Positions 1-64,000 of a stretch of DNA of 64,000 nt are shown here, one piece after another. This DNA comes from Akkermansia muciniphila (GTDB lineage Bacteria; Verrucomicrobiota; Verrucomicrobiia; Verrucomicrobiales; Akkermansiaceae), in assembly GCA_945874895.1 (NCBI GenBank), contig CAMCIC010000004.1, positions 124,001 to 188,000 of the forward strand. Reading direction: 5' to 3'. How positions within the stretch are numbered: the first letter of the stretch is position 1; the number at the start of each line of letters is the position of its first letter. The position numbers and the translations under genes are program-made. A model generated the notes under the pieces. The model was not told where the DNA came from. It ran no database searches and saw only the letters and a list, made by a program, of their open reading frames with translations.

Positions 1-9
1 CCATCACAC

Positions 10-1761
10 TTACATCCGTTCTGGCACGGCAATGCCGAGCAGGGCCAGTCCTTTTTCTAGGGTTTTCGCCGTGACATCGCAGATCGTAAGGCGCGTATAA
101 CGAGTCATGCCATCCGACTTCAGCACTGGACATGCTTCGAAGAAGCTGTGAAAGGCGCGCGCCACTTCCAAGAGATATGTGGTGAGGATGTTAGGTCGAC
201 AGTCATCCAGAACGGCAGGCACCACCTCTGCAAAGCGCGAAAGCAAACGGGCCAGATGGATCTCCGCTTCCTCGGTCAATTCGATCGCGTCACCCGGTGT
301 GAAAGTTTCTTCCAACTTACGGAAGATCGATCGCGAGCGCACGAAGCTATAAAAAAGATAAGGAGCAGTATCGCCCTCCAGTGTAACCATTTTATCCAGA
401 TCAAACACGTAATCGGACAATCGGTGATGAGCGAGCTCTGTGAATTTCACAGCACTGATCCCGATCAATTCAGCCAATGCTGCGCGCTCCTCCTCCGTTT
501 CCAATCGACTGCGCTCCTCCACGGTCTTGCGCGAGGCGGTCACAGCATCGTCCAATACATCGGCGAGTTGCGGCAAATCACCCGCGCGCGTTTTAAGCGG
601 CTTGCCGTCGGTGCCCAGGATGGTGCCAAATGCGATGTGACGCAGATCCATCGAGTCGAGCCCCAGACGTGCCGCTACAGTGAAAAGTTGCTGAAAGTGC
701 GAGGACTGGCGATGATCTACGACATACCAAACCGAATCCGCATGCCATTCCTCGTGACGGAATTCCAAAGTAGCAATATCGGTTGTGGCGTAGTTGAAAC
801 CGCCATCGCTCTTGCGGATCATCATAGGAAAATCTGTCCACTCACCATCACGACGGATCAAAAACGGATCCTTGGTGGGATCGTCCACCGAACCATCAGA
901 GAAAATGCAAACCGCGCCGTCGCTTTCACGAGCCAGTTCTTGATCGAGTAGTTTTGCGACCAGCGGCGCAAGCCGATCGTTGTAAGCGCTCTCGCCCAGC
1001 CAGTGGTCGAAGGAAACATCGAGGCGCCGGTAGATTTGCTGCAAACCCTGCTTCGACAACTCCAGACAGCGTGTCCAGATGGCCAAGTTTTCGGCATCAC
1101 CTTGCTGGAGTTTGACCAATTCCAATCGGCAGGACTCACGAATGCTTTCATCGGATTTTGAGGCATCGCTCGCATGACGATAGAGACGCAACAACTCCGC
1201 CAGGGGATTGGCGAGGAGCGCAGCCTCATCGAGCACATGCTTCCATGCCCAAGTCACCATACCAAACTGCGTTCCCCAGTCCCCGATGTGATTGTCTGTA
1301 ATCACATGATGCCCCAGAAAGCGAGCGATGCGCGATAGGCTATCGCCGAGAATCGTCGAACGGATATGCCCGATGTGCATGGGCTTTGCCACGTTCGGCG
1401 CGGAGAAATCCAATGCGATGGTGCGCGCCTGAGAGACCGTTGTCACCGCCAGTCGATCATCCGTTGCCGCGACCTGCATGCGATGTGCATAGACTTTGGT
1501 GCGAACGCGAAAATTGATAAAGCCCGGCCCCGCGATTTCAGCCGTGGCGATCGCGTCTGCAGGCCATGCGGCGATGATCTGTTCCGCGAGTGCACGTGGA
1601 TTCATTTTGTTGGCTTTTGCCAATACCATTGCCGCATTCGACTGGTAATCTCCGAAGCGGAGATCATTCGCAGGAGTGACGACGGGCGAAGCGGATAGGC
1701 CGATCCTTTCTGCAAGAACGGTGGCGAGAGTGGTTTCGAGTTGTTGGCTAAGTGTCATCAT
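10..1761 (-). CDS. argS: Arginyl-tRNA synthetase
   Basis: Charges tRNA-Arg with arginine in the cytoplasm. The 583-residue protein has the class I synthetase layout. The N-terminal Add-type domain carries the FGDYQSNAAM stretch (about residues 36-45). The ATP-binding HIGH box is intact at 129-132 within PMHIGHIRS. The second signature is the degenerate GTDGKPLKTR form, as is usual in ArgRS, which often lacks a clean KMSKS. The C-terminal DALR anticodon-binding domain follows YLFYSFVRSRS and runs to the end. Length is typical for the family. Two consecutive ATG codons open the frame; either could be the start. It is a single-gene unit, divergent from the glutamine synthetase gene. Confidence 0.97.
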   Translation of the reverse strand: MMTLSQQLETTLATVLAERIGLSASPVVTPANDLRFGDYQSNAAMVLAKANKMNPRALAEQIIAAWPADAIATAEIAGPGFINFRVRTKVYAHRMQVAATDDRLAVTTVSQARTIALDFSAPNVAKPMHIGHIRSTILGDSLSRIARFLGHHVITDNHIGDWGTQFGMVTWAWKHVLDEAALLANPLAELLRLYRHASDASKSDESIRESCRLELVKLQQGDAENLAIWTRCLELSKQGLQQIYRRLDVSFDHWLGESAYNDRLAPLVAKLLDQELARESDGAVCIFSDGSVDDPTKDPFLIRRDGEWTDFPMMIRKSDGGFNYATTDIATLEFRHEEWHADSVWYVVDHRQSSHFQQLFTVAARLGLDSMDLRHIAFGTILGTDGKPLKTRAGDLPQLADVLDDAVTASRKTVEERSRLETEEERAALAELIGISAVKFTELAHHRLSDYVFDLDKMVTLEGDTAPYLFYSFVRSRSIFRKLEETFTPGDAIELTEEAEIHLARLLSRFAEVVPAVLDDCRPNILTTYLLEVARAFHSFFEACPVLKSDGMTRYTRLTICDVTAKTLEKGLALLGIAVPERM

Positions 1762-1908
1762 CGAGTAGAGCGGGAAGCCATGTGTAGAGCGAGAAACCGC
1801 GAAATTCCACTAAAATGCACCAATACGGTTTTTTCTTTCATCACCGATCCATGCATGAACCGAGCAAAATTCTCTTTAGTGAAAAAAATTCATACTTTGT
1901 GAGCAAGT

Positions 1909-1924
1909 TGGCGCGATTTCTGCT
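1909..1924 (+). promoter_or_regulatory. Candidate sigma-54 (-24/-12) promoter for glutamine synthetase
   Basis: The sequence TGGCGCG-N4-CTGCT matches the RpoN consensus TGGCACG-N4-TTGCA at 9 of 12 defined positions, including the essential GG at -24 and GC at -12 with exact spacing. It lies about 100 bases upstream of the ATG at 2024, leaving room for a leader of roughly 90 bases. Sigma-54 control of glutamine synthetase is well known in other bacteria. No NtrC binding site was identified by eye. Confidence 0.5.
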
Positions 1925-2023
1925 TACTAAATCTCGAGATACTGATATTTCGCAAATTTCACTCGCAAGTTTGTTTGATTTGTCCAATATCCGCTCGCCT
2001 CGAACTCAATACACATAACTACC

Positions 2024-3040
2024 ATGACCAAATTCAAATTGGAATACATCTGGCTGGACGGTTACACGCCCGTTCCTAATCTCCGCAGCAAAACTCAGAT
2101 CAAAGCATTTGAGTCGTTTCCCACCCTTGAGCAGCTTCCGAACTGGGGCTTTGACGGCAGCTCGACCCAGCAGGCTGAAGGCCGTAGTTCCGACTGCGTG
2201 CTCAAACCCGTTGCGATCTATCCTGACTCCACACGCCTCAATGGTGCTCTGGTGATGTGCGAGGTCATGATGCCCGATGGCGTTACCCCACACCCTAGCA
2301 ACTCACGCGCCACAATTCTTGACGATGCCGGCACTTGGTTCGGCTTCGAACAAGAGTATTTCCTCTACCAGAATGGTCGTCCCCTCGGTTTCCCGAAAGA
2401 CGGATACCCCGCTCCTCAAGGTCCATACTACTGCGGTGTGGGCTACAACAACGTGGGTGACATCGCCCGTCAGATTGTTGAGGAACACCTTGATCTCTGC
2501 TTGGAAGCAGGAATCAACCACGAGGGCATCAATGCCGAGGTGGCAAAAGGCCAGTGGGAGTTCCAAATCTTCGGCAAAGGCTCCAAGAGAGCTGCTGACG
2601 AGATCTGGGTGGCCCGCTACATCCTGCAACGCGTCTGCGAAAGCTATGGCGTCGACGTGGAATGGCATTGCAAGCCGCTCGGTGCTACCGACTGGAATGG
2701 ATCCGGCATGCACTGCAATTTCTCCACCGAATACATGCGCGAAACGGGTGGAAAAGAGTATTTCGAAAAACTGATGGCAGCTTTCGAGAAAAACCGCAAT
2801 GAGCACATCGCTGTCTACGGTCCAGACAACCACATGCGTCTGACCGGTCTGCATGAGACTCAATCGATCGACATGTTCAGCTACGGCGTGGCTGACCGCG
2901 GCGCTTCGATCCGTGTTCCCCACAGCTTTGTGAACAATGGCTACAAGGGTTACTTGGAAGACCGTCGTCCGAACAGCCAAGGCGATCCATACGCGATTGC
3001 TGGACGCGTGCTCAAGACGATTGCCGAAGTGGCGATCTAA
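2024..3040 (+). CDS. glnII: Glutamine synthetase, type II (eukaryote-like)
   Basis: Makes glutamine from glutamate, ammonia and ATP. The 338-residue length and the sequence identify the GSII family (eukaryotic and rhizobial GlnII), not the roughly 470-residue GSI enzyme. Visible signatures are the beta-grasp start ending in NWGFDGSSTQQA, the metal-binding WFGFEQEYF stretch, the ATP-loop region NGSGMHCNFST, and RGASIRVPH near the C terminus. GSII lacks the adenylylation loop of GSI, so control is probably transcriptional. That fits the sigma-54-like promoter upstream. A strong terminator follows, so the gene is probably monocistronic. The ATG at 2024 starts the family-typical N terminus. Confidence 0.96.
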   Translation: MTKFKLEYIWLDGYTPVPNLRSKTQIKAFESFPTLEQLPNWGFDGSSTQQAEGRSSDCVLKPVAIYPDSTRLNGALVMCEVMMPDGVTPHPSNSRATILDDAGTWFGFEQEYFLYQNGRPLGFPKDGYPAPQGPYYCGVGYNNVGDIARQIVEEHLDLCLEAGINHEGINAEVAKGQWEFQIFGKGSKRAADEIWVARYILQRVCESYGVDVEWHCKPLGATDWNGSGMHCNFSTEYMRETGGKEYFEKLMAAFEKNRNEHIAVYGPDNHMRLTGLHETQSIDMFSYGVADRGASIRVPHSFVNNGYKGYLEDRRPNSQGDPYAIAGRVLKTIAEVAI

Positions 3041-3063
3041 TACCGAGCATTGTTATCCTTTCC

Positions 3064-3097
3064 CAGCCGCTCCTCCAGAAGGGGCGGCTGTTTTTTT
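3064..3097 (+). terminator. Rho-independent terminator after glnII
   Basis: A 10-base-pair stem (3064-3073 with 3081-3090, one G-T pair, GC-rich) with a 7-base loop is followed directly by seven T residues (3091-3097). It sits 23 bases past the glnII stop and before the YlbF-family start at 3146. Confidence 0.9.
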
Positions 3098-3145
3098 GCG
3101 AAGCAAGCACTTGTCAAATCGGTCCGCCCGCATTATGGATACGAC

Positions 3146-3571
3146 ATGTCTCTCCTATCAGAAGATTCCGTTGTCATGACCAAAACCCGCGAGCTTTGTG
3201 CAACCATCGCGGCCGATGCCACATTCCTAAAACTCACCGAGCGCGTCGAGGCGTTCCTTGATGACGATGCCGCACGGCTTCAATACCAAAGCGTGAACGA
3301 GCGTGGCGAGGAACTCCATCACAAACAAAGTTCAGGCATTGAGCTTTCGAGTCGCGAAATCCGTGAGTTTGAAGAAGCGCGTGATGCGCTTTTGGCCAAC
3401 GATGTGGCTCGTGGATTCCTCGAAGCACAGCGCGAATTGGAAAGCCTGCAGCGCTCGATTGGCAAGTATGTGGGCATGACCTTAGAGCTGGGTCGCGTTC
3501 CCTCCGCCGATGATATAGCCCAAGCCCAGAGTGGCGGGGGATGCTGCGGTGGCGGCAGTTGCGGTTGCTAA
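3146..3571 (+). CDS. YlbF/YmcA-family protein with cysteine-rich tail
   Basis: A 141-residue helical protein of the Com_YlbF (formerly DUF964) family. The repeated heptad-like stretch VNERGEELHHKQ ... LLANDVARGFLEAQRELESLQ (about 48-102) matches the family's helical core. In Bacillus the homologues YlbF and YmcA form an Fe-S-containing complex with YaaT that affects RNA processing and development; whether this protein does so is unknown. It ends in a glycine-cysteine tail with Cys at 133, 134, 139 and 141, a possible metal or cluster site. A TTG at 3050 would extend the frame back through the glnII terminator, so ATG 3146 is preferred; ATG 3176 is another option. The dCMP deaminase gene begins 12 bases downstream. 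Confidence 0.8.
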   Translation: MSLLSEDSVVMTKTRELCATIAADATFLKLTERVEAFLDDDAARLQYQSVNERGEELHHKQSSGIELSSREIREFEEARDALLANDVARGFLEAQRELESLQRSIGKYVGMTLELGRVPSADDIAQAQSGGGCCGGGSCGC

Positions 3572-3583
3572 ATTCCGTTTGCC

Positions 3584-4024
3584 ATGTCTTCGGAGCGTCT
3601 ATCGATTCCACAATACGCTATGGCGCTGGCCCACGTGGCCAGCCTACGCTCCGAGGACCCTTATCGAAAAGTCGGCGCTGCGGCACTGGATCATGACAAT
3701 CGCGTGATTGCCACCGCTTACAACGGCTTGGCACCCGGTTTTGATGCGCCTCCCGGGTTTTGGGAAGATCGCGACAAAAGGCAAAAATTCATGCTCCATG
3801 CCGAGGTTAACCTTTGCAGTCTATTCAAACGTGGAGAGGCAAAAATTGTAGCGACCACCACTATGCCCTGCACGGCTTGCATGCAAACCTTGTGCGCCTA
3901 CGGCATCAAGGAAGTTTATTATCGTGAAGCCTATCATTCATCGGATGCCCCGGAAATCGCCGATACCTATGGGGTGAAACTGGTGCAAATCCCAGACTTC
4001 CCCTACGATTCCAATTCGCCATAG
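3584..4024 (+). CDS. Deoxycytidylate (dCMP) deaminase-family protein
   Basis: A 146-residue zinc-dependent deaminase of the cytidine/deoxycytidylate superfamily, probably converting dCMP to dUMP for thymidylate synthesis. The catalytic HAE is at 72-74 and the zinc cysteines are in PCTAC (Cys 96 and 99). The N-terminal RSEDPYRKVGAAALD and YNGLAPGFD segments match the dCMP deaminase/ComEB branch better than tRNA adenosine deaminase. Substrate specificity is inferred from these motifs only. The gene follows the YlbF-family gene by 12 bases, probably in one transcript, and faces the serine operon. Confidence 0.85.
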   Translation: MSSERLSIPQYAMALAHVASLRSEDPYRKVGAAALDHDNRVIATAYNGLAPGFDAPPGFWEDRDKRQKFMLHAEVNLCSLFKRGEAKIVATTTMPCTACMQTLCAYGIKEVYYREAYHSSDAPEIADTYGVKLVQIPDFPYDSNSP

Positions 4025-4086
4025 ACCTATGGTTTTTGCGATTTGGGAAAGTGCCCGAGTCGCGATGACCTCAAAAATTGCATCCT

Positions 4087-5202
4087 TCAGATCTTCTTGA
4101 GCGCATTTTTTGCCAAAGGCAACAAATCAGTGAAGGATTCGATGAAGTGTGCCGACTTCTGCTTCACGGCATCACGAGCGACCACTCCGCCGAAACCCAC
4201 AAAAAGATCGACGTCCTCGTGCGTTTCCCAATCGGAAATACCGTCGCCGACCATCATAGTGAACTTGGGTAGCATCGCCTCTTTCCATTCGCGTATGATC
4301 TGAGGCTTGCCTCCATTGCGAGTGGTAGGGTAGTCTGCTCCGTAGCCCGCGTAGTCCCCGTTCTGATTGTGATAGAGCGGCACGGCTTCAACGAAGCCAA
4401 TTCCCAACTCCCTGGCGAGTGGTTCGATCAAGGGAGCGAAACCACCACTGATGATGACAATGGTCCAGTTCTCATCTCGCAGCGCTTGGAGAGTCTCTCG
4501 CACGCCGGATACGATGGTGTCCATGTAGCGCTGCGCCACTGTCTCGCAAGTGCCACGGTCAGGCTTGAGAATGTCCATGCGTCTGGGGAAAACCTCATGC
4601 AAGGGGATGCTACCGTTCATGCCGGCATGGGTCAATTCGACGATTTGCTCAAAAATCGCGGCGCCACGTTCACGAGCGAGCTCATCAATCCCTTCAATGG
4701 TCGAAAGCGTGGAATCACAATCAAAAAAAGCGATTTTCCCTCGCTTGCGAGTGGGTGGTTCGATAAATACGACGGTATCGATCGGAGTGAGATCGAAGAG
4801 CTCCATGATGTCGATGTTCGACAAACGGATGCAGCCATGACTGGCAGGCACTCCTATGAGTTCCTCCTGATTGGTCCCATGAAGATAGATGCAGCGGTCG
4901 AGCGTGTTTTTATTTTGCGCATCCATGCCATCGAGCCGGAGAATTCGCGAGGTAATCAGATCACCATCGGTGGAGTCGCCCGGTTGCCAGATGCCTGTGG
5001 GTTCGCGCTTCTGAAAAATGGTGCCCAGCGGCTGTTCGTAACCAATTTTTTCACAAATGCGAAAGTGGCCTGTGGGCGTGCGATAGCTGTCTTTGACGAA
5101 TCCCACGCCTTTGATACCCGAGGAAATCGGATATTCACGGATCACTTCATCGCCGTCGAGAAGTGTCAGCCACTGGTCATCGATGGAAATGTGAATGTTC
5201 AT
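4087..5202 (-). CDS. L,D-transpeptidase (YkuD) - phosphoserine phosphatase fusion
   Basis: One 371-residue frame joins two enzymes. Residues 1-150 form a YkuD/L,D-transpeptidase domain with the catalytic pattern HG (108-109) and SHGCIRL (121-127, nucleophile Cys 124). Residues 155-371 form a HAD phosphatase of the SerB type: DCDST (161-165), the SGG motif (252-254) and GDGISD (319-324). No signal peptide or membrane helix precedes the YkuD domain, although such domains normally act on peptidoglycan outside the membrane. The gene lies 15 bases after a class V aminotransferase gene that fits phosphoserine aminotransferase, supporting a serine-synthesis role for the phosphatase half. What the YkuD half does in the cytoplasm, if it stays there, is unknown. 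Confidence 0.9.
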   Translation of the reverse strand: MNIHISIDDQWLTLLDGDEVIREYPISSGIKGVGFVKDSYRTPTGHFRICEKIGYEQPLGTIFQKREPTGIWQPGDSTDGDLITSRILRLDGMDAQNKNTLDRCIYLHGTNQEELIGVPASHGCIRLSNIDIMELFDLTPIDTVVFIEPPTRKRGKIAFFDCDSTLSTIEGIDELARERGAAIFEQIVELTHAGMNGSIPLHEVFPRRMDILKPDRGTCETVAQRYMDTIVSGVRETLQALRDENWTIVIISGGFAPLIEPLARELGIGFVEAVPLYHNQNGDYAGYGADYPTTRNGGKPQIIREWKEAMLPKFTMMVGDGISDWETHEDVDLFVGFGGVVARDAVKQKSAHFIESFTDLLPLAKNALKKI

Positions 5203-5217
5203 GGATCAGAAAATTCG

Positions 5218-6288
5218 TTAGCCCAAGACATCGTCCATGGCATCGATGAGCTGTTGCATGGTCGCCGTGGTTTCATTGCCCATATTCGAGATTCGGAAAG
5301 TGATGCCTTTGATTTTCCCGTATCCGCCGTTGATGAGGAGATTGTGTTTGGTCTTGAGAGCCTTGATGAAAGCAGATTGGTCGAAGCCATCGGGAGTGTG
5401 GAAGCAACTCAGACTCACCGAACGAAAACCCTCCGGTGCGAAATGCTGGAACCCGTGACGTGCCGCCCAATCGTGAATCATGCGATTGTTCTCCGCATGA
5501 CGAGCAAAACGATTTTCCAATCCTTCGGCTGCGATGGTTTCAAGCATGTGCTGTAATCCAAAAATCAGAGAAATGGCAGGGGTAGATGGTGTGTTGTTCG
5601 CCGCTGCATTTTTTTCAAACTCCACAAAGTCAAAGTAATATCCGCGATTTTTTGTAGCCTTCGCACGTTCCAATGCGGCATCGGAAATGGCGAAGATCGT
5701 AAGACCGGGAGGGAGCGCCATCGCTTTTTGCACGCCAGCCAGTAATACGTCGATGCCGAGCTCATCCATCGCATGAGGAACGGCGGAAAAGGACGAGACG
5801 GTATCGACAATAAGCATCACATCGGGAAACGATTTCACCACTTGGGCGATGGCTTTGATATCACTCATCACGCCTGTGGATGTCTCGTTGTGGATGAAGG
5901 TAACAGTGTCAAATCCACCTTCCGCCAGCTTAGAACGCACTTGCGCAGGATCGATGGGTTGACCCCATTCGTATTGCAACTTCTCTACATCCTTGCCGAG
6001 TTTTTTTGCTACATCGAACCATTTGTCCGAAAATGCGCCATTGCAGAGAGTGAGAATTTTTTTCTGCGTCAAATTGCATAATGACGCTTCCATCACGCCC
6101 CATGCGGATGAGGTAGAAAGAAAAACAGGACGCTTGGTGCCCGCCAATTGCTGCAGTCCGGGCTGGGTCGAGGCATAGAGTGCTTCGAATTCCGCACCGC
6201 GGTGACCAATCATGGGACGCGACATGGCCGCGAAGGTAGCAGGGGAGACATCGATAGGACCGGGAATGAAAAGTTTGGGAGTTGCCAT
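5218..6288 (-). CDS. Class V aminotransferase, probable phosphoserine aminotransferase
   Basis: A 356-residue PLP enzyme of the class V (alanine-glyoxylate/serine-pyruvate/phosphoserine) aminotransferase group. It opens with IPGPIDVSP and MIGHRGAEFEALY, typical of the family. The PLP-ring-contacting aspartate is D162 (VDTVSSF) and the Schiff-base lysine is K188 (AGVQKAMALPPG). The next gene encodes a phosphoserine phosphatase domain only 15 bases away. The best reading is therefore conversion of 3-phosphohydroxypyruvate to phosphoserine, replacing classical SerC. Alanine-glyoxylate or serine-pyruvate activity cannot be excluded from sequence. It is the first gene of a two-gene operon. Confidence 0.88.
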   Translation of the reverse strand: MATPKLFIPGPIDVSPATFAAMSRPMIGHRGAEFEALYASTQPGLQQLAGTKRPVFLSTSSAWGVMEASLCNLTQKKILTLCNGAFSDKWFDVAKKLGKDVEKLQYEWGQPIDPAQVRSKLAEGGFDTVTFIHNETSTGVMSDIKAIAQVVKSFPDVMLIVDTVSSFSAVPHAMDELGIDVLLAGVQKAMALPPGLTIFAISDAALERAKATKNRGYYFDFVEFEKNAAANNTPSTPAISLIFGLQHMLETIAAEGLENRFARHAENNRMIHDWAARHGFQHFAPEGFRSVSLSCFHTPDGFDQSAFIKALKTKHNLLINGGYGKIKGITFRISNMGNETTATMQQLIDAMDDVLG

Positions 6289-6359
6289 AGCTGTGGGCGA
6301 GAACAGTGATCGCTGTGTAGGCTTTTGTCAAAGCGCGATGCCGCCATGATGCCAGATTT

Positions 6360-7304
6360 TTAGCGCCCCGACTCAGTGGCTGGATCAGGCAGGCGAAGAG
6401 TACAGCCAGGGATTTTACAGATCAAAGCCCTCGCTTGTTCTGGCATCAAGACACAACAAGCGGTAGCGAGAGCATCACTTTGCGCAGCTGTGGGCGCAAT
6501 GACTGTAGCAGCTACGGGGCGCGACAAACCGAGACCAGTCTGGGGATCAATGATGTGGGCGTATCGGACACCATCAATTTTCACCGCCTGCTGCAAATCA
6601 CCCGAGGTCGATACCGCACAGTCGGACAAAGTGAGAGTCGTCTCCTCCATGTCGTTTCCGAGCGCTCTGACACCAATGGTCCATCCCTTTTGTCCCGGGG
6701 GCGGATCGCCCATTCTCACATCACCACCGGCGGTAATTGATGTGCGGCGCAATTGATGCTGAAAAAAAATCGCCAGCATCGCATCAGCGGCCTGACCTTT
6801 GGCGATCCCGCCCAAATCGAGTCGCATTCCCGATGCCTTCAACGTGATGGTGCGTTTGCTTGCATCGAGCGCTAAGAGACGATAACCACTGGACTCGCGG
6901 GCTTGTTGAATCATCTCAGCAGCGGGCATTTTTTGACGACGGCGTGACTCGCGCCAAATCTTGGTCAATGGCCCGAGAGTGGGGTCGAATGCGCCATCGG
7001 TCAGCACGGCCATGTGTCGTGCTTGTTCGAGCAAACAAAACAATCGCATTGAGACGACAATAGGCTGATGGGTAGGCTTTTTCGATAACTGCAATAGCTC
7101 GGAGTCAGCTATGTAATCGGAGGCCACCTCGTTGATGGCCTCAGCTTCAGCAAAAGCCGCCATGGAGGCTTTCTGCGCCACTTCTTGAGAGGGCGCGTAT
7201 GTTTGAATGCGAAAAAGGGTTCCCATCAAAGGGCGCTCAAACTCATAGCGCTCGTCTGCATGAAGCAGATGGGAAAAAACGAGCCACGTTAGCAAAATGC
7301 GCAT
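6360..7304 (-). CDS. apbE: FAD:protein FMN transferase (ApbE family)
   Basis: Attaches FMN covalently to threonines of exported flavoproteins. The protein has an N-terminal signal peptide (MRILLTWLVFSHLLHA) and the ApbE signatures: MGTLFRI, DGAFDPTLGPL, LDLGGIAKGQAAD, ITAGGDVRMG and YAHIIDPQTG. Length is about 314 residues from the start chosen here. The ATG at 7304 directly precedes the signal peptide and leaves 4 bases after the upstream FGE-like gene; an ATG at 7322 would overlap that gene by 14 bases and is the alternative. No obvious flavinylation target (NqrB, NqrC, RnfG or FMN-bind protein) lies in the window. Confidence 0.92.
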   Translation of the reverse strand: MRILLTWLVFSHLLHADERYEFERPLMGTLFRIQTYAPSQEVAQKASMAAFAEAEAINEVASDYIADSELLQLSKKPTHQPIVVSMRLFCLLEQARHMAVLTDGAFDPTLGPLTKIWRESRRRQKMPAAEMIQQARESSGYRLLALDASKRTITLKASGMRLDLGGIAKGQAADAMLAIFFQHQLRRTSITAGGDVRMGDPPPGQKGWTIGVRALGNDMEETTLTLSDCAVSTSGDLQQAVKIDGVRYAHIIDPQTGLGLSRPVAATVIAPTAAQSDALATACCVLMPEQARALICKIPGCTLRLPDPATESGR

Positions 7305-7308
7305 GGTT

Positions 7309-8415
7309 TCATTCAGAGGCACCCGGTGTGGTGTTCCAGATTCGGTGCATTTCCTCTAATGTCGGGGTCTTGAGCGGACGGACCACTCGAAAGCCTAAGA
7401 AGGGAGCATCGGTGAAATACCAAATCGACTTAGGAATCTGCGGATCGCGCACCTTCCAATCGGGGGATGTCGCGAGGCGATTCGCGCTGCGCAGTTGATC
7501 GGCATCCGCATCCCAATGACCTCCGCGAACGGATGTGGGATATCGATGGACTGGATACGAAAAAGGTTGTGTGGCCCCATCTTTGTAGGACTCGTAGGCA
7601 TGAGCGAGATACTGATCGAATACCAATTCGGCAACGTTGCCGTGCATATCGTGAAGCCCCCATGGGTTGGGTTTTTTCGTGCCCACCTTCTGGTATTGAA
7701 ACTCAGAATTTTCCGCATACCAAGCATGCTCCGCCATTTTACCAGCATCGTTGCCCCATGAATACGCGGTGGTAGTTCCTGCGCGACATGCGTATTCCCA
7801 CTCCGCTTCGGTGGGAAGGCGATAGAAGTGGCCTGTCTGCGCGCTAAGCCATTGGCAGAACTGATGGGCTGCGTGCTGCGTGACGCCCACGGCGGGATAT
7901 TCTTTCGAATACCCATCTCCCATCGAGAAGTGCATGGGCACATAGGGTGGGGTAGGCTGGGTAACAGTATCGACCAAAGTCTCATTCTCCTTCACTTCAG
8001 GCACCTCCGTCGTGGTGAGGTTCGAGTCGCGATTGAGAGTTCCATCTTTATTGCGATTCTTGCCATTTTCCATGAACGGCCGATAGAAGTTCCAAGTGGT
8101 TTCCACTTTCGCCATCCAGAAAGGCTCGACTTTCACGCGGCGCTGAGGTCCTTCATCGGTATCACGTTTTTCTTCGCTGACGGGCGAGCCCATCAAAAAC
8201 TCGCCCGCGGGAATCGGCACGAGGGAAATTTCTGCATTTTCCGCCAGCGGAACCTTGTCCGCATAGGGCTGCATATCCTTGGCCTCCATCTCCGCTTGTT
8301 TGCGAATGATTTCGTAAATGGCCTTCGTAGTCGGCAGCAAGTTGGGTTGAGGAAGCCCATCATCGGCAACCGCAAGAAGACATGAGCCGAGAAAAATCGA
8401 GGTGGTGCGTAGCAT
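7309..8415 (-). CDS. Exported formylglycine-generating-enzyme-like (SUMF1) protein
   Basis: A 368-residue protein with a signal peptide (MLRTTSIFLGSCLLAVA) and a complete FGE-sulfatase/SUMF1 fold. Signatures are IPAGEFLMGS, EVTTW-like VETTWNFYRPF, PAVGVTQHAAHQFCQWLSA, YRLPTEAEWEYACRAGT, NPWGLHDMHGNVAEL and FLGFRVVR. True formylglycine-generating enzymes carry an active-site cysteine pair close to the conserved RGGSW region. Here that region is RGGHWDADADQLRSANR with no cysteine, so sulfatase-activating activity is doubtful. Many exported members of the family are structural or binding proteins. It lies just upstream of apbE on the same strand and may be co-transcribed with it. Confidence 0.88.
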   Translation of the reverse strand: MLRTTSIFLGSCLLAVADDGLPQPNLLPTTKAIYEIIRKQAEMEAKDMQPYADKVPLAENAEISLVPIPAGEFLMGSPVSEEKRDTDEGPQRRVKVEPFWMAKVETTWNFYRPFMENGKNRNKDGTLNRDSNLTTTEVPEVKENETLVDTVTQPTPPYVPMHFSMGDGYSKEYPAVGVTQHAAHQFCQWLSAQTGHFYRLPTEAEWEYACRAGTTTAYSWGNDAGKMAEHAWYAENSEFQYQKVGTKKPNPWGLHDMHGNVAELVFDQYLAHAYESYKDGATQPFSYPVHRYPTSVRGGHWDADADQLRSANRLATSPDWKVRDPQIPKSIWYFTDAPFLGFRVVRPLKTPTLEEMHRIWNTTPGASE

Positions 8416-8470
8416 AAAGAATTTGGTGGCGGAGATATAGGGGGAGCGAGAGACTTTTGCACGCTATGAA

Positions 8471-9751
8471 TCAGACCAGCTTGTATCGACCAGGAATCGG
8501 AACTTCGGCTGTCGGGTGCTTGTCACCCATTTGCAGCGAATCGGGAGCGAGATCCTGCTTCGCATTCCATAGATCATTCCAAGTGATGCGTTGTCCACTG
8601 TGTGCGGCTTCGCGGCCGAGAATGGCGAGCATAGTGCTGTTGGCCATGTATTCACCCGCGTTGAGCGGTTGCCCCTTGCGGATGGCGGCAAACCATTCGT
8701 TGTGGCAGACTTGATACATGTTCGTATTGTCGCCGCGATAGGCCCAATCGATCTTCCCAGATATGTCTTTGGTAACCACGCGGTCGGGAGCTTCCATGAT
8801 GCCTTTTTCGCAATGCACCCTGTCCTTCACCTCGCTGAAGCACCCGCTCATCTGTCGCTGGTGGATATGGCAGAGAACTTCATTGGGGTATTCAAAAGTC
8901 ACTTCGTAGTGATCCCACACGTTGCCGTCATCCGAACGCTGGGTGCGACCGCCGCAACCGCGTGCAGCGATCGGGGCGACATCGTTCATGGCCCATGCGA
9001 TTTTATCAACGGTGTGAATGGCTTGTTCCAACAAGGGCCCTCCCGAGAGCCATTCGTGCGCCATCCAGTTTCGCACCTGCCACTCAACATCTCCGAGTTT
9101 GGGATCGCGATCCGCCAGGGCCGTAGTTGGTTTAGGCACTCCACCCATGTATGTTCCGTAAACGGATACCACACGCCCGAGTTCACCGCTAAGGATTTTG
9201 CCATAACCGGCACGGGTGTTAGGCGAGAAACGCCAACAAAAGCCGTGTTGCAAGGTAAGATTCTTCTCTTTGGCAAGACGAGCGGATTCCACTACAGATT
9301 TCACCCCCGCCACATCGACAGCCATAGGTTTTTCCGCAAACACATGCTTGCCAGCCTCAATCGCAGCACGCAAGTGGGCGGGGCGAAAGCCAGGAGGCGT
9401 TGCGAGCAGCACGACGTCCACGCCACTCTCAAGAAGTTTTTGGCAGGCATCTAGACCACTGAATTGCCGAGATTCAGGCACATCCACTTTACCATTAAAT
9501 TTTTTCGAAAGGTGGTTGATGCTGTTTGTGATCTGACTTCCGAACGCATCGGCCATGGCCCACAATACGACGTTTGGATCGGCAGAGAGTGCCTGATCCG
9601 CAGCGCCAGTGCCACGCCCACCACATCCCACCAAGCCGATTTTCAACTTCGCTTGATTTCCCTGTGCGAGCAAAATGTTTGGAAACCCCGCGATCAGTGT
9701 AGTGGCTGCAGCGGAACGAAGAAAGACTCGTCGACTAGGGATGGGATTCAT
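8471..9751 (-). CDS. Tat-exported Gfo/Idh/MocA-family oxidoreductase
   Basis: A 426-residue NAD(P)-dependent oxidoreductase with a twin-arginine signal (SRRVFLRSAAATTLIAG, cleavage expected near LLAQG). The Rossmann fold shows IGLVGCGGRGTG, and the Gfo/Idh signature lysine is in HVFAEKPMAVD. The C-terminal domain contains GGPLLEQAIHTVDKIAW, where the histidine is the usual catalytic position. Such exported paralogues are numerous in Verrucomicrobiota and Planctomycetes and act on sugars or sugar acids; the substrate here cannot be read. The gene diverges from an exported TIM-barrel isomerase gene across a 126-base gap, suggesting a shared regulatory region and pathway. Confidence 0.93.
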   Translation of the reverse strand: MNPIPSRRVFLRSAAATTLIAGFPNILLAQGNQAKLKIGLVGCGGRGTGAADQALSADPNVVLWAMADAFGSQITNSINHLSKKFNGKVDVPESRQFSGLDACQKLLESGVDVVLLATPPGFRPAHLRAAIEAGKHVFAEKPMAVDVAGVKSVVESARLAKEKNLTLQHGFCWRFSPNTRAGYGKILSGELGRVVSVYGTYMGGVPKPTTALADRDPKLGDVEWQVRNWMAHEWLSGGPLLEQAIHTVDKIAWAMNDVAPIAARGCGGRTQRSDDGNVWDHYEVTFEYPNEVLCHIHQRQMSGCFSEVKDRVHCEKGIMEAPDRVVTKDISGKIDWAYRGDNTNMYQVCHNEWFAAIRKGQPLNAGEYMANSTMLAILGREAAHSGQRITWNDLWNAKQDLAPDSLQMGDKHPTAEVPIPGRYKLV

Positions 9752-9877
9752 AGATGAAGGTGATACGGATCATTACGTCAGGAAAAGCAAGATCTTTCAA
9801 TTCGTGAGTCGATCTGCCTCGGGAAATTCGGCATATTTTCCGTAAGAAAGAATTTTCTGTGTCGTAGGGTGTCACAC

Positions 9878-10774
9878 ATGACTTTGATCCACCGTCGTCA
9901 GTTTTTACAGTCCGCGGCCCTCGCCAGCTTGGGGCTGGTGAAGACACTCCCTGCGCAGGAGAGCCATCCCTTGCCGATCAAGCTCGCGCTCAAATTTCAA
10001 ATGGTAAAATACCATGCCGATCTGGCACAAAGTTTCGCGATGTTGAGAGGACTGGGCTACGATGGTGTGGAATTGGACTCTCCCGGCGCTCAAAATAAAA
10101 CCGAGGCGCTGGCGGCATCGAAAAGCAGTGGGCTACCGATTCATGGAGTGGTGGACTCGATCCACTGGCGCACACGATTGTCAGACCCTGACGAAGCGGT
10201 GCGAGAAAAAGCTCTGCAAGGACTGCGGACTGCGATCCGAGAATCAAAGCAGGTAGGAGGCACCAGCGTTTTGCTAGTGCCAGCTGTTGTTGACCAAACC
10301 ACAACTCACGATGAAGCTTGGCAGAGGTCGATCGAACAAATTCGCAAAGCTCTACCCTTGGCCAAGGAATTGCAGATTCACATCCTCATCGAAAATGTCT
10401 GGAATCAATTTCTCTATGATCCAAAAGGCTCTGATAACCAAGATGCCAAGCTGCTTTGCCAATACATCGACGAAATCGGCTCACCATGGGTAGGATCGTA
10501 TTTCGATATCGGCAATCACCAAAAATTTGGCAAGCCCGCCGATTGGATTCGTCAACTGGGAAAACGGATCGTCAAGCTTGATTGCAAGGACTGGAGCGCA
10601 AAAGGCGGCTTTGGAAAGATCGGCGAGGGCGATGTCGACTGGATCGATGTTCGGGCCGCGCTGCGTGAAATCGGATACCAAGGCTGGGCCACTGCCGAGG
10701 TCGCGGGTGGGGGACCTGATGTTTGCAAGCAAATCCTCGAGCAAATGCGCAAGCATCTGTTAGGCATGGCGTAA
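9878..10774 (+). CDS. Tat-exported xylose-isomerase-like TIM-barrel protein
   Basis: A protein of about 298 residues in the sugar phosphate isomerase/epimerase (AP_endonuc_2) superfamily, with a Tat signal (HRRQFLQSAALASLG). Barrel signatures are GYDGVELDSP, HILIENVWNQ (metal-binding Glu), VGSYFDIGNH (Asp and His) and GWATAEVAGGG (C-terminal Glu). These metal ligands are present, so it is probably an active isomerase or epimerase on an unknown sugar. ATG 9878 is preferred over a GTG three codons upstream because AGGG lies 8 bases ahead of it. It is divergent from an exported Gfo/Idh/MocA gene and 53 bases upstream of the DUF1552 gene. Confidence 0.88.
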   Translation: MTLIHRRQFLQSAALASLGLVKTLPAQESHPLPIKLALKFQMVKYHADLAQSFAMLRGLGYDGVELDSPGAQNKTEALAASKSSGLPIHGVVDSIHWRTRLSDPDEAVREKALQGLRTAIRESKQVGGTSVLLVPAVVDQTTTHDEAWQRSIEQIRKALPLAKELQIHILIENVWNQFLYDPKGSDNQDAKLLCQYIDEIGSPWVGSYFDIGNHQKFGKPADWIRQLGKRIVKLDCKDWSAKGGFGKIGEGDVDWIDVRAALREIGYQGWATAEVAGGGPDVCKQILEQMRKHLLGMA

Positions 10775-10827
10775 TGCCAAAAATCCCAGTTGCACAATCG
10801 ACGTTCTTATTCCACCTTTCCACCAAC

Positions 10828-12210
10828 ATGAAACCGCTTCCACGCCGATCATTTCTCAAAGGAACCGGAGCCACTCTGGCCTTACCGTGGCTCGAAGCCA
10901 TGATGCCAGCGAAGGCAGCCACAGCGGGCGCTTCCATGCCGCATCGCATAGCTTTTCTCTACATGCCCAATGGCGTTCGTCCGGACCGCTGGACGCCCGA
11001 TGGCGATGGCACTCGCTTCAAACTCTCACCGATCTTGCGCCCCTTAGAAAAACATCGTGAGGACTTGCTGATCTTCACGGGCTTACAAAACAAGGCCTCA
11101 TTCAGCGGTGATGGGCATTATGTCAAAACGGGCGGCTGGTTGACCGGCACGACTATCACCAAAACGACAGGATCCGATATCAATGCGGGGGGGGTATCCA
11201 TGGATCAGATCGCTGCAGCACAGTTGGGCCAATCAACTCGTCTTCCCTCCTTGGAACTCGGTACCGAACGCACAGCCACAGGAGTAGACACCAATGTCAA
11301 CTACACCCGACTCTACGCCTCTCACATTGCTTGGAAAACCCCGACGGTTCCCTTGCCCTGCGAAATCAATCCGCGCGTAGCTTTTGACCGATTATTCCGC
11401 AACAAGGCAGGTCAAGGTGCAAAAACGCAAGATGACCAAGAATCCGTGCTCGACCTCGTGCGCGAGGACGCAAAGCGCTTGCAGTCGAAACTTGGCTCCG
11501 CCGATCGACAGAAGTTGGAGCAATACCTTGAATCGATTCGCGAAGTAGAACGCCGCATTGAGCAAGAAGCTCAATCCCTGGGCGCAGGCATCAATGTGGC
11601 TCCCGAAGTATGGAAGGATATGGATGCCTTGGACAAACGCATTTCCCAACTCATGGGCAAGGCCTCTCGCGAAGAAGAGTTAAACTCTGTGCCTAGATTC
11701 GATTTCAGCGAACACGTGAAGCTGATGCTCGACATCATGGTGCTGGCCTTCTGGTCGGACACCACTCGCGTATCCACTTTCATGTTCGGCAACGATGTCA
11801 CCAACCGTAATTTTTCTTTTCTGGATGGTGTCAATGGCGGACACCACTCGATTTCTCATCACCAGAATGACGCCGCGCAGTTGGATCAATACGAAGCGAT
11901 CAATCGATGGCATGTCGAGCAGTATGCCTACATGCTAGAGCGCATGAAAGGCATCCGCGACGGCGAGGGCACTCTCCTAGATCACTCGATGATAGCCTTC
12001 GGCAGCCCCATCCGCGATGGCAATGCCCACGCCCCACAAAACGTTCCTATCGTCGTGGCAGGACAGGCCAACGGTCAATGGCGCACGGGGCGGCATCTCG
12101 TCTACGACCAAGGCACACCACTCTGCTCGCTATGGCTCAGTATGCTGGACGCGGCGGGAGTCAAAGCATCTCAATTGGGCGATGCCCAATCCGGACTGCG
12201 GGGAATTTAG
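10828..12210 (+). CDS. Tat-exported DUF1552 protein
   Basis: A 460-residue DUF1552 protein. The Tat signal is PRRSFLKGTGATLALPWLEAM, followed by the family hallmark RIAFLYMPNGVRPDRWTP. Further family stretches are LIFTGLQNKA, FWSDTTRVSTFMFGND, GGHHSISHH and a C-terminal GQWRTGRHLVYDQGTPLCSLWLSMLDAAG. The biochemical role is unknown; the fold is thought to be related to alkaline-phosphatase/DUF1501-type proteins. In this phylum DUF1552 genes often sit beside DUF1592/DUF1588 cytochrome-like genes, but none is adjacent here. ATG 10828 places the Tat signal at the N terminus; the longer open frame back to 10723 overlaps the previous gene and was not used. Confidence 0.92.
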   Translation: MKPLPRRSFLKGTGATLALPWLEAMMPAKAATAGASMPHRIAFLYMPNGVRPDRWTPDGDGTRFKLSPILRPLEKHREDLLIFTGLQNKASFSGDGHYVKTGGWLTGTTITKTTGSDINAGGVSMDQIAAAQLGQSTRLPSLELGTERTATGVDTNVNYTRLYASHIAWKTPTVPLPCEINPRVAFDRLFRNKAGQGAKTQDDQESVLDLVREDAKRLQSKLGSADRQKLEQYLESIREVERRIEQEAQSLGAGINVAPEVWKDMDALDKRISQLMGKASREEELNSVPRFDFSEHVKLMLDIMVLAFWSDTTRVSTFMFGNDVTNRNFSFLDGVNGGHHSISHHQNDAAQLDQYEAINRWHVEQYAYMLERMKGIRDGEGTLLDHSMIAFGSPIRDGNAHAPQNVPIVVAGQANGQWRTGRHLVYDQGTPLCSLWLSMLDAAGVKASQLGDAQSGLRGI

Positions 12211-12325
12211 AACATGGCTACCCACGGCAGGCAATGTGGGAGTTATGAAGAATTCTTAAGCATTCGCCGAATCCGTAGATGGTTCGCGAAATAAAGCGTA
12301 TCTTTTTCCGATTCATCGTAAAAAA

Positions 12326-13732
12326 TCACCCTTCCTCTTGTGCTTTGTTTTGCTTTACTTTGCTTGACTCGGCTTTCTTTCCCGTTCTGCGGTCGGGATC
12401 CATATGCTTGGCACTGGATGACTGTTTTCCTCCCTCAGTGCTGCGGCCGTCCGCTACATAGCGCTTCATTAAAGCGGTGAGCTCCGTGACGATGTCTGGG
12501 TGATCGGAAGCAACGTCTTCGGTTTCTCCGAGATCGTCCGAGATCTGATAGAGTTCGCGTTTGCCGTTCTTAAGAAAAATGAGCTTCCACGGTCCCTTGC
12601 GAATGGCCAGATCACCGGAGGCGGATTGATGGATGGTGGCTTCGCGTGACGATTCCTTGCTCTTGCCCATCAGCAAAGGGAGATAGCTCACACTGTCTTC
12701 CCCAGCATCATCAGGTATCTTCTGATGGAGAATCTCGGCACAGGTCGCCATCAGATCATTGTGACAGACCGTGCCGGAGCAAACGCTACCAGCGGAGATT
12801 TTTCCGGGCCAACGGATCACACATGGCACCCGATGCCCACCCTCGTAGATGCTGGTTTTCGCACCCCGCAGCGGCTTGTATGTCCGGTCCGATGCTCCGT
12901 TGTCCGCAGTGGCCAGCACGAGCGTATTTTGCGAAAAACCTTTTCTTTCCAATGCGTCAAGAATTTGACCGAGCATGTGATCTCCCTGATACAACCAGTC
13001 GCCGTATTTTCGATCGTTTTTCACTTCATCGGTAGCGCCCGATTTCCCGATAAACTCTTCTGAGGGCGCGATGGGTGTATGCGGTGGACAGATGGGGAAA
13101 TACAAAAAGAACGGCTGATTCGGGTCTCGCTTATCCAACCATTCCAAGGCTTTCGCGATCATTTTCGGTTGATTTTCAGAATCTTCCACATGCTCGACGA
13201 CCTTGTTTTGCTCGACGATCGTGCCGATGTCCCGAGCGTGGGTAAAGCCGTAAAAGGTATCGAAACCCAACTGAATAGGTCCGCTGGTAACGATGGAACC
13301 CAGTGGGGGACTCCCTTTGTGATTGGGCTTCGCAGACCAATCCATTCCGAGATGCCACTTGCCGATACAGGCGGTGTCATAGCCATGATTTTTGAGAAAT
13401 GACGCCACGGTCATGCGCGATGGCGGAATGATCGGGGGATCATAGGAAGTCAACACCCCGTATTGACCCATCCTCGATGGGTAACGCCCCGTGAGCAAAC
13501 CGTATCTTGTGGGTGTGCAGACCGATGAAGCACTGTGAGCATCCGTAAAGCGCATGCCCTGAGCTGCCAAACGATCAAGATTCGGGGTCTTGAGTTTGCT
13601 TTCAGCTCGATAGCATCCCGGCTCCCCGTAGCCCATATCATCGAATAACACCACTACGATGTTGGGCTTTTCCAGCGCGGACAAAACGCTGATGAAACAT
13701 AGCAAAAGTGTTAGATGTATCATCCATTTCAT
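12326..13732 (-). CDS. Exported type I sulfatase
   Basis: A 468-residue arylsulfatase-family protein with a signal peptide (MKWMIHLTLLLCFISVLSA). Metal-binding aspartates follow in VVLFDDMGYG (Asp 31-32). The formylglycine motif C-x-P-x-R is present as CTPTRYGLLTGRYPS (Cys 72), so an activating enzyme is required. Other family elements are IGKWHLG, PFFLYFPICPPHTP, ATADNGASDR and GGHRVPCVIRWPG. The C-terminal 45 residues are a lysine/serine-rich tail that looks disordered. It probably removes sulfate from a polysaccharide or glycan outside the cytoplasm; the substrate is unknown. It converges with the DUF1552 gene and stands alone. Confidence 0.94.
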   Translation of the reverse strand: MKWMIHLTLLLCFISVLSALEKPNIVVVLFDDMGYGEPGCYRAESKLKTPNLDRLAAQGMRFTDAHSASSVCTPTRYGLLTGRYPSRMGQYGVLTSYDPPIIPPSRMTVASFLKNHGYDTACIGKWHLGMDWSAKPNHKGSPPLGSIVTSGPIQLGFDTFYGFTHARDIGTIVEQNKVVEHVEDSENQPKMIAKALEWLDKRDPNQPFFLYFPICPPHTPIAPSEEFIGKSGATDEVKNDRKYGDWLYQGDHMLGQILDALERKGFSQNTLVLATADNGASDRTYKPLRGAKTSIYEGGHRVPCVIRWPGKISAGSVCSGTVCHNDLMATCAEILHQKIPDDAGEDSVSYLPLLMGKSKESSREATIHQSASGDLAIRKGPWKLIFLKNGKRELYQISDDLGETEDVASDHPDIVTELTALMKRYVADGRSTEGGKQSSSAKHMDPDRRTGKKAESSKVKQNKAQEEG

Positions 13733-13811
13733 ATGGCCATTTCCTGAGGCTCAATGGTCTAGCATCTTTGCAACCTTGCGACAATTCCTATCTTCTATGA
13801 CCGCCACTGGG

Positions 13812-13835
13812 TCTGCCGCCTGATGCGGCGGCAGA
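13812..13835 (-). terminator. GC-rich hairpin 3' of the ADP-ribosylglycohydrolase gene
   Basis: A perfect 9-base-pair stem (13812-13820 with 13827-13835) with a 6-base loop lies 11 bases past the stop at 13847. No T tract follows on the minus strand, so it may be an mRNA 3' stabiliser or a Rho-assisted stop and not a classical intrinsic terminator. Confidence 0.4.
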
Positions 13836-13846
13836 ATGCTTGCGCG

Positions 13847-14824
13847 CTAGACGAGTTCGGGCATAGGCCACCACTGCTCTGGAATCGTGTGGGCAGCCGC
13901 GAGAATCGATCCCACCACCGCAGCGCGATGACAATTATCTCCACCACACATGGCGTTTGCCAAAATTCCAGATTCGAAGTCATCGTGGTATTTCCACGCC
14001 AAATAGAGTGACGCGGGCATGGTATCAGCAATGTAACAGGCGGGACTGAATCGCTGACCGATGACGTAGGTATCGGACTGGTCGAGCCAACCATTCGCCT
14101 TGTTGCCAGAAATCCAGTCACCGGCTTCGTTGCGTATGGCTTCGCGTACGGATAAACCTTCACGGATGCGATAAAGAATGCGAACCAAAGTATCAGCAGC
14201 ACGCAATACATTTGCGTGTGCATGCGTCAATCCCACGTGCAGTTTGACGGTCGATCTCAAGGAAGCGAGATCGGCATTTCTCATTACGTGACACAAAGCA
14301 GGAACCTGAGCCAACCCGCCGATGTGCTCATCGCTGATGCCGCACTTGCGCGGTGTTTTCCCCTGCGAGTAACGAGTAAAAAAAGCTCTGTGGTATTCTT
14401 CCAAATAGGTATCACGATGCTTCCCTGGCGAGAGCATAAAGTCGATGTAGCACGCGAGCCAAGCATCAGCATCGTAACCGCCAAGGGCTTCGCAAAGCTT
14501 CACCAATTCGCGGGCGAGTTGGTAATTGAGAGTGTTTTCTCCCGCCCTAAGAAACTGGTGATAATGAATGCCCCGTTGCCCCCAGTAGGCTTTTTGCTCA
14601 TGGAGAATTTCACCCTTTTCATTGAGTGCCTCATATTGTGATCGCCAGAGAATGGATCCAGTATGAGGATTTTTCGGTGCCAGATAGCAACGGATATCTC
14701 CATATTCGGACCGCAAGGCCTCGCGATCGTAATACCAATGAACTGGCATGGCGACGGCATCAGCGACCAGAGATCCGTGATAGGCATTCTGAAAAATCGG
14801 GCTGAGTGATATTGATTCTAACAT
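13847..14824 (-). CDS. ADP-ribosylglycohydrolase-family protein (HWYYD subgroup)
   Basis: A 325-residue all-helical protein of the ADP-ribosylglycohydrolase (ARH/DraG) superfamily. The N-terminal motif reads GSLVADAVAMPVHWYYD (about 17-33) and the C-terminal motif is GGDNCHRAAVVGSILAAAH. Canonical enzymes have G-D-T-D-T-x-A at the second position, where aspartate and threonine bind magnesium; here these become Cys and His. The metal site is therefore unusual and the reaction cannot be assumed to be ADP-ribose removal from protein. The start overlaps the stop of the FAD oxidoreductase gene by 7 bases, indicating translational coupling. Confidence 0.82.
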   Translation of the reverse strand: MLESISLSPIFQNAYHGSLVADAVAMPVHWYYDREALRSEYGDIRCYLAPKNPHTGSILWRSQYEALNEKGEILHEQKAYWGQRGIHYHQFLRAGENTLNYQLARELVKLCEALGGYDADAWLACYIDFMLSPGKHRDTYLEEYHRAFFTRYSQGKTPRKCGISDEHIGGLAQVPALCHVMRNADLASLRSTVKLHVGLTHAHANVLRAADTLVRILYRIREGLSVREAIRNEAGDWISGNKANGWLDQSDTYVIGQRFSPACYIADTMPASLYLAWKYHDDFESGILANAMCGGDNCHRAAVVGSILAAAHTIPEQWWPMPELV

Positions 14825-16092
14825 ATTTTTAGATCCTCTATGACGGCCTCGGCCGCCTCACGACCACTGACCAATGCCGTATTGATGCTCGCCACTCCCA
14901 TGTGATCACCACATTGATATCGTCCATCACCGAGGCGCACGGATGCGACAGGCGGAATTTTTTGCACGGGGACGGCCATCGCGATCCGAACATGCCGCAG
15001 CAGCTTCCACGATTCGGTCATTTCACCAAACCAATCGCGCAACTGCGATCGAACAGCGATCCATAGATTGGGATCATCGGACGCTTGCTCATCAACGACA
15101 CTCAAGGAAATGAGATGTTTGCCGGGAGGGGCGAAGTCACGAGAGAGATTGGTCAAAACGGTCAAATTGTTGATCGGACCATGACCGTCACCATTGAGAA
15201 GTAGCACCGCTTCATCGAGGGGAGCCTGATCCGCAGTGAAATAGAAGCAACTCGCTCCGTGATATTGCGTCAAGGCAGAATCAAGCGATGATCTCAGCGC
15301 ACCCGCTTCTGTCGCAACAACAATGGCACGAGCATGAATCATCTCACCTGATTCGATCTGAATGCTTGTTCCATGAATTCCCACGACACGCGTGTTTAGT
15401 CGGATCGACTCGGGCGGCAGACGATTCACCAACTGACGAGGAATTTCCGCCATGCCCTTCGCGGGTATGGCCGTCTGGCCTTTGGAAAAATGATTCATCA
15501 CAAAGTCCAACTTGGATACATTCGTCTCCAACTGATTTTCCAAAAAAACCCCACCGAGAAAGGGTCGAAAAAAACGATGAATGATCGTCTCGGAAAAGCC
15601 TTCAGCCCGCAGTGCTTGGATGGATGAAAGCTGGGCACCGTGACGTGCGAAACCGAAACCACAGATCCGCGAGATCGCGATGCGAATTTTATCAACGAAG
15701 CTACCGATGGGGGCAAATGCACCGCGCAGAGCATCGATCGGATGGCGCAGTGGATCAGCGACGCGATGCCATGATCCATCGGCACGGACCAGTGCGCCAG
15801 GGTAAAAAGTGCGCAAATCGAGCGACGCATAGTCGAGCAGCCTCTTGGCTTCAGGATAATCGGTCAGCAAAACCTGAAAGCCTCGATCGAGTCGGTAGCC
15901 ATCAACGGCATCCGTGGCCACGCGACCACCCGCGCGATCTGCAGCTTCGCATAATAGAAATCGGAGCCCACTCTCCTGCAAATGCAACGCGCAGGACAAT
16001 CCCGAAAGTCCAGCGCCAACAATGACGACATCTAGGGGAAGTTCAGGATCATATCCGGCCGTGCGAGTCATGATCGGATACTGTAGACGCAT
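14818..16092 (-). CDS. FAD-dependent oxidoreductase (amine oxidase / phytoene desaturase-like)
   Basis: A 424-residue flavoprotein. The dinucleotide-binding motif VVIVGAGLSGLSCALHL is followed by an acidic residue in LLCEAADRAGGRVATD, and the second FAD motif is near the C terminus (YQCGDHMGVASINTALVSGREAAEAV). The NAD(P)/FAD-binding amine oxidase or protoporphyrinogen/phytoene oxidase type is clear; the substrate is not. It is not of the DadA/D-amino-acid-oxidase type, so assigning it to the nearby hydroxyproline genes is unsupported. It ends 7 bases inside the ADP-ribosylglycohydrolase gene. ATG 16071 (residue 8) is an alternative start. Confidence 0.85.
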   Translation of the reverse strand: MRLQYPIMTRTAGYDPELPLDVVIVGAGLSGLSCALHLQESGLRFLLCEAADRAGGRVATDAVDGYRLDRGFQVLLTDYPEAKRLLDYASLDLRTFYPGALVRADGSWHRVADPLRHPIDALRGAFAPIGSFVDKIRIAISRICGFGFARHGAQLSSIQALRAEGFSETIIHRFFRPFLGGVFLENQLETNVSKLDFVMNHFSKGQTAIPAKGMAEIPRQLVNRLPPESIRLNTRVVGIHGTSIQIESGEMIHARAIVVATEAGALRSSLDSALTQYHGASCFYFTADQAPLDEAVLLLNGDGHGPINNLTVLTNLSRDFAPPGKHLISLSVVDEQASDDPNLWIAVRSQLRDWFGEMTESWKLLRHVRIAMAVPVQKIPPVASVRLGDGRYQCGDHMGVASINTALVSGREAAEAVIEDLKIC

Positions 16093-16140
16093 CTGTCGTC
16101 ACTGCAACCATGAGGTTTCGCATGACCGATTGAGCCTGGA

Positions 16141-17085
16141 TCACTTGCCCTCCCACGCGGACCACCAAGCCCGGAACAAGGCATGCTGCTTGTGCAGATA
16201 AGCTCGCTGACTGGCGCTCAGTTTATCATAGGAATTGATCTGATAGCGATACGCCTCATGACCTTCCAACACCATCAGCTCTTTGTAAAAGAGGACGAGA
16301 TCGGGACCTTCATCGAAGGTGGAGAGCACCGTCAGGGCCTCGGACAATTCCAGTGCGTTGCGTCGTGCCTGCAGGTCCCCTTTGGCTGCTCGTTCACAAA
16401 GTTCCACAAATCGAAGAATCTCCCTAGGCAGCGCATTGCCCACGCCAGTGATCGCGCCAGTAGCACCGCAGTTCACAAATCCATGATACACTTGGGTATC
16501 CACACCTGCCATTAAGATCACCGATGGATCTTGGCTGGTGATGTGTTCCGCTGCGTAACTCAAAGATTTGGCACCGCCGAATTCTTTGAAACCGACCAGA
16601 GAAGGGAATTCTGAACGAAGGGAAAAGAACAGGTCCGCCTTCGTCTCAAAACCATAGTAAGGGGAATTGTAAATCACTGCGGGCAAATCTCCACCCGCCT
16701 TGAGAATCTCACTGAAATGGTGACGCTGAGCGATGGGGGATAGCCCTCGGGAGAGAACCCTTGGGATGACCATCAGTCCTGCCGCACCAACTTCTCGAGC
16801 ATGTGCGGCATGGGCTGCTGCGGCCCGTCCGTTTTGAGCCCCCGTGCCCACTACGGTAGGAATGCCTGCTTTGACTAACAACTCTACACCTTTCATGCGT
16901 TGCTCATCGGTGAGCAGAGGCCAATCACCCATGGACCCGCAATACACGACACCGCGCATCCCTTGCTCGATCAAATGCCTTGCGGTAGAGACCAGCGCAT
17001 CGTAATTGATTTCCTCGTTTTCAAAACAGGGAGTCATGAGGGCGGGAATGCAGCCCTGAAAAATGGTAGGTGAAGCAGAAGACAT
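16141..17085 (-). CDS. DapA-family lyase, possible Pyr4H2C deaminase
   Basis: A 314-residue member of the dihydrodipicolinate synthase/N-acetylneuraminate lyase family, a Schiff-base TIM barrel. Family signatures are GCIPALMTPC, GVVYCGSMGDWPLLT, YNSPYYG (catalytic Tyr) and the Schiff-base lysine in VGFKEFGG. It lies 85 bases downstream of a 4-hydroxyproline 2-epimerase gene on the same strand. In the known trans-4-hydroxyproline pathway a DapA-family enzyme deaminates 1-pyrroline-4-hydroxy-2-carboxylate to alpha-ketoglutarate semialdehyde, so that role is likely. No D-hydroxyproline dehydrogenase or semialdehyde dehydrogenase is nearby. The assignment rests on context more than on residues. 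Confidence 0.85.
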   Translation of the reverse strand: MSSASPTIFQGCIPALMTPCFENEEINYDALVSTARHLIEQGMRGVVYCGSMGDWPLLTDEQRMKGVELLVKAGIPTVVGTGAQNGRAAAAHAAHAREVGAAGLMVIPRVLSRGLSPIAQRHHFSEILKAGGDLPAVIYNSPYYGFETKADLFFSLRSEFPSLVGFKEFGGAKSLSYAAEHITSQDPSVILMAGVDTQVYHGFVNCGATGAITGVGNALPREILRFVELCERAAKGDLQARRNALELSEALTVLSTFDEGPDLVLFYKELMVLEGHEAYRYQINSYDKLSASQRAYLHKQHALFRAWWSAWEGK

Positions 17086-17170
17086 GCAAAAAACATGAAG
17101 GGATCAAGCACAGAAGGGAATCCCAAATTCGAGAAAATCAGGCGAAAAGCGAGTCTGATCCCAGATGATG

Positions 17171-18133
17171 CTATATCAAAGTCGGTATGCCGTGTCGGAA
17201 AGGATCACTTTCATCATAAACATATGTCGATTCTCCAGTGATCCAAGCGCTGCCTGTAATGTGTGGAATGACTGTCAATCCCTCAACCGGTGTGACCCGC
17301 CCCTCAAACACTGAGTCGAGTATGCCCGCTTGGCGCCACGTTTGACCGGCTTGCAATTTGCCATCGGCATAGAGGCAGGCCAACTTGGCACTCGTGCCTG
17401 TGCCACAAGGCGATCGATCATACGCATGACCAGGGCAGAGAACGAAGTTTTTCGAGTCGGCCAAGGTGGCATCGATGGGTGGTCCGAAGCTTTCGATGTG
17501 ATCAATCTCCTCTCCGTTTTCGCCCGTGATTCCCTGCTCGGCAAGGGCTCGTTTGACTGCGGATGCGAAAGCAGTGAGTTCTGCAATGTTTTCGCGGCGC
17601 ACGACGGGCCCCTGATCCTGAATCAGAAAAAACCAATTACCGCCCCATGCAATGTCTCCCAAGATCTTGCCATACTCCGGAACTTCAACGGCTACTTGGG
17701 CGCGATACCGATACGAGGGGACATTCGCCACTGTGACTGCGCCATCCTCGTGGAGTGTGAGCGTGATGACTCCCACAGGAGTCTCCACGCGGTGAGGTCC
17801 CGGTAGAATTTTCCCCATGTGTGCAAGGGTTACTCCCAGCCCCACACTCCCGTGTATGCACATGTGCAGGGTGCTTGTGTTATTGAAGAAAATCACACCA
17901 CATAGATTCTCAGGATGATGAGGTGGCAACAGTAACGCACCCACCATCGCATCATGTCCACGTGGTTCGTTCGCGACGCTGCTACGAAGCCAGTCATGTT
18001 GCTCGCGAAAAACCTTTGAGCGCTCGGACATGCTACCGCTGCCAAGATCTGGAATGCCTGACACCACAATACGTGTCGGTTCTCCGCCAGTGTGGGAATC
18101 TATGACCTTAATCTGCCGAGAAGTGTGGCTCAT
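17171..18133 (-). CDS. 4-hydroxyproline 2-epimerase (proline racemase family)
   Basis: A 320-residue cofactor-independent epimerase. The two catalytic cysteines of the racemase/epimerase type are both present: Cys 92 in HMCIHGSVGLG and Cys 243 in SPCGTGTSAKLA. A hydroxyproline dehydratase would carry threonine at the second site. The N terminus IDSHTGGEPTRIV is typical of hydroxyproline epimerases. It probably converts trans-4-L-hydroxyproline to cis-4-D-hydroxyproline, the first step of catabolism of collagen-like or plant-wall hydroxyproline. The adjacent DapA-family gene fits the third step. Proline racemase activity is the alternative; the sequence favours the hydroxyproline group. Confidence 0.88.
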   Translation of the reverse strand: MSHTSRQIKVIDSHTGGEPTRIVVSGIPDLGSGSMSERSKVFREQHDWLRSSVANEPRGHDAMVGALLLPPHHPENLCGVIFFNNTSTLHMCIHGSVGLGVTLAHMGKILPGPHRVETPVGVITLTLHEDGAVTVANVPSYRYRAQVAVEVPEYGKILGDIAWGGNWFFLIQDQGPVVRRENIAELTAFASAVKRALAEQGITGENGEEIDHIESFGPPIDATLADSKNFVLCPGHAYDRSPCGTGTSAKLACLYADGKLQAGQTWRQAGILDSVFEGRVTPVEGLTVIPHITGSAWITGESTYVYDESDPFRHGIPTLI

Positions 18134-18200
18134 CTGCGCAATCTAACGACACGCCCAAGGATTGCAATCTTGAAAAAGAAACGACCCGCCTGTTGGAGGC

Positions 18201-18827
18201 TCAGTGATCGAGTTTCAGTTTTTTCAATTTCGGTTCAATCACATACTTGCAGTAGGGGTTTTTCGATTTGTTCTGCTCGTAGTAGTTCTGGTGGTACTTT
18301 TCCGCAGGGTAAAAGGTGGAAGCTGCGGTGATTTCGGTCACAATTGGCTTATCAAAATTCGACTGCGCTGCTTTTTTTGACGTTTCCGCCAGTGATTTGT
18401 GCGCCTCACTATGGTAAAAAATCGCCGAGCGATACTGCGGTCCCTCGTCATTTCCTTGGCGATTGAGAGTCGTGGGGTCATGCAAATCCCAAAACCACGC
18501 CAGCACTTTCTCCGCGGTGATCTTTTTCGGATCGAATACGACTTGAACGACTTCCGCGTGCCCTGTGGTCTTCGAACAAATTTGTTCGTAGGTGGGATTG
18601 GCTACGGTTCCTCCCATGTAGCCAGAAGTGGCGGAGTAAACGCCATCCAACTGTCGGTAGGCGGCCTCGATGCACCAGAAACACCCGGCGCCCAAAGTCA
18701 CGACTTCTGCTCCTTCGGGAACCTTGGGTTTGTCGGCAGGAGTGGCGGAATCTTCTTTCATGGCGGCGTCAGGTTCACCACAAGCCAACATCGGAGCAAG
18801 CAAGAAAAACAGCAGTTTGCGCAACAT
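18201..18827 (-). CDS. msrA: Peptide methionine sulfoxide reductase, probable lipoprotein
   Basis: Reduces methionine-S-sulfoxide in damaged proteins. The catalytic GAGCFWCIEAAYR signature is intact, followed by SGYMGG, GHAEVVQVVFDP and YRSAIFYHSEAH, all MsrA hallmarks. Unlike cytoplasmic MsrA it starts with a hydrophobic leader ending in APMLACGEP, which reads as a lipobox with Cys +1, so the enzyme is probably anchored in the envelope. The ATG at 18827 puts the leader at the N terminus; an ATG at 18845 would add six residues. A lysine-rich C terminus follows the family-typical YCKYVIEPKL. It is divergent from an exported HtrA-like protease. Confidence 0.94.
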   Translation of the reverse strand: MLRKLLFFLLAPMLACGEPDAAMKEDSATPADKPKVPEGAEVVTLGAGCFWCIEAAYRQLDGVYSATSGYMGGTVANPTYEQICSKTTGHAEVVQVVFDPKKITAEKVLAWFWDLHDPTTLNRQGNDEGPQYRSAIFYHSEAHKSLAETSKKAAQSNFDKPIVTEITAASTFYPAEKYHQNYYEQNKSKNPYCKYVIEPKLKKLKLDH

Positions 18828-18937
18828 GCCGATACCATGCGCCAATCATCTCATCTGTCAATGCAAACGTGCGGTTCGCAGCCCAAAAGACTGGCTTGTC
18901 ACAAGCAACAGCGCGTGTTAGCTTCGCTGCATAAGTC

Positions 18938-19924
18938 ATGCCATTCGTCCGCCGCCTTTTATTGCTGTCTCTCCTTCTAGCTGCCGTGGCTTTTTCGCAA
19001 AATGCCAATCGCCTCAGCGTGAACGATAAAAAAGTGCCTGAAAGCGAGGATGATTTGCGCGCGATCGAGTCCGCTCTCAAAAGTGCATTGCAAACAGCCA
19101 AGAAAGCAACGGTTTGCTTGGAACTCGGACAAGGATCAGGCAGCGGCGTTACCATTTCACCAGATGGTCTGATCCTGACAGCAGCGCACGTTACAGGAGG
19201 TGTAGGCAAGGAAATCACCGCCATTTTAGCCGATGGCAGCAAAGTGAAATGTGAATCATTGGGATTGAACTCGGACACGGATTGCGCGATGGCGAAAATC
19301 ATCGAGAAGGGGACTTATCCTTACTGCGAAGTTGACCACAATGACTCGAGCAAACTGGGAGACTGGGTGTTTTCCTTAGGCCACTCCGGCGGATACGACA
19401 AAAACCGCGGAGTCGGAGTGAGAATCGGGCGACTCATCAAAGTCGCGGATTCTACGGTGCAAAGTGACTGCTCTTTGATAGGCGGTGATTCGGGTGGCCC
19501 ACTTTTTGACATGAACGGTCGACTGATAGGAATCCACTCGCGGGTGGGACTCAACTTGCAACAAAACATGCATGTTCCCATGAGAGAATTTCAGCGACAT
19601 TGGGACGGGATGCTGAAAAGCGAATTTCTCGGCGAAGGACCATATGCCAAGAAGCCCCAAAAGGGCAGTGGATTCCTCGGCGTAGGCTCAGAAGAAACCG
19701 CGGACGGAAAACTGCGAGTCACAAAAATCGGTCGCGAGTCCCCAGCAGAGACAGCGGGCATCAAGGTGAATGATATGATTCTCAAAATCGATGGAAAGGA
19801 AATCCAGGGCAAGGAAATGATGCAGGATATGCTCAAAGAAAAAGCCGCTGAAGACAAACTTGTCCTCCTGTTGTTGCGGTCTGGAAAAGAGATCGAAATC
19901 ACTGTGCGACTCGCAAAACGTTAA
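18938..19924 (+). CDS. Exported trypsin-like serine protease with PDZ domain (HtrA/Deg type)
   Basis: A 328-residue envelope protease or chaperone. A signal peptide (MPFVRRLLLLSLLLAAVAFS) precedes a trypsin-like domain with the full triad: His 84 (TAAHV), Asp 115 (SDTDCAM) and Ser 185 (IGGDSGGPLFD). One PDZ domain occupies about residues 225-328 (GFLGVGSEE ... GIKVNDMILKIDGKEIQG). HtrA proteases degrade or refold damaged exported proteins. The gene is followed 19 bases later by a degenerate paralogue, so the two products may act together. It is shorter than classical DegP, which has two PDZ domains. Confidence 0.92.
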   Translation: MPFVRRLLLLSLLLAAVAFSQNANRLSVNDKKVPESEDDLRAIESALKSALQTAKKATVCLELGQGSGSGVTISPDGLILTAAHVTGGVGKEITAILADGSKVKCESLGLNSDTDCAMAKIIEKGTYPYCEVDHNDSSKLGDWVFSLGHSGGYDKNRGVGVRIGRLIKVADSTVQSDCSLIGGDSGGPLFDMNGRLIGIHSRVGLNLQQNMHVPMREFQRHWDGMLKSEFLGEGPYAKKPQKGSGFLGVGSEETADGKLRVTKIGRESPAETAGIKVNDMILKIDGKEIQGKEMMQDMLKEKAAEDKLVLLLLRSGKEIEITVRLAKR

Positions 19925-19943
19925 CACCCTGATCTTTTTCCTC

Positions 19944-20945
19944 ATGAAACTCTCTCTCTCCCTGATCCTCCTGTTCATTGCCAGCAACTTGCTACCCGCG
20001 AGCGAGTCGCTTGATTCGGAGTATCGCACCAACGGACCACTGATGCACGGCATCGTGGAGCGGGCGCAACAATCGTTGCAGGAATTCAGCGCTGTGATCT
20101 ACGATGGACGCAAAGAAGCCGGCTATGGCATCGTTGTCTCTGAAGACGGTTGCATCATTGCCAAATGGAGCGAACTCAAAGCCCTCAAGGAGATCAATGT
20201 CAGGATTGGCGAAACCTTGTATGAGTCAGCCCAGTTGGTCGTCGGCGACGCTCAGTGGGATGTGTGTCTGCTGAAACTGAATGCCACGGGGCTGAAAGCC
20301 GTCGTATATGCAGAGCAGAGTCCATGGGAACTCGGAACATGGGTCGTAGCCAACGGTGCATCCAGCCGGTCCGAACGCAGACCGATGCTTGGAATTATCA
20401 GTGCTACGCCACGTGAAATCCCTGCCGAGGGTGGGGCGGTTCTAGGCATCGAGATCATTGAAGAAAAGAATGCCATCCTGGCGGGCAACGTGCCAGAGAC
20501 AAGTGGAGCCTATCAGGCGGGCATCCGCAAGAAGGACAAAATTCTCGCTCTCAACGACACCCCTCTCAAAAAACGTGAGGACTTGATCGAGTTCATGAAA
20601 GAGCGAAAGGTCGGTGAAAAAATCGATGTCACCTATCAAAGAGAGGGACAAAAAGTCAAAGTATCGGTGATCCTACAAGGTCGTGCCGACACATTCGGCA
20701 AGGAGATGACGCGCAACGACCAGATGAGTGGTGATGTTTCCCAGCGGCGCAGCGGTTTTCCACGAGTGCTGCAACATGACACGATCGGCGACAACAAACG
20801 AGTGGGTGGCCCCTTGCTTGATCTGAATGGCAAGTGCGTTGGCATGAACATCGCCCGCGCCAACAGAGCGGAAAGTTTTGCCATTCCCTTAGAAGAACTG
20901 CGCGAGATCAGCCAACGCCTCATCGATCAGGCTCGCGCGAAATGA
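19944..20945 (+). CDS. Exported inactive HtrA-like protein with PDZ inserted in the protease fold
   Basis: A 333-residue exported protein (signal peptide MKLSLSLILLFIASNLLPAS). Residues 45-155 match the first part of an HtrA protease domain, but the catalytic His position reads IIAKWSEL, not TAAHV. Asp 106 remains. A PDZ domain (about 157-245; AILAGNVPETSGAYQAGIRKKD) then interrupts the fold. Residues 258-325 resume the second barrel: the serine motif is KRVGGPLLDLNG with Val 287 in place of Ser, followed by VGMNIA and SFAIPLEEL. It is probably non-catalytic, perhaps a binding or regulatory partner of the active protease encoded 19 bases upstream. ATG 19944 is chosen because the signal peptide begins there. 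Confidence 0.85.
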   Translation: MKLSLSLILLFIASNLLPASESLDSEYRTNGPLMHGIVERAQQSLQEFSAVIYDGRKEAGYGIVVSEDGCIIAKWSELKALKEINVRIGETLYESAQLVVGDAQWDVCLLKLNATGLKAVVYAEQSPWELGTWVVANGASSRSERRPMLGIISATPREIPAEGGAVLGIEIIEEKNAILAGNVPETSGAYQAGIRKKDKILALNDTPLKKREDLIEFMKERKVGEKIDVTYQREGQKVKVSVILQGRADTFGKEMTRNDQMSGDVSQRRSGFPRVLQHDTIGDNKRVGGPLLDLNGKCVGMNIARANRAESFAIPLEELREISQRLIDQARAK

Positions 20946-20999
20946 GAGGAGGGGGATTTCCCTCGATTGTGGCGTTGACTGCCCATCGACTGACCCAAC

Positions 21000-21033
21000 A
21001 AAAATCGCAATCAACAAGGTGGTTGCGATTTTT
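21000..21033. terminator. Bidirectional rho-independent terminator
   Basis: An 11-base-pair perfect stem (21000-21010 with 21023-21033), extendable by three further pairs, is flanked by A and T runs, so it can stop transcription from both sides. It lies between the convergent pseudo-protease gene and the symporter gene. Confidence 0.85.
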
Positions 21034-21055
21034 CTTGTGTATCGTTTTTATCGAA

Positions 21056-23092
21056 TCACCAAAACATGACGTAGAAGACAACCATCACCGAAATCACTAG
21101 GAAGCCTACGAGTTTCGCAGACTTGGACGATTCAAGTACGATGGTATCCGAGACCGGCAGCTTGGCAGGGGTGGGAAGGGGATTGAGCCATGTCAAGATC
21201 AGCCCTACCGCGATCACAATCAGAAAACAAATTCCCATGCGATCGAGGAATGAGATCTCGTTCGAGAACCACCAACCTTTGGCACAGAGATAGGGACCGA
21301 TCAGCCATTTGATTGCACCATAAAGAACGATGTTCAGAATGATGCCGAGCCATCCCATGCAGCGAGGTGTCAGGGGGGAAAGAAATCCGAAAAGAAACAC
21401 GGCAAGAATGCCGGGGCTGATGAATCCTTGAAACTCCTGAATGATCGTGAAAATACCACCAAAAGCAGGATTGCCTAAGAATGGAGCGATTACGCAGGCA
21501 ATCAGTACAAATAGCAAAGTGAATGCCTTACCAGCACCCACCAGCTGTGATTGGGTCGCGTTTTTGTGGCATTTTTGATAGACATCCATAGTGGCAATGG
21601 TAGCTGCGGAATTGAGCATCGAGGCGAGGGAAGAGACTACTGCGCCGAAGATCGCGGCAAGCACAAACCAAGTGATGCCCGGCTTCATCAAATTCCGGAG
21701 CAAAACGGGGAACGCCGCGTCGTAGTCATAGCCTATCAGCTTCTCTCCCTGCGGTGCCTTGCTCACCGCGATCAAGTCCGCATTCTTCTGCTGCAACTCG
21801 GCAGCGGATTCCTGTCCTGTCACAGCGCTTGTCAACCCCGCGACCTTGGCATTGTGGACATAGACCTGACGTGCGAGAAGTGGTTGAACCTTGGCGAAAT
21901 TTTCCGCAAACGGATAGACCACGGCTTTGCCACTTGTCATCGCCTCAAGAGGCAATGCATTTCTCTTTTCGGCTTCCACGGCAAGATCATCTCGAAAGAG
22001 GTTGAAACACAAAATGCCGGGGATCACCACAATGAAGGGTATGATCAGTTTCAGCGCCGCCGCAAAGACAATGCCTTTCTGCCCCTCCGCAAGTGATTTG
22101 GAAGCCAGAGTCCTTTGCACGATGTATTGGTTCAGCCCCCAATAGAAAAAGTTGGGGATCCAAAGACCGAGAATCAGAGTCGTCCAAGGAATGGCGGGAT
22201 CGGTGATGGGGCGCTTCATATGAAGTTTTCCACCGGCCATGTTTTCTCCGGCCACGGCTTCAGCTTCACCGTTTTTCCCATCATTCAAAAGAATAAAACG
22301 TTCAAAAGCACTTGCTTTTTCGAGGTCTTCCATCGTCGCAGAAGAGTTATTTACTTTGGTGAGAATCAGATCACTCGGTTTGGCATCTTTCATAGCGCCA
22401 AACGCCAAATACATCACAACGGCACCGCCCACAATCAGTGCGGCACCCCATACGAGATCCGTCCACGCACAGGCCTTGAGACCGCCTACAAACACGTAAA
22501 CGGCGGCAGCAAGTCCAATAAACCAGCAACCAACAGTGATCGAACCGAGGTCGAGTCCGAGCAGCGATAGATCATGAAAAAACACCGATACGACTTTTGC
22601 ACCTGAGTAGATGACCGATGCTGTGGGCACTCCCACCAAAATGACGAGCGTGCTGACAGCCATCACCGAACGGGAAAAAACCCCGTATCGGTATTCGAGG
22701 AATTCAGGAATGGTGTAAATGCCGCAGCGCAATAATTTGGGAAGAAATACAAAAGCTGTGACCACCAGCGTCACCGCTGCCATCCACTCATAGGATGATA
22801 TGGCCATGCCCAACCAGTCTGCTGCTTGGCCAGACATCCCCACAAACTGCTCAGTGGAAATATTCGCAGCGATCAGTGAAAAACCCACCAACCACCAAGT
22901 CAACCCGCGCCCGGCGAGGAAATACCCTTCCGCCCCTTGGCTCTCCGCGCTTTCATCTACGTCTTTTCTTCCTTGGCGGATGCCAAAGACAATCACGCCT
23001 ATGACCGAAACAAAGAATAAAACGATATCGAGAGCACTCATCGGATTGCTGCTCGGATGGGAGGAGGCGATCAATGACAGTATGGCATTCAT
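21056..23092 (-). CDS. Sodium:solute symporter (SSS/SLC5 family)
   Basis: A large (678-residue) inner-membrane transporter of the sodium/solute symporter family. Family hallmarks are YFLAGRGLTWWLVGFSLIAANISTEQFVGMSG in the first helices (quoted in part: AGRGLTWW, AANISTEQ) and the later NFFYWGLNQYIVQRTLASKSLAEGQKG region (FYWGLNQYIVQRTLA). About 14 hydrophobic segments are visible. A hydrophilic insert of about 60 residues near 250-300 and another near 400-460 are unlike short family members. The adjacent aldose 1-epimerase gene (31 bases upstream, same strand) suggests a sugar substrate such as galactose or glucose, which is inference. ATG 23041 (residue 18) is an alternative start. Confidence 0.92.
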   Translation of the reverse strand: MNAILSLIASSHPSSNPMSALDIVLFFVSVIGVIVFGIRQGRKDVDESAESQGAEGYFLAGRGLTWWLVGFSLIAANISTEQFVGMSGQAADWLGMAISSYEWMAAVTLVVTAFVFLPKLLRCGIYTIPEFLEYRYGVFSRSVMAVSTLVILVGVPTASVIYSGAKVVSVFFHDLSLLGLDLGSITVGCWFIGLAAAVYVFVGGLKACAWTDLVWGAALIVGGAVVMYLAFGAMKDAKPSDLILTKVNNSSATMEDLEKASAFERFILLNDGKNGEAEAVAGENMAGGKLHMKRPITDPAIPWTTLILGLWIPNFFYWGLNQYIVQRTLASKSLAEGQKGIVFAAALKLIIPFIVVIPGILCFNLFRDDLAVEAEKRNALPLEAMTSGKAVVYPFAENFAKVQPLLARQVYVHNAKVAGLTSAVTGQESAAELQQKNADLIAVSKAPQGEKLIGYDYDAAFPVLLRNLMKPGITWFVLAAIFGAVVSSLASMLNSAATIATMDVYQKCHKNATQSQLVGAGKAFTLLFVLIACVIAPFLGNPAFGGIFTIIQEFQGFISPGILAVFLFGFLSPLTPRCMGWLGIILNIVLYGAIKWLIGPYLCAKGWWFSNEISFLDRMGICFLIVIAVGLILTWLNPLPTPAKLPVSDTIVLESSKSAKLVGFLVISVMVVFYVMFW

Positions 23093-23123
23093 GACAGAAG
23101 GTGAGTTGGGTGAATTTGTTAGA

Positions 23124-24173
23124 TCAGAAGGAAAAACGATGAATCATCCGGTGATGATACAATTCACCGGGGCGAAGGATACTGCTTGGGAACGAAGGCT
23201 GGTTGGGGGAGTCGGGGAAATTTTCACTCTCCAAACAAAATCCGGATCGATGACCATACAAGATTCCCTTTTTGCCCATGATGGTGCCATCGAGAAAATT
23301 CCCAGAATAAAATTGAAGGCCTGGCTGATTGGTCAGCAACTCCATGCGACGACCCGAAACAGGATCCCTCACGTCCGCTGCCAGTTGCATGTCAGAAAGG
23401 TTGCGCAAGACCCAGCAATGATCATAGCCACCTGCCAAGTGCAAGGGTGCAAAGTCATCGTGGATCCGTTCCCCGATTCGACGCGGTTTGGTAAAATCCA
23501 TAGGGGTTCCCTCAACTGGTGATTTTTCTCCGGTAGGAATAAGCCCTGCGTCTGTCGGCAAAAAATGATCAGCTGCCAGCAGCAATTCATGGTCGAGCAC
23601 GCTTAGATTTGGATCGCCCGTCAGATTCCAATACGTGTGATGCACAACATTGATGATCGTGGGCGCATCCGTCGTGGCCCGAGCCTCCCATATCAATTCA
23701 TTGCGATCATTGAGAGAGTATGTCACTTCCACTTCCAGATTGCCCGGATACCCTTCTTCACCATCGATCGAAGAATAGCGAAACACCACGGACTGTCCAG
23801 AGGCTTGCCCTCGCCACACTACCTTATCGAATCCGATGTCTCCTCCATGAAGATGACTGGGCATCCCACCCGGTTGATTGTTTGTAGCAAGTTGATGCCG
23901 TTGTCCGTCCAAGACAAAATGACCGTCGCGAATGCGATTGCCAAAACGCCCCACCGTAGCCCCCAAATACGCGGGGTTTTTACGCCAATCCTCGAATGAC
24001 TCGTAACCCAAGGTCACATCCGCGATACGCCTCTCGCTGTCAGGAACATCCAAAGACACGAGACAAGCCCCCATTTCCGTAAATTTGGCGCACATGCCAT
24101 GAGCATTGCGAAGAGTGAAAAGCTTGACTTCACGCCCGTCAGGCAACGTTCCGTGTACAATTGAATCCGGCAT
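23124..24173 (-). CDS. galM: Aldose 1-epimerase (mutarotase)
   Basis: Interconverts alpha and beta anomers of aldoses such as galactose and glucose. About 349 residues from the start used. Family signatures are GATVGRFGNRI, HLHGGDIGFDKVVW (catalytic His), VVHHTYWNLTG (second His) and PGLQFYSGNFLDG near the C terminus with the catalytic Glu region following. ATG 24173 gives the canonical N terminus (MPDSIVHGTLPDGREV); the longer frame to 24236 adds an unlikely leader. It is the first gene of a two-gene operon with a sodium-dependent symporter, implying sugar uptake. Confidence 0.93.
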   Translation of the reverse strand: MPDSIVHGTLPDGREVKLFTLRNAHGMCAKFTEMGACLVSLDVPDSERRIADVTLGYESFEDWRKNPAYLGATVGRFGNRIRDGHFVLDGQRHQLATNNQPGGMPSHLHGGDIGFDKVVWRGQASGQSVVFRYSSIDGEEGYPGNLEVEVTYSLNDRNELIWEARATTDAPTIINVVHHTYWNLTGDPNLSVLDHELLLAADHFLPTDAGLIPTGEKSPVEGTPMDFTKPRRIGERIHDDFAPLHLAGGYDHCWVLRNLSDMQLAADVRDPVSGRRMELLTNQPGLQFYSGNFLDGTIMGKKGILYGHRSGFCLESENFPDSPNQPSFPSSILRPGELYHHRMIHRFSF

Positions 24174-24392
24174 GGGAATGGCAAAAAAGGTTGGGTTAGG
24201 GTTCCTAAAAAAATGAAGCAAATCATGCCTGCACATGGAGGTTTGTTCGCAACTTGAGCAGTATGTCGATCCTTCGACTTATGCCAAGCAAATTCCATGA
24301 TCAAATGCCGCGCCCCATGATTCACAGATCAACAAAGAAAAAATGTTTTCGCGATTGAATAAATCAACGCGCTCTTGCATCCTACCATCGTT

Positions 24393-24959
24393 ATGAAAAT
24401 CAAGTCTGTTCTATGCTCTCTGCTGGGTCTTTGCATGATCCCTAGTTCTGCAGAAGTCATGACCTACCAAGGGTCCTCGCGTTGGAATACCACGTTCTTC
24501 CGACCACAAGCGACGACTGCGGTAGGCAATACCAGTTACGTCACGTTCTATCTCGTGGAGTCCTTGAATGGCAGCATTTCCGATCAAGTGAAGATTGATG
24601 CATGGACTGCATTGAATCCAGAGACCGGCAAAAACGAGCGCTTGTATTACATCGACCGCGATTTCGGCATCGAGTTCGGCTATTTCGGAAGGTTCGGAAC
24701 GGATGTGGCAGGTGGAATGCAATTCGATGGCATCGATGCCATCGCGCCATTCCGCGGGACATACAAAGCAGGCGCATTAAGCTCCTTCAATCTCTATCCG
24801 ATCTCCGACTACTACACCCCTAGCACTGGTCTTGATATCACGCAAATTACTGGATCCGCTCGACTGAATCGCTCGTTCAGCGGAAATGTTTCTCTGATCG
24901 TGGCCGAGAATGCTGTCCTCGATTACCTGGAATCAAGAGGCTACAGAGAGGCTCAGTGA
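24393..24959 (+). CDS. Exported protein of unknown function
   Basis: A 188-residue protein that I do not recognise. It has a clear signal peptide (MKIKSVLCSLLGLCMIPSSAEV). The mature part looks beta-rich, with many aromatic and glycine residues (YVTFYLVESL, FGIEFGYFGRFG, APFRGTYKAG) and no cysteine. No catalytic motif is visible. The stop overlaps the GTG start of the next exported protein (GTGA), so the pair is translationally coupled. ATG 24393 was preferred over one six codons upstream because the signal peptide begins there. Confidence 0.75.
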   Translation: MKIKSVLCSLLGLCMIPSSAEVMTYQGSSRWNTTFFRPQATTAVGNTSYVTFYLVESLNGSISDQVKIDAWTALNPETGKNERLYYIDRDFGIEFGYFGRFGTDVAGGMQFDGIDAIAPFRGTYKAGALSSFNLYPISDYYTPSTGLDITQITGSARLNRSFSGNVSLIVAENAVLDYLESRGYREAQ

Positions 24960-25645
24960 AGAGGCAAAGGGCAACATGGCTCGCTCTCGCAGCGGGCGCG
25001 CTTTTCACCGCCGGTTGGTGGACCGCCCGCAGCACGCACTCCCATCCTACGAATGCGCCCACGTCATTCGCATCGGTTCCCATTCCACAAGTGAAGCACG
25101 TCACAACCGACGAGGGGGGAGACACGAAAATCATAACCGCGAACTCGGGCCAACATCTGCCTTATGAGCTCATCGTTGCCATGCAAGGTGAGCTACCAAG
25201 CCGAACTCCCGCCCTGCTATCAGCTTTGGAAAAAGTGGCAGACAAAGAGCTTACACCCGAAATGCTAGCAGCCATGGAAAAGATTCTAGCAGCGGGCGAT
25301 AGGGAAGAATGCCAGTATCTCATATCATTGTTAGAACAACGTGAAGAAGTCGCCAGCGTCAATTTTCTCATCAAACAATTGGAGCATCGCGACAAGGAGG
25401 TTCGAGACCGAGCTCTCATGGCTTGCGAAGCCGTCGCTGGGCAAGTATTTCAGTCCTCCGACGAAGCGGTAACATGGTCCCGAACATGGCAGCCTGATCC
25501 TCAAAGACAGCAGATCTCCTCGGGACAACCGAGTGACGACAGTGCACCAATGCTCAATCGGCCAGGCACACGCAAGAAACTAAAAAAAAACGAGACCGAG
25601 TCAGCCGAGGGGATTCGGAGACTCCCTCAGCCTGAAAACCGATAA
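24956..25645 (+). CDS. Membrane-anchored or exported helical protein of unknown function
   Basis: A 229-residue protein with a GTG start overlapping the previous stop (GTGA at 24956-24959). The N terminus (KRQRATWLALAAGALFTAGWWTA) is a signal anchor. Residues 70-155 are rich in short amphipathic helices (LLSALEKVADKELTPEMLAAMEKILAAGD, quoted in part; VNFLIKQLEHRDKEVRDRALMAC), resembling HEAT-like repeats. The C-terminal third is low-complexity and charged. No enzyme motif is visible. It likely works with the exported protein encoded just upstream. Confidence 0.7.
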   Translation: MKRQRATWLALAAGALFTAGWWTARSTHSHPTNAPTSFASVPIPQVKHVTTDEGGDTKIITANSGQHLPYELIVAMQGELPSRTPALLSALEKVADKELTPEMLAAMEKILAAGDREECQYLISLLEQREEVASVNFLIKQLEHRDKEVRDRALMACEAVAGQVFQSSDEAVTWSRTWQPDPQRQQISSGQPSDDSAPMLNRPGTRKKLKKNETESAEGIRRLPQPENR

Positions 25646-25652
25646 GAGGTTT

Positions 25653-25814
25653 TTAGTAGGTAGGCGCTCCCACGTCACCACCGCCGGTTTGTTTGCCTTG
25701 AGCGGATTTTTCCAATCCTTCACCAGCCTGACGCATGTCACGAGCAAAACCGATCATAGTATTGCATGAGCTGAGGCCGAAAGCGACGATCATTGAAAAT
25801 ACGATTTTTTTCAT
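25653..25814 (-). CDS. Entericidin-like small lipoprotein
   Basis: A 53-residue open frame read directly from the minus strand. It has a short basic start (MKKIVFSMIVAFG), a lipobox LSSC with Cys 17, then CNTMIGFARDMRQAGEGLEK. The NTM...D...AGEGLEKSA pattern matches the entericidin family of tiny envelope lipoproteins (Enterobacteria EcnA/EcnB), whose members are tied to stress or membrane-lytic toxin-antidote behaviour. Length fits the family. No partner entericidin is adjacent. It converges with the exported helical protein gene (8 bases apart). Confidence 0.8.
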   Translation of the reverse strand: MKKIVFSMIVAFGLSSCNTMIGFARDMRQAGEGLEKSAQGKQTGGGDVGAPTY

Positions 25815-25859
25815 AAGGGTGTGGGATTACGGTAGACGTTAGTTCAGCGATGTCAATCG

Positions 25860-27020
25860 TTAGTTTTGCTTAAATTCACGACGCATTTCTGTAATTTCCT
25901 CGCGAATGTCAAAAATTGCCTGCCTGATGCGCAATAACATTTTTTCTTCATCAGAATCATCGCAACGAGCTAATAGCTCCGCACAGGCGGAGATCGCATC
26001 ATTCTGCCAGTAAAGGCAACGCTTCAGCATCGCCAATACGAATCCTGGTTCCTGTTCCTCATCACCAGCCATTCCGTTCAAAGCACCTGCCAGTTTAGCG
26101 GCAATCAGCATGAGTTGAGAACAAAGGCGTCCTTCCGCACCGGGACCGTCCATCTTGTCACCCAGGCACTCCATCGCCAAGGAGGCGCAGTCTTGAGCCT
26201 TCTGCTGCAAAGGATGCACGTAAAATCCCTCCTCCGATTCACCAAGTGAATTCTCCCAATCCACCTTCCTCCAGTCATCTTGGTTCTCTTCCTCAGCAAA
26301 TTCATCGATCAAGAGCTCGCGCTCCCACTCGATGTCTGTCGCCGTATCAGCCAGGTCCGATTCTGGGTGAAGAGCGTCACTCCAACCCATGGCGTAGGCG
26401 ATTTTTTGCTGGCATTCCGCATCATCGATGTATTTTTCCATCAACTCTTGGAAAGCATCAGAAAGACGATCCGACTCACGAAAACGCTTTTCCCAAGCAA
26501 ATTCATCCGCGTTCTCCTTGGTCCAGAGGTCGGTACTTTCTTCCCGTTGCAAAAAAACCTGCATGAATTGACGCATCGTCTCCAGATTGATCTGAATTTG
26601 CTGAGCTTCTTCGTCTTGCGTCAGGGTCCAGAGACGGTCCGATAATTCCAATTCAAAGAGGGGAGTTTCAATCAACACACGCCCATTCACCGCATCAAAC
26701 CATTCCAGTGACAAGTGATTCTGCCAGGTTCCCGAAGACGAGTCCGAATCCGTCTGATAAACTCGCAGTTTTCGCGAAGCGGTCATGTCTCCCACACGAC
26801 CCGACTGGGGACGGGCAAGATCTGGCGCCGATAGGGAAAAATCGGGGTGGGGGTTACGAAAACGGAGTATGGTGCCAGCAAGATCTCTCCAGCAATTGCC
26901 ATGAAGGTCCAATTCGAGCGGATCGACATGATGGATCAGCCAAATTCGACCCAAAGTGCGGCCCGGCGCGGTGTTGTCAATTTCACCACGCACCACCGCT
27001 TTCTCAATGCGCCATGCCAT
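25860..27020 (-). CDS. Acidic protein of unknown function
   Basis: A 386-residue protein that I do not recognise. There is no signal peptide or membrane segment, so it is probably cytoplasmic. Residues 1-130 look beta-rich with aromatic landmarks (GRTLGRIWLIHHVDP, GNCWRDLAGTILRF, HLSLEWFDAVNGRVLIETPLFEL). The remainder is strongly acidic and helical (EFAEEENQDDWRKVDWEN, AISACAELLARCDDSDEE). It stands between the entericidin-like gene and the SNF2 helicase gene with a 213-base upstream gap that contains a palindrome. No residues suggest an enzyme. Confidence 0.75.
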   Translation of the reverse strand: MAWRIEKAVVRGEIDNTAPGRTLGRIWLIHHVDPLELDLHGNCWRDLAGTILRFRNPHPDFSLSAPDLARPQSGRVGDMTASRKLRVYQTDSDSSSGTWQNHLSLEWFDAVNGRVLIETPLFELELSDRLWTLTQDEEAQQIQINLETMRQFMQVFLQREESTDLWTKENADEFAWEKRFRESDRLSDAFQELMEKYIDDAECQQKIAYAMGWSDALHPESDLADTATDIEWERELLIDEFAEEENQDDWRKVDWENSLGESEEGFYVHPLQQKAQDCASLAMECLGDKMDGPGAEGRLCSQLMLIAAKLAGALNGMAGDEEQEPGFVLAMLKRCLYWQNDAISACAELLARCDDSDEEKMLLRIRQAIFDIREEITEMRREFKQN

Positions 27021-27208
27021 GAGTCCGATCTTGAATCATTGCGCACGTCCGTCAACTTGAATCATCAGACGCGCTCCATCGCAAAAGAGAATCCTCCACA
27101 TAAGTCCTGATACGATTGAGACCGAAATGTTTGCTGAAATGCGATTGTTTCGCTGACGGGGATACCCCCGGAACTCAAGCACCCTTTTAAACCACGCATT
27201 ACATATAT

Positions 27209-27222
27209 TGTAACAAGTTACA
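27209..27222. promoter_or_regulatory. Palindrome in AT-rich gap, possible operator
   Basis: TGTAAC-AA-GTTACA is a perfect inverted repeat. It is flanked by a direct repeat TTACATAT (27200-27207 and 27219-27226). It sits in the AT-rich 213-base gap upstream of the acidic-protein gene and 11 bases past the helicase stop. It could be a regulator site; no matching regulator is known. Confidence 0.35.
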
Positions 27223-27233
27223 TATTGGCGTCG

Positions 27234-30230
27234 TCAATCTCTGTTTTGCAGCAGATCTCGGATTTGGCTCATGCTAGGCATTGCGCCAGCGCCCCCAGAA
27301 CTAGGAAGACCTCCAATGAGCTGATCCATGAGATGGGATTTTTCCTCCTGCAATTTTTTTACACACTCTTCCACCGTATCCCGCGTGAGCAATCGGTAAA
27401 CATTGACTGTCTGAGTTTGACCAATGCGATGCGCGCGGTCAGACGCCTGACGTTCAGCGGCTGGATTCCACCACGGATCGAAGTGAACCACTGTGGAGGC
27501 CCGAGTAAGATTCAACCCGTATCCACCTGCCTTCAAACTGATCAAAAAAAGCGAAGACTCATCCGATTGCTGAAAACGGTCGACCAGCTCTTGACGGTTC
27601 TGCGTCGAACCATCCAAAAGCAGTGTCGCCACACCTCGATCCTGGCACTCCTTCTCGATCAAGCGCAATTGCTGAGCAAATTGACTAAAAACGAGCATTT
27701 TCCGCCCCGAGTCCATCGCACCTTGGAGCAATTCAAACATTCGTTCCATCTTGCGAGACCGCTGCGCAAGAGTCCATGAATGCGCAAGCTCAGGAGCAAT
27801 CAATGCGGCATCACAACAAATTTGACGCAGCCGCAGCAACAGCGTCAACAGGCTCATGCGACCAGCCGATTCGCTTTGCTGAGTAAGGGCCTCAACTCGC
27901 TCCATACCCTCCTCCCACACTGTACGGTAGAGCTGCGCCTGCTCCACTGACAAATCACACCAGTCGTCAGCTTCAATTTTCGCCGGCAAATCTCGCGCTA
28001 CTTCCTCTTTTGTCCGGCGCAGCATGAAAGGCATGACGCGAAATCGCAAGGATTGAAGCACGGGAGCACCAACGGATCGATCAAGCTCGTAGGTATTACG
28101 AAACGAGTCGCGATCCCCCAAATAGCCTGGCTGCAGAAATTGAAAGATCGACCACAAGTCACGGAGATGATTTTCCAGAGGTGTTCCCGTAAGCGCCAAC
28201 TTAAACTTTGCCTTCATGCGAAAACAGCATCGCGCCACTTCGGTATCAGGGTTGCGGATGGCACTTGCCTCATCGAGCACCAGCAACGAATGCTCCCTCT
28301 TGAGGAACAAAGCGCGGTCATTCACGAGTATTCCGTAACTTGTTACTATCACATGATGATCCATGCTTTCATGCAAGGACTCACGCTTGGAGCCATGGAT
28401 CACTAGGACTTTCAAACTGGGAGCAAATCGCTCCAATTCGAGACGCCAGTTGTTCAAAAGAGAGGTTGGGACAACCACAAGAGCCGGCTGATCGGGCCGA
28501 GCGAATAAGGACAATAGAGCGATGGTTTGTAGCGTTTTACCCAAGCCCATCTCGTCTGCAAGCAAAGCAAAACCATACTTCGATAAGCGTTTCTGCAGCC
28601 ATTCAACACCTCGGGATTGATACCCCCTCAGCGTAGCGTTGATGAGTGGATACACCAAATTGTGATCTGATTCCAAATCATTGACAATCAGTGACTTGTC
28701 AAAATACTCACGCAAAGATTCTACCGCCAATTGTTGGCAATTTTTGGCCAAATATTCACCCTTTTTTTGCACCAGATGGAGATCGCTCACACTGCGCTGA
28801 AAGACCTCCCATGACTCTTGTGGCAGCACCAATGTTTTCCCATCATTTGTTTGAAACAATCGTTTTCCTGATTGCAATAAACTTTGAATTCGATCGGCAT
28901 CGAGCGCCTTGCCCTGCTCCGTCACAAAACCGAGACGAAGAATTGAACAATCGCCCTCTAGCTTTGTTACTTGCATCTGAGGCTTCACAATGATCCATCT
29001 CGACCGAATGGTCTCGAGTGGATCAGACCACATCCATTCCTGCTCCTCCTGCGCGAGAATTCCCCCGCCCTCGCTGAGAAGTTGCAAAATTTCATTCTCG
29101 TCAGACAATTGCCATTCACCTCGATCCTTTCGCCAGGTCCAACCATGATCCGACAAACTCGCCCGCAAGAGAGCGTCATTGCCGACAGATGAGTAAAAAC
29201 ACTCGTTTGATATCTGACAAAGAAAACCAGGATTCTCTTCCAACTTGGCAACCCACATCCGATCACCTACTTGGTATACCTTCTGAATCGTCAGTCGCAA
29301 TTGACGAAGCGAACCATCGACATGAAGTCGCCATCGCGGAGCGACGGGTGTAAGCCTCCACTTCGACAGATCGTCACTGTCGGATTCCGCGACAAAAAAT
29401 CGACGCATCAAATCAGATAAAAAAAACTCACAATGTGTGATTTGTATCTTTTTTTCCGCAAATAATTGAAAAAGTAAATTTTGGTCTTCCGTGCTTGAAA
29501 TTTCAAACAAACGTTGGTTCAGCCTCCACCACGGGTTTTTCTTTGCCCCCAAAAATTCACCTGGGCAGTCCACCAATGTGAAGGTCCAGTGATCGGCATC
29601 GACTTTACTTCTTACCCGGATCAAGGGAGCCTCCGAATTGCAAACAATCGTTTGTTTCTCGCAAATGATTTCGGAATGACCTGAGAGCACTTTAAGAAAA
29701 TCCTCGAACCCTTCTCCTTGAAGAACAAGGATCCATGGCGCGGGTTTGCGGTTCAATCCCTGACGAACAACCCAATGATGGAAGATTTCGTCTGCTTCAT
29801 CGTTCACTCGATCCGATGGCTCCACGGAGACGGTCACTCGGTGTTGCTTCCACTCGCGCTCCCATGATGGATACCAACGCACTCGGTAGGCCTTCACATC
29901 GGAAACGGGATCGAGTTTTTGGCTCGTGGTGGCGCGTATCGATTTTTTTTCGCTTCCGTCACGTGCGGCAAGAATCACAGCCACGGCATGTTCACAGATA
30001 GCTCCCGTTCGCTGATTTTCAGGGCAACCGCATTGAGCCTCTGCCAAGGAGGCGCTTAGGCGCTGCACTTTGACGCGACGCAATTTGCCGCCCGCGATGG
30101 TGCCATGGCAAACGCCGTCCAACCATTGAGCGCTCTGCACAAGACCTCGGGAATAGAGAATGCGCCCGTCCTTGACCGCTTTCCATCCAGCAGCCTCTTG
30201 CAACCAAGCATCTGACCAATCATATTCCAT
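27234..30230 (-). CDS. SNF2-family helicase with N-terminal SWIM zinc finger
   Basis: A 998-residue Swi2/Snf2 ATPase. The SWIM finger CxCx9CxH (Cys 67, 69, 79, His 81) may bind nucleic acid or protein. The ATPase core carries Walker A (DEMGLGKT, near 560), the Walker B variant LDEASAIRN (near 650), and motifs V-VI (GGYGLNLTRAS, DPWWNPAAERQASDRAHRIGQ near 930, quoted in part). Bacterial homologues (HepA/RapA-like) act on RNA polymerase or DNA-protein complexes; this SWIM-SNF2 type is common but poorly characterised. The start ATG 30230 is used because the longer frame (to 30515) runs antisense into parA. Its promoter must lie in the 66 bases shared with parA. Confidence 0.92.
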   Translation of the reverse strand: MEYDWSDAWLQEAAGWKAVKDGRILYSRGLVQSAQWLDGVCHGTIAGGKLRRVKVQRLSASLAEAQCGCPENQRTGAICEHAVAVILAARDGSEKKSIRATTSQKLDPVSDVKAYRVRWYPSWEREWKQHRVTVSVEPSDRVNDEADEIFHHWVVRQGLNRKPAPWILVLQGEGFEDFLKVLSGHSEIICEKQTIVCNSEAPLIRVRSKVDADHWTFTLVDCPGEFLGAKKNPWWRLNQRLFEISSTEDQNLLFQLFAEKKIQITHCEFFLSDLMRRFFVAESDSDDLSKWRLTPVAPRWRLHVDGSLRQLRLTIQKVYQVGDRMWVAKLEENPGFLCQISNECFYSSVGNDALLRASLSDHGWTWRKDRGEWQLSDENEILQLLSEGGGILAQEEQEWMWSDPLETIRSRWIIVKPQMQVTKLEGDCSILRLGFVTEQGKALDADRIQSLLQSGKRLFQTNDGKTLVLPQESWEVFQRSVSDLHLVQKKGEYLAKNCQQLAVESLREYFDKSLIVNDLESDHNLVYPLINATLRGYQSRGVEWLQKRLSKYGFALLADEMGLGKTLQTIALLSLFARPDQPALVVVPTSLLNNWRLELERFAPSLKVLVIHGSKRESLHESMDHHVIVTSYGILVNDRALFLKREHSLLVLDEASAIRNPDTEVARCCFRMKAKFKLALTGTPLENHLRDLWSIFQFLQPGYLGDRDSFRNTYELDRSVGAPVLQSLRFRVMPFMLRRTKEEVARDLPAKIEADDWCDLSVEQAQLYRTVWEEGMERVEALTQQSESAGRMSLLTLLLRLRQICCDAALIAPELAHSWTLAQRSRKMERMFELLQGAMDSGRKMLVFSQFAQQLRLIEKECQDRGVATLLLDGSTQNRQELVDRFQQSDESSLFLISLKAGGYGLNLTRASTVVHFDPWWNPAAERQASDRAHRIGQTQTVNVYRLLTRDTVEECVKKLQEEKSHLMDQLIGGLPSSGGAGAMPSMSQIRDLLQNRD

Positions 30231-30296
30231 GTTTTTTGTGAAGCTGAACGGTTTTGATTGCCAATCACATCGAATGCAAGGAAAGTCTGCTTGAGC

Positions 30297-31076
30297 ATGA
30301 AAGTCATCGCCATTGGCAATCAAAAGGGAGGTGTTGGCAAAACCACCACTGCGATCAATTTGTCCGCCGCATTGACCCGACTCGGCCAACGTGTGCTGCT
30401 CATCGATTTGGATCCTCAGGCGAACACCACCAGTGGCATTGGTGTGGAAGCGGATGGTGACGCCACGCTCTATCCCGTGTTGCTTGGAATGGCTGACATC
30501 CGCGACAAGATCCAACCATCACGCCTGGAGCGCCTTTCGGTGATCCCCTCCGCTATGGATTTGGCTGGTGTGGAAATCGAACTGGCGCGGTCTGACGACC
30601 ATCTGACCCGACTTCGTGGCTTGCTGCAAGGACTGAAGCCCAATGACTTGTTCGATTTTTGTGTCCTCGATACCCCGCCATCGCTGGGTGTGCTGATGAC
30701 TTCAGCGCTAGCCGCGGCCGATGAGGTGATCATACCCCTCCAATGTGAGTGGTTTGGTCTCGAAGGTTTGGCAAAAATCGTTCATGTGCTGGAGCAAATC
30801 CGCGAGTCAGGAGCCAGCCCAGAATTGAAGCTGGAAGGAATCGTCATGACCATGTTCGATTCACGCACGAATCTCGCACGTCAAGTCGTAGAAGAGGTAA
30901 GCCAGTATTTTCCTGAGCAACTCTATCGCACCTACATCCCCCGCTCCATCAAGCTGGGCGAAGCACCGAGTCATGGTAGAACCATCTTTGAACACGATGC
31001 GAACGGGACAGCGGCTCAGGCTTATCTGTCACTGGGCAAAGAATTTTTGCAACGGCAAGGCGTTGCCTCGGATTGA
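30297..31076 (+). CDS. parA: ParA/Soj-family ATPase
   Basis: A 259-residue deviant-Walker ATPase used in chromosome or plasmid segregation or protein positioning. The deviant Walker A is GNQKGGVGKTTTAINL, with both lysines. Other ParA motifs are LIDLDPQANTTSGIG, CVLDTPPSLG and IPLQCEWFGLEGL. The size and lack of a long N-terminal HTH domain match chromosomal ParA/Soj. No parB gene lies downstream, where it is normally found, so the partner is encoded elsewhere or this ParA has another cargo. ATG 30297 starts the canonical MKVIAIGNQKGG; the open frame extends 13 codons further upstream. It is divergent from the SNF2 gene. Confidence 0.92.
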   Translation: MKVIAIGNQKGGVGKTTTAINLSAALTRLGQRVLLIDLDPQANTTSGIGVEADGDATLYPVLLGMADIRDKIQPSRLERLSVIPSAMDLAGVEIELARSDDHLTRLRGLLQGLKPNDLFDFCVLDTPPSLGVLMTSALAAADEVIIPLQCEWFGLEGLAKIVHVLEQIRESGASPELKLEGIVMTMFDSRTNLARQVVEEVSQYFPEQLYRTYIPRSIKLGEAPSHGRTIFEHDANGTAAQAYLSLGKEFLQRQGVASD

Positions 31077-31093
31077 ATCATGATGTGCCTTTT

Positions 31094-31133
31094 GTTGAAG
31101 CCTCCCTTGGAGTGAGACTCAACTGTATTTTTT
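31094..31133 (+). terminator. Possible terminator after parA
   Basis: GTTGA (31094-31098) pairs with TCAAC (31119-31123) and an inner CTCC/GGAG pairs around a 3-base loop; TATTTTTT follows. The stem has an internal loop, so it is only moderately convincing. Confidence 0.35.
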
Positions 31134-31153
31134 CCAGCGACTGAGCCATCAAG

Positions 31154-32383
31154 CTAGGGTTTTTCCATCATCCTGGACTGCTCTGCAAGCAGCGCGAGGC
31201 GATGGCCGGCGAGTCCGTCAAGACCGGGAGGCAGGCTGCCTTTTTCGCCAAACAGGCGATCCAGCGAATCGACGATCCCGAAATCCCCTCCTCCGTGTCC
31301 GGCATATTCGGATTCATCAGGATGCTCCACAGGAATTTCCGTGGTTTGCCCAGAAGCATGATCACGGATGGACAATTCAAAGGCGTTGGCCGATCTCCAC
31401 GCGTGCCCCCCCTTCAATACTCCGCGCGTGCCATAGATTTCCATGGATCTTCCGAAATCAAATGCCGTCATGGTGAAATTGATGGTGATGCCGTTCAACA
31501 TCTCTCCAGCAATGACTTGGTGGTCCACTACGTCGTTATCGCAGTGAAAAACACAACGACCCCATGGCGAGGTGTTGATGAATTTCTTGATATCTTCGTC
31601 ACTGGCGGTTTCCGCTCCGTCGAGAACCATTCTCAACCAACTCCGCTTATCTGTTAGATAGCGATGCGCGTCATAGATGCATTCTTGGCTGTGGGGACAG
31701 CCGTCGCTGCATCGTTCCGGAGCCCCCACGGGGGCGTTTTCCTTGCGAAAAAATTCCAACCCGCCATAGCTTGCAATCTTGCGAATTTCCGAATTCGCGA
31801 GCCAACAGAACAAATCGGCATCGTGACTGCATTTGGCGAGGATCATGGGCGTCGAATCCGCGCTTTTGGCCCAGTGCCCACGGACGAACGAATGCGCCTG
31901 ATGATACGGTTCCACGCCTTCGCTGGCGTGAATCGATATGATTGTCCCCAATCGCCCCGAATCGACCACTGCTTTTACCGTGCGATAGAAAGGTGTATAG
32001 CGTAAGACGAAACACAGCCCGATTTTCACTCCAGCCGCGCGGGCTTGACGGTCAAGATCTTCACATTCTTCGAGAGTCTGGGCTGCGGGTTTTTCCAGCA
32101 AAATGTCATATCCCAATGCGATCGCTTGCGAGGCATGGGAGTAATGATCACGATCTTGAGTGGCAATCACCACCAGATCCGCCAGCTTTCCAGCTGCAAA
32201 AAAATCTCGATCATTCAAAAAAACGGGCGCGGCCTGCCCTTTGCCATGACAGGAAACTTCGCGAGCTCGGGATTCCACCAGATCGCAAGCCGCAACAATT
32301 TCATAACGATCGGGCAGCGAAGCCGCGAATCGGGAATACGTGCGACCGCGAGATCCGCATCCGAGAATGGCAATGGTAAGCAT
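31154..32383 (-). CDS. Gfo/Idh/MocA-family oxidoreductase with cysteine-rich insert
   Basis: A 409-residue cytoplasmic NAD(P)-dependent oxidoreductase; no Tat or Sec signal, unlike the exported paralogue at 8.5-9.8 kb. The Rossmann motif is AILGCGSRGRTYS and the signature lysine lies in ILLEKPAAQT. An insert near residue 225 carries three spaced cysteines in ERCSDGCPHSQECIYDAHRY, which could bind a metal or form a structural knuckle and is shared by one branch of the family. The substrate is unknown. A winged-helix regulator gene lies 113 bases upstream on the same strand, with inverted repeats in the gap. Confidence 0.9.
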   Translation of the reverse strand: MLTIAILGCGSRGRTYSRFAASLPDRYEIVAACDLVESRAREVSCHGKGQAAPVFLNDRDFFAAGKLADLVVIATQDRDHYSHASQAIALGYDILLEKPAAQTLEECEDLDRQARAAGVKIGLCFVLRYTPFYRTVKAVVDSGRLGTIISIHASEGVEPYHQAHSFVRGHWAKSADSTPMILAKCSHDADLFCWLANSEIRKIASYGGLEFFRKENAPVGAPERCSDGCPHSQECIYDAHRYLTDKRSWLRMVLDGAETASDEDIKKFINTSPWGRCVFHCDNDVVDHQVIAGEMLNGITINFTMTAFDFGRSMEIYGTRGVLKGGHAWRSANAFELSIRDHASGQTTEIPVEHPDESEYAGHGGGDFGIVDSLDRLFGEKGSLPPGLDGLAGHRLALLAEQSRMMEKP

Positions 32384-32426
32384 GGAATAGAAATCGTTAC
32401 GATGTCAATGGCAGCAGGTAGTTCCC

Positions 32427-32440
32427 ATTCCCTAAGGAAT
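32427..32440. promoter_or_regulatory. Inverted repeat upstream of Gfo/Idh gene
   Basis: ATTCC-CTAA-GGAAT lies 44 bases upstream of the oxidoreductase start (32383). It may be an operator for the winged-helix regulator encoded just upstream; this is inference. Confidence 0.3.
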
Positions 32441-32449
32441 TTTGTCGAC

Positions 32450-32481
32450 ATTTGCAATCTCTATCATGGAGAAATGCAAAT
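32450..32481. promoter_or_regulatory. Second inverted repeat in the same promoter gap
   Basis: ATTTGCA (32450-32456) and TGCAAAT (32475-32481) are inverted copies separated by 18 bases. It lies between the regulator stop and the oxidoreductase start. Confidence 0.3.
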
Positions 32482-32496
32482 TTGTGAGAGTATCTT

Positions 32497-33150
32497 TCAC
32501 AATGTATCGATCAAAAACTCCACTCTTGCAGGACCGCTCCTCCCCCCAGGAATGACTCTTCGTTCAATTTTCGTGCCTAACAATTGCTCCATCATGCGCA
32601 ACTCCATGAGGATGGCAGCTGGAAAAGATTCGAATACAGCCCACATGGGGTGATGGAATTCTTCGATGCGAAAACCGGATTTCACATCATACGAACAACG
32701 AGAAAAACAGCCCTCTTTTTCGCGCAAATTTGCCAGCAAAGTTGCTTTTTCGACCAGTGATTTGGCCCGTTGGATGCGACTCAGCCACTGCATTTGCAGA
32801 TCGTGATAGTATTGAAACAAAAGTTTTTCCGGAACATTGCTGCCAACGAGATGCTTCATCTGCTGCAACAAGACCAAGGACAAGGCGACCCCTGCCTGAG
32901 GAAATATGGCGTCTGCTTTTGACGCGAGACGGTAGGAGACTTCCGGACGCCCCACCTCGGTTCGGGGCACCCGAATTCGCTCCAGATAACCGAGTTGATG
33001 CAAGGCCTCGCAATGTTGCTTGACTCCCATGTAGCTCATTTCCATGTGCTTTGCCAACTCGGGTATGGGCAAGCTGCCACGCATTTTTAATTCTTCCAGA
33101 ATACTCACCCATTGCGGACGAACCAAATCTCGGAAGCCAGGCAAGAACAT
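32497..33150 (-). CDS. Winged-helix transcriptional regulator
   Basis: A 217-residue DNA-binding regulator. Residues 14-75 form an ArsR/MarR-like winged helix (SILEELKMRGSLPIPELAKHM, quoted in part; MSYMGVKQHCEALHQLGYL as recognition region; wing RTEVGRPEVSYRLA). The rest is a helical effector or dimer domain with LLQQMKHLVGSN and a Cys pair in EGCFSRCSYD near residue 150. The layout resembles SufR/DeoR-type regulators, but the four-cysteine Fe-S motif of SufR is not present. The ligand is unknown. It is 36 bases downstream of the DUF3592 gene and upstream of a Gfo/Idh gene it may control. Confidence 0.78.
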   Translation of the reverse strand: MFLPGFRDLVRPQWVSILEELKMRGSLPIPELAKHMEMSYMGVKQHCEALHQLGYLERIRVPRTEVGRPEVSYRLASKADAIFPQAGVALSLVLLQQMKHLVGSNVPEKLLFQYYHDLQMQWLSRIQRAKSLVEKATLLANLREKEGCFSRCSYDVKSGFRIEEFHHPMWAVFESFPAAILMELRMMEQLLGTKIERRVIPGGRSGPARVEFLIDTL

Positions 33151-33186
33151 CGCAATCAGTGTGAAGGAAAAAAGCTATCAGCGCAA

Positions 33187-33690
33187 TCAGGAAGGCGATG
33201 ATTTTTTCCATGCGCCCCATATCATCCCCACTCCGCCGAGGAAAAATAGTCCCGGAAACCAAAGAGAGTAGCCAGCGGCCCGCGAATCAGGTTTTAATAC
33301 GGCCAAAGATGGATTTTTAGGATTGACCCAACAGGTCTGACGACTGCCGACGGGGTAGCGAGCAACGAGTTCTTCCACCGACTCTCGTTCGCTACGTGGC
33401 ATGCTTCCGCGGAGCCCCCATCGATCGCTCTCAAAATCAAAGCCTTCGTAATCGTAGCGATACAGCACCGAGAACCGATAATCAGGCGCGACCGTGTCAC
33501 CAATCTTGCGCTCGGAGACTTCAGATTTCAAGATCAGGCAAGGCAATTGCGGCCAATGGCTCATTTCCCGTGCTCGGAGAAAACTTCTTCCCATCAACCA
33601 GAGAAACAATCCCGAGACAACGCACAAAGCCAAGCCCACCGCTGTCAGATACCAAGATCCCGCTCGGTTGTTCGTTTTCATGTTGCGCAT
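33187..33690 (-). CDS. DUF3592 membrane protein
   Basis: A 167-residue protein with two membrane helices, at about 14-34 (LTAVGLALCVVSGLFLWLMG) and 143-160 (WFPGLFFLGGVGMIWGAW), flanking an extracytoplasmic domain. The domain shows the DUF3592 pattern: SWPxxPG-like MSHWPQLPCLILKS, then VLYRYDYEGFDFESDR and YPVGSRQTCWVNPKNPSLAVL. Function is unknown. It is the first gene of a likely two-gene unit with the winged-helix regulator. A second ATG three codons in (33681) could also be used. Confidence 0.8.
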   Translation of the reverse strand: MRNMKTNNRAGSWYLTAVGLALCVVSGLFLWLMGRSFLRAREMSHWPQLPCLILKSEVSERKIGDTVAPDYRFSVLYRYDYEGFDFESDRWGLRGSMPRSERESVEELVARYPVGSRQTCWVNPKNPSLAVLKPDSRAAGYSLWFPGLFFLGGVGMIWGAWKKSSPS

Positions 33691-33910
33691 TCACTAGCGT
33701 ATGGTTCGACAATTGCAAAACATATCCATGTTCAATCGGGAAAAACGTCGGAATCCTCATTTTCATGCAGGATTTTCTCCATCTATCTCCAAAAAATCAT
33801 TTGCGCTGTATCGCAAAACAAATCAGGTTCTTTCTGCGCCATACCCATCGCCTATGAGCTTACGTCGTCCCAGACCAAATCATCACCACTCGGCATCCAT
33901 CAAGTCGCTC

Positions 33911-35965
33911 ATGCGATTCACACTGGCCATATGCACGTTGGGTTTGGCTCTCACGGTGGAGGCTCTTGAAGTCAACGATGAAGCATCGCTGACCGCTGCG
34001 ATCGATCAAGATTCATCTCGTCTGCAAGCGGCAGAAGATGAACTCAAACGCCTCGCTCACGAATGGTTCGCCCAACCCGTGGATGCCAATTTTATCCAAT
34101 TTTTGCACAACCCAGAAGTCTTCACGGGATTGCTTTGTTCGGGCAAGTATCCAGAGTCGATGAGTCAGTCACTCGATGTTCTCTTCCGCATTTGGAAAGC
34201 GGATACTTCATCGCTCAAGGGATCCGAATTGTCCACAGCACTCGCCGTTGCGCTGGTCTTTGGGGATCAGAAATGGCCCTCGGAACATGCCATGGCGCGC
34301 TACGTCTATTATCGTGATTCGCGCAGGAATGGACTGCTGCATCCGATGTTTGACACCTTGAATGTTTGGGAAAAGCGTTTTGTCGTGCGCGGTGGCGGCA
34401 ATGGCAGCTATCAATCCCATGGTGGCTGGGATGATCTATCGTTACTCTGGTTGCGTGACAACGTGAAACTCCCTGCCAAGGATTATACAGGTGCTTGTTG
34501 GCAAGCGCCCTATCGGTTGAACAACGTGTATGGGGACTCCATTCATGGAGCAAATTACTATCTCCCCTTCGAGAATCTGAACCATGCGCAGCGCGTTCGC
34601 GAGATAGGAGGTGTTTGCGGATCCCTGAGTCACTACGGTGCCAATGCTGCCATGGCCAACGGCATTCCCGCTCTCACCATGGGCGAACCAGGGCATTGCG
34701 CATATGCCGTGCGGACCGATGCTGAGACCTGGACGCCCGCCTACTCTCTCACTTGGGAACGGGGTCTGCACCATTCTCTCTGGCCGCAGCACACGTGGAC
34801 GAGCCTCATCCTTCAAAACAAAGTATTGGCATCGCGTTACGATCACGAAAAGAGCCAGAGTTTTCTCTGGTTCGCGCGGCGTTTGACGAAACAACAACCT
34901 GAATTGGCGGAGTCAGCATACCGCATGGCTCTTGAATCTCAACCGCTCCATTTACCGGCTTGGATCGAAGCCGCGCAGTTTCGCGCCACTCGCCAAACGG
35001 ATGCCGCATCGTGGAGCATGATGCAGAAATCGGCGCTGTCTGCATTGTCGGATTATCCCGAGTCGGCATGGGAAGCGGTGAAGATCATACAAAAAAACGC
35101 ACTTCCCTTGATGAATCCAGATCAACGCATTGACTTTTTGATGGCCTATCATCAAGCCATTGCCACCAGCGAGGGCCCCGTCATGTGGCACTTTGACAAG
35201 GCACTCGCGGAGCAGGCATCATGGCTCTCTGATGATCGGGAACGCCTTGCCTTTTTCGAGGCGGTGCTCGCGGTGCAATCCGCATCGAAGTCATGGTTTG
35301 CGCCCACGATCGCATGGGGTCAGCGCGCATTCACGCAAAAACCGGAAACCAGTGAAACCTACTATGCGACTTTGGGACGGGTCTTTGCCGCGGCAGCCGG
35401 GGGAACGAATGTCGATGGACTGCGTTCCGCTCTTCGCCCTGCGATCCTCGCCGCAGCATCGTCCCAAAACGTGTCTGCATTCCAGGCACTGGGTCAAGCA
35501 GGCAAGACTTTTCTCCCCCAAAAACCGATCGATTACGAAGCATTTCCCGGTGACCTTCTCAGTTCCGGAGGATTGCTCAAGCCAACCTCCACGAGCAACT
35601 GGGATACACCGGAACAGCACTGGGGGGTTCTCGAATCGACAGGTGGGAGCTTTCATACGAACCGAGAAGTTCACGCCGGATGCCTTGTGCGTCTCGGTAA
35701 GCTGGGCGATCTCTCAGGCATTGTCATCGTCAATCAAGGGGGCGGTCAGAATGGACCTCGTCAAATTCCCCTCAGCGTTTCCGTTTCCGAAGACGGTCAA
35801 CAGTGGACAGAAGTATTCACGAGCCGCGAAAATGCTCCTCTGTGGCGTATTCCGCTTCAAGGAAAAGCCTCACGTGTTCAGTTCATCAAAGTCGCTCGTA
35901 GTGACGATAGAAATGAATTTTTCCACCTCTCCGCCATTCACGCTTACGGGAAACGACTCCAATGA
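33911..35965 (+). CDS. Exported transglutaminase-like protein with C-terminal discoidin-like domain
   Basis: A 684-residue exported protein (signal MRFTLAICTLGLALTVEA). A transglutaminase/papain-like catalytic core is visible: nucleophile Cys 236 in REIGGVCGSLSHY, then GIPALTMGEPGHCAYAV with His 262, followed by a Trp/Asp-containing segment. The middle (about 320-540) is helical and TPR-like (LAESAYRMALESQP). Residues 545-684 form a beta-rich F5/8 type C (discoidin-like) domain (VSVSEDGQQWTEVF ... VQFIKVARSDDRNEFFHLSAIHAYG), typical of carbohydrate or surface binding. The stop overlaps the next gene (ATGA), so the two proteins are coupled. ATG 33854 would give a longer N terminus. Substrate unknown. 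Confidence 0.75.
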   Translation: MRFTLAICTLGLALTVEALEVNDEASLTAAIDQDSSRLQAAEDELKRLAHEWFAQPVDANFIQFLHNPEVFTGLLCSGKYPESMSQSLDVLFRIWKADTSSLKGSELSTALAVALVFGDQKWPSEHAMARYVYYRDSRRNGLLHPMFDTLNVWEKRFVVRGGGNGSYQSHGGWDDLSLLWLRDNVKLPAKDYTGACWQAPYRLNNVYGDSIHGANYYLPFENLNHAQRVREIGGVCGSLSHYGANAAMANGIPALTMGEPGHCAYAVRTDAETWTPAYSLTWERGLHHSLWPQHTWTSLILQNKVLASRYDHEKSQSFLWFARRLTKQQPELAESAYRMALESQPLHLPAWIEAAQFRATRQTDAASWSMMQKSALSALSDYPESAWEAVKIIQKNALPLMNPDQRIDFLMAYHQAIATSEGPVMWHFDKALAEQASWLSDDRERLAFFEAVLAVQSASKSWFAPTIAWGQRAFTQKPETSETYYATLGRVFAAAAGGTNVDGLRSALRPAILAAASSQNVSAFQALGQAGKTFLPQKPIDYEAFPGDLLSSGGLLKPTSTSNWDTPEQHWGVLESTGGSFHTNREVHAGCLVRLGKLGDLSGIVIVNQGGGQNGPRQIPLSVSVSEDGQQWTEVFTSRENAPLWRIPLQGKASRVQFIKVARSDDRNEFFHLSAIHAYGKRLQ

Positions 35966-37200
35966 AACTTCTCACACGCATCGCGACTGCCATGATCTTC
36001 TGCTGTGCGGCCCCAGCCGCTCAGCGTGCCAGCGACTACCAGGACGCCAAGCGTCTGGCCAAAGAAAATGCATCTGACATCGTCGTTCTGGTCATCGGAT
36101 CTGACTGGAATCAACCAAGCCGACGCTACGCCACGGCATGGAACGATGCGGCATTCGTTAGCTCATTGCCACCCCAGACGATACTGTTGTGTTGGGACAA
36201 ACAAGAAAGTCCCGATGAAGCAGCCAAGGCCTGCGCCCTAAAAAATAAGGAATGCCCTGCAGCGGTGCGTAGCATCCCGGGGCTTGCCTTGATCGATAAA
36301 GATGGGCGTCTGGTGGGATCAAGAAACGGCGCACAGGAACTGGGTGATCCCTCGATGCTCGTCAGGCATATCAAGAGCCTGGTGGCCATCCGAGAGCAGC
36401 GAGATGCCTGTTGGAAAAGGGCGGAACAGATACAAGGAGTCAAACGCGCGGAAGCACTAGGACAAGGACTGGATATCATGGGACAGCGTCTAGGGCACGC
36501 GAAAGCTTACGACCCGGTTTTACAGGAAATCAAAAAAGCCGACCCCGATGACAAAAGTGGATACGTGGGCAAATACCAATTTCCCGGCGCCGATCTAGCG
36601 CCTCACGTTTTATCGACCTACGCGCAAAAAAAATTGTTTTCAGAAGGAGAAAACTACCTGCTGCAGTGGCATCGTAATTCTCGTCTGGATGCGGAACAGC
36701 GCCAGCATCTGCAAGCCGCGCGATTCTGCCTCTATCAAAACTGGCCTGAAAAACAGGCCATGGTTCGCAAGGCTCTGGAAGATCTGCGCGATGTTGATCC
36801 CAAAAGCATCATGGGGCAGTCGGCGGCTCGCTATCTTGAGCACCTTTTCCCGCCTCTCACCTACGAAGGTGGATGGAAACCAAGTCACCTCAATGGTCAA
36901 CGGTCGTCATGGAAAATGGATGTCACTCGACAAATTTCTGAGAAAAGAAACTACGCCCTCACATTCCAATATCAATCAGGGGGTGACGCCCTTGTCATCC
37001 ATGGCACCAAACTCATGGACCGCCAAGGAGAACTGAGCGTGGACGAGCATGCGGGCAGCACAGGTCATCAGAATAAGGAAAACACCTACCGATTTTCCCT
37101 CAAGCGTCGCCCAGTGGGGCAGGTCTGGCTGCATACCGAAGTCTCCGCGGGGACCCGCAATGATAGCGCGGGAACTTTTTTGATAGAGACGGCTCAATAG
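35962..37200 (+). CDS. Exported thioredoxin-like protein lacking redox cysteines
   Basis: A 412-residue exported protein (signal MKLLTRIATAMIFCCAAPAA). Residues 25-145 follow a thioredoxin fold: VVLVIGSDWNQPSRRY stands where WCxxC would be, with N50 and S53 in place of both cysteines. The cis-proline region is present (RSIPGLALIDKDGRLVG). The rest is helical (150-280), ending in a beta-rich segment (about 300-412). It therefore should not be an oxidoreductase; it may be a scaffold or peroxiredoxin-like binding domain. Coupled by a 4-base overlap to the transglutaminase-like gene, so the pair is likely one exported system. Confidence 0.75.
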   Translation: MKLLTRIATAMIFCCAAPAAQRASDYQDAKRLAKENASDIVVLVIGSDWNQPSRRYATAWNDAAFVSSLPPQTILLCWDKQESPDEAAKACALKNKECPAAVRSIPGLALIDKDGRLVGSRNGAQELGDPSMLVRHIKSLVAIREQRDACWKRAEQIQGVKRAEALGQGLDIMGQRLGHAKAYDPVLQEIKKADPDDKSGYVGKYQFPGADLAPHVLSTYAQKKLFSEGENYLLQWHRNSRLDAEQRQHLQAARFCLYQNWPEKQAMVRKALEDLRDVDPKSIMGQSAARYLEHLFPPLTYEGGWKPSHLNGQRSSWKMDVTRQISEKRNYALTFQYQSGGDALVIHGTKLMDRQGELSVDEHAGSTGHQNKENTYRFSLKRRPVGQVWLHTEVSAGTRNDSAGTFLIETAQ

Positions 37201-37222
37201 ATTCTCGGCGATACCGTGCTCC

Positions 37223-38206
37223 TCATGAGTCAGCAGGGATGGTTTTCAAAAACTCGCGACTGAAGGAAATGCGGTCTGCGGCCTTTTCCGTAGGATGAAT
37301 CTTGTGGCGATCCACCACCGGTTGCAACCGTTTCATCAAGCCGATGCCGTTTGCCATCTGGATGGCCAATCCCGGACGAGCATTGACCTCGATCATCAGC
37401 GGACCTCTTGTTTCATCCACCATCAAGTCCACACCGAGATAGCCCAGTTCGGTCATTTCATGGCATGTGACTGCGATCTCCAAAATCTTTTCCCAAAACG
37501 GAATGCGCACTCCAATCAACGGCGTTTTCAAGTCAGGATGAACATCCACCATAGATCCATGATGCACAGCGCGCACTGTCAATCCACTTGCCAGATCGAT
37601 CCCGATGCCGATGGCTCCCTGATGCAGGTTCGCCCTGCCATCTGACTCCTTGGTTGCCGCGCGCAACATCGCCATCACAGGATAGCCGTGAAGCATGACG
37701 ATGCGAATATCGGGCGCCCCTTGGAAACTGATTGCAGTGAGAATTTGGGTAGGAATGACACGATATTCGATCAATACATGGTCACGATTGCCCCCCAAAC
37801 TGAATAAGCCCGCCAGTATGTTTTCTGCATGATGGCGCAATTCATCACCACTCAAGCGTGAACCGCTTGGTTTCACATAAGAATCGCCATCGCGATGATC
37901 GATTACCATCACCCCTTTGCCACCACTGCCACGAGCGGGCTTCATCACAAACGAATCGTATACTGAGAGCTTCTGCTCCATCGTAGCTACATCGTGCGGA
38001 GATTTCACTACAAGATAGGTTTGTGGCACTTCCAGACCACGCTCCTCAGCGAGAGCCTTGGTGATCAACTTATCATCGACGCGTTGGTAGAGATGCCTTG
38101 GATTGTTCGGTAAAAGAAAGCGGGCATTGCGCATATTAATGCCCATCACACCCATGACACTCAGTTCATGAGGAGTGCGAAACCAACGGTGCCACCAGTG
38201 TTTCAT
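37223..38206 (-). CDS. Alpha-L-glutamate ligase-like ATP-grasp protein (RimK-related)
   Basis: A 327-residue ATP-grasp enzyme. Core motifs are DKLITKALAEERGLEVPQTY, FVMKPARGSGGKGVMVI (ATP-binding loop), HVLIEYRVIPTQIL and the magnesium-binding PLMIEVNARPGLAIQMAN. This matches the RimK-related glutamate ligase-like family that occurs with a retropepsin-like protease and a transglutaminase-7TM protein, both encoded directly upstream. Such ligases join amino acids, often glutamate, to an amino group. The product here is unknown. It is the last gene of the three-gene cassette, 10 bases after the 7TM gene. Confidence 0.85.
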   Translation of the reverse strand: MKHWWHRWFRTPHELSVMGVMGINMRNARFLLPNNPRHLYQRVDDKLITKALAEERGLEVPQTYLVVKSPHDVATMEQKLSVYDSFVMKPARGSGGKGVMVIDHRDGDSYVKPSGSRLSGDELRHHAENILAGLFSLGGNRDHVLIEYRVIPTQILTAISFQGAPDIRIVMLHGYPVMAMLRAATKESDGRANLHQGAIGIGIDLASGLTVRAVHHGSMVDVHPDLKTPLIGVRIPFWEKILEIAVTCHEMTELGYLGVDLMVDETRGPLMIEVNARPGLAIQMANGIGLMKRLQPVVDRHKIHPTEKAADRISFSREFLKTIPADS

Positions 38207-38216
38207 TCGTATCGGA

Positions 38217-39764
38217 TCAAGCTTCTGTGAAATTGCGGAAGCGGTGCAACTCGCTCAAACGGTAACCCGTATAGCGTCCGATCAGCAGAATGGCCGCTAG
38301 TAAAACAAGCAACAGTTCAGGGAAATACTGCGCCCAATACTGGATTTGAGGCACCTTCATCACCAGATAAGCGACGACAGCAACCACCACCGATCCTCCC
38401 ACCTGCATGATCGCGCTACGCTTGCCCTCTTCCTCCCAAATCAACGACATCCGCTCGATGGTCCATGCTATGATGATCATGGGAAACAAGGTGATTTGCA
38501 ATCCACCGCGCATTCCCATGCGCCAACTTACGATCGACATGACCAGCATGAGCAAAGTCACAATCACCACGCAGGCGGCAACCCGAGGAACAACGAGCAA
38601 ATTCATACTTGAAAGAAGAAATCGGAAATACAATCCGACCGCTACGATGACAGAGAACATCGCAATCCCTCGTCCCAAATCCATCTCCAAAAATGCGAGT
38701 GCCAAAAGAACCGGCATGAAAGTACCCAAAGTGGGAAGGCCCACAATGTTTCGCAGAATCACAACCACGAAGGCCCCCAGAGGAATCAGAACCACGTATC
38801 GAAACACCGCGCGCTCAGACACAGGAAGCGCCAAGATGGTCGAAGCCAGCAGAGTCGACCCCCGCAAATGATTCATGCGTTCAACGGGAATCATGTCGCG
38901 CACCACGGTGAAACTCACTTTGGAATTTTCTCCGCCATACACCTCCAACAAGGGAATACCACCACGATTCCATACGAATGTGCTGTCGCCGCGAAGACTC
39001 ACGTTCGGCTGCGCAGGGTTTTTTACTTTCCATGTCGTGCCATCACAATACTCGATCAAAGGAATCGCCTGCTGTGGACCAGCTCCCGCATCCAATCGGA
39101 TTCCGTGAGCAAGGCGCGCGGGAATCCCCGCCATTTGCAAAAGATCAATTCCCATCACAATCAACAACTTCTCCGCCGTGACTTTTTCCACCTGCTCGTA
39201 GTGGCGTCTCAACAACAGCACCTCCTGAGCGGAATGATCCTTCGAAACTTGCAGGAATAAATGAGTAAAAAAAGTATCTGTATCAGCAGAAACCTCTCTG
39301 GATTTTTGAATCAGAACCTGAGCTGCTCTATCGATCGAACCCGAAAAACCTGGTGCCACAGCGATCGGAGGAGTCCCCGTCACCTCTTCCCCTCCTCCAC
39401 CCGTTGGAAAGTGTTCGGGAAATCGAACCCGATAGTAGAGAGCGTGAGATCCGTCCCTGGGTTGACGAGCCGACCACACTGCCTTCACTCCGGATGCTCC
39501 GGTATCCGTATGAAACCCGAAGCCCAGTGACCCGGCATCTTGACCTACGTTCTCATCGTAGGCCGCCGAAGGCAACGCCAGCTTGATGCTGCAGGGCTGG
39601 TCACCAACGGAAAAAAACGTGACCTTGGCTTCCACCAACCAAGAAGATGACTTTTTTCCCACCCAGATCGGCACACCCAATGTGCGGTTTTTCACGATTG
39701 TGAAACCGATTCCCATCGCACACAAAAATATCACGGACAGGACCAGTCTCATGGGCGAGGACAT
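38217..39764 (-). CDS. Inactive transglutaminase fused to seven-helix membrane domain
   Basis: A 515-residue inner-membrane protein. A single N-terminal helix (LVLSVIFLCAMGIGFTIV) leads into an exported domain whose transglutaminase core is recognisable by AGIPARLAHGIRLDAG and the GTTWKVKNP strand, but the nucleophile cysteine is missing (region EKLLIVMGIDLLQM). About seven hydrophobic helices follow from residue 330 on (VLIPLGAFVVVILR ... LLLVLLAAILLIGR). This is the known 'inactive transglutaminase fused to 7TM' type, always found with the neighbouring ligase and protease. ATG 39764 leaves 10 bases after the protease gene; an ATG at 39830 would overlap it by 56 bases. Confidence 0.85.
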   Translation of the reverse strand: MSSPMRLVLSVIFLCAMGIGFTIVKNRTLGVPIWVGKKSSSWLVEAKVTFFSVGDQPCSIKLALPSAAYDENVGQDAGSLGFGFHTDTGASGVKAVWSARQPRDGSHALYYRVRFPEHFPTGGGGEEVTGTPPIAVAPGFSGSIDRAAQVLIQKSREVSADTDTFFTHLFLQVSKDHSAQEVLLLRRHYEQVEKVTAEKLLIVMGIDLLQMAGIPARLAHGIRLDAGAGPQQAIPLIEYCDGTTWKVKNPAQPNVSLRGDSTFVWNRGGIPLLEVYGGENSKVSFTVVRDMIPVERMNHLRGSTLLASTILALPVSERAVFRYVVLIPLGAFVVVILRNIVGLPTLGTFMPVLLALAFLEMDLGRGIAMFSVIVAVGLYFRFLLSSMNLLVVPRVAACVVIVTLLMLVMSIVSWRMGMRGGLQITLFPMIIIAWTIERMSLIWEEEGKRSAIMQVGGSVVVAVVAYLVMKVPQIQYWAQYFPELLLVLLAAILLIGRYTGYRLSELHRFRNFTEA

Positions 39765-39774
39765 GTCACGTATC

Positions 39775-40461
39775 TTAGCGCATGATTTTGTCGTCGGCAA
39801 GATATGTTCGACTGGGATCCACCCAGCCAAGAACTTGGATGGTGGATCGACCGATCAACACAGGACAATTCATATTGTTCCGGTTGTTGAGGGAAAATTC
39901 CGCTTTGACTGTCCGCTCGCCGATTTGGAAAGTCAAACGCACTACATTGCGGCGCAGGGAATCTCCGCCTGGTTCCTTGATCATCACCGTCCGTATCAAT
40001 GGTGCCTCCATGTCGTAGCGCTTGGCATCCACTTTATGGGGATCCGTCACTGCGAACCTGACCCATTTCTTACCGTCGCGCTCGAAAATTTGCTGATTTT
40101 CCGCATGGAGGGAACTCGTGGTGGCTCCAGTATCAAGCTTTGCTACCATCGCATCGGCCATACCAACGATTTTGATTTTCTCCTGCCATCCGAATACCTG
40201 TATCGGATCAGAACTAACGGGCCGGGCGACTTTCGCCGTATCTGCCGCTTCGATTTTCTCCGCTAGGACTTCCTCATCTTGCACGGAATCCGCCGATGCT
40301 TCTCCAGTGGCATGCTGCCCATGGTGCTCGGGAGTGGATGATGATTGGCTAGATTTGAGGGGAGACTTGGGATTTTTTCCTGACTCCACCGCTTCGCAAA
40401 AAGCCAATGATCCTACGGCGATCCAAACCCTTAGTGTGAGGAAAGAAAAATTTTCCATCAT
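39775..40461 (-). CDS. Exported retropepsin-like aspartic protease (Zn_protease family)
   Basis: A 228-residue protein of the family named ATP-dependent zinc protease (PF05618 type), now understood as retropepsin-like. The catalytic aspartate is D110 in AKLDTGATTSSLHA. The fold continues through VRFAVTDPHKVDAKRYD and ends in PVLIGRSTIQVLGWVDPS, matching the family. The first 25 residues are a signal peptide or anchor (FSFLTLRVWIAVGSLAFCEA), followed by a Ser/His-rich linker to residue 80. It is the first gene of the cassette with the 7TM and ATP-grasp proteins. The target is probably the ligase product or an exported polypeptide; this is inference. Confidence 0.88.
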   Translation of the reverse strand: MMENFSFLTLRVWIAVGSLAFCEAVESGKNPKSPLKSSQSSSTPEHHGQHATGEASADSVQDEEVLAEKIEAADTAKVARPVSSDPIQVFGWQEKIKIVGMADAMVAKLDTGATTSSLHAENQQIFERDGKKWVRFAVTDPHKVDAKRYDMEAPLIRTVMIKEPGGDSLRRNVVRLTFQIGERTVKAEFSLNNRNNMNCPVLIGRSTIQVLGWVDPSRTYLADDKIMR

Positions 40462-40521
40462 AAGGCGTATGGATCTCGATAGGTCTCCAGCGGAATGGAC
40501 ATCCGCTGAGAAAAATCAGCG

Positions 40522-41307
40522 TTAGCGGGAAGCCACCGGTGCTTTCGGTTGATGAGCTTTGAGAGCTGCGTCAGACAATCCTTTTTCCCAAGTCTTGTAT
40601 TCCGCTGCTTCAATCACTTCCAGAGAACCAACCATGTTGCCATGACCTTCTCCGCAAAGCTGTCCGCAAACGACCGAAGTTTCCAGGGTCTTGATCGGAG
40701 TGAACCACATGGGAATTTCCTTGCCAGGAATCGCATCCTGCTGAATGCGCATCGGCACGATGGAATAATTGTGGATCACATCTTTTGTGCCGATATTGAG
40801 GATGGCAGGAATGCCCTTAGGCAATTTCAGAATAGGACTGGTAAAGTCGTCGGCGGCATTTGGGTCAGTATAATCGATTCCAAGCTCATTGGTGCTGGAA
40901 ATGGCGAAGGGATCAATGCGACCGAACTTACCGTCTGCGCCTGGGTAATGATAAGTCCAGCCGAACTGCCATCCCACTACGCGCACGCGCACGTGATCGT
41001 TTTGCACCACGAGTTTGAAAGTATCCGTTCTTTCGCGCCATAAAGGAATGGCAAAACCGAGCAACAAGACAGCCTCGATGATGATCACCGCAATTTCGAT
41101 ATGCGAAGAAGCATGGTTGGTCACACCATGATAATCTGCCTTAGGTCGGGCTGAGCGACGGAAGCGCAACAGAGTCACAGCCATGTAAACGGACCAACCG
41201 ATGAACAAGACGATCATGAACCAATGCACCACATCGATAAGGTGGTCAACCTGAGGGCCATGGTCGGAAAAACTATCGGGAATACCTAGGAATTTGGATG
41301 GAGACAT
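40522..41307 (-). CDS. ctaC: Cytochrome c oxidase subunit II
   Basis: A 261-residue subunit carrying the CuA centre that accepts electrons from cytochrome c. CuA ligands are complete: His 179 in DVIHNY and the VCGQLCGEGHGNM cluster (Cys 214, Cys 218, His 222, Met 225). Two N-terminal membrane helices precede the cupredoxin domain (VVHWFMIVLFIGWSVYMAV and IEIAVIIIEAVLLLGFAIPLW). The aromatic patch WQFGWTYHYPG is present. No C-terminal cytochrome c domain, so aa3-type, not caa3 fused. It is unusual that it is the last gene of the oxidase operon, 12 bases after two tiny membrane-protein genes. Confidence 0.95.
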   Translation of the reverse strand: MSPSKFLGIPDSFSDHGPQVDHLIDVVHWFMIVLFIGWSVYMAVTLLRFRRSARPKADYHGVTNHASSHIEIAVIIIEAVLLLGFAIPLWRERTDTFKLVVQNDHVRVRVVGWQFGWTYHYPGADGKFGRIDPFAISSTNELGIDYTDPNAADDFTSPILKLPKGIPAILNIGTKDVIHNYSIVPMRIQQDAIPGKEIPMWFTPIKTLETSVVCGQLCGEGHGNMVGSLEVIEAAEYKTWEKGLSDAALKAHQPKAPVASR

Positions 41308-41319
41308 AAGAACGGAAGA

Positions 41320-41529
41320 TTAGGGAGCAACAGGAGTTTCAGAGACAAGGGCGGCTTCCTCTTCCATGGCGCATTTTTTCGCCCTCAGGGCGAGACGCAC
41401 CATGAAAAAAACGATGGATGCCGCTACGAGCACTATGACAATGAGCAGAAAAAAGATCGACCAACCGACGGCATCACTGCCACCGAGAGCACTATTGGCC
41501 TGACATGTCACACAAGAAAGCATGGTCAT
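41320..41529 (-). CDS. Small membrane protein in cox operon
   Basis: A 69-residue protein with one helix (VGWSIFFLLIVIVLVAASIVFFMVRL) and a short exported N terminus containing SCVTCQANSALG, in which a CxxC pair might bind metal or form a disulfide. Its place inside the cytochrome oxidase operon suggests an accessory or assembly role. No family is recognised. Two start ATGs (41529, 41523) are possible. Confidence 0.6.
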   Translation of the reverse strand: MTMLSCVTCQANSALGGSDAVGWSIFFLLIVIVLVAASIVFFMVRLALRAKKCAMEEEAALVSETPVAP

Positions 41530-41535
41530 AAAAGG

Positions 41536-41736
41536 TTAGAGAATCATATTGGCGGACTTCTTCCAGAAATAAACCGCGTAAATGGGAACCAACAGCAGTC
41601 CAGCAACGCCGCACCATCCGATGGCACGAGTCATGGCCGATGCGTCGACCGACCAAACAAAAGACCACATCACAAAAAACAGACTCATCAGAAATGTGAA
41701 GGCAACAAAAACGATGTGAAAAGATTTGAGTGACAT
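41536..41736 (-). CDS. Small two-helix membrane protein in cox operon
   Basis: A 66-residue protein with two hydrophobic segments (FHIVFVAFTFLMSLFFVMW and GVAGLLLVPIYAVYFWK). It sits between subunit IV and another small membrane-protein gene in the oxidase operon. Probably an oxidase accessory or assembly peptide; no known family was recognised. Confidence 0.6.
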   Translation of the reverse strand: MSLKSFHIVFVAFTFLMSLFFVMWSFVWSVDASAMTRAIGWCGVAGLLLVPIYAVYFWKKSANMIL

Positions 41737-41758
41737 GGCAATGGAGCTTTCGTGAAAA

Positions 41759-42106
41759 TTAAAACGGCAGACCGATATTGAATCCGTTGAAATGAATGGG
41801 GTCGCTTTTGGCAGCCATGATCAGAGCAATCATGAAGGCGAAGAACACCATCGCTCCGAAGAAGATCCAGTAGATGGCCTTTTTCTCATGATTCAAGTGC
41901 ATGAAAATGTATCCAACGAGGGTAGCCTTAAACGACGCGATCAGAAGACCGAGGATCATGTCCCAGTGGTCGAAACCATGAACGCCGATATCCAAGGCAG
42001 GGATCGTCGCTACGGCAACCGTGACGCCGGTGAAGATGAAAAGAACGAGTCCAATGACCGTGTAGATCTTGAGCGACTTTTTGATTTGTTCGGGTGAATC
42101 AGCCAT
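41759..42106 (-). CDS. Cytochrome c oxidase subunit IV-type protein
   Basis: A 115-residue protein with three membrane helices, matching prokaryotic oxidase subunit IV (COX4_pro/CtaF type): IKKSLKIYTVIGLVLFIFTGVTVAVA, DMILGLLIASFKATLVGYIFMHL and AIYWIFFGAMVFFAFMIALIMA (each quoted in part as visible in the sequence). Conserved HLNHEKK between helices two and three is a hallmark. It stabilises or helps assemble subunits I and III. The gene is the third of the operon, 24 bases after subunit III. Confidence 0.88.
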   Translation of the reverse strand: MADSPEQIKKSLKIYTVIGLVLFIFTGVTVAVATIPALDIGVHGFDHWDMILGLLIASFKATLVGYIFMHLNHEKKAIYWIFFGAMVFFAFMIALIMAAKSDPIHFNGFNIGLPF

Positions 42107-42130
42107 AAATCAGGGTGGGGAAATGGGGAA

Positions 42131-43732
42131 TTACATCAAATAGAGGATGGGGAAGAGGAAGATCCAGACAAGGTCCACGAAGTGCCAGAACAATCCGCCG
42201 ACTTCGACCCGATTGGCAAGCCACTCGGGATTGCTGAGATACATTTTTTTGCCACGGAAAAGGTAGTAACCGAGAACTACAGCGCCGCCTATCACGTGCA
42301 AGCCGTGGAGGAAAGTCATGGTAAAGTAAATCGCGTAGTAGGTGTTCCAAGCGGGCGTAAACTTGCCACTGAGGAAGACGAGTTCCCGCGGAACGTGCAG
42401 ATGAGGGAATGTGTGCTTGGACTCACGCAGATGGTAATCAGGGCCCATGAATTCCTCACTGGTGTGAATGGTTTCCTTGCCTTTATCCACGCCATCGGCT
42501 TTTGCCACAAAATCTTTCCAACCGATGCGGTAGCGCTCAGTCACGGTGGGAACACGCTTGGGCTGATTGCTGCTGTCGAGTCCATACTTTTCAAGCAGAT
42601 GTTTTTCCAGCTTGGCCGTTTGCGATTTGTTCCATTCCCAAGCTGCCTTGGCCTCTTTGCTGTGCTTGATCAACCAAGTGTTTTCGATGGCGACTTCGGG
42701 ATCAATCCCCTTCTCTTGAGCCTTCATCACCACATGACGGAAATCAATGGCATCCAAGTTATGAAATGCGATAGGACTTTCTTCGAGCTTACCAATGACC
42801 GCTGTGTCATCACGGAGACGAGATTGGCCCTCACCTTCCTTGATGTCGCGATGGGCAAACCACAAATTGGTAGGAGGAGTTACCGAGAAGGTGACACTCG
42901 AAGTTTCCTTCATCAGAGCATCTTCGATTTTGGCGACATTGACATTGATTTTTGGCGCCAGCTCCCATCCTTTTTTCCCCGCATTTTCGGTTTTGGCTTT
43001 GGCTGCGGCCCACTCGCCACGCAGGGCATCGGTTCGCACGGAGGAATTGTTCGCACGAGCACGCAGGTGATTTTTCTGGATTTGCTCAAGCAGTTCTACG
43101 CTCAGCTTAGTTCCCGCGCTGAGTTTATCGTTTTCTAGTTCAAGATCCTCTGCGAGTGCAATGGTAGCGTTGCTCGATGCAGCTTGACGCAGAATCTCCT
43201 CAACCCAAGGTTTGTGGAAACGAACCGTGTTGAATGTGAGTTTCTCGGCATGGACGTGGATCTGATCCGCTTCCGCGAGAAGGGCCTTCCCTTCTTTGTC
43301 CTTCTTGCCGGTATCGGCTTTTGGATCTTTGTCGAGGTGTCCCTCTAAGATCGTGTAATCCGTGAGACGAACCGCTTGGTGGTGCCATTTCACATTGTAT
43401 TCAATGGCTTTCAAAACCATGAACACGCCGGCACAAACGATCGTGATCCCCATGCAGAGTTGGAACATGGCCCATTTGCGCAACTTGAGAGCAGCCCAAG
43501 CGAAAACCACGGTCACTGATGAAAAGATCAGAACGAAGGTATTGATCAGACCGGGCAGCACAGGAAGGGCGCGCTCGGGCCATGGGTAATCAGCGCCGAG
43601 ACGCAAATACACATACGACGAAAAGAAACCACCAAAGAGCATGACCTCAGAAGCGAGGAAAAGCCAAATGGCGATCTTGGAATTGACCATTCCCGTGTCT
43701 TTGCGAGGAGTGAAAATATAAGGAATTTCCAT
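42131..43732 (-). CDS. ctaE: Cytochrome c oxidase subunit III with long internal insertion
   Basis: Subunit III of the heme-copper oxidase: N-terminal helices KIAIWLFLASEVMLFGGFFSSY (residues 19-40), INTFVLIFSSVTVVFAWAAL (63-82) and CMGITIVCAGVFMVLKAIEY (93-112) are canonical, and the last 90 residues (YYAIYFTMTFLHGLHVIGGA, then GLFWHFVDLVWIFLFPILY) complete the usual fold. Between them lies about 320 residues of charged, lysine/glutamate-rich sequence (about 117-440) with no membrane helix, making 533 residues where about 200-280 is normal. The frame is continuous. The insert should lie outside the membrane. Its function is unknown. Confidence 0.93.
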   Translation of the reverse strand: MEIPYIFTPRKDTGMVNSKIAIWLFLASEVMLFGGFFSSYVYLRLGADYPWPERALPVLPGLINTFVLIFSSVTVVFAWAALKLRKWAMFQLCMGITIVCAGVFMVLKAIEYNVKWHHQAVRLTDYTILEGHLDKDPKADTGKKDKEGKALLAEADQIHVHAEKLTFNTVRFHKPWVEEILRQAASSNATIALAEDLELENDKLSAGTKLSVELLEQIQKNHLRARANNSSVRTDALRGEWAAAKAKTENAGKKGWELAPKINVNVAKIEDALMKETSSVTFSVTPPTNLWFAHRDIKEGEGQSRLRDDTAVIGKLEESPIAFHNLDAIDFRHVVMKAQEKGIDPEVAIENTWLIKHSKEAKAAWEWNKSQTAKLEKHLLEKYGLDSSNQPKRVPTVTERYRIGWKDFVAKADGVDKGKETIHTSEEFMGPDYHLRESKHTFPHLHVPRELVFLSGKFTPAWNTYYAIYFTMTFLHGLHVIGGAVVLGYYLFRGKKMYLSNPEWLANRVEVGGLFWHFVDLVWIFLFPILYLM

Positions 43733-43774
43733 AAAAAAACGTGTGAATAGAGAAAAACGAGGGACTGACTCGGA

Positions 43775-45667
43775 TCAGTGATGCGCTTGCACGGGTTTAG
43801 GGGAGTCCACAGGTGAATCGGACTGAGGCTTGTCCCACTGTGGTGTGAAATCCTGACTTGCGCCGGGTTGGCTGTATTCGTAGGGCCCGCGATAAGCGGC
43901 GACATCAAAGGTGAAATTGCCATGTCCTGGAGGAGTAGGAGTGGCCCATTCCAAAGTGGTAGCATTCCAAGGATTGTCACTTTCCACTTTTTTACCGCGG
44001 AAGATGGAGACAAAAATGTTGATGATGAATGGCAATTGGAAAGCAGCCATGATCCAAGCCGACCAGGACATCACGATGTTTAGGTCGATGTTCTCGGCAA
44101 CGGTTTTGCCAAACACGTTGGCGGAGTCTGCTGCTTTAGCGAGGTAAGCGTCACCGCCGTTATACCAACGACGATGGAAACCCGCCATCCCTTGAATCAA
44201 CATGGGGAAGAACAGGAAGTTCATGCAGACAAGGGTAGGCCAGAAGTGCAGGTGATTGAGAGTCTTGCTGAGGTAGCGACCTGTGATCTTAGGATACCAA
44301 TGATGCACACCACCAAAGAGGCCGAACAAAATGCCGGGAGCGACAACGTAGTGAAAGTGCCCGATCACGTAGTAGGTATCGTGCAAATGGAGATCCACGA
44401 GGTTAAACGCGAGGGGCAGACCCGTGAGTCCACCGATGCCAAACATGGGAATGAAGGCACAAGCCCAGATCATGGCGGGAGTGAAGCGGATGGATCCACC
44501 CCACAGCGAGATCATCAGAGCGGTAAGAAGAATGACCGAAGGAACCGAAATCAACACAGTCGTGATCTGGAACCAGGTAGAAATTTTAGGACCCATGCCC
44601 GTGAGATACATGTGGTGAGCCCACACAATGAATGAAAGGAAGCCTAACACGATCACGCCATATACCATGGACTTGTAACCCCACATTGGGCGACGAGTAT
44701 TCGCAGGGATGATTTCTGCCACACAGGCGATGGCGGGCAGCAAGAGCACATACACCTCGGGGTGGCCGAGGAACCAGAACAAGTGTTGGAACAGCAGCGG
44801 ACTACCGCCACCAGAAATCTCCACAAGGCCTTCGGATTTCGTGAAGAGGCCGGAAGGAAGGAAGAACGATGAATGGAACACACGATCGACCAACTGCATC
44901 ACGCCGGCAGCTTCGAGTGGAGGGAAGGCAAGCAGAAGCAAGAAACCAGTCACCAACATGGCCCAAACAAAGAACGGCATGCGCATCCAAGTCATACCAC
45001 GAGCGCGCAGGTTGATAATCGTAGTGACGAAATTGACGGAACCAAGCAGAGAAGAAGTAATGAGTAGAACCAGCCCCAGGAGCCACTGCGTCTGCCCCGC
45101 CAACCATTGGTTGACGATCTGACCGTCGGCGAAACCCGCCAGCGGCGAGTAATTGGTCCATCCTGACTTCGCAGCACCAGACTCCATGAAGAAGGAGGCG
45201 CACATGACCAGACCACCCAATAGGTAAATCCAGTAGGACATCATGTTCAGCTTGGGGAAAGCCATATCGACCGCGCCGATCTGAAGAGGAGTAACGTAGT
45301 TGCCGAATGCACCGAATCCCAGGGGCACAACGCCCAAGAACACCATAATCGTACCGTGCATGGCCCCGAACATATTGTAGGTATCACCGGTCACTTTGCC
45401 ATCTTGGAGCCAACGTGCCTTCCAGTTGTCAGTAAACACCCAGCTCATCCAACCCGGCAGTGGCTCATGAGGGTAGGCGATGGACCAACGCATCACCATC
45501 ATGAGGTAAAATCCGAACAACAGGAACAGCATGGCTGTAATCCCGTATTGGATCCCGATCACCTTGTGATCTGTAGAAAAAACATACTTCTGCAAGAAGC
45601 CCGGTTCATGGTGGTGTCCATGGTCATCGTGATGACTGTGATCTGCGGTCGCTGCGTGTGCGCTCAT
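43775..45667 (-). CDS. ctaD: Cytochrome c oxidase subunit I
   Basis: The 630-residue catalytic subunit with heme a, heme a3 and CuB. The A1-type active-site motif GHPEVYVLLLPA contains the His-Tyr crosslink residues and the D-channel Glu. Other ligands are in AMHGTIM, the HHMY pair and VIGHFHYVVAPG. About 12 membrane helices. The N terminus is unusually histidine-rich (DHSHHDDHGHHHEPG, residues 9-23) and could bind metal, perhaps copper. It is the first gene of the operon; the 192-base gap upstream holds the presumed promoter. The C-terminal tail (about 570-630) is hydrophilic. Confidence 0.97.
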   Translation of the reverse strand: MSAHAATADHSHHDDHGHHHEPGFLQKYVFSTDHKVIGIQYGITAMLFLLFGFYLMMVMRWSIAYPHEPLPGWMSWVFTDNWKARWLQDGKVTGDTYNMFGAMHGTIMVFLGVVPLGFGAFGNYVTPLQIGAVDMAFPKLNMMSYWIYLLGGLVMCASFFMESGAAKSGWTNYSPLAGFADGQIVNQWLAGQTQWLLGLVLLITSSLLGSVNFVTTIINLRARGMTWMRMPFFVWAMLVTGFLLLLAFPPLEAAGVMQLVDRVFHSSFFLPSGLFTKSEGLVEISGGGSPLLFQHLFWFLGHPEVYVLLLPAIACVAEIIPANTRRPMWGYKSMVYGVIVLGFLSFIVWAHHMYLTGMGPKISTWFQITTVLISVPSVILLTALMISLWGGSIRFTPAMIWACAFIPMFGIGGLTGLPLAFNLVDLHLHDTYYVIGHFHYVVAPGILFGLFGGVHHWYPKITGRYLSKTLNHLHFWPTLVCMNFLFFPMLIQGMAGFHRRWYNGGDAYLAKAADSANVFGKTVAENIDLNIVMSWSAWIMAAFQLPFIINIFVSIFRGKKVESDNPWNATTLEWATPTPPGHGNFTFDVAAYRGPYEYSQPGASQDFTPQWDKPQSDSPVDSPKPVQAHH

Positions 45668-45859
45668 GTATGTAAAGATAGGTTAAATGACCCTGCAATG
45701 CTTGATTGATCAAGGTTTTTTCCTGCCAAGGTCGGCAAAATCAAACGATTCACAAGCCAGAATTGCTGCGACAAAGTGTACTTCAACTTTATCCTTGTAA
45801 AGGAAAAGATGCGTTTTTGGGCAACTTTGTGAAATTTTTCACAAGCACTCGTGGGACGA

Positions 45860-46468
45860 TTATCCCGCGAGCCCGTAGCGTTCGCGACTGGGCGATAAAA
45901 ATGTAGCCCAAACTTCCTCTTGTTGTTGCTCTCGAATGCCGAAATCTGGCTTCCATCGTGGCGCCACGGGACGGTTGCGTGGATGCATGTTGGCTTCATG
46001 GGGCAGCTTGCTTCCCTTGCGCGTATTGCATTTCACACACGATGTCACGATGTTGTCCCACGTCGTTTTGCCCCCCTTCTGGCGGGGAATGACGTGATCG
46101 AGATTCAATTCTGACTCGGCAAAAGACTGCGCGCAGTATTGACAAGTATATTGGTCCCGCCAGAAGACATTTCGGCGAGAAAACGTGACCTCCTTGGAAG
46201 GGATTTTTTCATACAGGGAAAGCACGATGACCTTGGGCAAGCGCATGGCAATGCGCACCGAGTGAATCATGGGAGCCTGAGGCGCGCGCCGAGAATATGC
46301 CAACCAAGAAGAAAAATCATGAGTTTCAAATTTCTCCTCGCCATCATCCTGGACCACACGGGCATGACCGATGCTGAGCAAGTGGACAGCGCGCCTGACC
46401 GTGCAAGTTTGCACCGGTTGCCAATTTCGATTCAACACAAGAACCGCCTTATGCAGGATGTCATCCAT
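45860..46468 (-). CDS. HNH endonuclease-family protein
   Basis: A 202-residue protein with a C-terminal HNH domain: zinc cysteines CQYC (109-112) and CVKC (144-147), with the catalytic LNLDHVIPRQKGGKTTWDNIV between them (His 125 and Asn 139 candidates). The N-terminal 100 residues (VLNRNWQPVQTCTVRRAVHLL) are typical of a widespread chromosomal HNH family of unknown role and not of a homing or restriction enzyme. A complete frame, stand-alone, ending about 190 bases from the cox operon start. Confidence 0.88.
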   Translation of the reverse strand: MDDILHKAVLVLNRNWQPVQTCTVRRAVHLLSIGHARVVQDDGEEKFETHDFSSWLAYSRRAPQAPMIHSVRIAMRLPKVIVLSLYEKIPSKEVTFSRRNVFWRDQYTCQYCAQSFAESELNLDHVIPRQKGGKTTWDNIVTSCVKCNTRKGSKLPHEANMHPRNRPVAPRWKPDFGIREQQQEEVWATFLSPSRERYGLAG

Positions 46469-46913
46469 GATTGATCATGGGCATTACCTGAAAAGGCAGA
46501 ACCCTGCAAGCAGGAAAGGAAAAAGATCGAGACACAAACTCTAGCGCCGTTGCCTCTGCCAACATTCCGCACTCGGGCGTTTCGGGCCGCTGGCACTCGT
46601 CGAGGTTTATCCCTGCCCCTTCGCACCAAATCGCAAGTCATAACCTATTAGTCGACTCCTACGATGCATCGAAAAAGATTACGAATCGAAGGACTGTCAT
46701 TTTTCGCGTCGATTGATTTTCGATATGACCAAACTCTGCACTGGGACAAGCCCCAGATGCCCCAAACCGACAAAACGAGTGTTGAACGACTCAAAGGACT
46801 AGGATGCGCGAAACAGCGGATCACGCAACTTTGACATCAGCAGCTTTGTTCCCTTTTTCTAGGCAATTTCTCCTTGATGAGCACAAGCATCCTTCCTAGG
46901 CTCATTGCAGATG
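46469..46913. other. 445-base gap without a supported gene
   Basis: Contains the promoter regions for the HNH gene and the ROK kinase gene. A 56-codon open frame (46664-46834, plus strand) lies inside with no recognisable motif or ribosome-binding site. No tRNA or repeat was seen. Confidence 0.5.
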
Positions 46914-47861
46914 ATGTCAGATACACCACTCGCTATCGGAATCGACTTTGGAGGCACCACCGTCAAAATCGGAGTTCTTTATCAGAGCAATTTGATCGAT
47001 TCAGCGCCACCGATCGCGACCCAGGATTTCGATGGACCAGAGGCCTTGATCGAAGCCATGGTGCGGGTTGTTCATGAATTGCGCGAACGCCACCCAGGGA
47101 TTGCCGCGATCGGTGTCGGCATGCCTGGCTTTGTGGATTTTGAAAAAGGCATCGTCCACAATCTCACCAACGTACGCGGATGGGTGGAAATTCCCCTCAA
47201 GCAATGGCTTTTTGAAAAAACATCATTGCCGACCGTGGTAGAGAACGACGCAAACTGCATGGCCTATGCCGAGTGGAAACGCGGTGCGGGACGAGGCTTG
47301 AAACATCTGATCGCCATCACGATGGGGACAGGTGTGGGTGGAGGTCTCATCGTCAATGGACAAATGGTCCGCGGTGCGCGATATGGAGCGGGAGAAATCG
47401 GTCAAACCAGCATCGATTACCAAGGCAGAATAGGCGCTTATGGCAACCGCGGTGCGTTGGAAGACTACGTGGGCAACAATGAAATTGCCGCAGATGCCCG
47501 CAGTGCCTATGAGGCACAGGGAATTTACAAAAACATTGCTGATTGCACCCCAGCGGCCTTGGCCCATGCGGCGAGTCAGGGAGATGACATCGCCTTGCAA
47601 GTGTGGGATGCTGTCGCCAAAAAACTGGCGACCACCGTGATGAATTGCTGTTGGTTGCTCAATCCCGAAGCCATCGTCATCGGTGGTGGGGTCGCAAAAG
47701 CAGGTGACCTATTGCTAGGACCTCTCCAAAAACATTTGTTTGATCAATTGTCAGGTCCCTTCAAAGATCACTTAACCCTCCTTCCCGCACGTTTCGGATC
47801 AGAAGCAGGCATGGTAGGCGCTGCCACTCTCGCGCTTGAGGAAGCAGGACATATCCTTTGA
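46914..47861 (+). CDS. ROK-family sugar kinase without zinc motif
   Basis: A 315-residue ROK-family kinase, probably a glucokinase-like enzyme. The phosphate motif GIDFGGTTVKIG and catalytic ENDANCMAYAEW are intact, along with GTGVGGGLIVNG. The ROK zinc motif CxCGxxGCxE is replaced by GAYGNRGALEDY, so three cysteines are absent and zinc is not expected. Sugar specificity cannot be read. Two ATGs (46911, 46914) and a TTG (46905) are possible starts; 46914 gives the family-like N terminus. Confidence 0.88.
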   Translation: MSDTPLAIGIDFGGTTVKIGVLYQSNLIDSAPPIATQDFDGPEALIEAMVRVVHELRERHPGIAAIGVGMPGFVDFEKGIVHNLTNVRGWVEIPLKQWLFEKTSLPTVVENDANCMAYAEWKRGAGRGLKHLIAITMGTGVGGGLIVNGQMVRGARYGAGEIGQTSIDYQGRIGAYGNRGALEDYVGNNEIAADARSAYEAQGIYKNIADCTPAALAHAASQGDDIALQVWDAVAKKLATTVMNCCWLLNPEAIVIGGGVAKAGDLLLGPLQKHLFDQLSGPFKDHLTLLPARFGSEAGMVGAATLALEEAGHIL

Positions 47862-47990
47862 TCCTCGGGTCATCTGCTCCAAAACACCAAGAGCATCCAA
47901 GGCAGATTCAAAAAAAAACATTTTCGCCCTAGTTTCTGCCTTGTATTGATTGGCAAAGTATATACATTGCTGGCAAAACCTTTTCCTCTT

Positions 47991-50900
47991 ATGACTTTAT
48001 CGAATCAACCGATGCCTCGATCCAAAGGCTTCACCCTAATCATCACCATTAGCCTGTTGGTTTTGTTGACCTTGGTAGGCATTGGTCTTTTATCACTGTC
48101 TGCCATCACTTTGCGTGGCAGTGCACAAGCGAACGCCCAGCGCGTGGCGCGTGACAATGCGCGCATGGCATTGATCATTGCCCTTGGTCAATTGCAGAAG
48201 CATGTCGGAACCGACACGCGCATCACAGCGACAGCCGACATGGCCGCCAGCAGTGGTGGAAACACCCTTGCCGCAGGAGCTGCACCCGCAAACAACCAGT
48301 CCATCAACGCACAGAACAAGGGGCTTACAGCCGTGCAAAACGGTTCGCGCTACTGGACAGGTGTTTGGCAGAACCGGGATTTGCCAACGCTCGTCCCTAC
48401 ACGCACACCTTCACCACAATTGATTCAATGGTTGGTGAGTGGCAATGAACACACTTACACCACTACCACAGCACCCAACCACGCTGGGATTTTACCCAGC
48501 AACGCCAATGTATCGGTAGGTGCCAACGGCAACGTGAGCAATCCTTCACGTGCGGTCGTGCTGGCAGGAAGAAACTCCGTGGGAGACCCAGGTGCAACAA
48601 CACTTCCCAATTACGTGGCTGCGCCTTTGGTCGATATCAAGAACACCGTGGCCAACGTGAACACAGGTCGCTACGCCTGGTGGGTGGGAGACGAGGGAGT
48701 CAAAGCCAAAATCAATGTGCCGCAGCAGATCAACGACAGCAACCAATACGCATCGCTCAGCGTGCAACGTCGCGGTTGGGACTCGGTCACAGGGTTCGCT
48801 CAATATCCCCTGCCCAATGCTCCCAACAACAACCTCTTACCCAAAGTGGCAACCGTGCCACTCATCAGTTTGTTCATGCCCGGTGTGGGCGGTAAAACCG
48901 CAGGGGTTTCACCACTGCAATCTGTATTCCACAGCGCCACGACCGACAGCTTCGGACTGATTGTGGACAACCTCAATGGCGGGACGAAAGTCGATTTGCA
49001 CAAAATCTTGAGTGGCAACCTGCCGACCGCACGCGATGCCAGACTCCCTGCCACCAGCCTCTTGAATTACCCGATTCGAGGACGAAACATCATCTCTAGC
49101 GCGAGTGCAATGAGAGCGCCCCGTTGGGACGCGCTAAAGGATTTTTATGATCGTGGCCGCAACCTTACCTCGGGGACCTTGCAGGCAAGAGCAGCGGCGG
49201 ATAATTTTTCATCTTCCATCGCTCCGCTCATTGCCGATTTCCGACTTCTCATGGGCGTGCGATTTGTTGCATTGAGCGGAGGTTTCAAGGCCAATCCTTG
49301 CGGCAAGATCGCCATCACGCTTGCCAACCCCTACTCCGTTCCATTGCGCTGGAACACAGAACTGGATGTGGAAGTGCGAAATGTGACCCCTCCTGGCAAT
49401 CTTCCATCGCGTATCTGGAATTACAAACGCGCCGCATTCATCAATGGCGATCCGTCTGAAGAAGCCGTTTTTAACAATGCCCTGTTCCGCATTCCTCGCG
49501 ACACCCTTCAACCCGGTGAAGCACGTGCCTACACCGTCGCCAATCGCGTCCTGCGCCCAGCGGGAACAGGCGCCTCACCGGTAGCGGTAAGCATGGGCCC
49601 ATTGGCCTCCTCCGCCGCATTCGATTTCAATCGTTCGGTGGAATTGGATGTAAACGTCGCCCCCGTCGCCAGCTTCAGTTCCTTCGATGTTCGTGAAAGT
49701 TGGCAGACCACCCAAGTGACCGTTGACATGCGACAAGCTGGCACATCGTGGGGAGCCCAGTCTCTTCGCCGGATCGAGCGCTTCGAACTCGACAACGGCT
49801 TCTTCAGTGCGAACTCCCGCACATTTGCCGCGGCTGATCTGCCCAATTACAGTGGCCCTGTACCCATGATGCTGTATAGTTTCCAAATCAGTCGTCCGGG
49901 CATCGATTATTCCGAGTTCATGCCACTTGGTTACGAGATGGGGCAACGCGCTTCGACCATGCGCACCTTCTATGATTTCAATCTGCAGGGCACACGATTC
50001 TTCAAATCGATCGCCAGCTACAACCCTGCACCCTTTTTTATGGAGAGCACCAACAGCATCAGTCAATTGCCCACAACCACTCCTGGTGGGGATACGGGAC
50101 TGGGCTTTGTTCGCAATCTTTTGGGCAACCCTTTGCCATGGGGACGCGACCTTGTCTCTGGCAGCCCCCGCACGGTTTTGTTCACTTGTCCCACGCAATT
50201 CACCTCACTTGCCCAGTTCCAACATGCCGACTTGACGGGTGACGACCTTGCCGCATCTCTCGGCCACCAACCAGCTTATGCAGTGGGAAATTCCTACGCA
50301 AATCCCTATGTGCGCCGCACCATGACAAGCCAGCCTCGCACTGATTATGAAATCATCGGCGTTCAAAACCCCACTGGAGCCAACATGGTTTCTCGCAATT
50401 ATTACGATATCGCCTATCTTTTGAATGCATCGCTCTGGGACAGCTACTACCTTTCGGCCCAGCCCGCTGGTGCAGGCTCGACCAACCGAAGCATGGTCTC
50501 GGAAAATCCTACTCTCATCTCTTATACGGCGGACACCACAAGCGCATCGCTGAACGACCCGATTACCTCTGCTTCAAAATTGATGATCGATGGCGCGTTC
50601 AACGTAAATTCTACCGACAAAAATGCATGGAAAGCATTTCTCGGAAGCTCGAAGCACTTCCGCCATCGTGCGGACACGGCCGCCAACACGGGCGCGGCTT
50701 TCCCACGGACTCTTGAGCAACTCAATACATCGAGCAATCCTCCTACCGGGAGCGCAACCGACTCGTTTTCCGGATATCGTCGACTTACCGATGTGGAACT
50801 GGAGGCTCTCGCCACGGAAATGGTTCGCCAAGTGCGTCTGCGAGGTCCATTCTTGAGTCATTCACATTTCATCAATCGCTTCATCGGCGATATCACTCGC

Positions 50901-51515
50901 AACTCGATCATCACCCGAAGTGGTGCATTGCAGAGTGCGATCGATGAGAGCGGAATCAACATCAACATCCAGGGCAATCGACTCGCATTCCGCAATGTCA
51001 ATGCAACCAGCGATCGGGTCACCTTGGCATGGAAAGAAGGCGCTCCGCGCGCCGACCTCGATGGCATGGACAGGACCTCCCCGCTTCCCAACGCCGATTC
51101 GTCGAATCCCGATTGGGCCGTCACTTCCACCGATAACAACTACGGTGCCGTCGCCAGCATCATCGCCGACCGTGAAATGCTGAAGCCCGAGTTAGGACTC
51201 CGGAACGAGCAAGGATTCCGCTCCACCGCCATTCCAGGATGGTTGACACAGGCGGATGTCCTTCAAGTGATTGGTTCGTCCATTTCCCCTCGCTCAGACA
51301 CCTTCCGCATTCGCGCCTACGGGGAAGCACTGGATGCGAATGGAGCACCTACCGCCAAAGCCTATTGCGAGGCCATAGTGCAGCGCACTCCCTTCTTTGT
51401 GGATCCTTCCAACGATCCATCCTTGCGCGGCACTCAACTCACCACTATCAATCGCACCTATGGACGCCAATTCAAAATCGTTTCCTTCCGCTGGCTTACC
51501 TCTCAAGAAGTCTAA
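47991..51515 (+). CDS. Giant pilin-like protein (Verru_Chthon cassette A-like)
   Basis: A 1174-residue exported protein with a type IV prepilin-like start: KGFTLIITISLLVLLTLVG, cleavage expected after Gly 13, but without the usual Glu at position 5 of the mature form (FTLII). The next segment (QANAQRVARDNARMALIIALGQLQ, quoted in part) resembles the N terminus of Verru_Chthon cassette protein A, a large family restricted to Verrucomicrobiota. The rest is a repetitive, Asn/Ser/Gly-rich beta-type protein with no enzyme motif. The other cassette members (B, C, D) are not adjacent. ATG 47991 sits before the leader; the open frame begins at 47946. A coupled exported protein follows. Confidence 0.75.
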   Translation: MTLSNQPMPRSKGFTLIITISLLVLLTLVGIGLLSLSAITLRGSAQANAQRVARDNARMALIIALGQLQKHVGTDTRITATADMAASSGGNTLAAGAAPANNQSINAQNKGLTAVQNGSRYWTGVWQNRDLPTLVPTRTPSPQLIQWLVSGNEHTYTTTTAPNHAGILPSNANVSVGANGNVSNPSRAVVLAGRNSVGDPGATTLPNYVAAPLVDIKNTVANVNTGRYAWWVGDEGVKAKINVPQQINDSNQYASLSVQRRGWDSVTGFAQYPLPNAPNNNLLPKVATVPLISLFMPGVGGKTAGVSPLQSVFHSATTDSFGLIVDNLNGGTKVDLHKILSGNLPTARDARLPATSLLNYPIRGRNIISSASAMRAPRWDALKDFYDRGRNLTSGTLQARAAADNFSSSIAPLIADFRLLMGVRFVALSGGFKANPCGKIAITLANPYSVPLRWNTELDVEVRNVTPPGNLPSRIWNYKRAAFINGDPSEEAVFNNALFRIPRDTLQPGEARAYTVANRVLRPAGTGASPVAVSMGPLASSAAFDFNRSVELDVNVAPVASFSSFDVRESWQTTQVTVDMRQAGTSWGAQSLRRIERFELDNGFFSANSRTFAAADLPNYSGPVPMMLYSFQISRPGIDYSEFMPLGYEMGQRASTMRTFYDFNLQGTRFFKSIASYNPAPFFMESTNSISQLPTTTPGGDTGLGFVRNLLGNPLPWGRDLVSGSPRTVLFTCPTQFTSLAQFQHADLTGDDLAASLGHQPAYAVGNSYANPYVRRTMTSQPRTDYEIIGVQNPTGANMVSRNYYDIAYLLNASLWDSYYLSAQPAGAGSTNRSMVSENPTLISYTADTTSASLNDPITSASKLMIDGAFNVNSTDKNAWKAFLGSSKHFRHRADTAANTGAAFPRTLEQLNTSSNPPTGSATDSFSGYRRLTDVELEALATEMVRQVRLRGPFLSHSHFINRFIGDITRNSIITRSGALQSAIDESGININIQGNRLAFRNVNATSDRVTLAWKEGAPRADLDGMDRTSPLPNADSSNPDWAVTSTDNNYGAVASIIADREMLKPELGLRNEQGFRSTAIPGWLTQADVLQVIGSSISPRSDTFRIRAYGEALDANGAPTAKAYCEAIVQRTPFFVDPSNDPSLRGTQLTTINRTYGRQFKIVSFRWLTSQEV

Positions 51516-52350
51516 GTGGTTCATCCGTGCCCTGATCAGTTCATGCTTGGCGGCTGTTTCTTTGTCCGCTCAGGACGAAAATGTTTCAATGAAAATTGAT
51601 CTCGTGGCATGGGGGGATGCCATTGGCGGTCTTTCTCTCGAAAAATCAGAGGCCAACGGCACTTTGGTGGCCATGCCTTTCCAATACTCGAAAGCCGCTA
51701 ACTACAACGGTCCGAAATGGATGGAAATCCATAAGTCGGGCAGTGGCGGACTCCCCGCAACGGCGGAGCCCAGTGAAGAGGACAAAAAGCACATGTCGAT
51801 GCCACTCATCATCCGAGAAGACAACGCCGATGCGAATCAAACCAAAGGCAGCAAATCGGCCCTTCAACTCGAGTTGGAAAAACGACGCAAAGAGTCGGCT
51901 ACCTTGGTGGCCTTGGTCCCCTTGCCTTCCAACTGCCGTCGCGCCACCGTGTTGCTGGCCCCAGCGGAAGGCGGCACCTACTTGGCCTATGTGATCGATG
52001 ATGATCCATCGAAGCTCCCAATGGGCCAATTGCGCATTCACAACCTGAGTTCCTACCCGATCGCCTTGCGCTGCAATGGCAAAGAAGCCAAGGAACTGCA
52101 AATCCGTGATACCATGGTCGTGCCCGCTCCCGACCAGCAGTGCATTTACGAAATCGCGTGCAAAGACACGGAGCAGTGGCGCATCATCGAGAACAACGTC
52201 ATTCCCGTTCGCACCAATGAGCAGACTCAAATGATCATCCTCAAAAGCAGAAACCAGCATTTCCTATCAACCGATGGGTCCAGTGGTGGATTTTTGCAGA
52301 CCGTGATTCTGCGCAGACGTCCCGAAGCTCCTCCCGCCGCCACCCCCTAA
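51460..52350 (+). CDS. Exported protein of unknown function, partner of pilin-like protein
   Basis: A 296-residue protein whose start overlaps the giant pilin-like gene by 56 bases. The N terminus has a basic stretch then a signal peptide (KKSKWFIRALISSCLAAVSLSAQDE). The mature protein is beta-rich (VPLPSNCRRATVLLAPAEGGTYLAYVI, quoted in part) and has two cysteines near 205-245. No catalytic motif is seen. It may be a partner or processing factor of the upstream protein. No shorter ATG start within the overlap was found in frame. Confidence 0.7.
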   Translation: MDANSKSFPSAGLPLKKSKWFIRALISSCLAAVSLSAQDENVSMKIDLVAWGDAIGGLSLEKSEANGTLVAMPFQYSKAANYNGPKWMEIHKSGSGGLPATAEPSEEDKKHMSMPLIIREDNADANQTKGSKSALQLELEKRRKESATLVALVPLPSNCRRATVLLAPAEGGTYLAYVIDDDPSKLPMGQLRIHNLSSYPIALRCNGKEAKELQIRDTMVVPAPDQQCIYEIACKDTEQWRIIENNVIPVRTNEQTQMIILKSRNQHFLSTDGSSGGFLQTVILRRRPEAPPAATP

Positions 52351-52374
52351 CAAGAATCGCGGAGCGGGATTTCA

Positions 52375-53481
52375 ATGATTTCCTCATTGATTCCTCTTCT
52401 TTCTTCCTTCACTCTCGCGCGCGTGACCCGCACTGATGACCTTCGTATCGCTGGAATCAATCCTCTGATTTCCCCTTCGATCCTCGCCTACTACCTGCCC
52501 ATTTCGGAGAAGGCAGCAGAGCTCGTGAGCGACACCCGTATGGCTGCGGAAAAAATCATGCGTGGCGAAGACGATCGCATGCTGGTGGTAGTGGGCCCCT
52601 GTTCCATTCACGACCCCAAAGCTGCGCTGGAATATGCCGACCTATTGAAGGCGGAAGCTGATCGTCACAGTAAGGATCTGCTGGTGATCATGCGTGTCTA
52701 TTTTGAAAAACCTCGCACCACTGTCGGATGGAAAGGCCTCATCAACGACCCGCATCTCGATGACTCCTTCGACATCAATCATGGACTGCGTGTCGCACGC
52801 GGGTTGTTGTTAGAACTGGCGAATCGTGGAGTGCCAGCGGCTACCGAGTTTCTCGATGCCATTTCTCCGCAATACATCGCGGACCTGATCACGTATGGAG
52901 CCATCGGTGCGCGCACGACCGAGTCCCAGGTGCATCGCGAGCTCGCCTCTGGTTTATCGATGCCTGTGGGCTTCAAAAACGGCACGGGGGGATCCATCCA
53001 ACTGGCGCTCGATGCCATTCTCTCCTCCTCTCGTCCCCACCATTTTCTCTCCGTCACCAAACAAGGTGTCTCAGCGATTGTGTCCACCAAGGGCAACGAC
53101 TCCTGTCACGTCATCCTGCGAGGCGGATCCAAGGGACCAAACTACGATGAGGATAGTGTGCGCGATGTCGAAAAATCTCTCAGAGAACAGAATCTGCCGC
53201 CCTATGTGATGATCGATTGTTCCCACGGTAATTCGATGAAAGACTTCCGGAATCAGCCGCTGGTCGTAAATGCGATTGCCAAGCAGATCGAAGAAGGTTC
53301 ACGCTGCATTGCTGCGTGCATGGTCGAGTCGAACTTGGTCGAAGGCGCGCAGAAACTGGTGCCGGATTTGAAAAAACTGACCTACGGTCAATCTGTGACC
53401 GATCAATGCATCAACTGGCAGGATACGGTAGAAGTATTGGATCGTCTCGCCAGTGCGGTGAGAACCCGGCGCGCGCGCTAA
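52375..53481 (+). CDS. 3-deoxy-7-phosphoheptulonate (DAHP) synthase, class I
   Basis: Catalyses the first step of the shikimate pathway, joining phosphoenolpyruvate and erythrose 4-phosphate. Class I signatures of the AroF/AroG/AroH type are present: VVGPCSIHDPKAALEYADLL (quoted in part), MRVYFEKPRTTVGWKGLINDP, GFKNGTGGS, KGNDSCHVILRGG and CSHGNSMKDFRNQP. The length is 368 residues with a 17-residue N-terminal extension compared to the E. coli enzyme; a GTG at 52423 would remove it (MTRTDDLRIAG). Feedback control by tyrosine, phenylalanine or tryptophan cannot be read by eye. The methyltransferase gene follows after 5 bases. Confidence 0.95.
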   Translation: MISSLIPLLSSFTLARVTRTDDLRIAGINPLISPSILAYYLPISEKAAELVSDTRMAAEKIMRGEDDRMLVVVGPCSIHDPKAALEYADLLKAEADRHSKDLLVIMRVYFEKPRTTVGWKGLINDPHLDDSFDINHGLRVARGLLLELANRGVPAATEFLDAISPQYIADLITYGAIGARTTESQVHRELASGLSMPVGFKNGTGGSIQLALDAILSSSRPHHFLSVTKQGVSAIVSTKGNDSCHVILRGGSKGPNYDEDSVRDVEKSLREQNLPPYVMIDCSHGNSMKDFRNQPLVVNAIAKQIEEGSRCIAACMVESNLVEGAQKLVPDLKKLTYGQSVTDQCINWQDTVEVLDRLASAVRTRRAR

Positions 53482-53486
53482 AACGG

Positions 53487-54242
53487 ATGAATTCCTACTC
53501 ATCGCTCGAGGCCTCATTGCACGATGTGTTTTGGGCAACCGATGGTCCACCCATCGAGCTTCCTCTATTGCGTGATTTTTTGCAAAACCATCCGGGACGA
53601 AGCCTAGAAGTCGGCTGCGGTTCGGGGCGCCTGTTGATGCCTTTGTTCGAGGAAGGCTTCGCCATCGAGGGCTTGGAGTTGTCACAAGACATGCTGGATC
53701 TCTGCAGAACAAATCATCCTTCTTCCGCCGTGGTTCTGCATCACGGAAGCATGGATGTATGGAAGGGATCACAAGACTACGCCAGCATCATCATTCCGGC
53801 ATTTACCTTGCAACTCGCGGAGAATCCTCTCGTTACTCTGCAGCATCTCAAGGGCCTGCTGGCCGATGGTGGAGCTCTTTATTTCAGTGCTTTTACTCCG
53901 CTCGCGGAAATCGTGGGTGAGTTGCCGGAAAACGAATGGTATCCCGATCATTTCAGCCCACTGGATGAGGATCGCGTCGCCACGGTCCACACGCGTCACT
54001 GCATCGACCGCGAGGCGCAAGTTCTGCTTCGGGAACACCATTACCAAATCATCGACAAGAGTGGGCGCACTCTGGAAGAGCATCATTCCCGACAGAAGAT
54101 CCGTTGGTGCACTCGCCGCGAATGGAAAAACCATCTTGAGCAGGCTGGCTTCGTGATCGAAAAACAAATTCCTGACTTCAAACCGACGCGAAAATCGTTG
54201 GCTCAAGCGCAGATTCTCTCGACCATCGCACGCAAATCCTGA
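53487..54242 (+). CDS. SAM-dependent methyltransferase
   Basis: A 251-residue class I methyltransferase. Motif I is LEVGCGSGRLLMPL, followed by LELSQDMLDLC (motif II region) and the VLHHGSMDVW segment. Substrate is unknown. It follows the DAHP synthase gene by 5 bases and may be co-transcribed. The start ATG 53487 is used, since the long open frame upstream runs through the previous gene. Confidence 0.85.
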   Translation: MNSYSSLEASLHDVFWATDGPPIELPLLRDFLQNHPGRSLEVGCGSGRLLMPLFEEGFAIEGLELSQDMLDLCRTNHPSSAVVLHHGSMDVWKGSQDYASIIIPAFTLQLAENPLVTLQHLKGLLADGGALYFSAFTPLAEIVGELPENEWYPDHFSPLDEDRVATVHTRHCIDREAQVLLREHHYQIIDKSGRTLEEHHSRQKIRWCTRREWKNHLEQAGFVIEKQIPDFKPTRKSLAQAQILSTIARKS

Positions 54243-54376
54243 AGCAAATGTTTTGTGTGCCGATCTTCGCTCCAGCGAGAAGATGAGCATCAAACGAAGA
54301 AATTTCCACTTGCCCAGCACCTGCAGCACACTCATTCTCACGCGGCATTCACACCATCACCCGCATTGCTTCCACC

Positions 54377-55387
54377 GTGCCCCTCCTATTAGCCATAGAA
54401 TCTTCCTGCGACGAGACTGCTGTCGCGATCCTGCACGGCGAGCGTGGCGAAAAAGCAGTCATTCTTGCATCGGAAATTTCCTCACAAATCCCCCTGCACC
54501 AACCCTATGGTGGAGTCGTGCCGGAACTGGCATCGCGCAATCACTCACTGATACTACGTCCCTTGGTAGAGACCACTCTGGAAATGGCCGGGATCTGCAT
54601 TGACCAGATCGATGCCTTTGCTGCCACTGCCGGCCCCGGACTCGCTTCCTCGTTACTCATTGGTAATACCGCTGCTAAGGCCATGGCATGCGCGCTGGGC
54701 AAACCTTATCTTGCGATCAACCACCTCGAAGGCCATCTGCTTTCGCCGTTTGTGAGTTCCACGCATGTTCCTCCGCACATCGCCCTGATCATCTCCGGTG
54801 GTCACACGCTATTGCTGCGCGTCGAGGCCCCAGGTCGTTACGAAAAACTGGGCAGCACGCTCGATGACGCTGCGGGCGAAGCCTTTGATAAAGTGGCTAA
54901 AATGGTCGGACTACCGTATCCCGGCGGTCCCAACATCGAACGCACAGCAGTGGGGGGAAATGCCCAACGCTTCGCATTTCCCCGCGGTCTGCTCCACGAA
55001 CCGCATTTCGATTTTTCTTTCTCCGGGCTAAAAACCAGTGTATTGTATACTTTACCAAAATTCCAAAACCTCGATGCCGAGTTGCCCGATCTCTGCGCCT
55101 CGTTCCAACAAGCAGTGATCGATGTGCTGGTGCAGAAATCCATGCGGGCAGTGAGAGAGACGGACATGAAACAACTCGCGCTCTCCGGCGGAGTTTCGCT
55201 CAATCGGGCATTGCGCGCAGCCTTCCAAAACGCCTGCGACAAAGACGGCATCGAACTTTCGCTATCGGATCCGGCGCTTTGCACGGATAACGCCGCGATG
55301 ATCGCCTTTGCTGGATTGCTGCGACATCTCGATGGTCGACACGATCCATTCGATACCCCCATCCATCCCAACCTGCCACTTGTCTGA
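54377..55387 (+). CDS. tsaD: tRNA N6-adenosine threonylcarbamoyltransferase subunit TsaD
   Basis: Transfers the threonylcarbamoyl group to A37 of ANN-decoding tRNAs. A 336-residue protein of the Kae1/TsaD family with IESSCDETAVAI at the start, the metal-binding HLEGH (His 116 and 120), ISGGHTLLL, the ATP region LGSTLDDAAGEAFDKVAKM (quoted in part) and FSFSGLKTSV. It starts with GTG at 54377, where the family N terminus begins; no ATG fits. The stop overlaps the ATG of the pRiA4b ORF-3-like gene (TGATG), so the two are translationally coupled. Confidence 0.95.
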   Translation: MPLLLAIESSCDETAVAILHGERGEKAVILASEISSQIPLHQPYGGVVPELASRNHSLILRPLVETTLEMAGICIDQIDAFAATAGPGLASSLLIGNTAAKAMACALGKPYLAINHLEGHLLSPFVSSTHVPPHIALIISGGHTLLLRVEAPGRYEKLGSTLDDAAGEAFDKVAKMVGLPYPGGPNIERTAVGGNAQRFAFPRGLLHEPHFDFSFSGLKTSVLYTLPKFQNLDAELPDLCASFQQAVIDVLVQKSMRAVRETDMKQLALSGGVSLNRALRAAFQNACDKDGIELSLSDPALCTDNAAMIAFAGLLRHLDGRHDPFDTPIHPNLPLV

Positions 55388-55938
55388 TGAAACACTACAC
55401 CGTCAAAGTCACGCTCTATGGAATCAAGCCCGAAATCTGGCGTCGTTTCAGCGTGCCTGCGCATCTCACCTTCGCCGAATTCCACACGGCCCTGCAATAC
55501 GCCATGGGCTGGGAACACCTCTACGATCACGAATTCCGCCATGGTAAGGGCAAGTATTTGCGCGATGTCATCGCCCAGCCACATCCCGATCGATTCAAGG
55601 GTGCGGACAGTTTTCAAAACGAGAGTGAGCTCACGTTGCAGCAATTCATAGGCAAAGCCAAACTGCCCAAACGTTTTCTCTATCTCTATGATTATGCCGA
55701 TGAGTGGGTGCATGAAGTAGCGATCGAGAACAACTTCGAATCTGCAGAGACTGATCCCAAGATGATCGAGGGCGCGCGCGCCTGTCCGCCCGAGGCCTGC
55801 GGCGGCACGGTCGAATACTACGAACTTTGCGACGGCATGGTCAGTTGGTATGAGGGCATTTGGGATGCGGAAAAGTTCCTGATTGAGGAATTTGATTTCC
55901 AACCGAAGCCCAAGAAAAAAGCTCGCCGCCGGAGGTAG
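55387..55938 (+). CDS. Plasmid pRiA4b ORF-3-like protein
   Basis: A 183-residue protein of the PRiA4_ORF3 family (originally from a Rhizobium plasmid, also called IS1096 passenger TnpR-like). Family features are VTLYGIKPEIWRRFSVPA, FAEFHTALQYAMGWEHLYDHEF, the Asp/Glu/His-rich YLYDYADEWVHEV and CGGTVEYYELCDG. It is thought to be a small structural or nucleic-acid-related domain; function unknown. The coupling to tsaD by a TGATG overlap is notable. A lysine/arginine-rich C terminus (KPKKKARRRR) may bind nucleic acid. Confidence 0.88.
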   Translation: MKHYTVKVTLYGIKPEIWRRFSVPAHLTFAEFHTALQYAMGWEHLYDHEFRHGKGKYLRDVIAQPHPDRFKGADSFQNESELTLQQFIGKAKLPKRFLYLYDYADEWVHEVAIENNFESAETDPKMIEGARACPPEACGGTVEYYELCDGMVSWYEGIWDAEKFLIEEFDFQPKPKKKARRRR

Positions 55939-55977
55939 GGATTCCCTCACAGAATCTCTGGGTTCTTGGATCTCCTG

Positions 55978-56691
55978 TCACTTCGACGGAGAGGCGGAGA
56001 CTTCAAACCACGGTCTGATGGTTTCCAATACGAGTTGATGACCAGTCGCGTTCGGGTGATTGACCTGGGACATCAGATCGTCGAGTTTCTTTCCGGCCCT
56101 GATCCAGTCCTGATAGGCCCGGTAGGAATCTGCCAATGCAACACCGTTCTTCTCGGCCAGACGTCGGATTTGCGCCGCCTGCTGGCTCAGAGGATCCGCT
56201 TCATCAGACATCTTCGCGCGCATGTCTCCGGTGGGAGTGAGCAACACGACTTTGGCGCCTGCGGCTTTAGCTTGATCAATCATTTGCTGCCAACTCGCTG
56301 CCGATTTTTCCAGAGGGAGAGAACGATCGTTTAGCGCGTAATCGATCAAAACGACATCCGGTTTGTGGCATAGCACATCGCGTTGAAAGCGAACGGCACC
56401 AGATGCCGAATTTTCACCACCGATGGCTGTCACGATCACATTGAGCACGGCATGAGGATGCTTTTCCTTCAACGCGCAGTGCAATCGATGAGGATAGGCC
56501 ACGAAGGTATCGACGTGTGGTGTTTTTGCATATCCAGCGGGCACGCTGTGACCGTGACAGACGATCGTCATCATCCGATTCTTAGGCCATGGCAGATCCA
56601 GCGCCTTAACAAAATCCGTTAGATAACCGGACGGCGCCACTTCCGCGAATGCAGAAGAAAGCAGGCAGAGCGACAGCAACAAGAACTTCAT
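55978..56691 (-). CDS. Exported SGNH/GDSL-type hydrolase
   Basis: A protein of about 237 residues with signal [22 protein letters not shown] blocks: the nucleophile region [11 protein letters not shown] (a GHS variant of GDSL), block [12 protein letters not shown] and the block V His in [10 protein letters not shown]. It probably cleaves ester bonds in exported polysaccharides or lipids. It overlaps the DUF1501 gene by 4 bases (ATGA), making it the third gene in an operon of three. Confidence 0.88.
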
Positions 56692-58115
56692 GCGAGAATG
56701 GATTTGACCACGTGAGCTGGTTCCACACCGACGAGCTTCTGGTCGAGGCCGCGGTAGGGAAACACAAAACGGTCGTGATTGAGACCGAGCTGGTGCAACA
56801 TCGTAGCGTGAAGATCGCGCAAGTGAACTGGATCGCGGGTAATGTTCCAAGCGAAGTCATCGGTTTCACCATGGACGTATCCGCCCTTGATGCCGCCGCC
56901 GGCCAACCAGATTGAAAAACAACGACCGTGATGATCGCGACCGGCCACACTGGAACCGAGAGCGCCCTGCGAGTATACGGTGCGGCCAAACTCTGCTCCC
57001 CAGATCACCAGCGTGTCGTCGAGCAAGCCCCTGCGTTTCAGATCCATGATCAGCGCCGCGCTTGGTTGGTCGGTATCACGGCACTGGTTGGGCAATTGCT
57101 TCGTGATGGCGATGTGCTGGTCCCAACCGCGGTGGAAAAGCTGGATGAAACGGACACCGCGTTCCGCGAGACGGCGCGCCAGCAAGCAATTCGCGGCATA
57201 GGTTCCGGGTTTACGCGATTCCTTTCCGTAGAGTTCGAACGTCTCTGCTGACTCATCAGACAGGTCGGTGAGTTCTGGCACGGAGGCCTGCATACGGAAG
57301 GCCATTTCGTATTGCTGGATTCGAGCGAAGGTTTCAGCATCGCCGGAAAGCTCGCCATACTGTTGGTTCAACTGCGCCAGAGCATCGAGCTGTGTGCGAC
57401 GATGCTCACGAGCAATCCCTGACGGATTATCCAGGTAGAGAACTGGCTCCGCACCGCCGCGCAGCAGGACGCCCTGATGCTGCGAAGGAAGGAATCCGCT
57501 GCCCCACAAGCGAGAGAAAATGGGTTGATCAGGATTTTTTCCCGTGCCTTGCGATATCAACACCATGAAGGCAGGTAGGTTGGAGTTGTCAGTACCCAGT
57601 CCGTAACTGATCCAAGCCCCGGCGGATGCGTTGCCCAACTGCATGCTACCTGTATTAGCGAGCGTGATTGCAGGGTCATGATTGATGGCTTCCGTGTGCA
57701 TCGAGCGGATCACACAAATGTCATCGGCGATCTTCTGCGTCCACGGCAGCAGGTCACTGATCCACACCTGCCCCTGCCCGCAGAGCTTACCACCGGCAAT
57801 GGGCTGCACCACAGGAAACGATGACTGCCCAGAGGTCATGCCAGTCACGCGCTGACCGCCGCGCACCGAATCCGGCAAGTTTGTTCCGTGATATTTTACG
57901 AGGGATGGCTTACCATCGAAAAGGTCGACATGAGAGGGGCCGCCCGATTGAAACAAGCAGATCACTCGTTTTGCCTTCGGCGCAAATGTGCTAACCAGTT
58001 CGCGACTGGCAGCGGCAGCGGATTCCTGGCCCAACAACGACGCGAGAGCGAGTTGTCCCATCGCAGCGGAAGATGTACCTAAAAAAGCTCTTCGTGTAAA
58101 AAATGGGTGTGACAT
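56688..58115 (-). CDS. Tat-exported DUF1501 protein
   Basis: A 475-residue DUF1501 protein with a twin-arginine signal ([20 protein letters not shown]). The family core is visible: [24 protein letters not shown] (in part), [37 protein letters not shown] and [17 protein letters not shown]. It is related to the alkaline phosphatase/sulfatase fold; activity is unknown. The partner PSCyt/DUF1549/DUF1553 gene ends one base before its start (TGACATG), the standard pairing in this phylum and in Planctomycetes. ATG 58115 is used; the frame opens to 58205. Confidence 0.94.
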
Positions 58116-58116
58116 G

Positions 58117-61100
58117 TCAGTTGCGGGTGATGGTTTCGCTGAGGTTGAAAAGCAATTGAGCGACGGCTGTCCATGCAGCCTGACCGGAGGCATCATGCTC
58201 GGCACTTACCAAGCTCTCGCCCGTTTGCAGATACGGAAGTGCGAGTGCTCGGTTCGCGGAAAATCGGGCCTTCTCCTCCCGCAAGGCGGACTCGAGCAAG
58301 GAGAGTTCCTTCTCCGAAGGATCACGTGAGGTCACACAGCGAAACCCATGAACCAAGCGAGCACGATCATCACCCGCCAATCTCATCAGTCGCGTGCCAA
58401 AATGGCGAGCCGCCTCGACGTACTGCGGATCATTCAGCAACACCAGTGCCTGTAGCGGAGTATTGGTATTGGTGCGCCCCACCGTGCATACCTCACGGTT
58501 CGGAGCATCGAAGGTAGCGAGACTGGTAGGTGGCAAAGTACGTTTCCAATAGGTGTAGAGGGAACGTCGATACAACTTCTCGCCATGATCCTGCACAAAG
58601 GTCTGAGCCGTGGCTGGCGTGGATCCATAGTGGCTCACAGAGCGCCAAAGATCACCGGGTTGATAGATTTTCACGGAAGGACCGCCAATGCGACGAACCA
58701 GCAATCCGGCAACCGCGAGAGCTTGATCGCGAATCAATTCGGCACTCAAGCGGAACCTGGGACCGCGCGCATACCACTCGTTCAGCGGATCCTTGTCCAG
58801 CATCTCAGGAGTGGTGCGGGATGATTGACGGTAGGTGTGTGACATCACGATCATCTTCATCATTTCCTTCACATTCCAGCCGCTTTCCATGAAACGGACT
58901 GCCATCCAGTCCAAGAGTTCGGGATGTGTGGGCCACACGCCTTGTGAGCCGAAGTCCGCCGTCGATGTACTGAGCCCGCGACCGAAGGCGATTTCCCACA
59001 GTCGGTTAACGGCGACGCGGGCGGTCAATGGGTGATCGCGACTGACCGTCCACATCGCGAGATCGAGGCGCGTGGCTTGCGGTTTGTTCAGAGGTGGAAG
59101 AAACGCAGGCGTATTGGGTTGAACCTCTGCCATGGGAGAACTGTAGACACCCCGATCGAGAATGTGAGTTTTGCGAGGCTTCTTCGATTCATTCATCACC
59201 AACACCGAATGTTTCTGTGTCAACACCTGCAAACGCTCGCGCAGGTTCTCCACGCGATACCGCGCCAAGGCACAGTCGTCGGAGTGATCACGGAAATGAT
59301 CGCGCACCGCCTGTTGTTGGGCTGGTGTGCGTTGGGCAGGCTCTGTCTGAATCGCAGACCACACTTCAGAGGGCAGATCGCTATCGTCCGTATGCCCGCT
59401 GAATGCGAGGATGCGAACCTTACCCGGATTTTCCCCGCGGGCGTGATTGAACACCAGTTCAGCAGTCAGATAAGGGAGAGCACTCACATCCAGAGGTTGA
59501 GCAAACGTCAATGTCACATGTTGAGCCTGCTGACCGCCGTTAGGACTCCATCCCGTCTTGGTATCAGAACTCCAGAGTGCGGACACAGGAAAACCAGGCC
59601 GCTGGTTGCTTGCCGTGATTCTTTGAATCGGCAACGGAGCATTCGGATCCACATTGCCCGCGAGATATCCGCTCGCTCCCACATTCACCGTTGTCATCAC
59701 AAAAGTGCCCCCAGAATAGCCAAGCGTGTTTTTGGCGTGGGGTGAGGGCTCAAAGATGATGCGAACACCGTTGATGGTCTTCCTTTCGGCAGGGAGCTTG
59801 GTAGACAAGGTGTAGGCAGCGTAATCGCCACCATGGATATCAACCGAATGATCTGGCTGGACCTTCAATCGATCGGGTGACCCATTGGGCGTTGTGGCAG
59901 CCAACATTTCACAGGGCTTCATGGAAAAATCTTTACCCATCTGAGCGTGAGACTGCTTCTGACTCAGCTCCCATTTCGCTTGCTGCTCAGGTCGATCCTT
60001 CGCCAAGTCCGCCTCTGCTAGCGCAAGATCCGCATTTACCTGATCGATCTCCTGGGGTGTACTGAGGGGCGACATCACCTCGATCGAGGGCTGGGCATTG
60101 CGCCCACCATCACCATCAAGACCTTTGTCGTCGAGCCGATTGAAGAACGCGAACATCTGATAGTAGTCTTTTTGTGTGATCGGGTCATACTTATGATCAT
60201 GGCACTGCGCGCAAGCCATGGTCAGACCGATCACAGCTTCGCCATAGGTTTTAACCCGATCAGCCGCGTAGTTGGTAAGATTTTCCTCAGGAATCGTGCC
60301 ACCCTCGTGAGTGATGCTGTGATTGCGCTGGAATGCCGTGGCCATTCGATCTGAATCAGATGCATCGGGCAACAAGTCGCCAGCGAGTTGTTTGATCAAA
60401 AACTGATCATAAGGCATATTGCCGTTGAAAGCATTGATCACCCAGTCGCGCCACAACCACGCATGACGACCGCCATCAATCGAATAGCCATTGGTGTCGG
60501 CATAACGTGCGGCATCCAACCAAGGCAATGCCATGCGTTCGCCGAAGTGCGGTGAAGCGAGCAAACGATCCACGACCGCCTCATACGCTTCAGGGCGCGC
60601 ATCCGCGACAAAGGCTTGAATCTCCTCTGGCGTGGGCGGCAACCCTGTCAGGTCAAGGCTCAATCGACGCAACAAGGTGCTGCGATCCGCCGCTGGAGAA
60701 AACGACATGTTTTTCGCCTCAAGAGTCTGACGAATGAAGGCATCGACCGCATTTCCGCTCTCTACCGCCACTTTAGGCAAGACGGGTGACTCCGCACGCA
60801 CAAAAGCCCAGTGCCCTTGGTATTCCGCCCCCTGCTCGATCCAACGGCGCATGACATCCATTTGCTCTGCAGTCAAAGGAGCATGATGCTTGGGCGGTGG
60901 CATCACCTCATCGGGATCCGTGGCTCGGATGCGATGCCAAAGTTCTGATGCCTCGACATTGCCGGGCACAATCGCAAATTTCCCTGACTCCGCCTTGGCC
61001 AAGGCGCTCTCTCTGATATCAAGGCGCAAGTCCGCTTCGCGTTTTTTGGCATCGAACCCATGGCAGGCAAAACAATTTTGCGAGAGAATCGGCCTCACAT

Positions 61101-61179
61101 CACGATTGAACAGCACTTTCTCCGAGCCTGATGCCGTGAAATGTGCAAGAAGAAAGAGGAGTAAGAGCGAGAACTTCAT
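58117..61179 (-). CDS. PSCyt1-DUF1549-DUF1553 exported cytochrome-like protein
   Basis: A 1020-residue exported protein (signal [17 protein letters not shown]). Domain order: planctomycete cytochrome c-like with heme motif CFACH (Cys 36-His 40), DUF1549 with a second CxxCH (CAQCH near 322), a central beta-rich insert (about 470-650), and DUF1553 (about 690-960; [29 protein letters not shown]). These proteins are thought to take part in extracellular polymer breakdown or electron transfer with the DUF1501 partner; biochemical function is unproven. It is the first gene of the operon with DUF1501 and an SGNH hydrolase. ATG 61179 begins the signal peptide; the frame opens to 61266. Confidence 0.93.
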
Positions 61180-61326
61180 GCTTACAAGAAACGTGTCCCA
61201 ATACGTGAACAAAGTCAAAATTCTTTCTCCCACTCTCCCATCACGCAAAATCCTCAATGAACCCATTGGTCAAGTGATCGCACGAAAAAAGCATGTGATT
61301 TGACAGGGGGAAAGAAAGCGTTCAGC

Positions 61327-62436
61327 ATGGCAAAACAAGACGTGCTTGCTTACCTCCACATCCCCTTCTGCCATCGGGTCTGCCCGTATTGTTCTTTTTA
61401 CAAACATACCCCTGGCGGGACATCCATTTCTTCCTTCATCGATGCCGTTCTATGGGAAGCCCGAAAAAAAGTCGCGACTATAACCAACTCGCCACGCACC
61501 TTGTTCATGGGCGGAGGCACCCCGTCGATGCTTTCCCCTACCCACCTAGAAAAACTCATGCTCGGTTTGCGAGAGATCATGGATTTTTCGATCATGGAGG
61601 AAATCACCCTAGAGGCCAATCCCGCTACTTTTGATCTTTCCAAGGCCCGCTTGTTTCGCGATCTAGGTGTCACCCGCGTATCGCTCGGCATCCAGTCTTT
61701 TTCCGCACCAGTCCTGCAAACCTTGGGACGCGAACACGATCCGGAACAAGCAATACGATCCGTGGAAATTCTCCACGAGGCAGAGATCCCATCGATCAAC
61801 ATCGATCTGATGTTCTCCATTCCAGGCCAAACCCATCTGGACTGGGTTTCGAGTCTGGATCAAGCCACCGCTCTAGTGCCGCACCACATTTCCGCCTATA
61901 ATTTGACCTACGAGGAAGATACGGCGTTTTTTCAGTCGCTTCTGGCCGGAGAAATGCAAATCGATTCGGACCGCGACGGCGATCATTTTGCCATCGCACA
62001 TGACCGACTCACCGCGGTCGGTTACGATCATTATGAAACCTCCAACTACGCCCGACCAGGGCATCACTCCACGCACAATCGTGGCTACTGGAGTGGCGAA
62101 GATTACCTCGGCATCGGCCCATCTGCGGTTTCGACACTGGATGCGGTGCGTAGCAAAAACATATCCGATACCGAGCGCTACATCGATATGATGCATAACA
62201 TCGGCCATGCCACGGCGGAGAGCGAAATCCTCAAGGCCGAAGACCTGCGACTCGAGCGCATCGCCTTAGGGCTCAGGACCCGTGAGGGCATAGCTGTGAA
62301 CCTCTTGGACGAGGCAGGGCAAGATCGCGCTCAACAACTCGCCAGCATGGGACTATTGGAAATCTGCGATCGACAAATCGTCGTTACACGAATGGGAAGC
62401 GCTCTCGTGGACGGCATCGCCGGTGAAATCGCCTGA
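61327..62436 (+). CDS. hemW: Heme chaperone / radical SAM protein HemW
   Basis: A 369-residue radical SAM protein of the HemN/HemW family. The 4Fe-4S cysteines are Cys 15, 19 and 22 in HIPFCHRVCPYCSF. Further family segments are MGGGTPSMLSP, EANPATFD, RVSLGIQSF, NIDLMFSIPGQT and SAYNLTYEEDT. It lacks the additional HemN C-terminal region, so it is more likely HemW (heme insertion into proteins) than oxygen-independent coproporphyrinogen oxidase. The ATG at 61327 fits the family; a TTG at 61300 is a weaker start. It diverges from the PSCyt operon. Confidence 0.92.
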   Translation: MAKQDVLAYLHIPFCHRVCPYCSFYKHTPGGTSISSFIDAVLWEARKKVATITNSPRTLFMGGGTPSMLSPTHLEKLMLGLREIMDFSIMEEITLEANPATFDLSKARLFRDLGVTRVSLGIQSFSAPVLQTLGREHDPEQAIRSVEILHEAEIPSINIDLMFSIPGQTHLDWVSSLDQATALVPHHISAYNLTYEEDTAFFQSLLAGEMQIDSDRDGDHFAIAHDRLTAVGYDHYETSNYARPGHHSTHNRGYWSGEDYLGIGPSAVSTLDAVRSKNISDTERYIDMMHNIGHATAESEILKAEDLRLERIALGLRTREGIAVNLLDEAGQDRAQQLASMGLLEICDRQIVVTRMGSALVDGIAGEIA

Positions 62437-62468
62437 GTCATTCCCTTAAAGATTATTTAGGGATAAAG

Positions 62469-62552
62469 TGCGCACGAGAGGACTCGAACCTCCACATCGT
62501 TGCCAATACTAGTACCTGAAACTAGCGCGTCTACCAATTCCGCCACATGCGC
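62469..62552 (-). tRNA. tRNA-Leu (anticodon CAG)
   Basis: An 84-base gene on the minus strand. The acceptor stem pairs GCGCATG with CGTGCGC over 7 bases (one G-T), the anticodon stem CTAGT/ACTAG holds a TTCAGGT loop with anticodon CAG, and the T arm is GGAGG-TTCGAGT-CCTCT. The long variable arm (about TATTGGCAACGATG) is as expected for a class II tRNA-Leu. The discriminator is A and no CCA is encoded. It reads CUG codons. Confidence 0.93.
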
Positions 62553-62594
62553 GTGACAAATGCTACCCTTACGGGGGCGCGAACTTCACCACAC

Positions 62595-62624
62595 ATTGTA
62601 CGATTTGACAATCACGATTTTCAA
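62595..62624 (-). promoter_or_regulatory. Candidate sigma-70 promoter for tRNA-Leu
   Basis: On the minus strand TTGAAA (5 of 6 to TTGACA) is followed 18 bases later by TACAAT (5 of 6 to TATAAT), placing transcription start about 35 bases before the tRNA. Confidence 0.4.
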
Positions 62625-62675
62625 AAAAAATAAAAAACACATTGATTCTCGTTCGGGTTTCGCTCCAATCACGTT

Positions 62676-64000
62676 ATGCGAAAATCACTTCCGCTGGTAG
62701 CAGTTCTGGCCCTTGCAGCAGGACTATTTTATTGGACGAAAAAACAAAGCGCCACGCCTCAGAATCCTGTCTCTGTCAAGCAAGGTGCTACCGTGGCAAC
62801 CGGAACAGCCAAGCCATGGCCGCACTCGAAGTCCGATATACCCGCCGATCCTAAGACTACCTTTGGTTCACTGCCCAACGGCATGCGCTACATCATCTAT
62901 CCAAATACCGAACCACCCCAACGTGTTTCCATTCGACTCCACATCGCCACCGGATCATTGATGGAACAAGAAGATCAACAAGGAGTCGCGCACTTTCTCG
63001 AACACATGGTCTTCAACGGTTCGAAAAATTTCACACCAGACGAACTCGTACCCCGCATGCAGCGCCTCGGTATCGGCTTCGGCGCGCACGTCAATGCCTA
63101 TACCTCTTTTGATGAAACGGTCTACATGCTGGATTTGCCTGATCTTGCCGACGACACCGTAAAACTGGCTTACACTGTCATGCGTGACTTCGCGGATGGT
63201 GCACTGCTAAAACCGGATGAAATCGACAAAGAGCGCGGCGTGATTCTATCAGAAAAAATCAGCCGCGATTCGGTGAGCTTTCGCATGATGCACAAGCAAT
63301 TCGAGGAATTGCTACCGAACTCTCTGTTACCCAAACGTTTCCCCATCGGCACCGAAGAATGCATCAAGAAGGCGCCGCAACAAAGATTCGTCGATTACTA
63401 CTCGGCCTACTACACTCCAGAACGCATGACTTTCATTGTCGTGGGTGATGTCCAGACCAAAGAGACCGAGGACCTCATCACGCAGGCATTCGGTAGCATG
63501 ATGAATCCTGCCCTCCCAGGAGCCAGTCCCGATCTCGGCAAGGTCGAAGCCATTCAAGGCATCAAAACCGCGGTATTTACGGATAAAGAACTCACTGGCA
63601 CCGATGTCAGCCTGGTTTCTCTTCGCCCTTACGTTTTCCAACCCGATAGCATCGCCACCCGCAGCGAACGCATGCCTCTCGAATTAGCCCACGCGATTCT
63701 TAACCGTCGTTTTGAACGGTTGGCAAAACAGGAAAACGCCACCATCATTTCTGGTAGTGCATCGCGCAGTCCCTTGTTCAGCTTCGCAGAAATTGGCAGC
63801 ATCGAGGTCGACGCGAAAAACGACGACTGGAAAAGCGCGGTCGCTGTCCTTGAACAAGAACACCGACGTGCGCTGGAATTTGGTTTCACGGATGACGAGT
63901 TGGATGAAGTCAAAGCCAATGTTCTCAACGCCTACGAGCAGCAGGTCAAAGCGGCGAGCACCCGCAAGTCCGATGCGTTTGCTAGTGCCATCGCCCAATC
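62676..64000 (+). CDS. M16-family zinc peptidase (partial, runs off the window)
   Basis: An open frame read directly from the DNA that continues without a stop to the window edge, about 441 codons present. The N terminus (RKSLPLVAVLALAAGLFYW) is a signal anchor, so it is exported or membrane-tethered. The inverted zinc motif HFLEH (His 106, Glu 109, His 110) is followed by MVFNGSKNF and an ERGVILSE segment with the third-ligand region, all characteristic of the pitrilysin/insulinase family. Full members have two tandem M16 domains, so roughly half or more may lie beyond the window. It is divergent from the tRNA gene. Confidence 0.92.
   Translation, partial: MRKSLPLVAVLALAAGLFYWTKKQSATPQNPVSVKQGATVATGTAKPWPHSKSDIPADPKTTFGSLPNGMRYIIYPNTEPPQRVSIRLHIATGSLMEQEDQQGVAHFLEHMVFNGSKNFTPDELVPRMQRLGIGFGAHVNAYTSFDETVYMLDLPDLADDTVKLAYTVMRDFADGALLKPDEIDKERGVILSEKISRDSVSFRMMHKQFEELLPNSLLPKRFPIGTEECIKKAPQQRFVDYYSAYYTPERMTFIVVGDVQTKETEDLITQAFGSMMNPALPGASPDLGKVEAIQGIKTAVFTDKELTGTDVSLVSLRPYVFQPDSIATRSERMPLELAHAILNRRFERLAKQENATIISGSASRSPLFSFAEIGSIEVDAKNDDWKSAVAVLEQEHRRALEFGFTDDELDEVKANVLNAYEQQVKAASTRKSDAFASAIAQ

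Follow-up and report, generated by a model that had tools for sequence, protein, structure and literature searches.

A relative of the Pseudomonas rloABC operon in Akkermansia muciniphila and other Verrucomicrobiota, recognised by gene order and protein families

The rloABC operon of Pseudomonas aeruginosa and P. fluorescens was described in mBio in 2025 (PMC12239564). Pseudomonas possesses three secreted, redundant RloA proteases that are required in salt-free medium. RloA cuts runs of 8 or 10 glutamates, not runs of six or fewer, and cleaves polyglutamate both at C-termini and inside proteins. Growth of a triple-rloA mutant in hypoosmotic medium is fully rescued by deletion of rloB or rloC, and the other defects of this mutant are partially rescued by loss of either gene. 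Cell-shape and ampicillin phenotypes were also observed for rlo mutants, and a link to the cell wall was proposed by the authors. The R114A and R137A variants showed the strongest loss of cleavage, with neither able to rescue the Pseudomonas mutant. K46, R114 and R137 are common to RloA and RimB, and hence mark polyglutamate cutters in general. Periplasmic RloA orthologs carry a disulfide formed by two conserved cysteines, and 96% of RloB matches were from Proteobacteria. In Pseudomonas, rimB shows no genetic interaction with rloA. RpsF is polyglutamylated by RimK. A link to antibiotic sensitivity has been described for P. fluorescens (PMC11957791). The naming paper (PMC12239564), as far as available, gives no product for RloC or RloB, so that polyglutamate is deduced from the protease alone; yet the Pseudomonas mutants lose osmotic and antibiotic tolerance, which is why the system matters.

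The window analysed here is a stretch of 64,000 nucleotides from Akkermansia muciniphila (assembly GCA_945874895.1, contig CAMCIC010000004.1, positions 124,001 to 188,000). Within it, positions 37223-40461 are filled by three consecutive minus-strand open reading frames. The rloA-like gene (39775..40461, minus strand) encodes 228 residues, comprising an N-terminal signal-like segment, an acidic/lysine linker and a Zn_protease domain (PF05618, E 8e-38) at residues 89-223. The NCBIfam name for members of PF05618 is retropepsin-like. The rloB-like gene (38217..39764, minus strand) encodes 515 residues, with an N-terminal transmembrane segment followed by a periplasmic dead transglutaminase domain (Transglut_i_TM, PF14400, E 2e-23) and a seven-helix (7TM) domain (7TM_transglut, PF14402, E 1e-88). 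Its likeliest start is the ATG at 39764, an ATG being found at the same place in 7/7 near relatives; a 537-residue frame from the TTG at 39830 was set aside as an over-long reading. The rloC-like gene (37223..38206, minus strand) encodes a predicted cytoplasmic ATP-grasp ligase of 327 residues (ATPgrasp_ST, PF14397, E 2e-82, with a further match to RimK). Against TIGR02291, a model for RimK-related glutamate ligases, the ligase scores 372.7 bits, above the cut-off of 314.2. The protease matched the NCBIfam entries RloA3, RimB, RloA2 and RloA and the 7TM protein matched RloB, all under the curated cut-off; the narrow models were reached neither by the protease (128.4 against 210 bits for RloA3, NF052264) nor by the 7TM protein (293.5 against 900 bits for RloB, NF052267). 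An earlier note on this DNA had read the three genes, in order, as a protease, an inactive transglutaminase-7TM protein and a RimK-like ligase, with homologous cassettes in other phyla. The Pfam and TIGR02291 matches bear out the gene content and order, and such cassettes do exist in other phyla, the published Pseudomonas operon being a match. On the grounds of matching order, domains and family hits (PMC12239564), the three genes are a relative of rloABC, a system itself described in 2025.

The nearest solved structures to the protease by sequence were RloA (9g58), RloA2 (9g59) and Lpg0085 (2pma), with E values of 4e-12 to 2e-11. A Foldseek search with a predicted model of the window RloA domain returned these same structures as the only six matches at E <= 0.001; as the model is weak (score 54.4), this serves to back the sequence match. 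The catalytic Asp and the DTG-then-Ala arrangement of clan AA retropepsins are present, the DTGA site reported by the earlier note being located at residues 110-113 (40123..40134, minus strand), and the Asp occurs in 51/51 cassette proteases. Using the numbering of 9g58 (P. fluorescens RloA), window RloA retains K46, D48, R92, K97, R114 and R137. K95 is replaced by Met and R99 by Pro, while K109 falls in a gap, the flap being shorter. D48, R114 and R137 are conserved in 51/51 cassette proteases, as is Lys or Arg at position 46; R92 is found in 44/51 and K97 in 40/51. No cysteine occupies the aligned column of the 9g58/9g59 disulfide in any of the 51 proteases, those of the window, Aeromonas and Legionella included (the second disulfide cysteine lies outside the aligned stretch). 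This indicates that the disulfide marks a subgroup as opposed to the three-gene system. Judged by eye, the N-terminus is hydrophobic in RloA of the window and of the same genus, and lipobox-like ends occur in several others; window RloA is probably exported. RloA and RloB distances co-vary across 37 rows (Mantel r 0.83, 0/999 permutations). Such co-variation can also be obtained from shared genome descent alone.

The ligase shares with two Verrucomicrobial RimK sequences the ATP-grasp positions Lys, Asp-x-Arg, Arg, Asn-Leu-His, Asp and Glu-x-Asn. These are conserved in 51-52 of the 52 RloC rows aligned, an alignment that omits L105 and L081 (over-long open frames) and in which L036 is cut by a contig end. 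Window RloC retains D260, E273 and N275 of the site. Relative to RimK it is shorter at the N-terminus by about 60 residues.

The common ATP-grasp residues, together with a resemblance of RloA to RimB (86.8 bits), raise the alternative that the cassette is a duplicated RimB-RimK pair acting on ribosomal protein S6. Against this, the same genome carries a separate rimB-rimK pair (locus L123), in which its second PF05618 protein adjoins rimK, and in the protease tree the RimB sequences (three used) form a clade of their own with support of 98/99. Furthermore, the N-terminus of RloA appears signal-like by eye, RloC is short of RimK's first ~60 residues, and in Pseudomonas rimB does not show genetic interaction with rloA (PMC12239564). 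Taken together, we consider an S6-modifying duplicate extremely unlikely. Window RloA was likewise rejected as a RimB-clade retropepsin of the kind found next to rimK, on the basis of the tree and of the rimB-rimK pair elsewhere in the genome.

For the middle protein, the earlier note had proposed a transglutaminase core that lacks its cysteine, and the profile alignment agrees, with the Cys place reached by extrapolation. In this weak alignment around the GIPAR motif (hhalign probability 5%), the triad His corresponds to Ile in the window protein and the triad Asp to Asn, and the extrapolated Cys place, three residues beyond the aligned stretch, is Glu. Across 54 rows the Asp column reads Asp 20 times and Asn 19 times, and cysteine is present in at most 15/54 rows at any periplasmic column. 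The strongest constraint lies elsewhere in RloB: among the 53 full-length rows (L039, cut by a contig end, was omitted), 27 of 215 positions are invariant in the 7TM part (residues 301-515; 38220..38864, minus strand), compared with 0 of 265 in residues 36-300. Median identity to the window protein is 51% for the 7TM part and 27% for the periplasmic part. Both contrasts are exaggerated by the periplasmic part being harder to align. The invariant charged residues are R338, R381, R394, E437, R438, E445, E505 and R508; with helices derived from hydropathy and the N-terminus placed inside, all eight would lie at the cytoplasmic ends. E483, present in 53/54 rows, would be periplasmic in this topology. 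An AlphaFold2 model of RloB built from eight close sequences had a mean pLDDT of 36.8, and the topology is accordingly drawn from hydropathy. The confinement of invariant residues to the 7TM part, with the charged ones at the predicted cytoplasmic face, is new; it shows where activity might be sought and provides a short list of residues for mutation.

Ligand binding is frequent among dead enzyme domains. The dead transglutaminase domain could accordingly be the working part of RloB, a periplasmic receptor for which the 7TM domain is merely an anchor, and Q231 and W245 are indeed fairly conserved (42/54 rows each). The absence of invariant positions from the periplasmic part, against 27 in the 7TM domain, and the lower periplasmic identity point the other way, making a receptor very unlikely. 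The eight invariant charges, predicted to face the cytoplasm, suggest that RloB receives or exports the product of RloC. A bolder version of this proposal, which we put forward as tentative and on the doubtful side of even, is that the 7TM domain represents a new type of exporter for a ligase-made acidic chain, with the invariant Arg and Glu residues forming a cytoplasmic site and the dead transglutaminase guiding the chain to the protease. If true, this would amount to a synthase-exporter-trimmer system for periplasmic polyglutamate in Gram-negative bacteria.

RloB was found in 9/9 other genomes of the genus and in 20/56 relatives, the window's own genome excluded. Including it, the RloB 7TM domain occurs in 41/383 Verrucomicrobiota genomes, spread over 19/191 genera; it is absent from the other 342, and from 14/14 control genomes. 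We compared 53 other loci, 51 from Verrucomicrobiota and two from Gammaproteobacteria, these two constituting the entire proteobacterial sample. In all 53, rloB and rloC form a pair on the same strand, and the order rloA-rloB-rloC on one strand is kept in 50. The exceptions are L039, which lies at a contig end, and L094 and L105, from two genomes of one family. In these last two the only retropepsin is on another contig and the RloB branch is very long; at L094 the contig extends only 481 bp before rloB. In the RloB tree, which again omits L039, contains just two proteobacterial rows and has several long branches, the genus forms a single clade (100/100) within a family clade (99/96), with one genome of the same family (G022) placed elsewhere. 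We found no description of an rlo operon in Verrucomicrobiota in the literature searched, from which subscription papers were mostly excluded. The system is thus known and its occurrence in Verrucomicrobiota is the new part: the operon is present in about one tenth of the genomes sampled, with protease and ligase sites intact in the copies examined, and so is not essentially proteobacterial.

Upstream of rloA lies cox2, encoding cytochrome oxidase subunit II (40522..41307, minus strand), across a gap of 60 bp. The same gene precedes rloA on the same strand at 9/9 same-genus loci, at a distance of 33-81 bp in eight and with an overlap that depends on the start call in one. It did not appear at rloA in any of 11 further relatives, for which about 8 kb was covered (less in three). 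This adjacency is confined to the genus, and cox2 is therefore context and not part of the system. Folding of the cox2-rloA gap was no better than chance (z -1.14), and promoter- and terminator-like sites in 37100-41900 showed no excess over shuffles. Crude picking of flanking reading frames gave no conserved extra gene beside rlo: among the 81 ORFs picked from 23 loci, no Pfam family was shared by more than two. The PF14401 (RLAN) profile gave 0 matches in the window's genome, its control also having matched nowhere. MdoG was detected in 92/383 genomes and, by eye, in 14 of the 41 with the RloB 7TM domain; the pattern across families is confounded by kinship. The idea that rlo simply replaces osmoregulated periplasmic glucans was rejected for the window's own genome, which has two MdoG copies.

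On the other side of the cassette, two convergent plus-strand genes encode an exported pair. The earlier note had placed a Cys-containing transglutaminase-like gene 22 bases away, and this needs correction: the gene 22 bp from rloC (35962-37200) encodes a protein of 412 residues that to the eye resembles thioredoxin and matches no Pfam family above cut-off, while the gene whose product has the transglutaminase-like Cys and His (33701-35965) is 1257 bp from rloC. The latter product likewise matches no Pfam family at the trusted level and is called transglutaminase-like on its motif. The pair might act together with the cassette, perhaps cross-linking its polymer, given that it adjoins rloC here and that the larger protein has a Cys at transglutaminase-like spacing to a GIPA motif, followed by a His. 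The earlier note had proposed a check for linkage in relatives, counting its absence as one half of a refutation, and the linkage did not hold up: the pair is absent near rlo at 53/53 other loci, nine of them from the same genus (4-8 kb covered on each side, less at contig ends). The larger gene is without a close orthologue in 7/9 other same-genus genomes, where the best full-domain match has 31% identity. At the five closest orthologous loci (L114-L118, 49-66% identity) the two genes are adjacent in every case, on other contigs than rlo or 1.8 Mb from it; the pair travels alone. Being convergent, it is also not co-transcribed with the cassette, and a shared function is hardly to be expected.

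The reading we prefer, with a somewhat better than even chance of being right, is that the cassette acts as rloABC, with RloC making, RloB transferring or displaying, and RloA trimming an acidic chain that contributes to envelope stability. The conserved RloA and RloC sites, the dead transglutaminase and the published suppression genetics fit such a model. Cytoplasmic RloC would join amino acids, most likely alpha-L-glutamate, into a chain that is either free or carried on an acceptor. The 7TM domain of RloB would take the chain or acceptor at the cytoplasmic face and pass or display it across the inner membrane, with its periplasmic transglutaminase-like domain as a non-catalytic binding or guide module. 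Exported RloA, presumably dimeric, would then cut the chain in the periplasm and limit its length or amount, and the balance of synthesis and trimming would set envelope stability at low osmolarity. We infer glutamate as the substrate, the exporter role and topology of RloB, and an equivalent role in this organism. The suggestion in the earlier note that such cassettes make and trim an acidic peptide polymer is plausible in this light, by its match to the published operon.

In a different arrangement, RloC and RloB would add short glutamate tails to a specific acceptor in the envelope, which might be a lipid, a peptidoglycan precursor or a protein of the periplasm, and RloA would remove them, no free polymer being made, much as in tubulin or S6 polyglutamylation relocated to the envelope. 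Tails are favoured by the ability of RloA to cleave at C-termini as well as internally, by the mutant phenotypes in cell shape and with ampicillin, for which a wall link was proposed (PMC12239564), and by the polyglutamylation of RpsF by RimK. On the other hand, the 81 flanking ORFs from 23 loci include no evident acceptor beside the operon, although one encoded elsewhere is possible. We regard acceptor tailing as a serious but rather unlikely alternative to the synthesis, transfer and trimming of a chain.

The cassette is most readily compared with Pseudomonas rloABC (PMC12239564; 9g58, 9g59). Gene order and domain make-up are the same, as are the DTGA site of the retropepsin and, judged by eye, its signal-like N-terminus, the main basic channel residues, the inactive transglutaminase-7TM and ATP-grasp partners, and the presence of a separate RimB-RimK in the genome. 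In contrast to the Pseudomonas system, the host belongs to Verrucomicrobiota, window RloA has a shorter flap, no cysteine at the disulfide column and a long linker before the protease domain, and in the window genus the operon lies downstream of cox genes. The window genome has one RloA and one RimB, compared with three RloA and RimB in Pseudomonas. The RimB-RimK system for S6 polyglutamylation (PMC11957791) likewise combines a retropepsin with an ATP-grasp ligase and shares their catalytic residues. It differs in that its protease is described without a signal peptide and no 7TM protein is involved (PMC12239564), and it is carried separately in the window genome. The rlo loci of Legionella adelaidensis plasmid 5 (L112) and Aeromonas caviae (L111) share gene content and order with the window cassette, although they belong to Gammaproteobacteria and their RloB proteins are 32-34% identical to that of the window.

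In all nine same-genus genomes the cox genes (window 40522-45667, minus strand) lead into rloA, the retropepsin gene of the rlo cassette, which starts at 40461 in the window and has the same orientation. No terminator-like site was found between the cox genes and rloA in the window, and transcriptional read-through from these respiratory genes into rloA is possible. Beside the cassette lies a two-gene unit on the plus strand (33701-37200), comprising an exported transglutaminase-like gene, whose product retains Cys and His and has a Pfam score below thresholds, and a 412-aa thioredoxin-like gene. Both stand alone as a two-gene unit in 5/5 close orthologous loci (L114-L118), unlinked to rlo.

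Elsewhere, a divergent rloB adjoins rloC with no adjacent rloA in L094 (482-2032, plus strand) and L105 (5321-6880, minus strand), loci from two genomes of one family, each with its single retropepsin on a different contig. The RloB 7TM domain is absent from the 20 listed genomes of genus g3 (2.2-3.5 Mb; same family; G011 and others), a count covering listed genomes only, as the survey counts 322 further negatives outside the listing. If g3 is, as we guess, the gut genus Akkermansia, loss of the domain would accompany departure from dilute water.

Two homologues of MdoG, a protein of osmoregulated periplasmic glucans, are encoded in the window's own genome (C26:339-1763 and C17:59035-60489), and therefore a second low-osmolarity envelope system may exist there besides rlo. 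With regard to RimB-RimK, the retropepsin and ligase system modifying ribosomal protein S6, a RimB-like retropepsin and a RimK-like ligase are joined within a single 463-aa ORF at locus L124 (2101-3492, minus strand).
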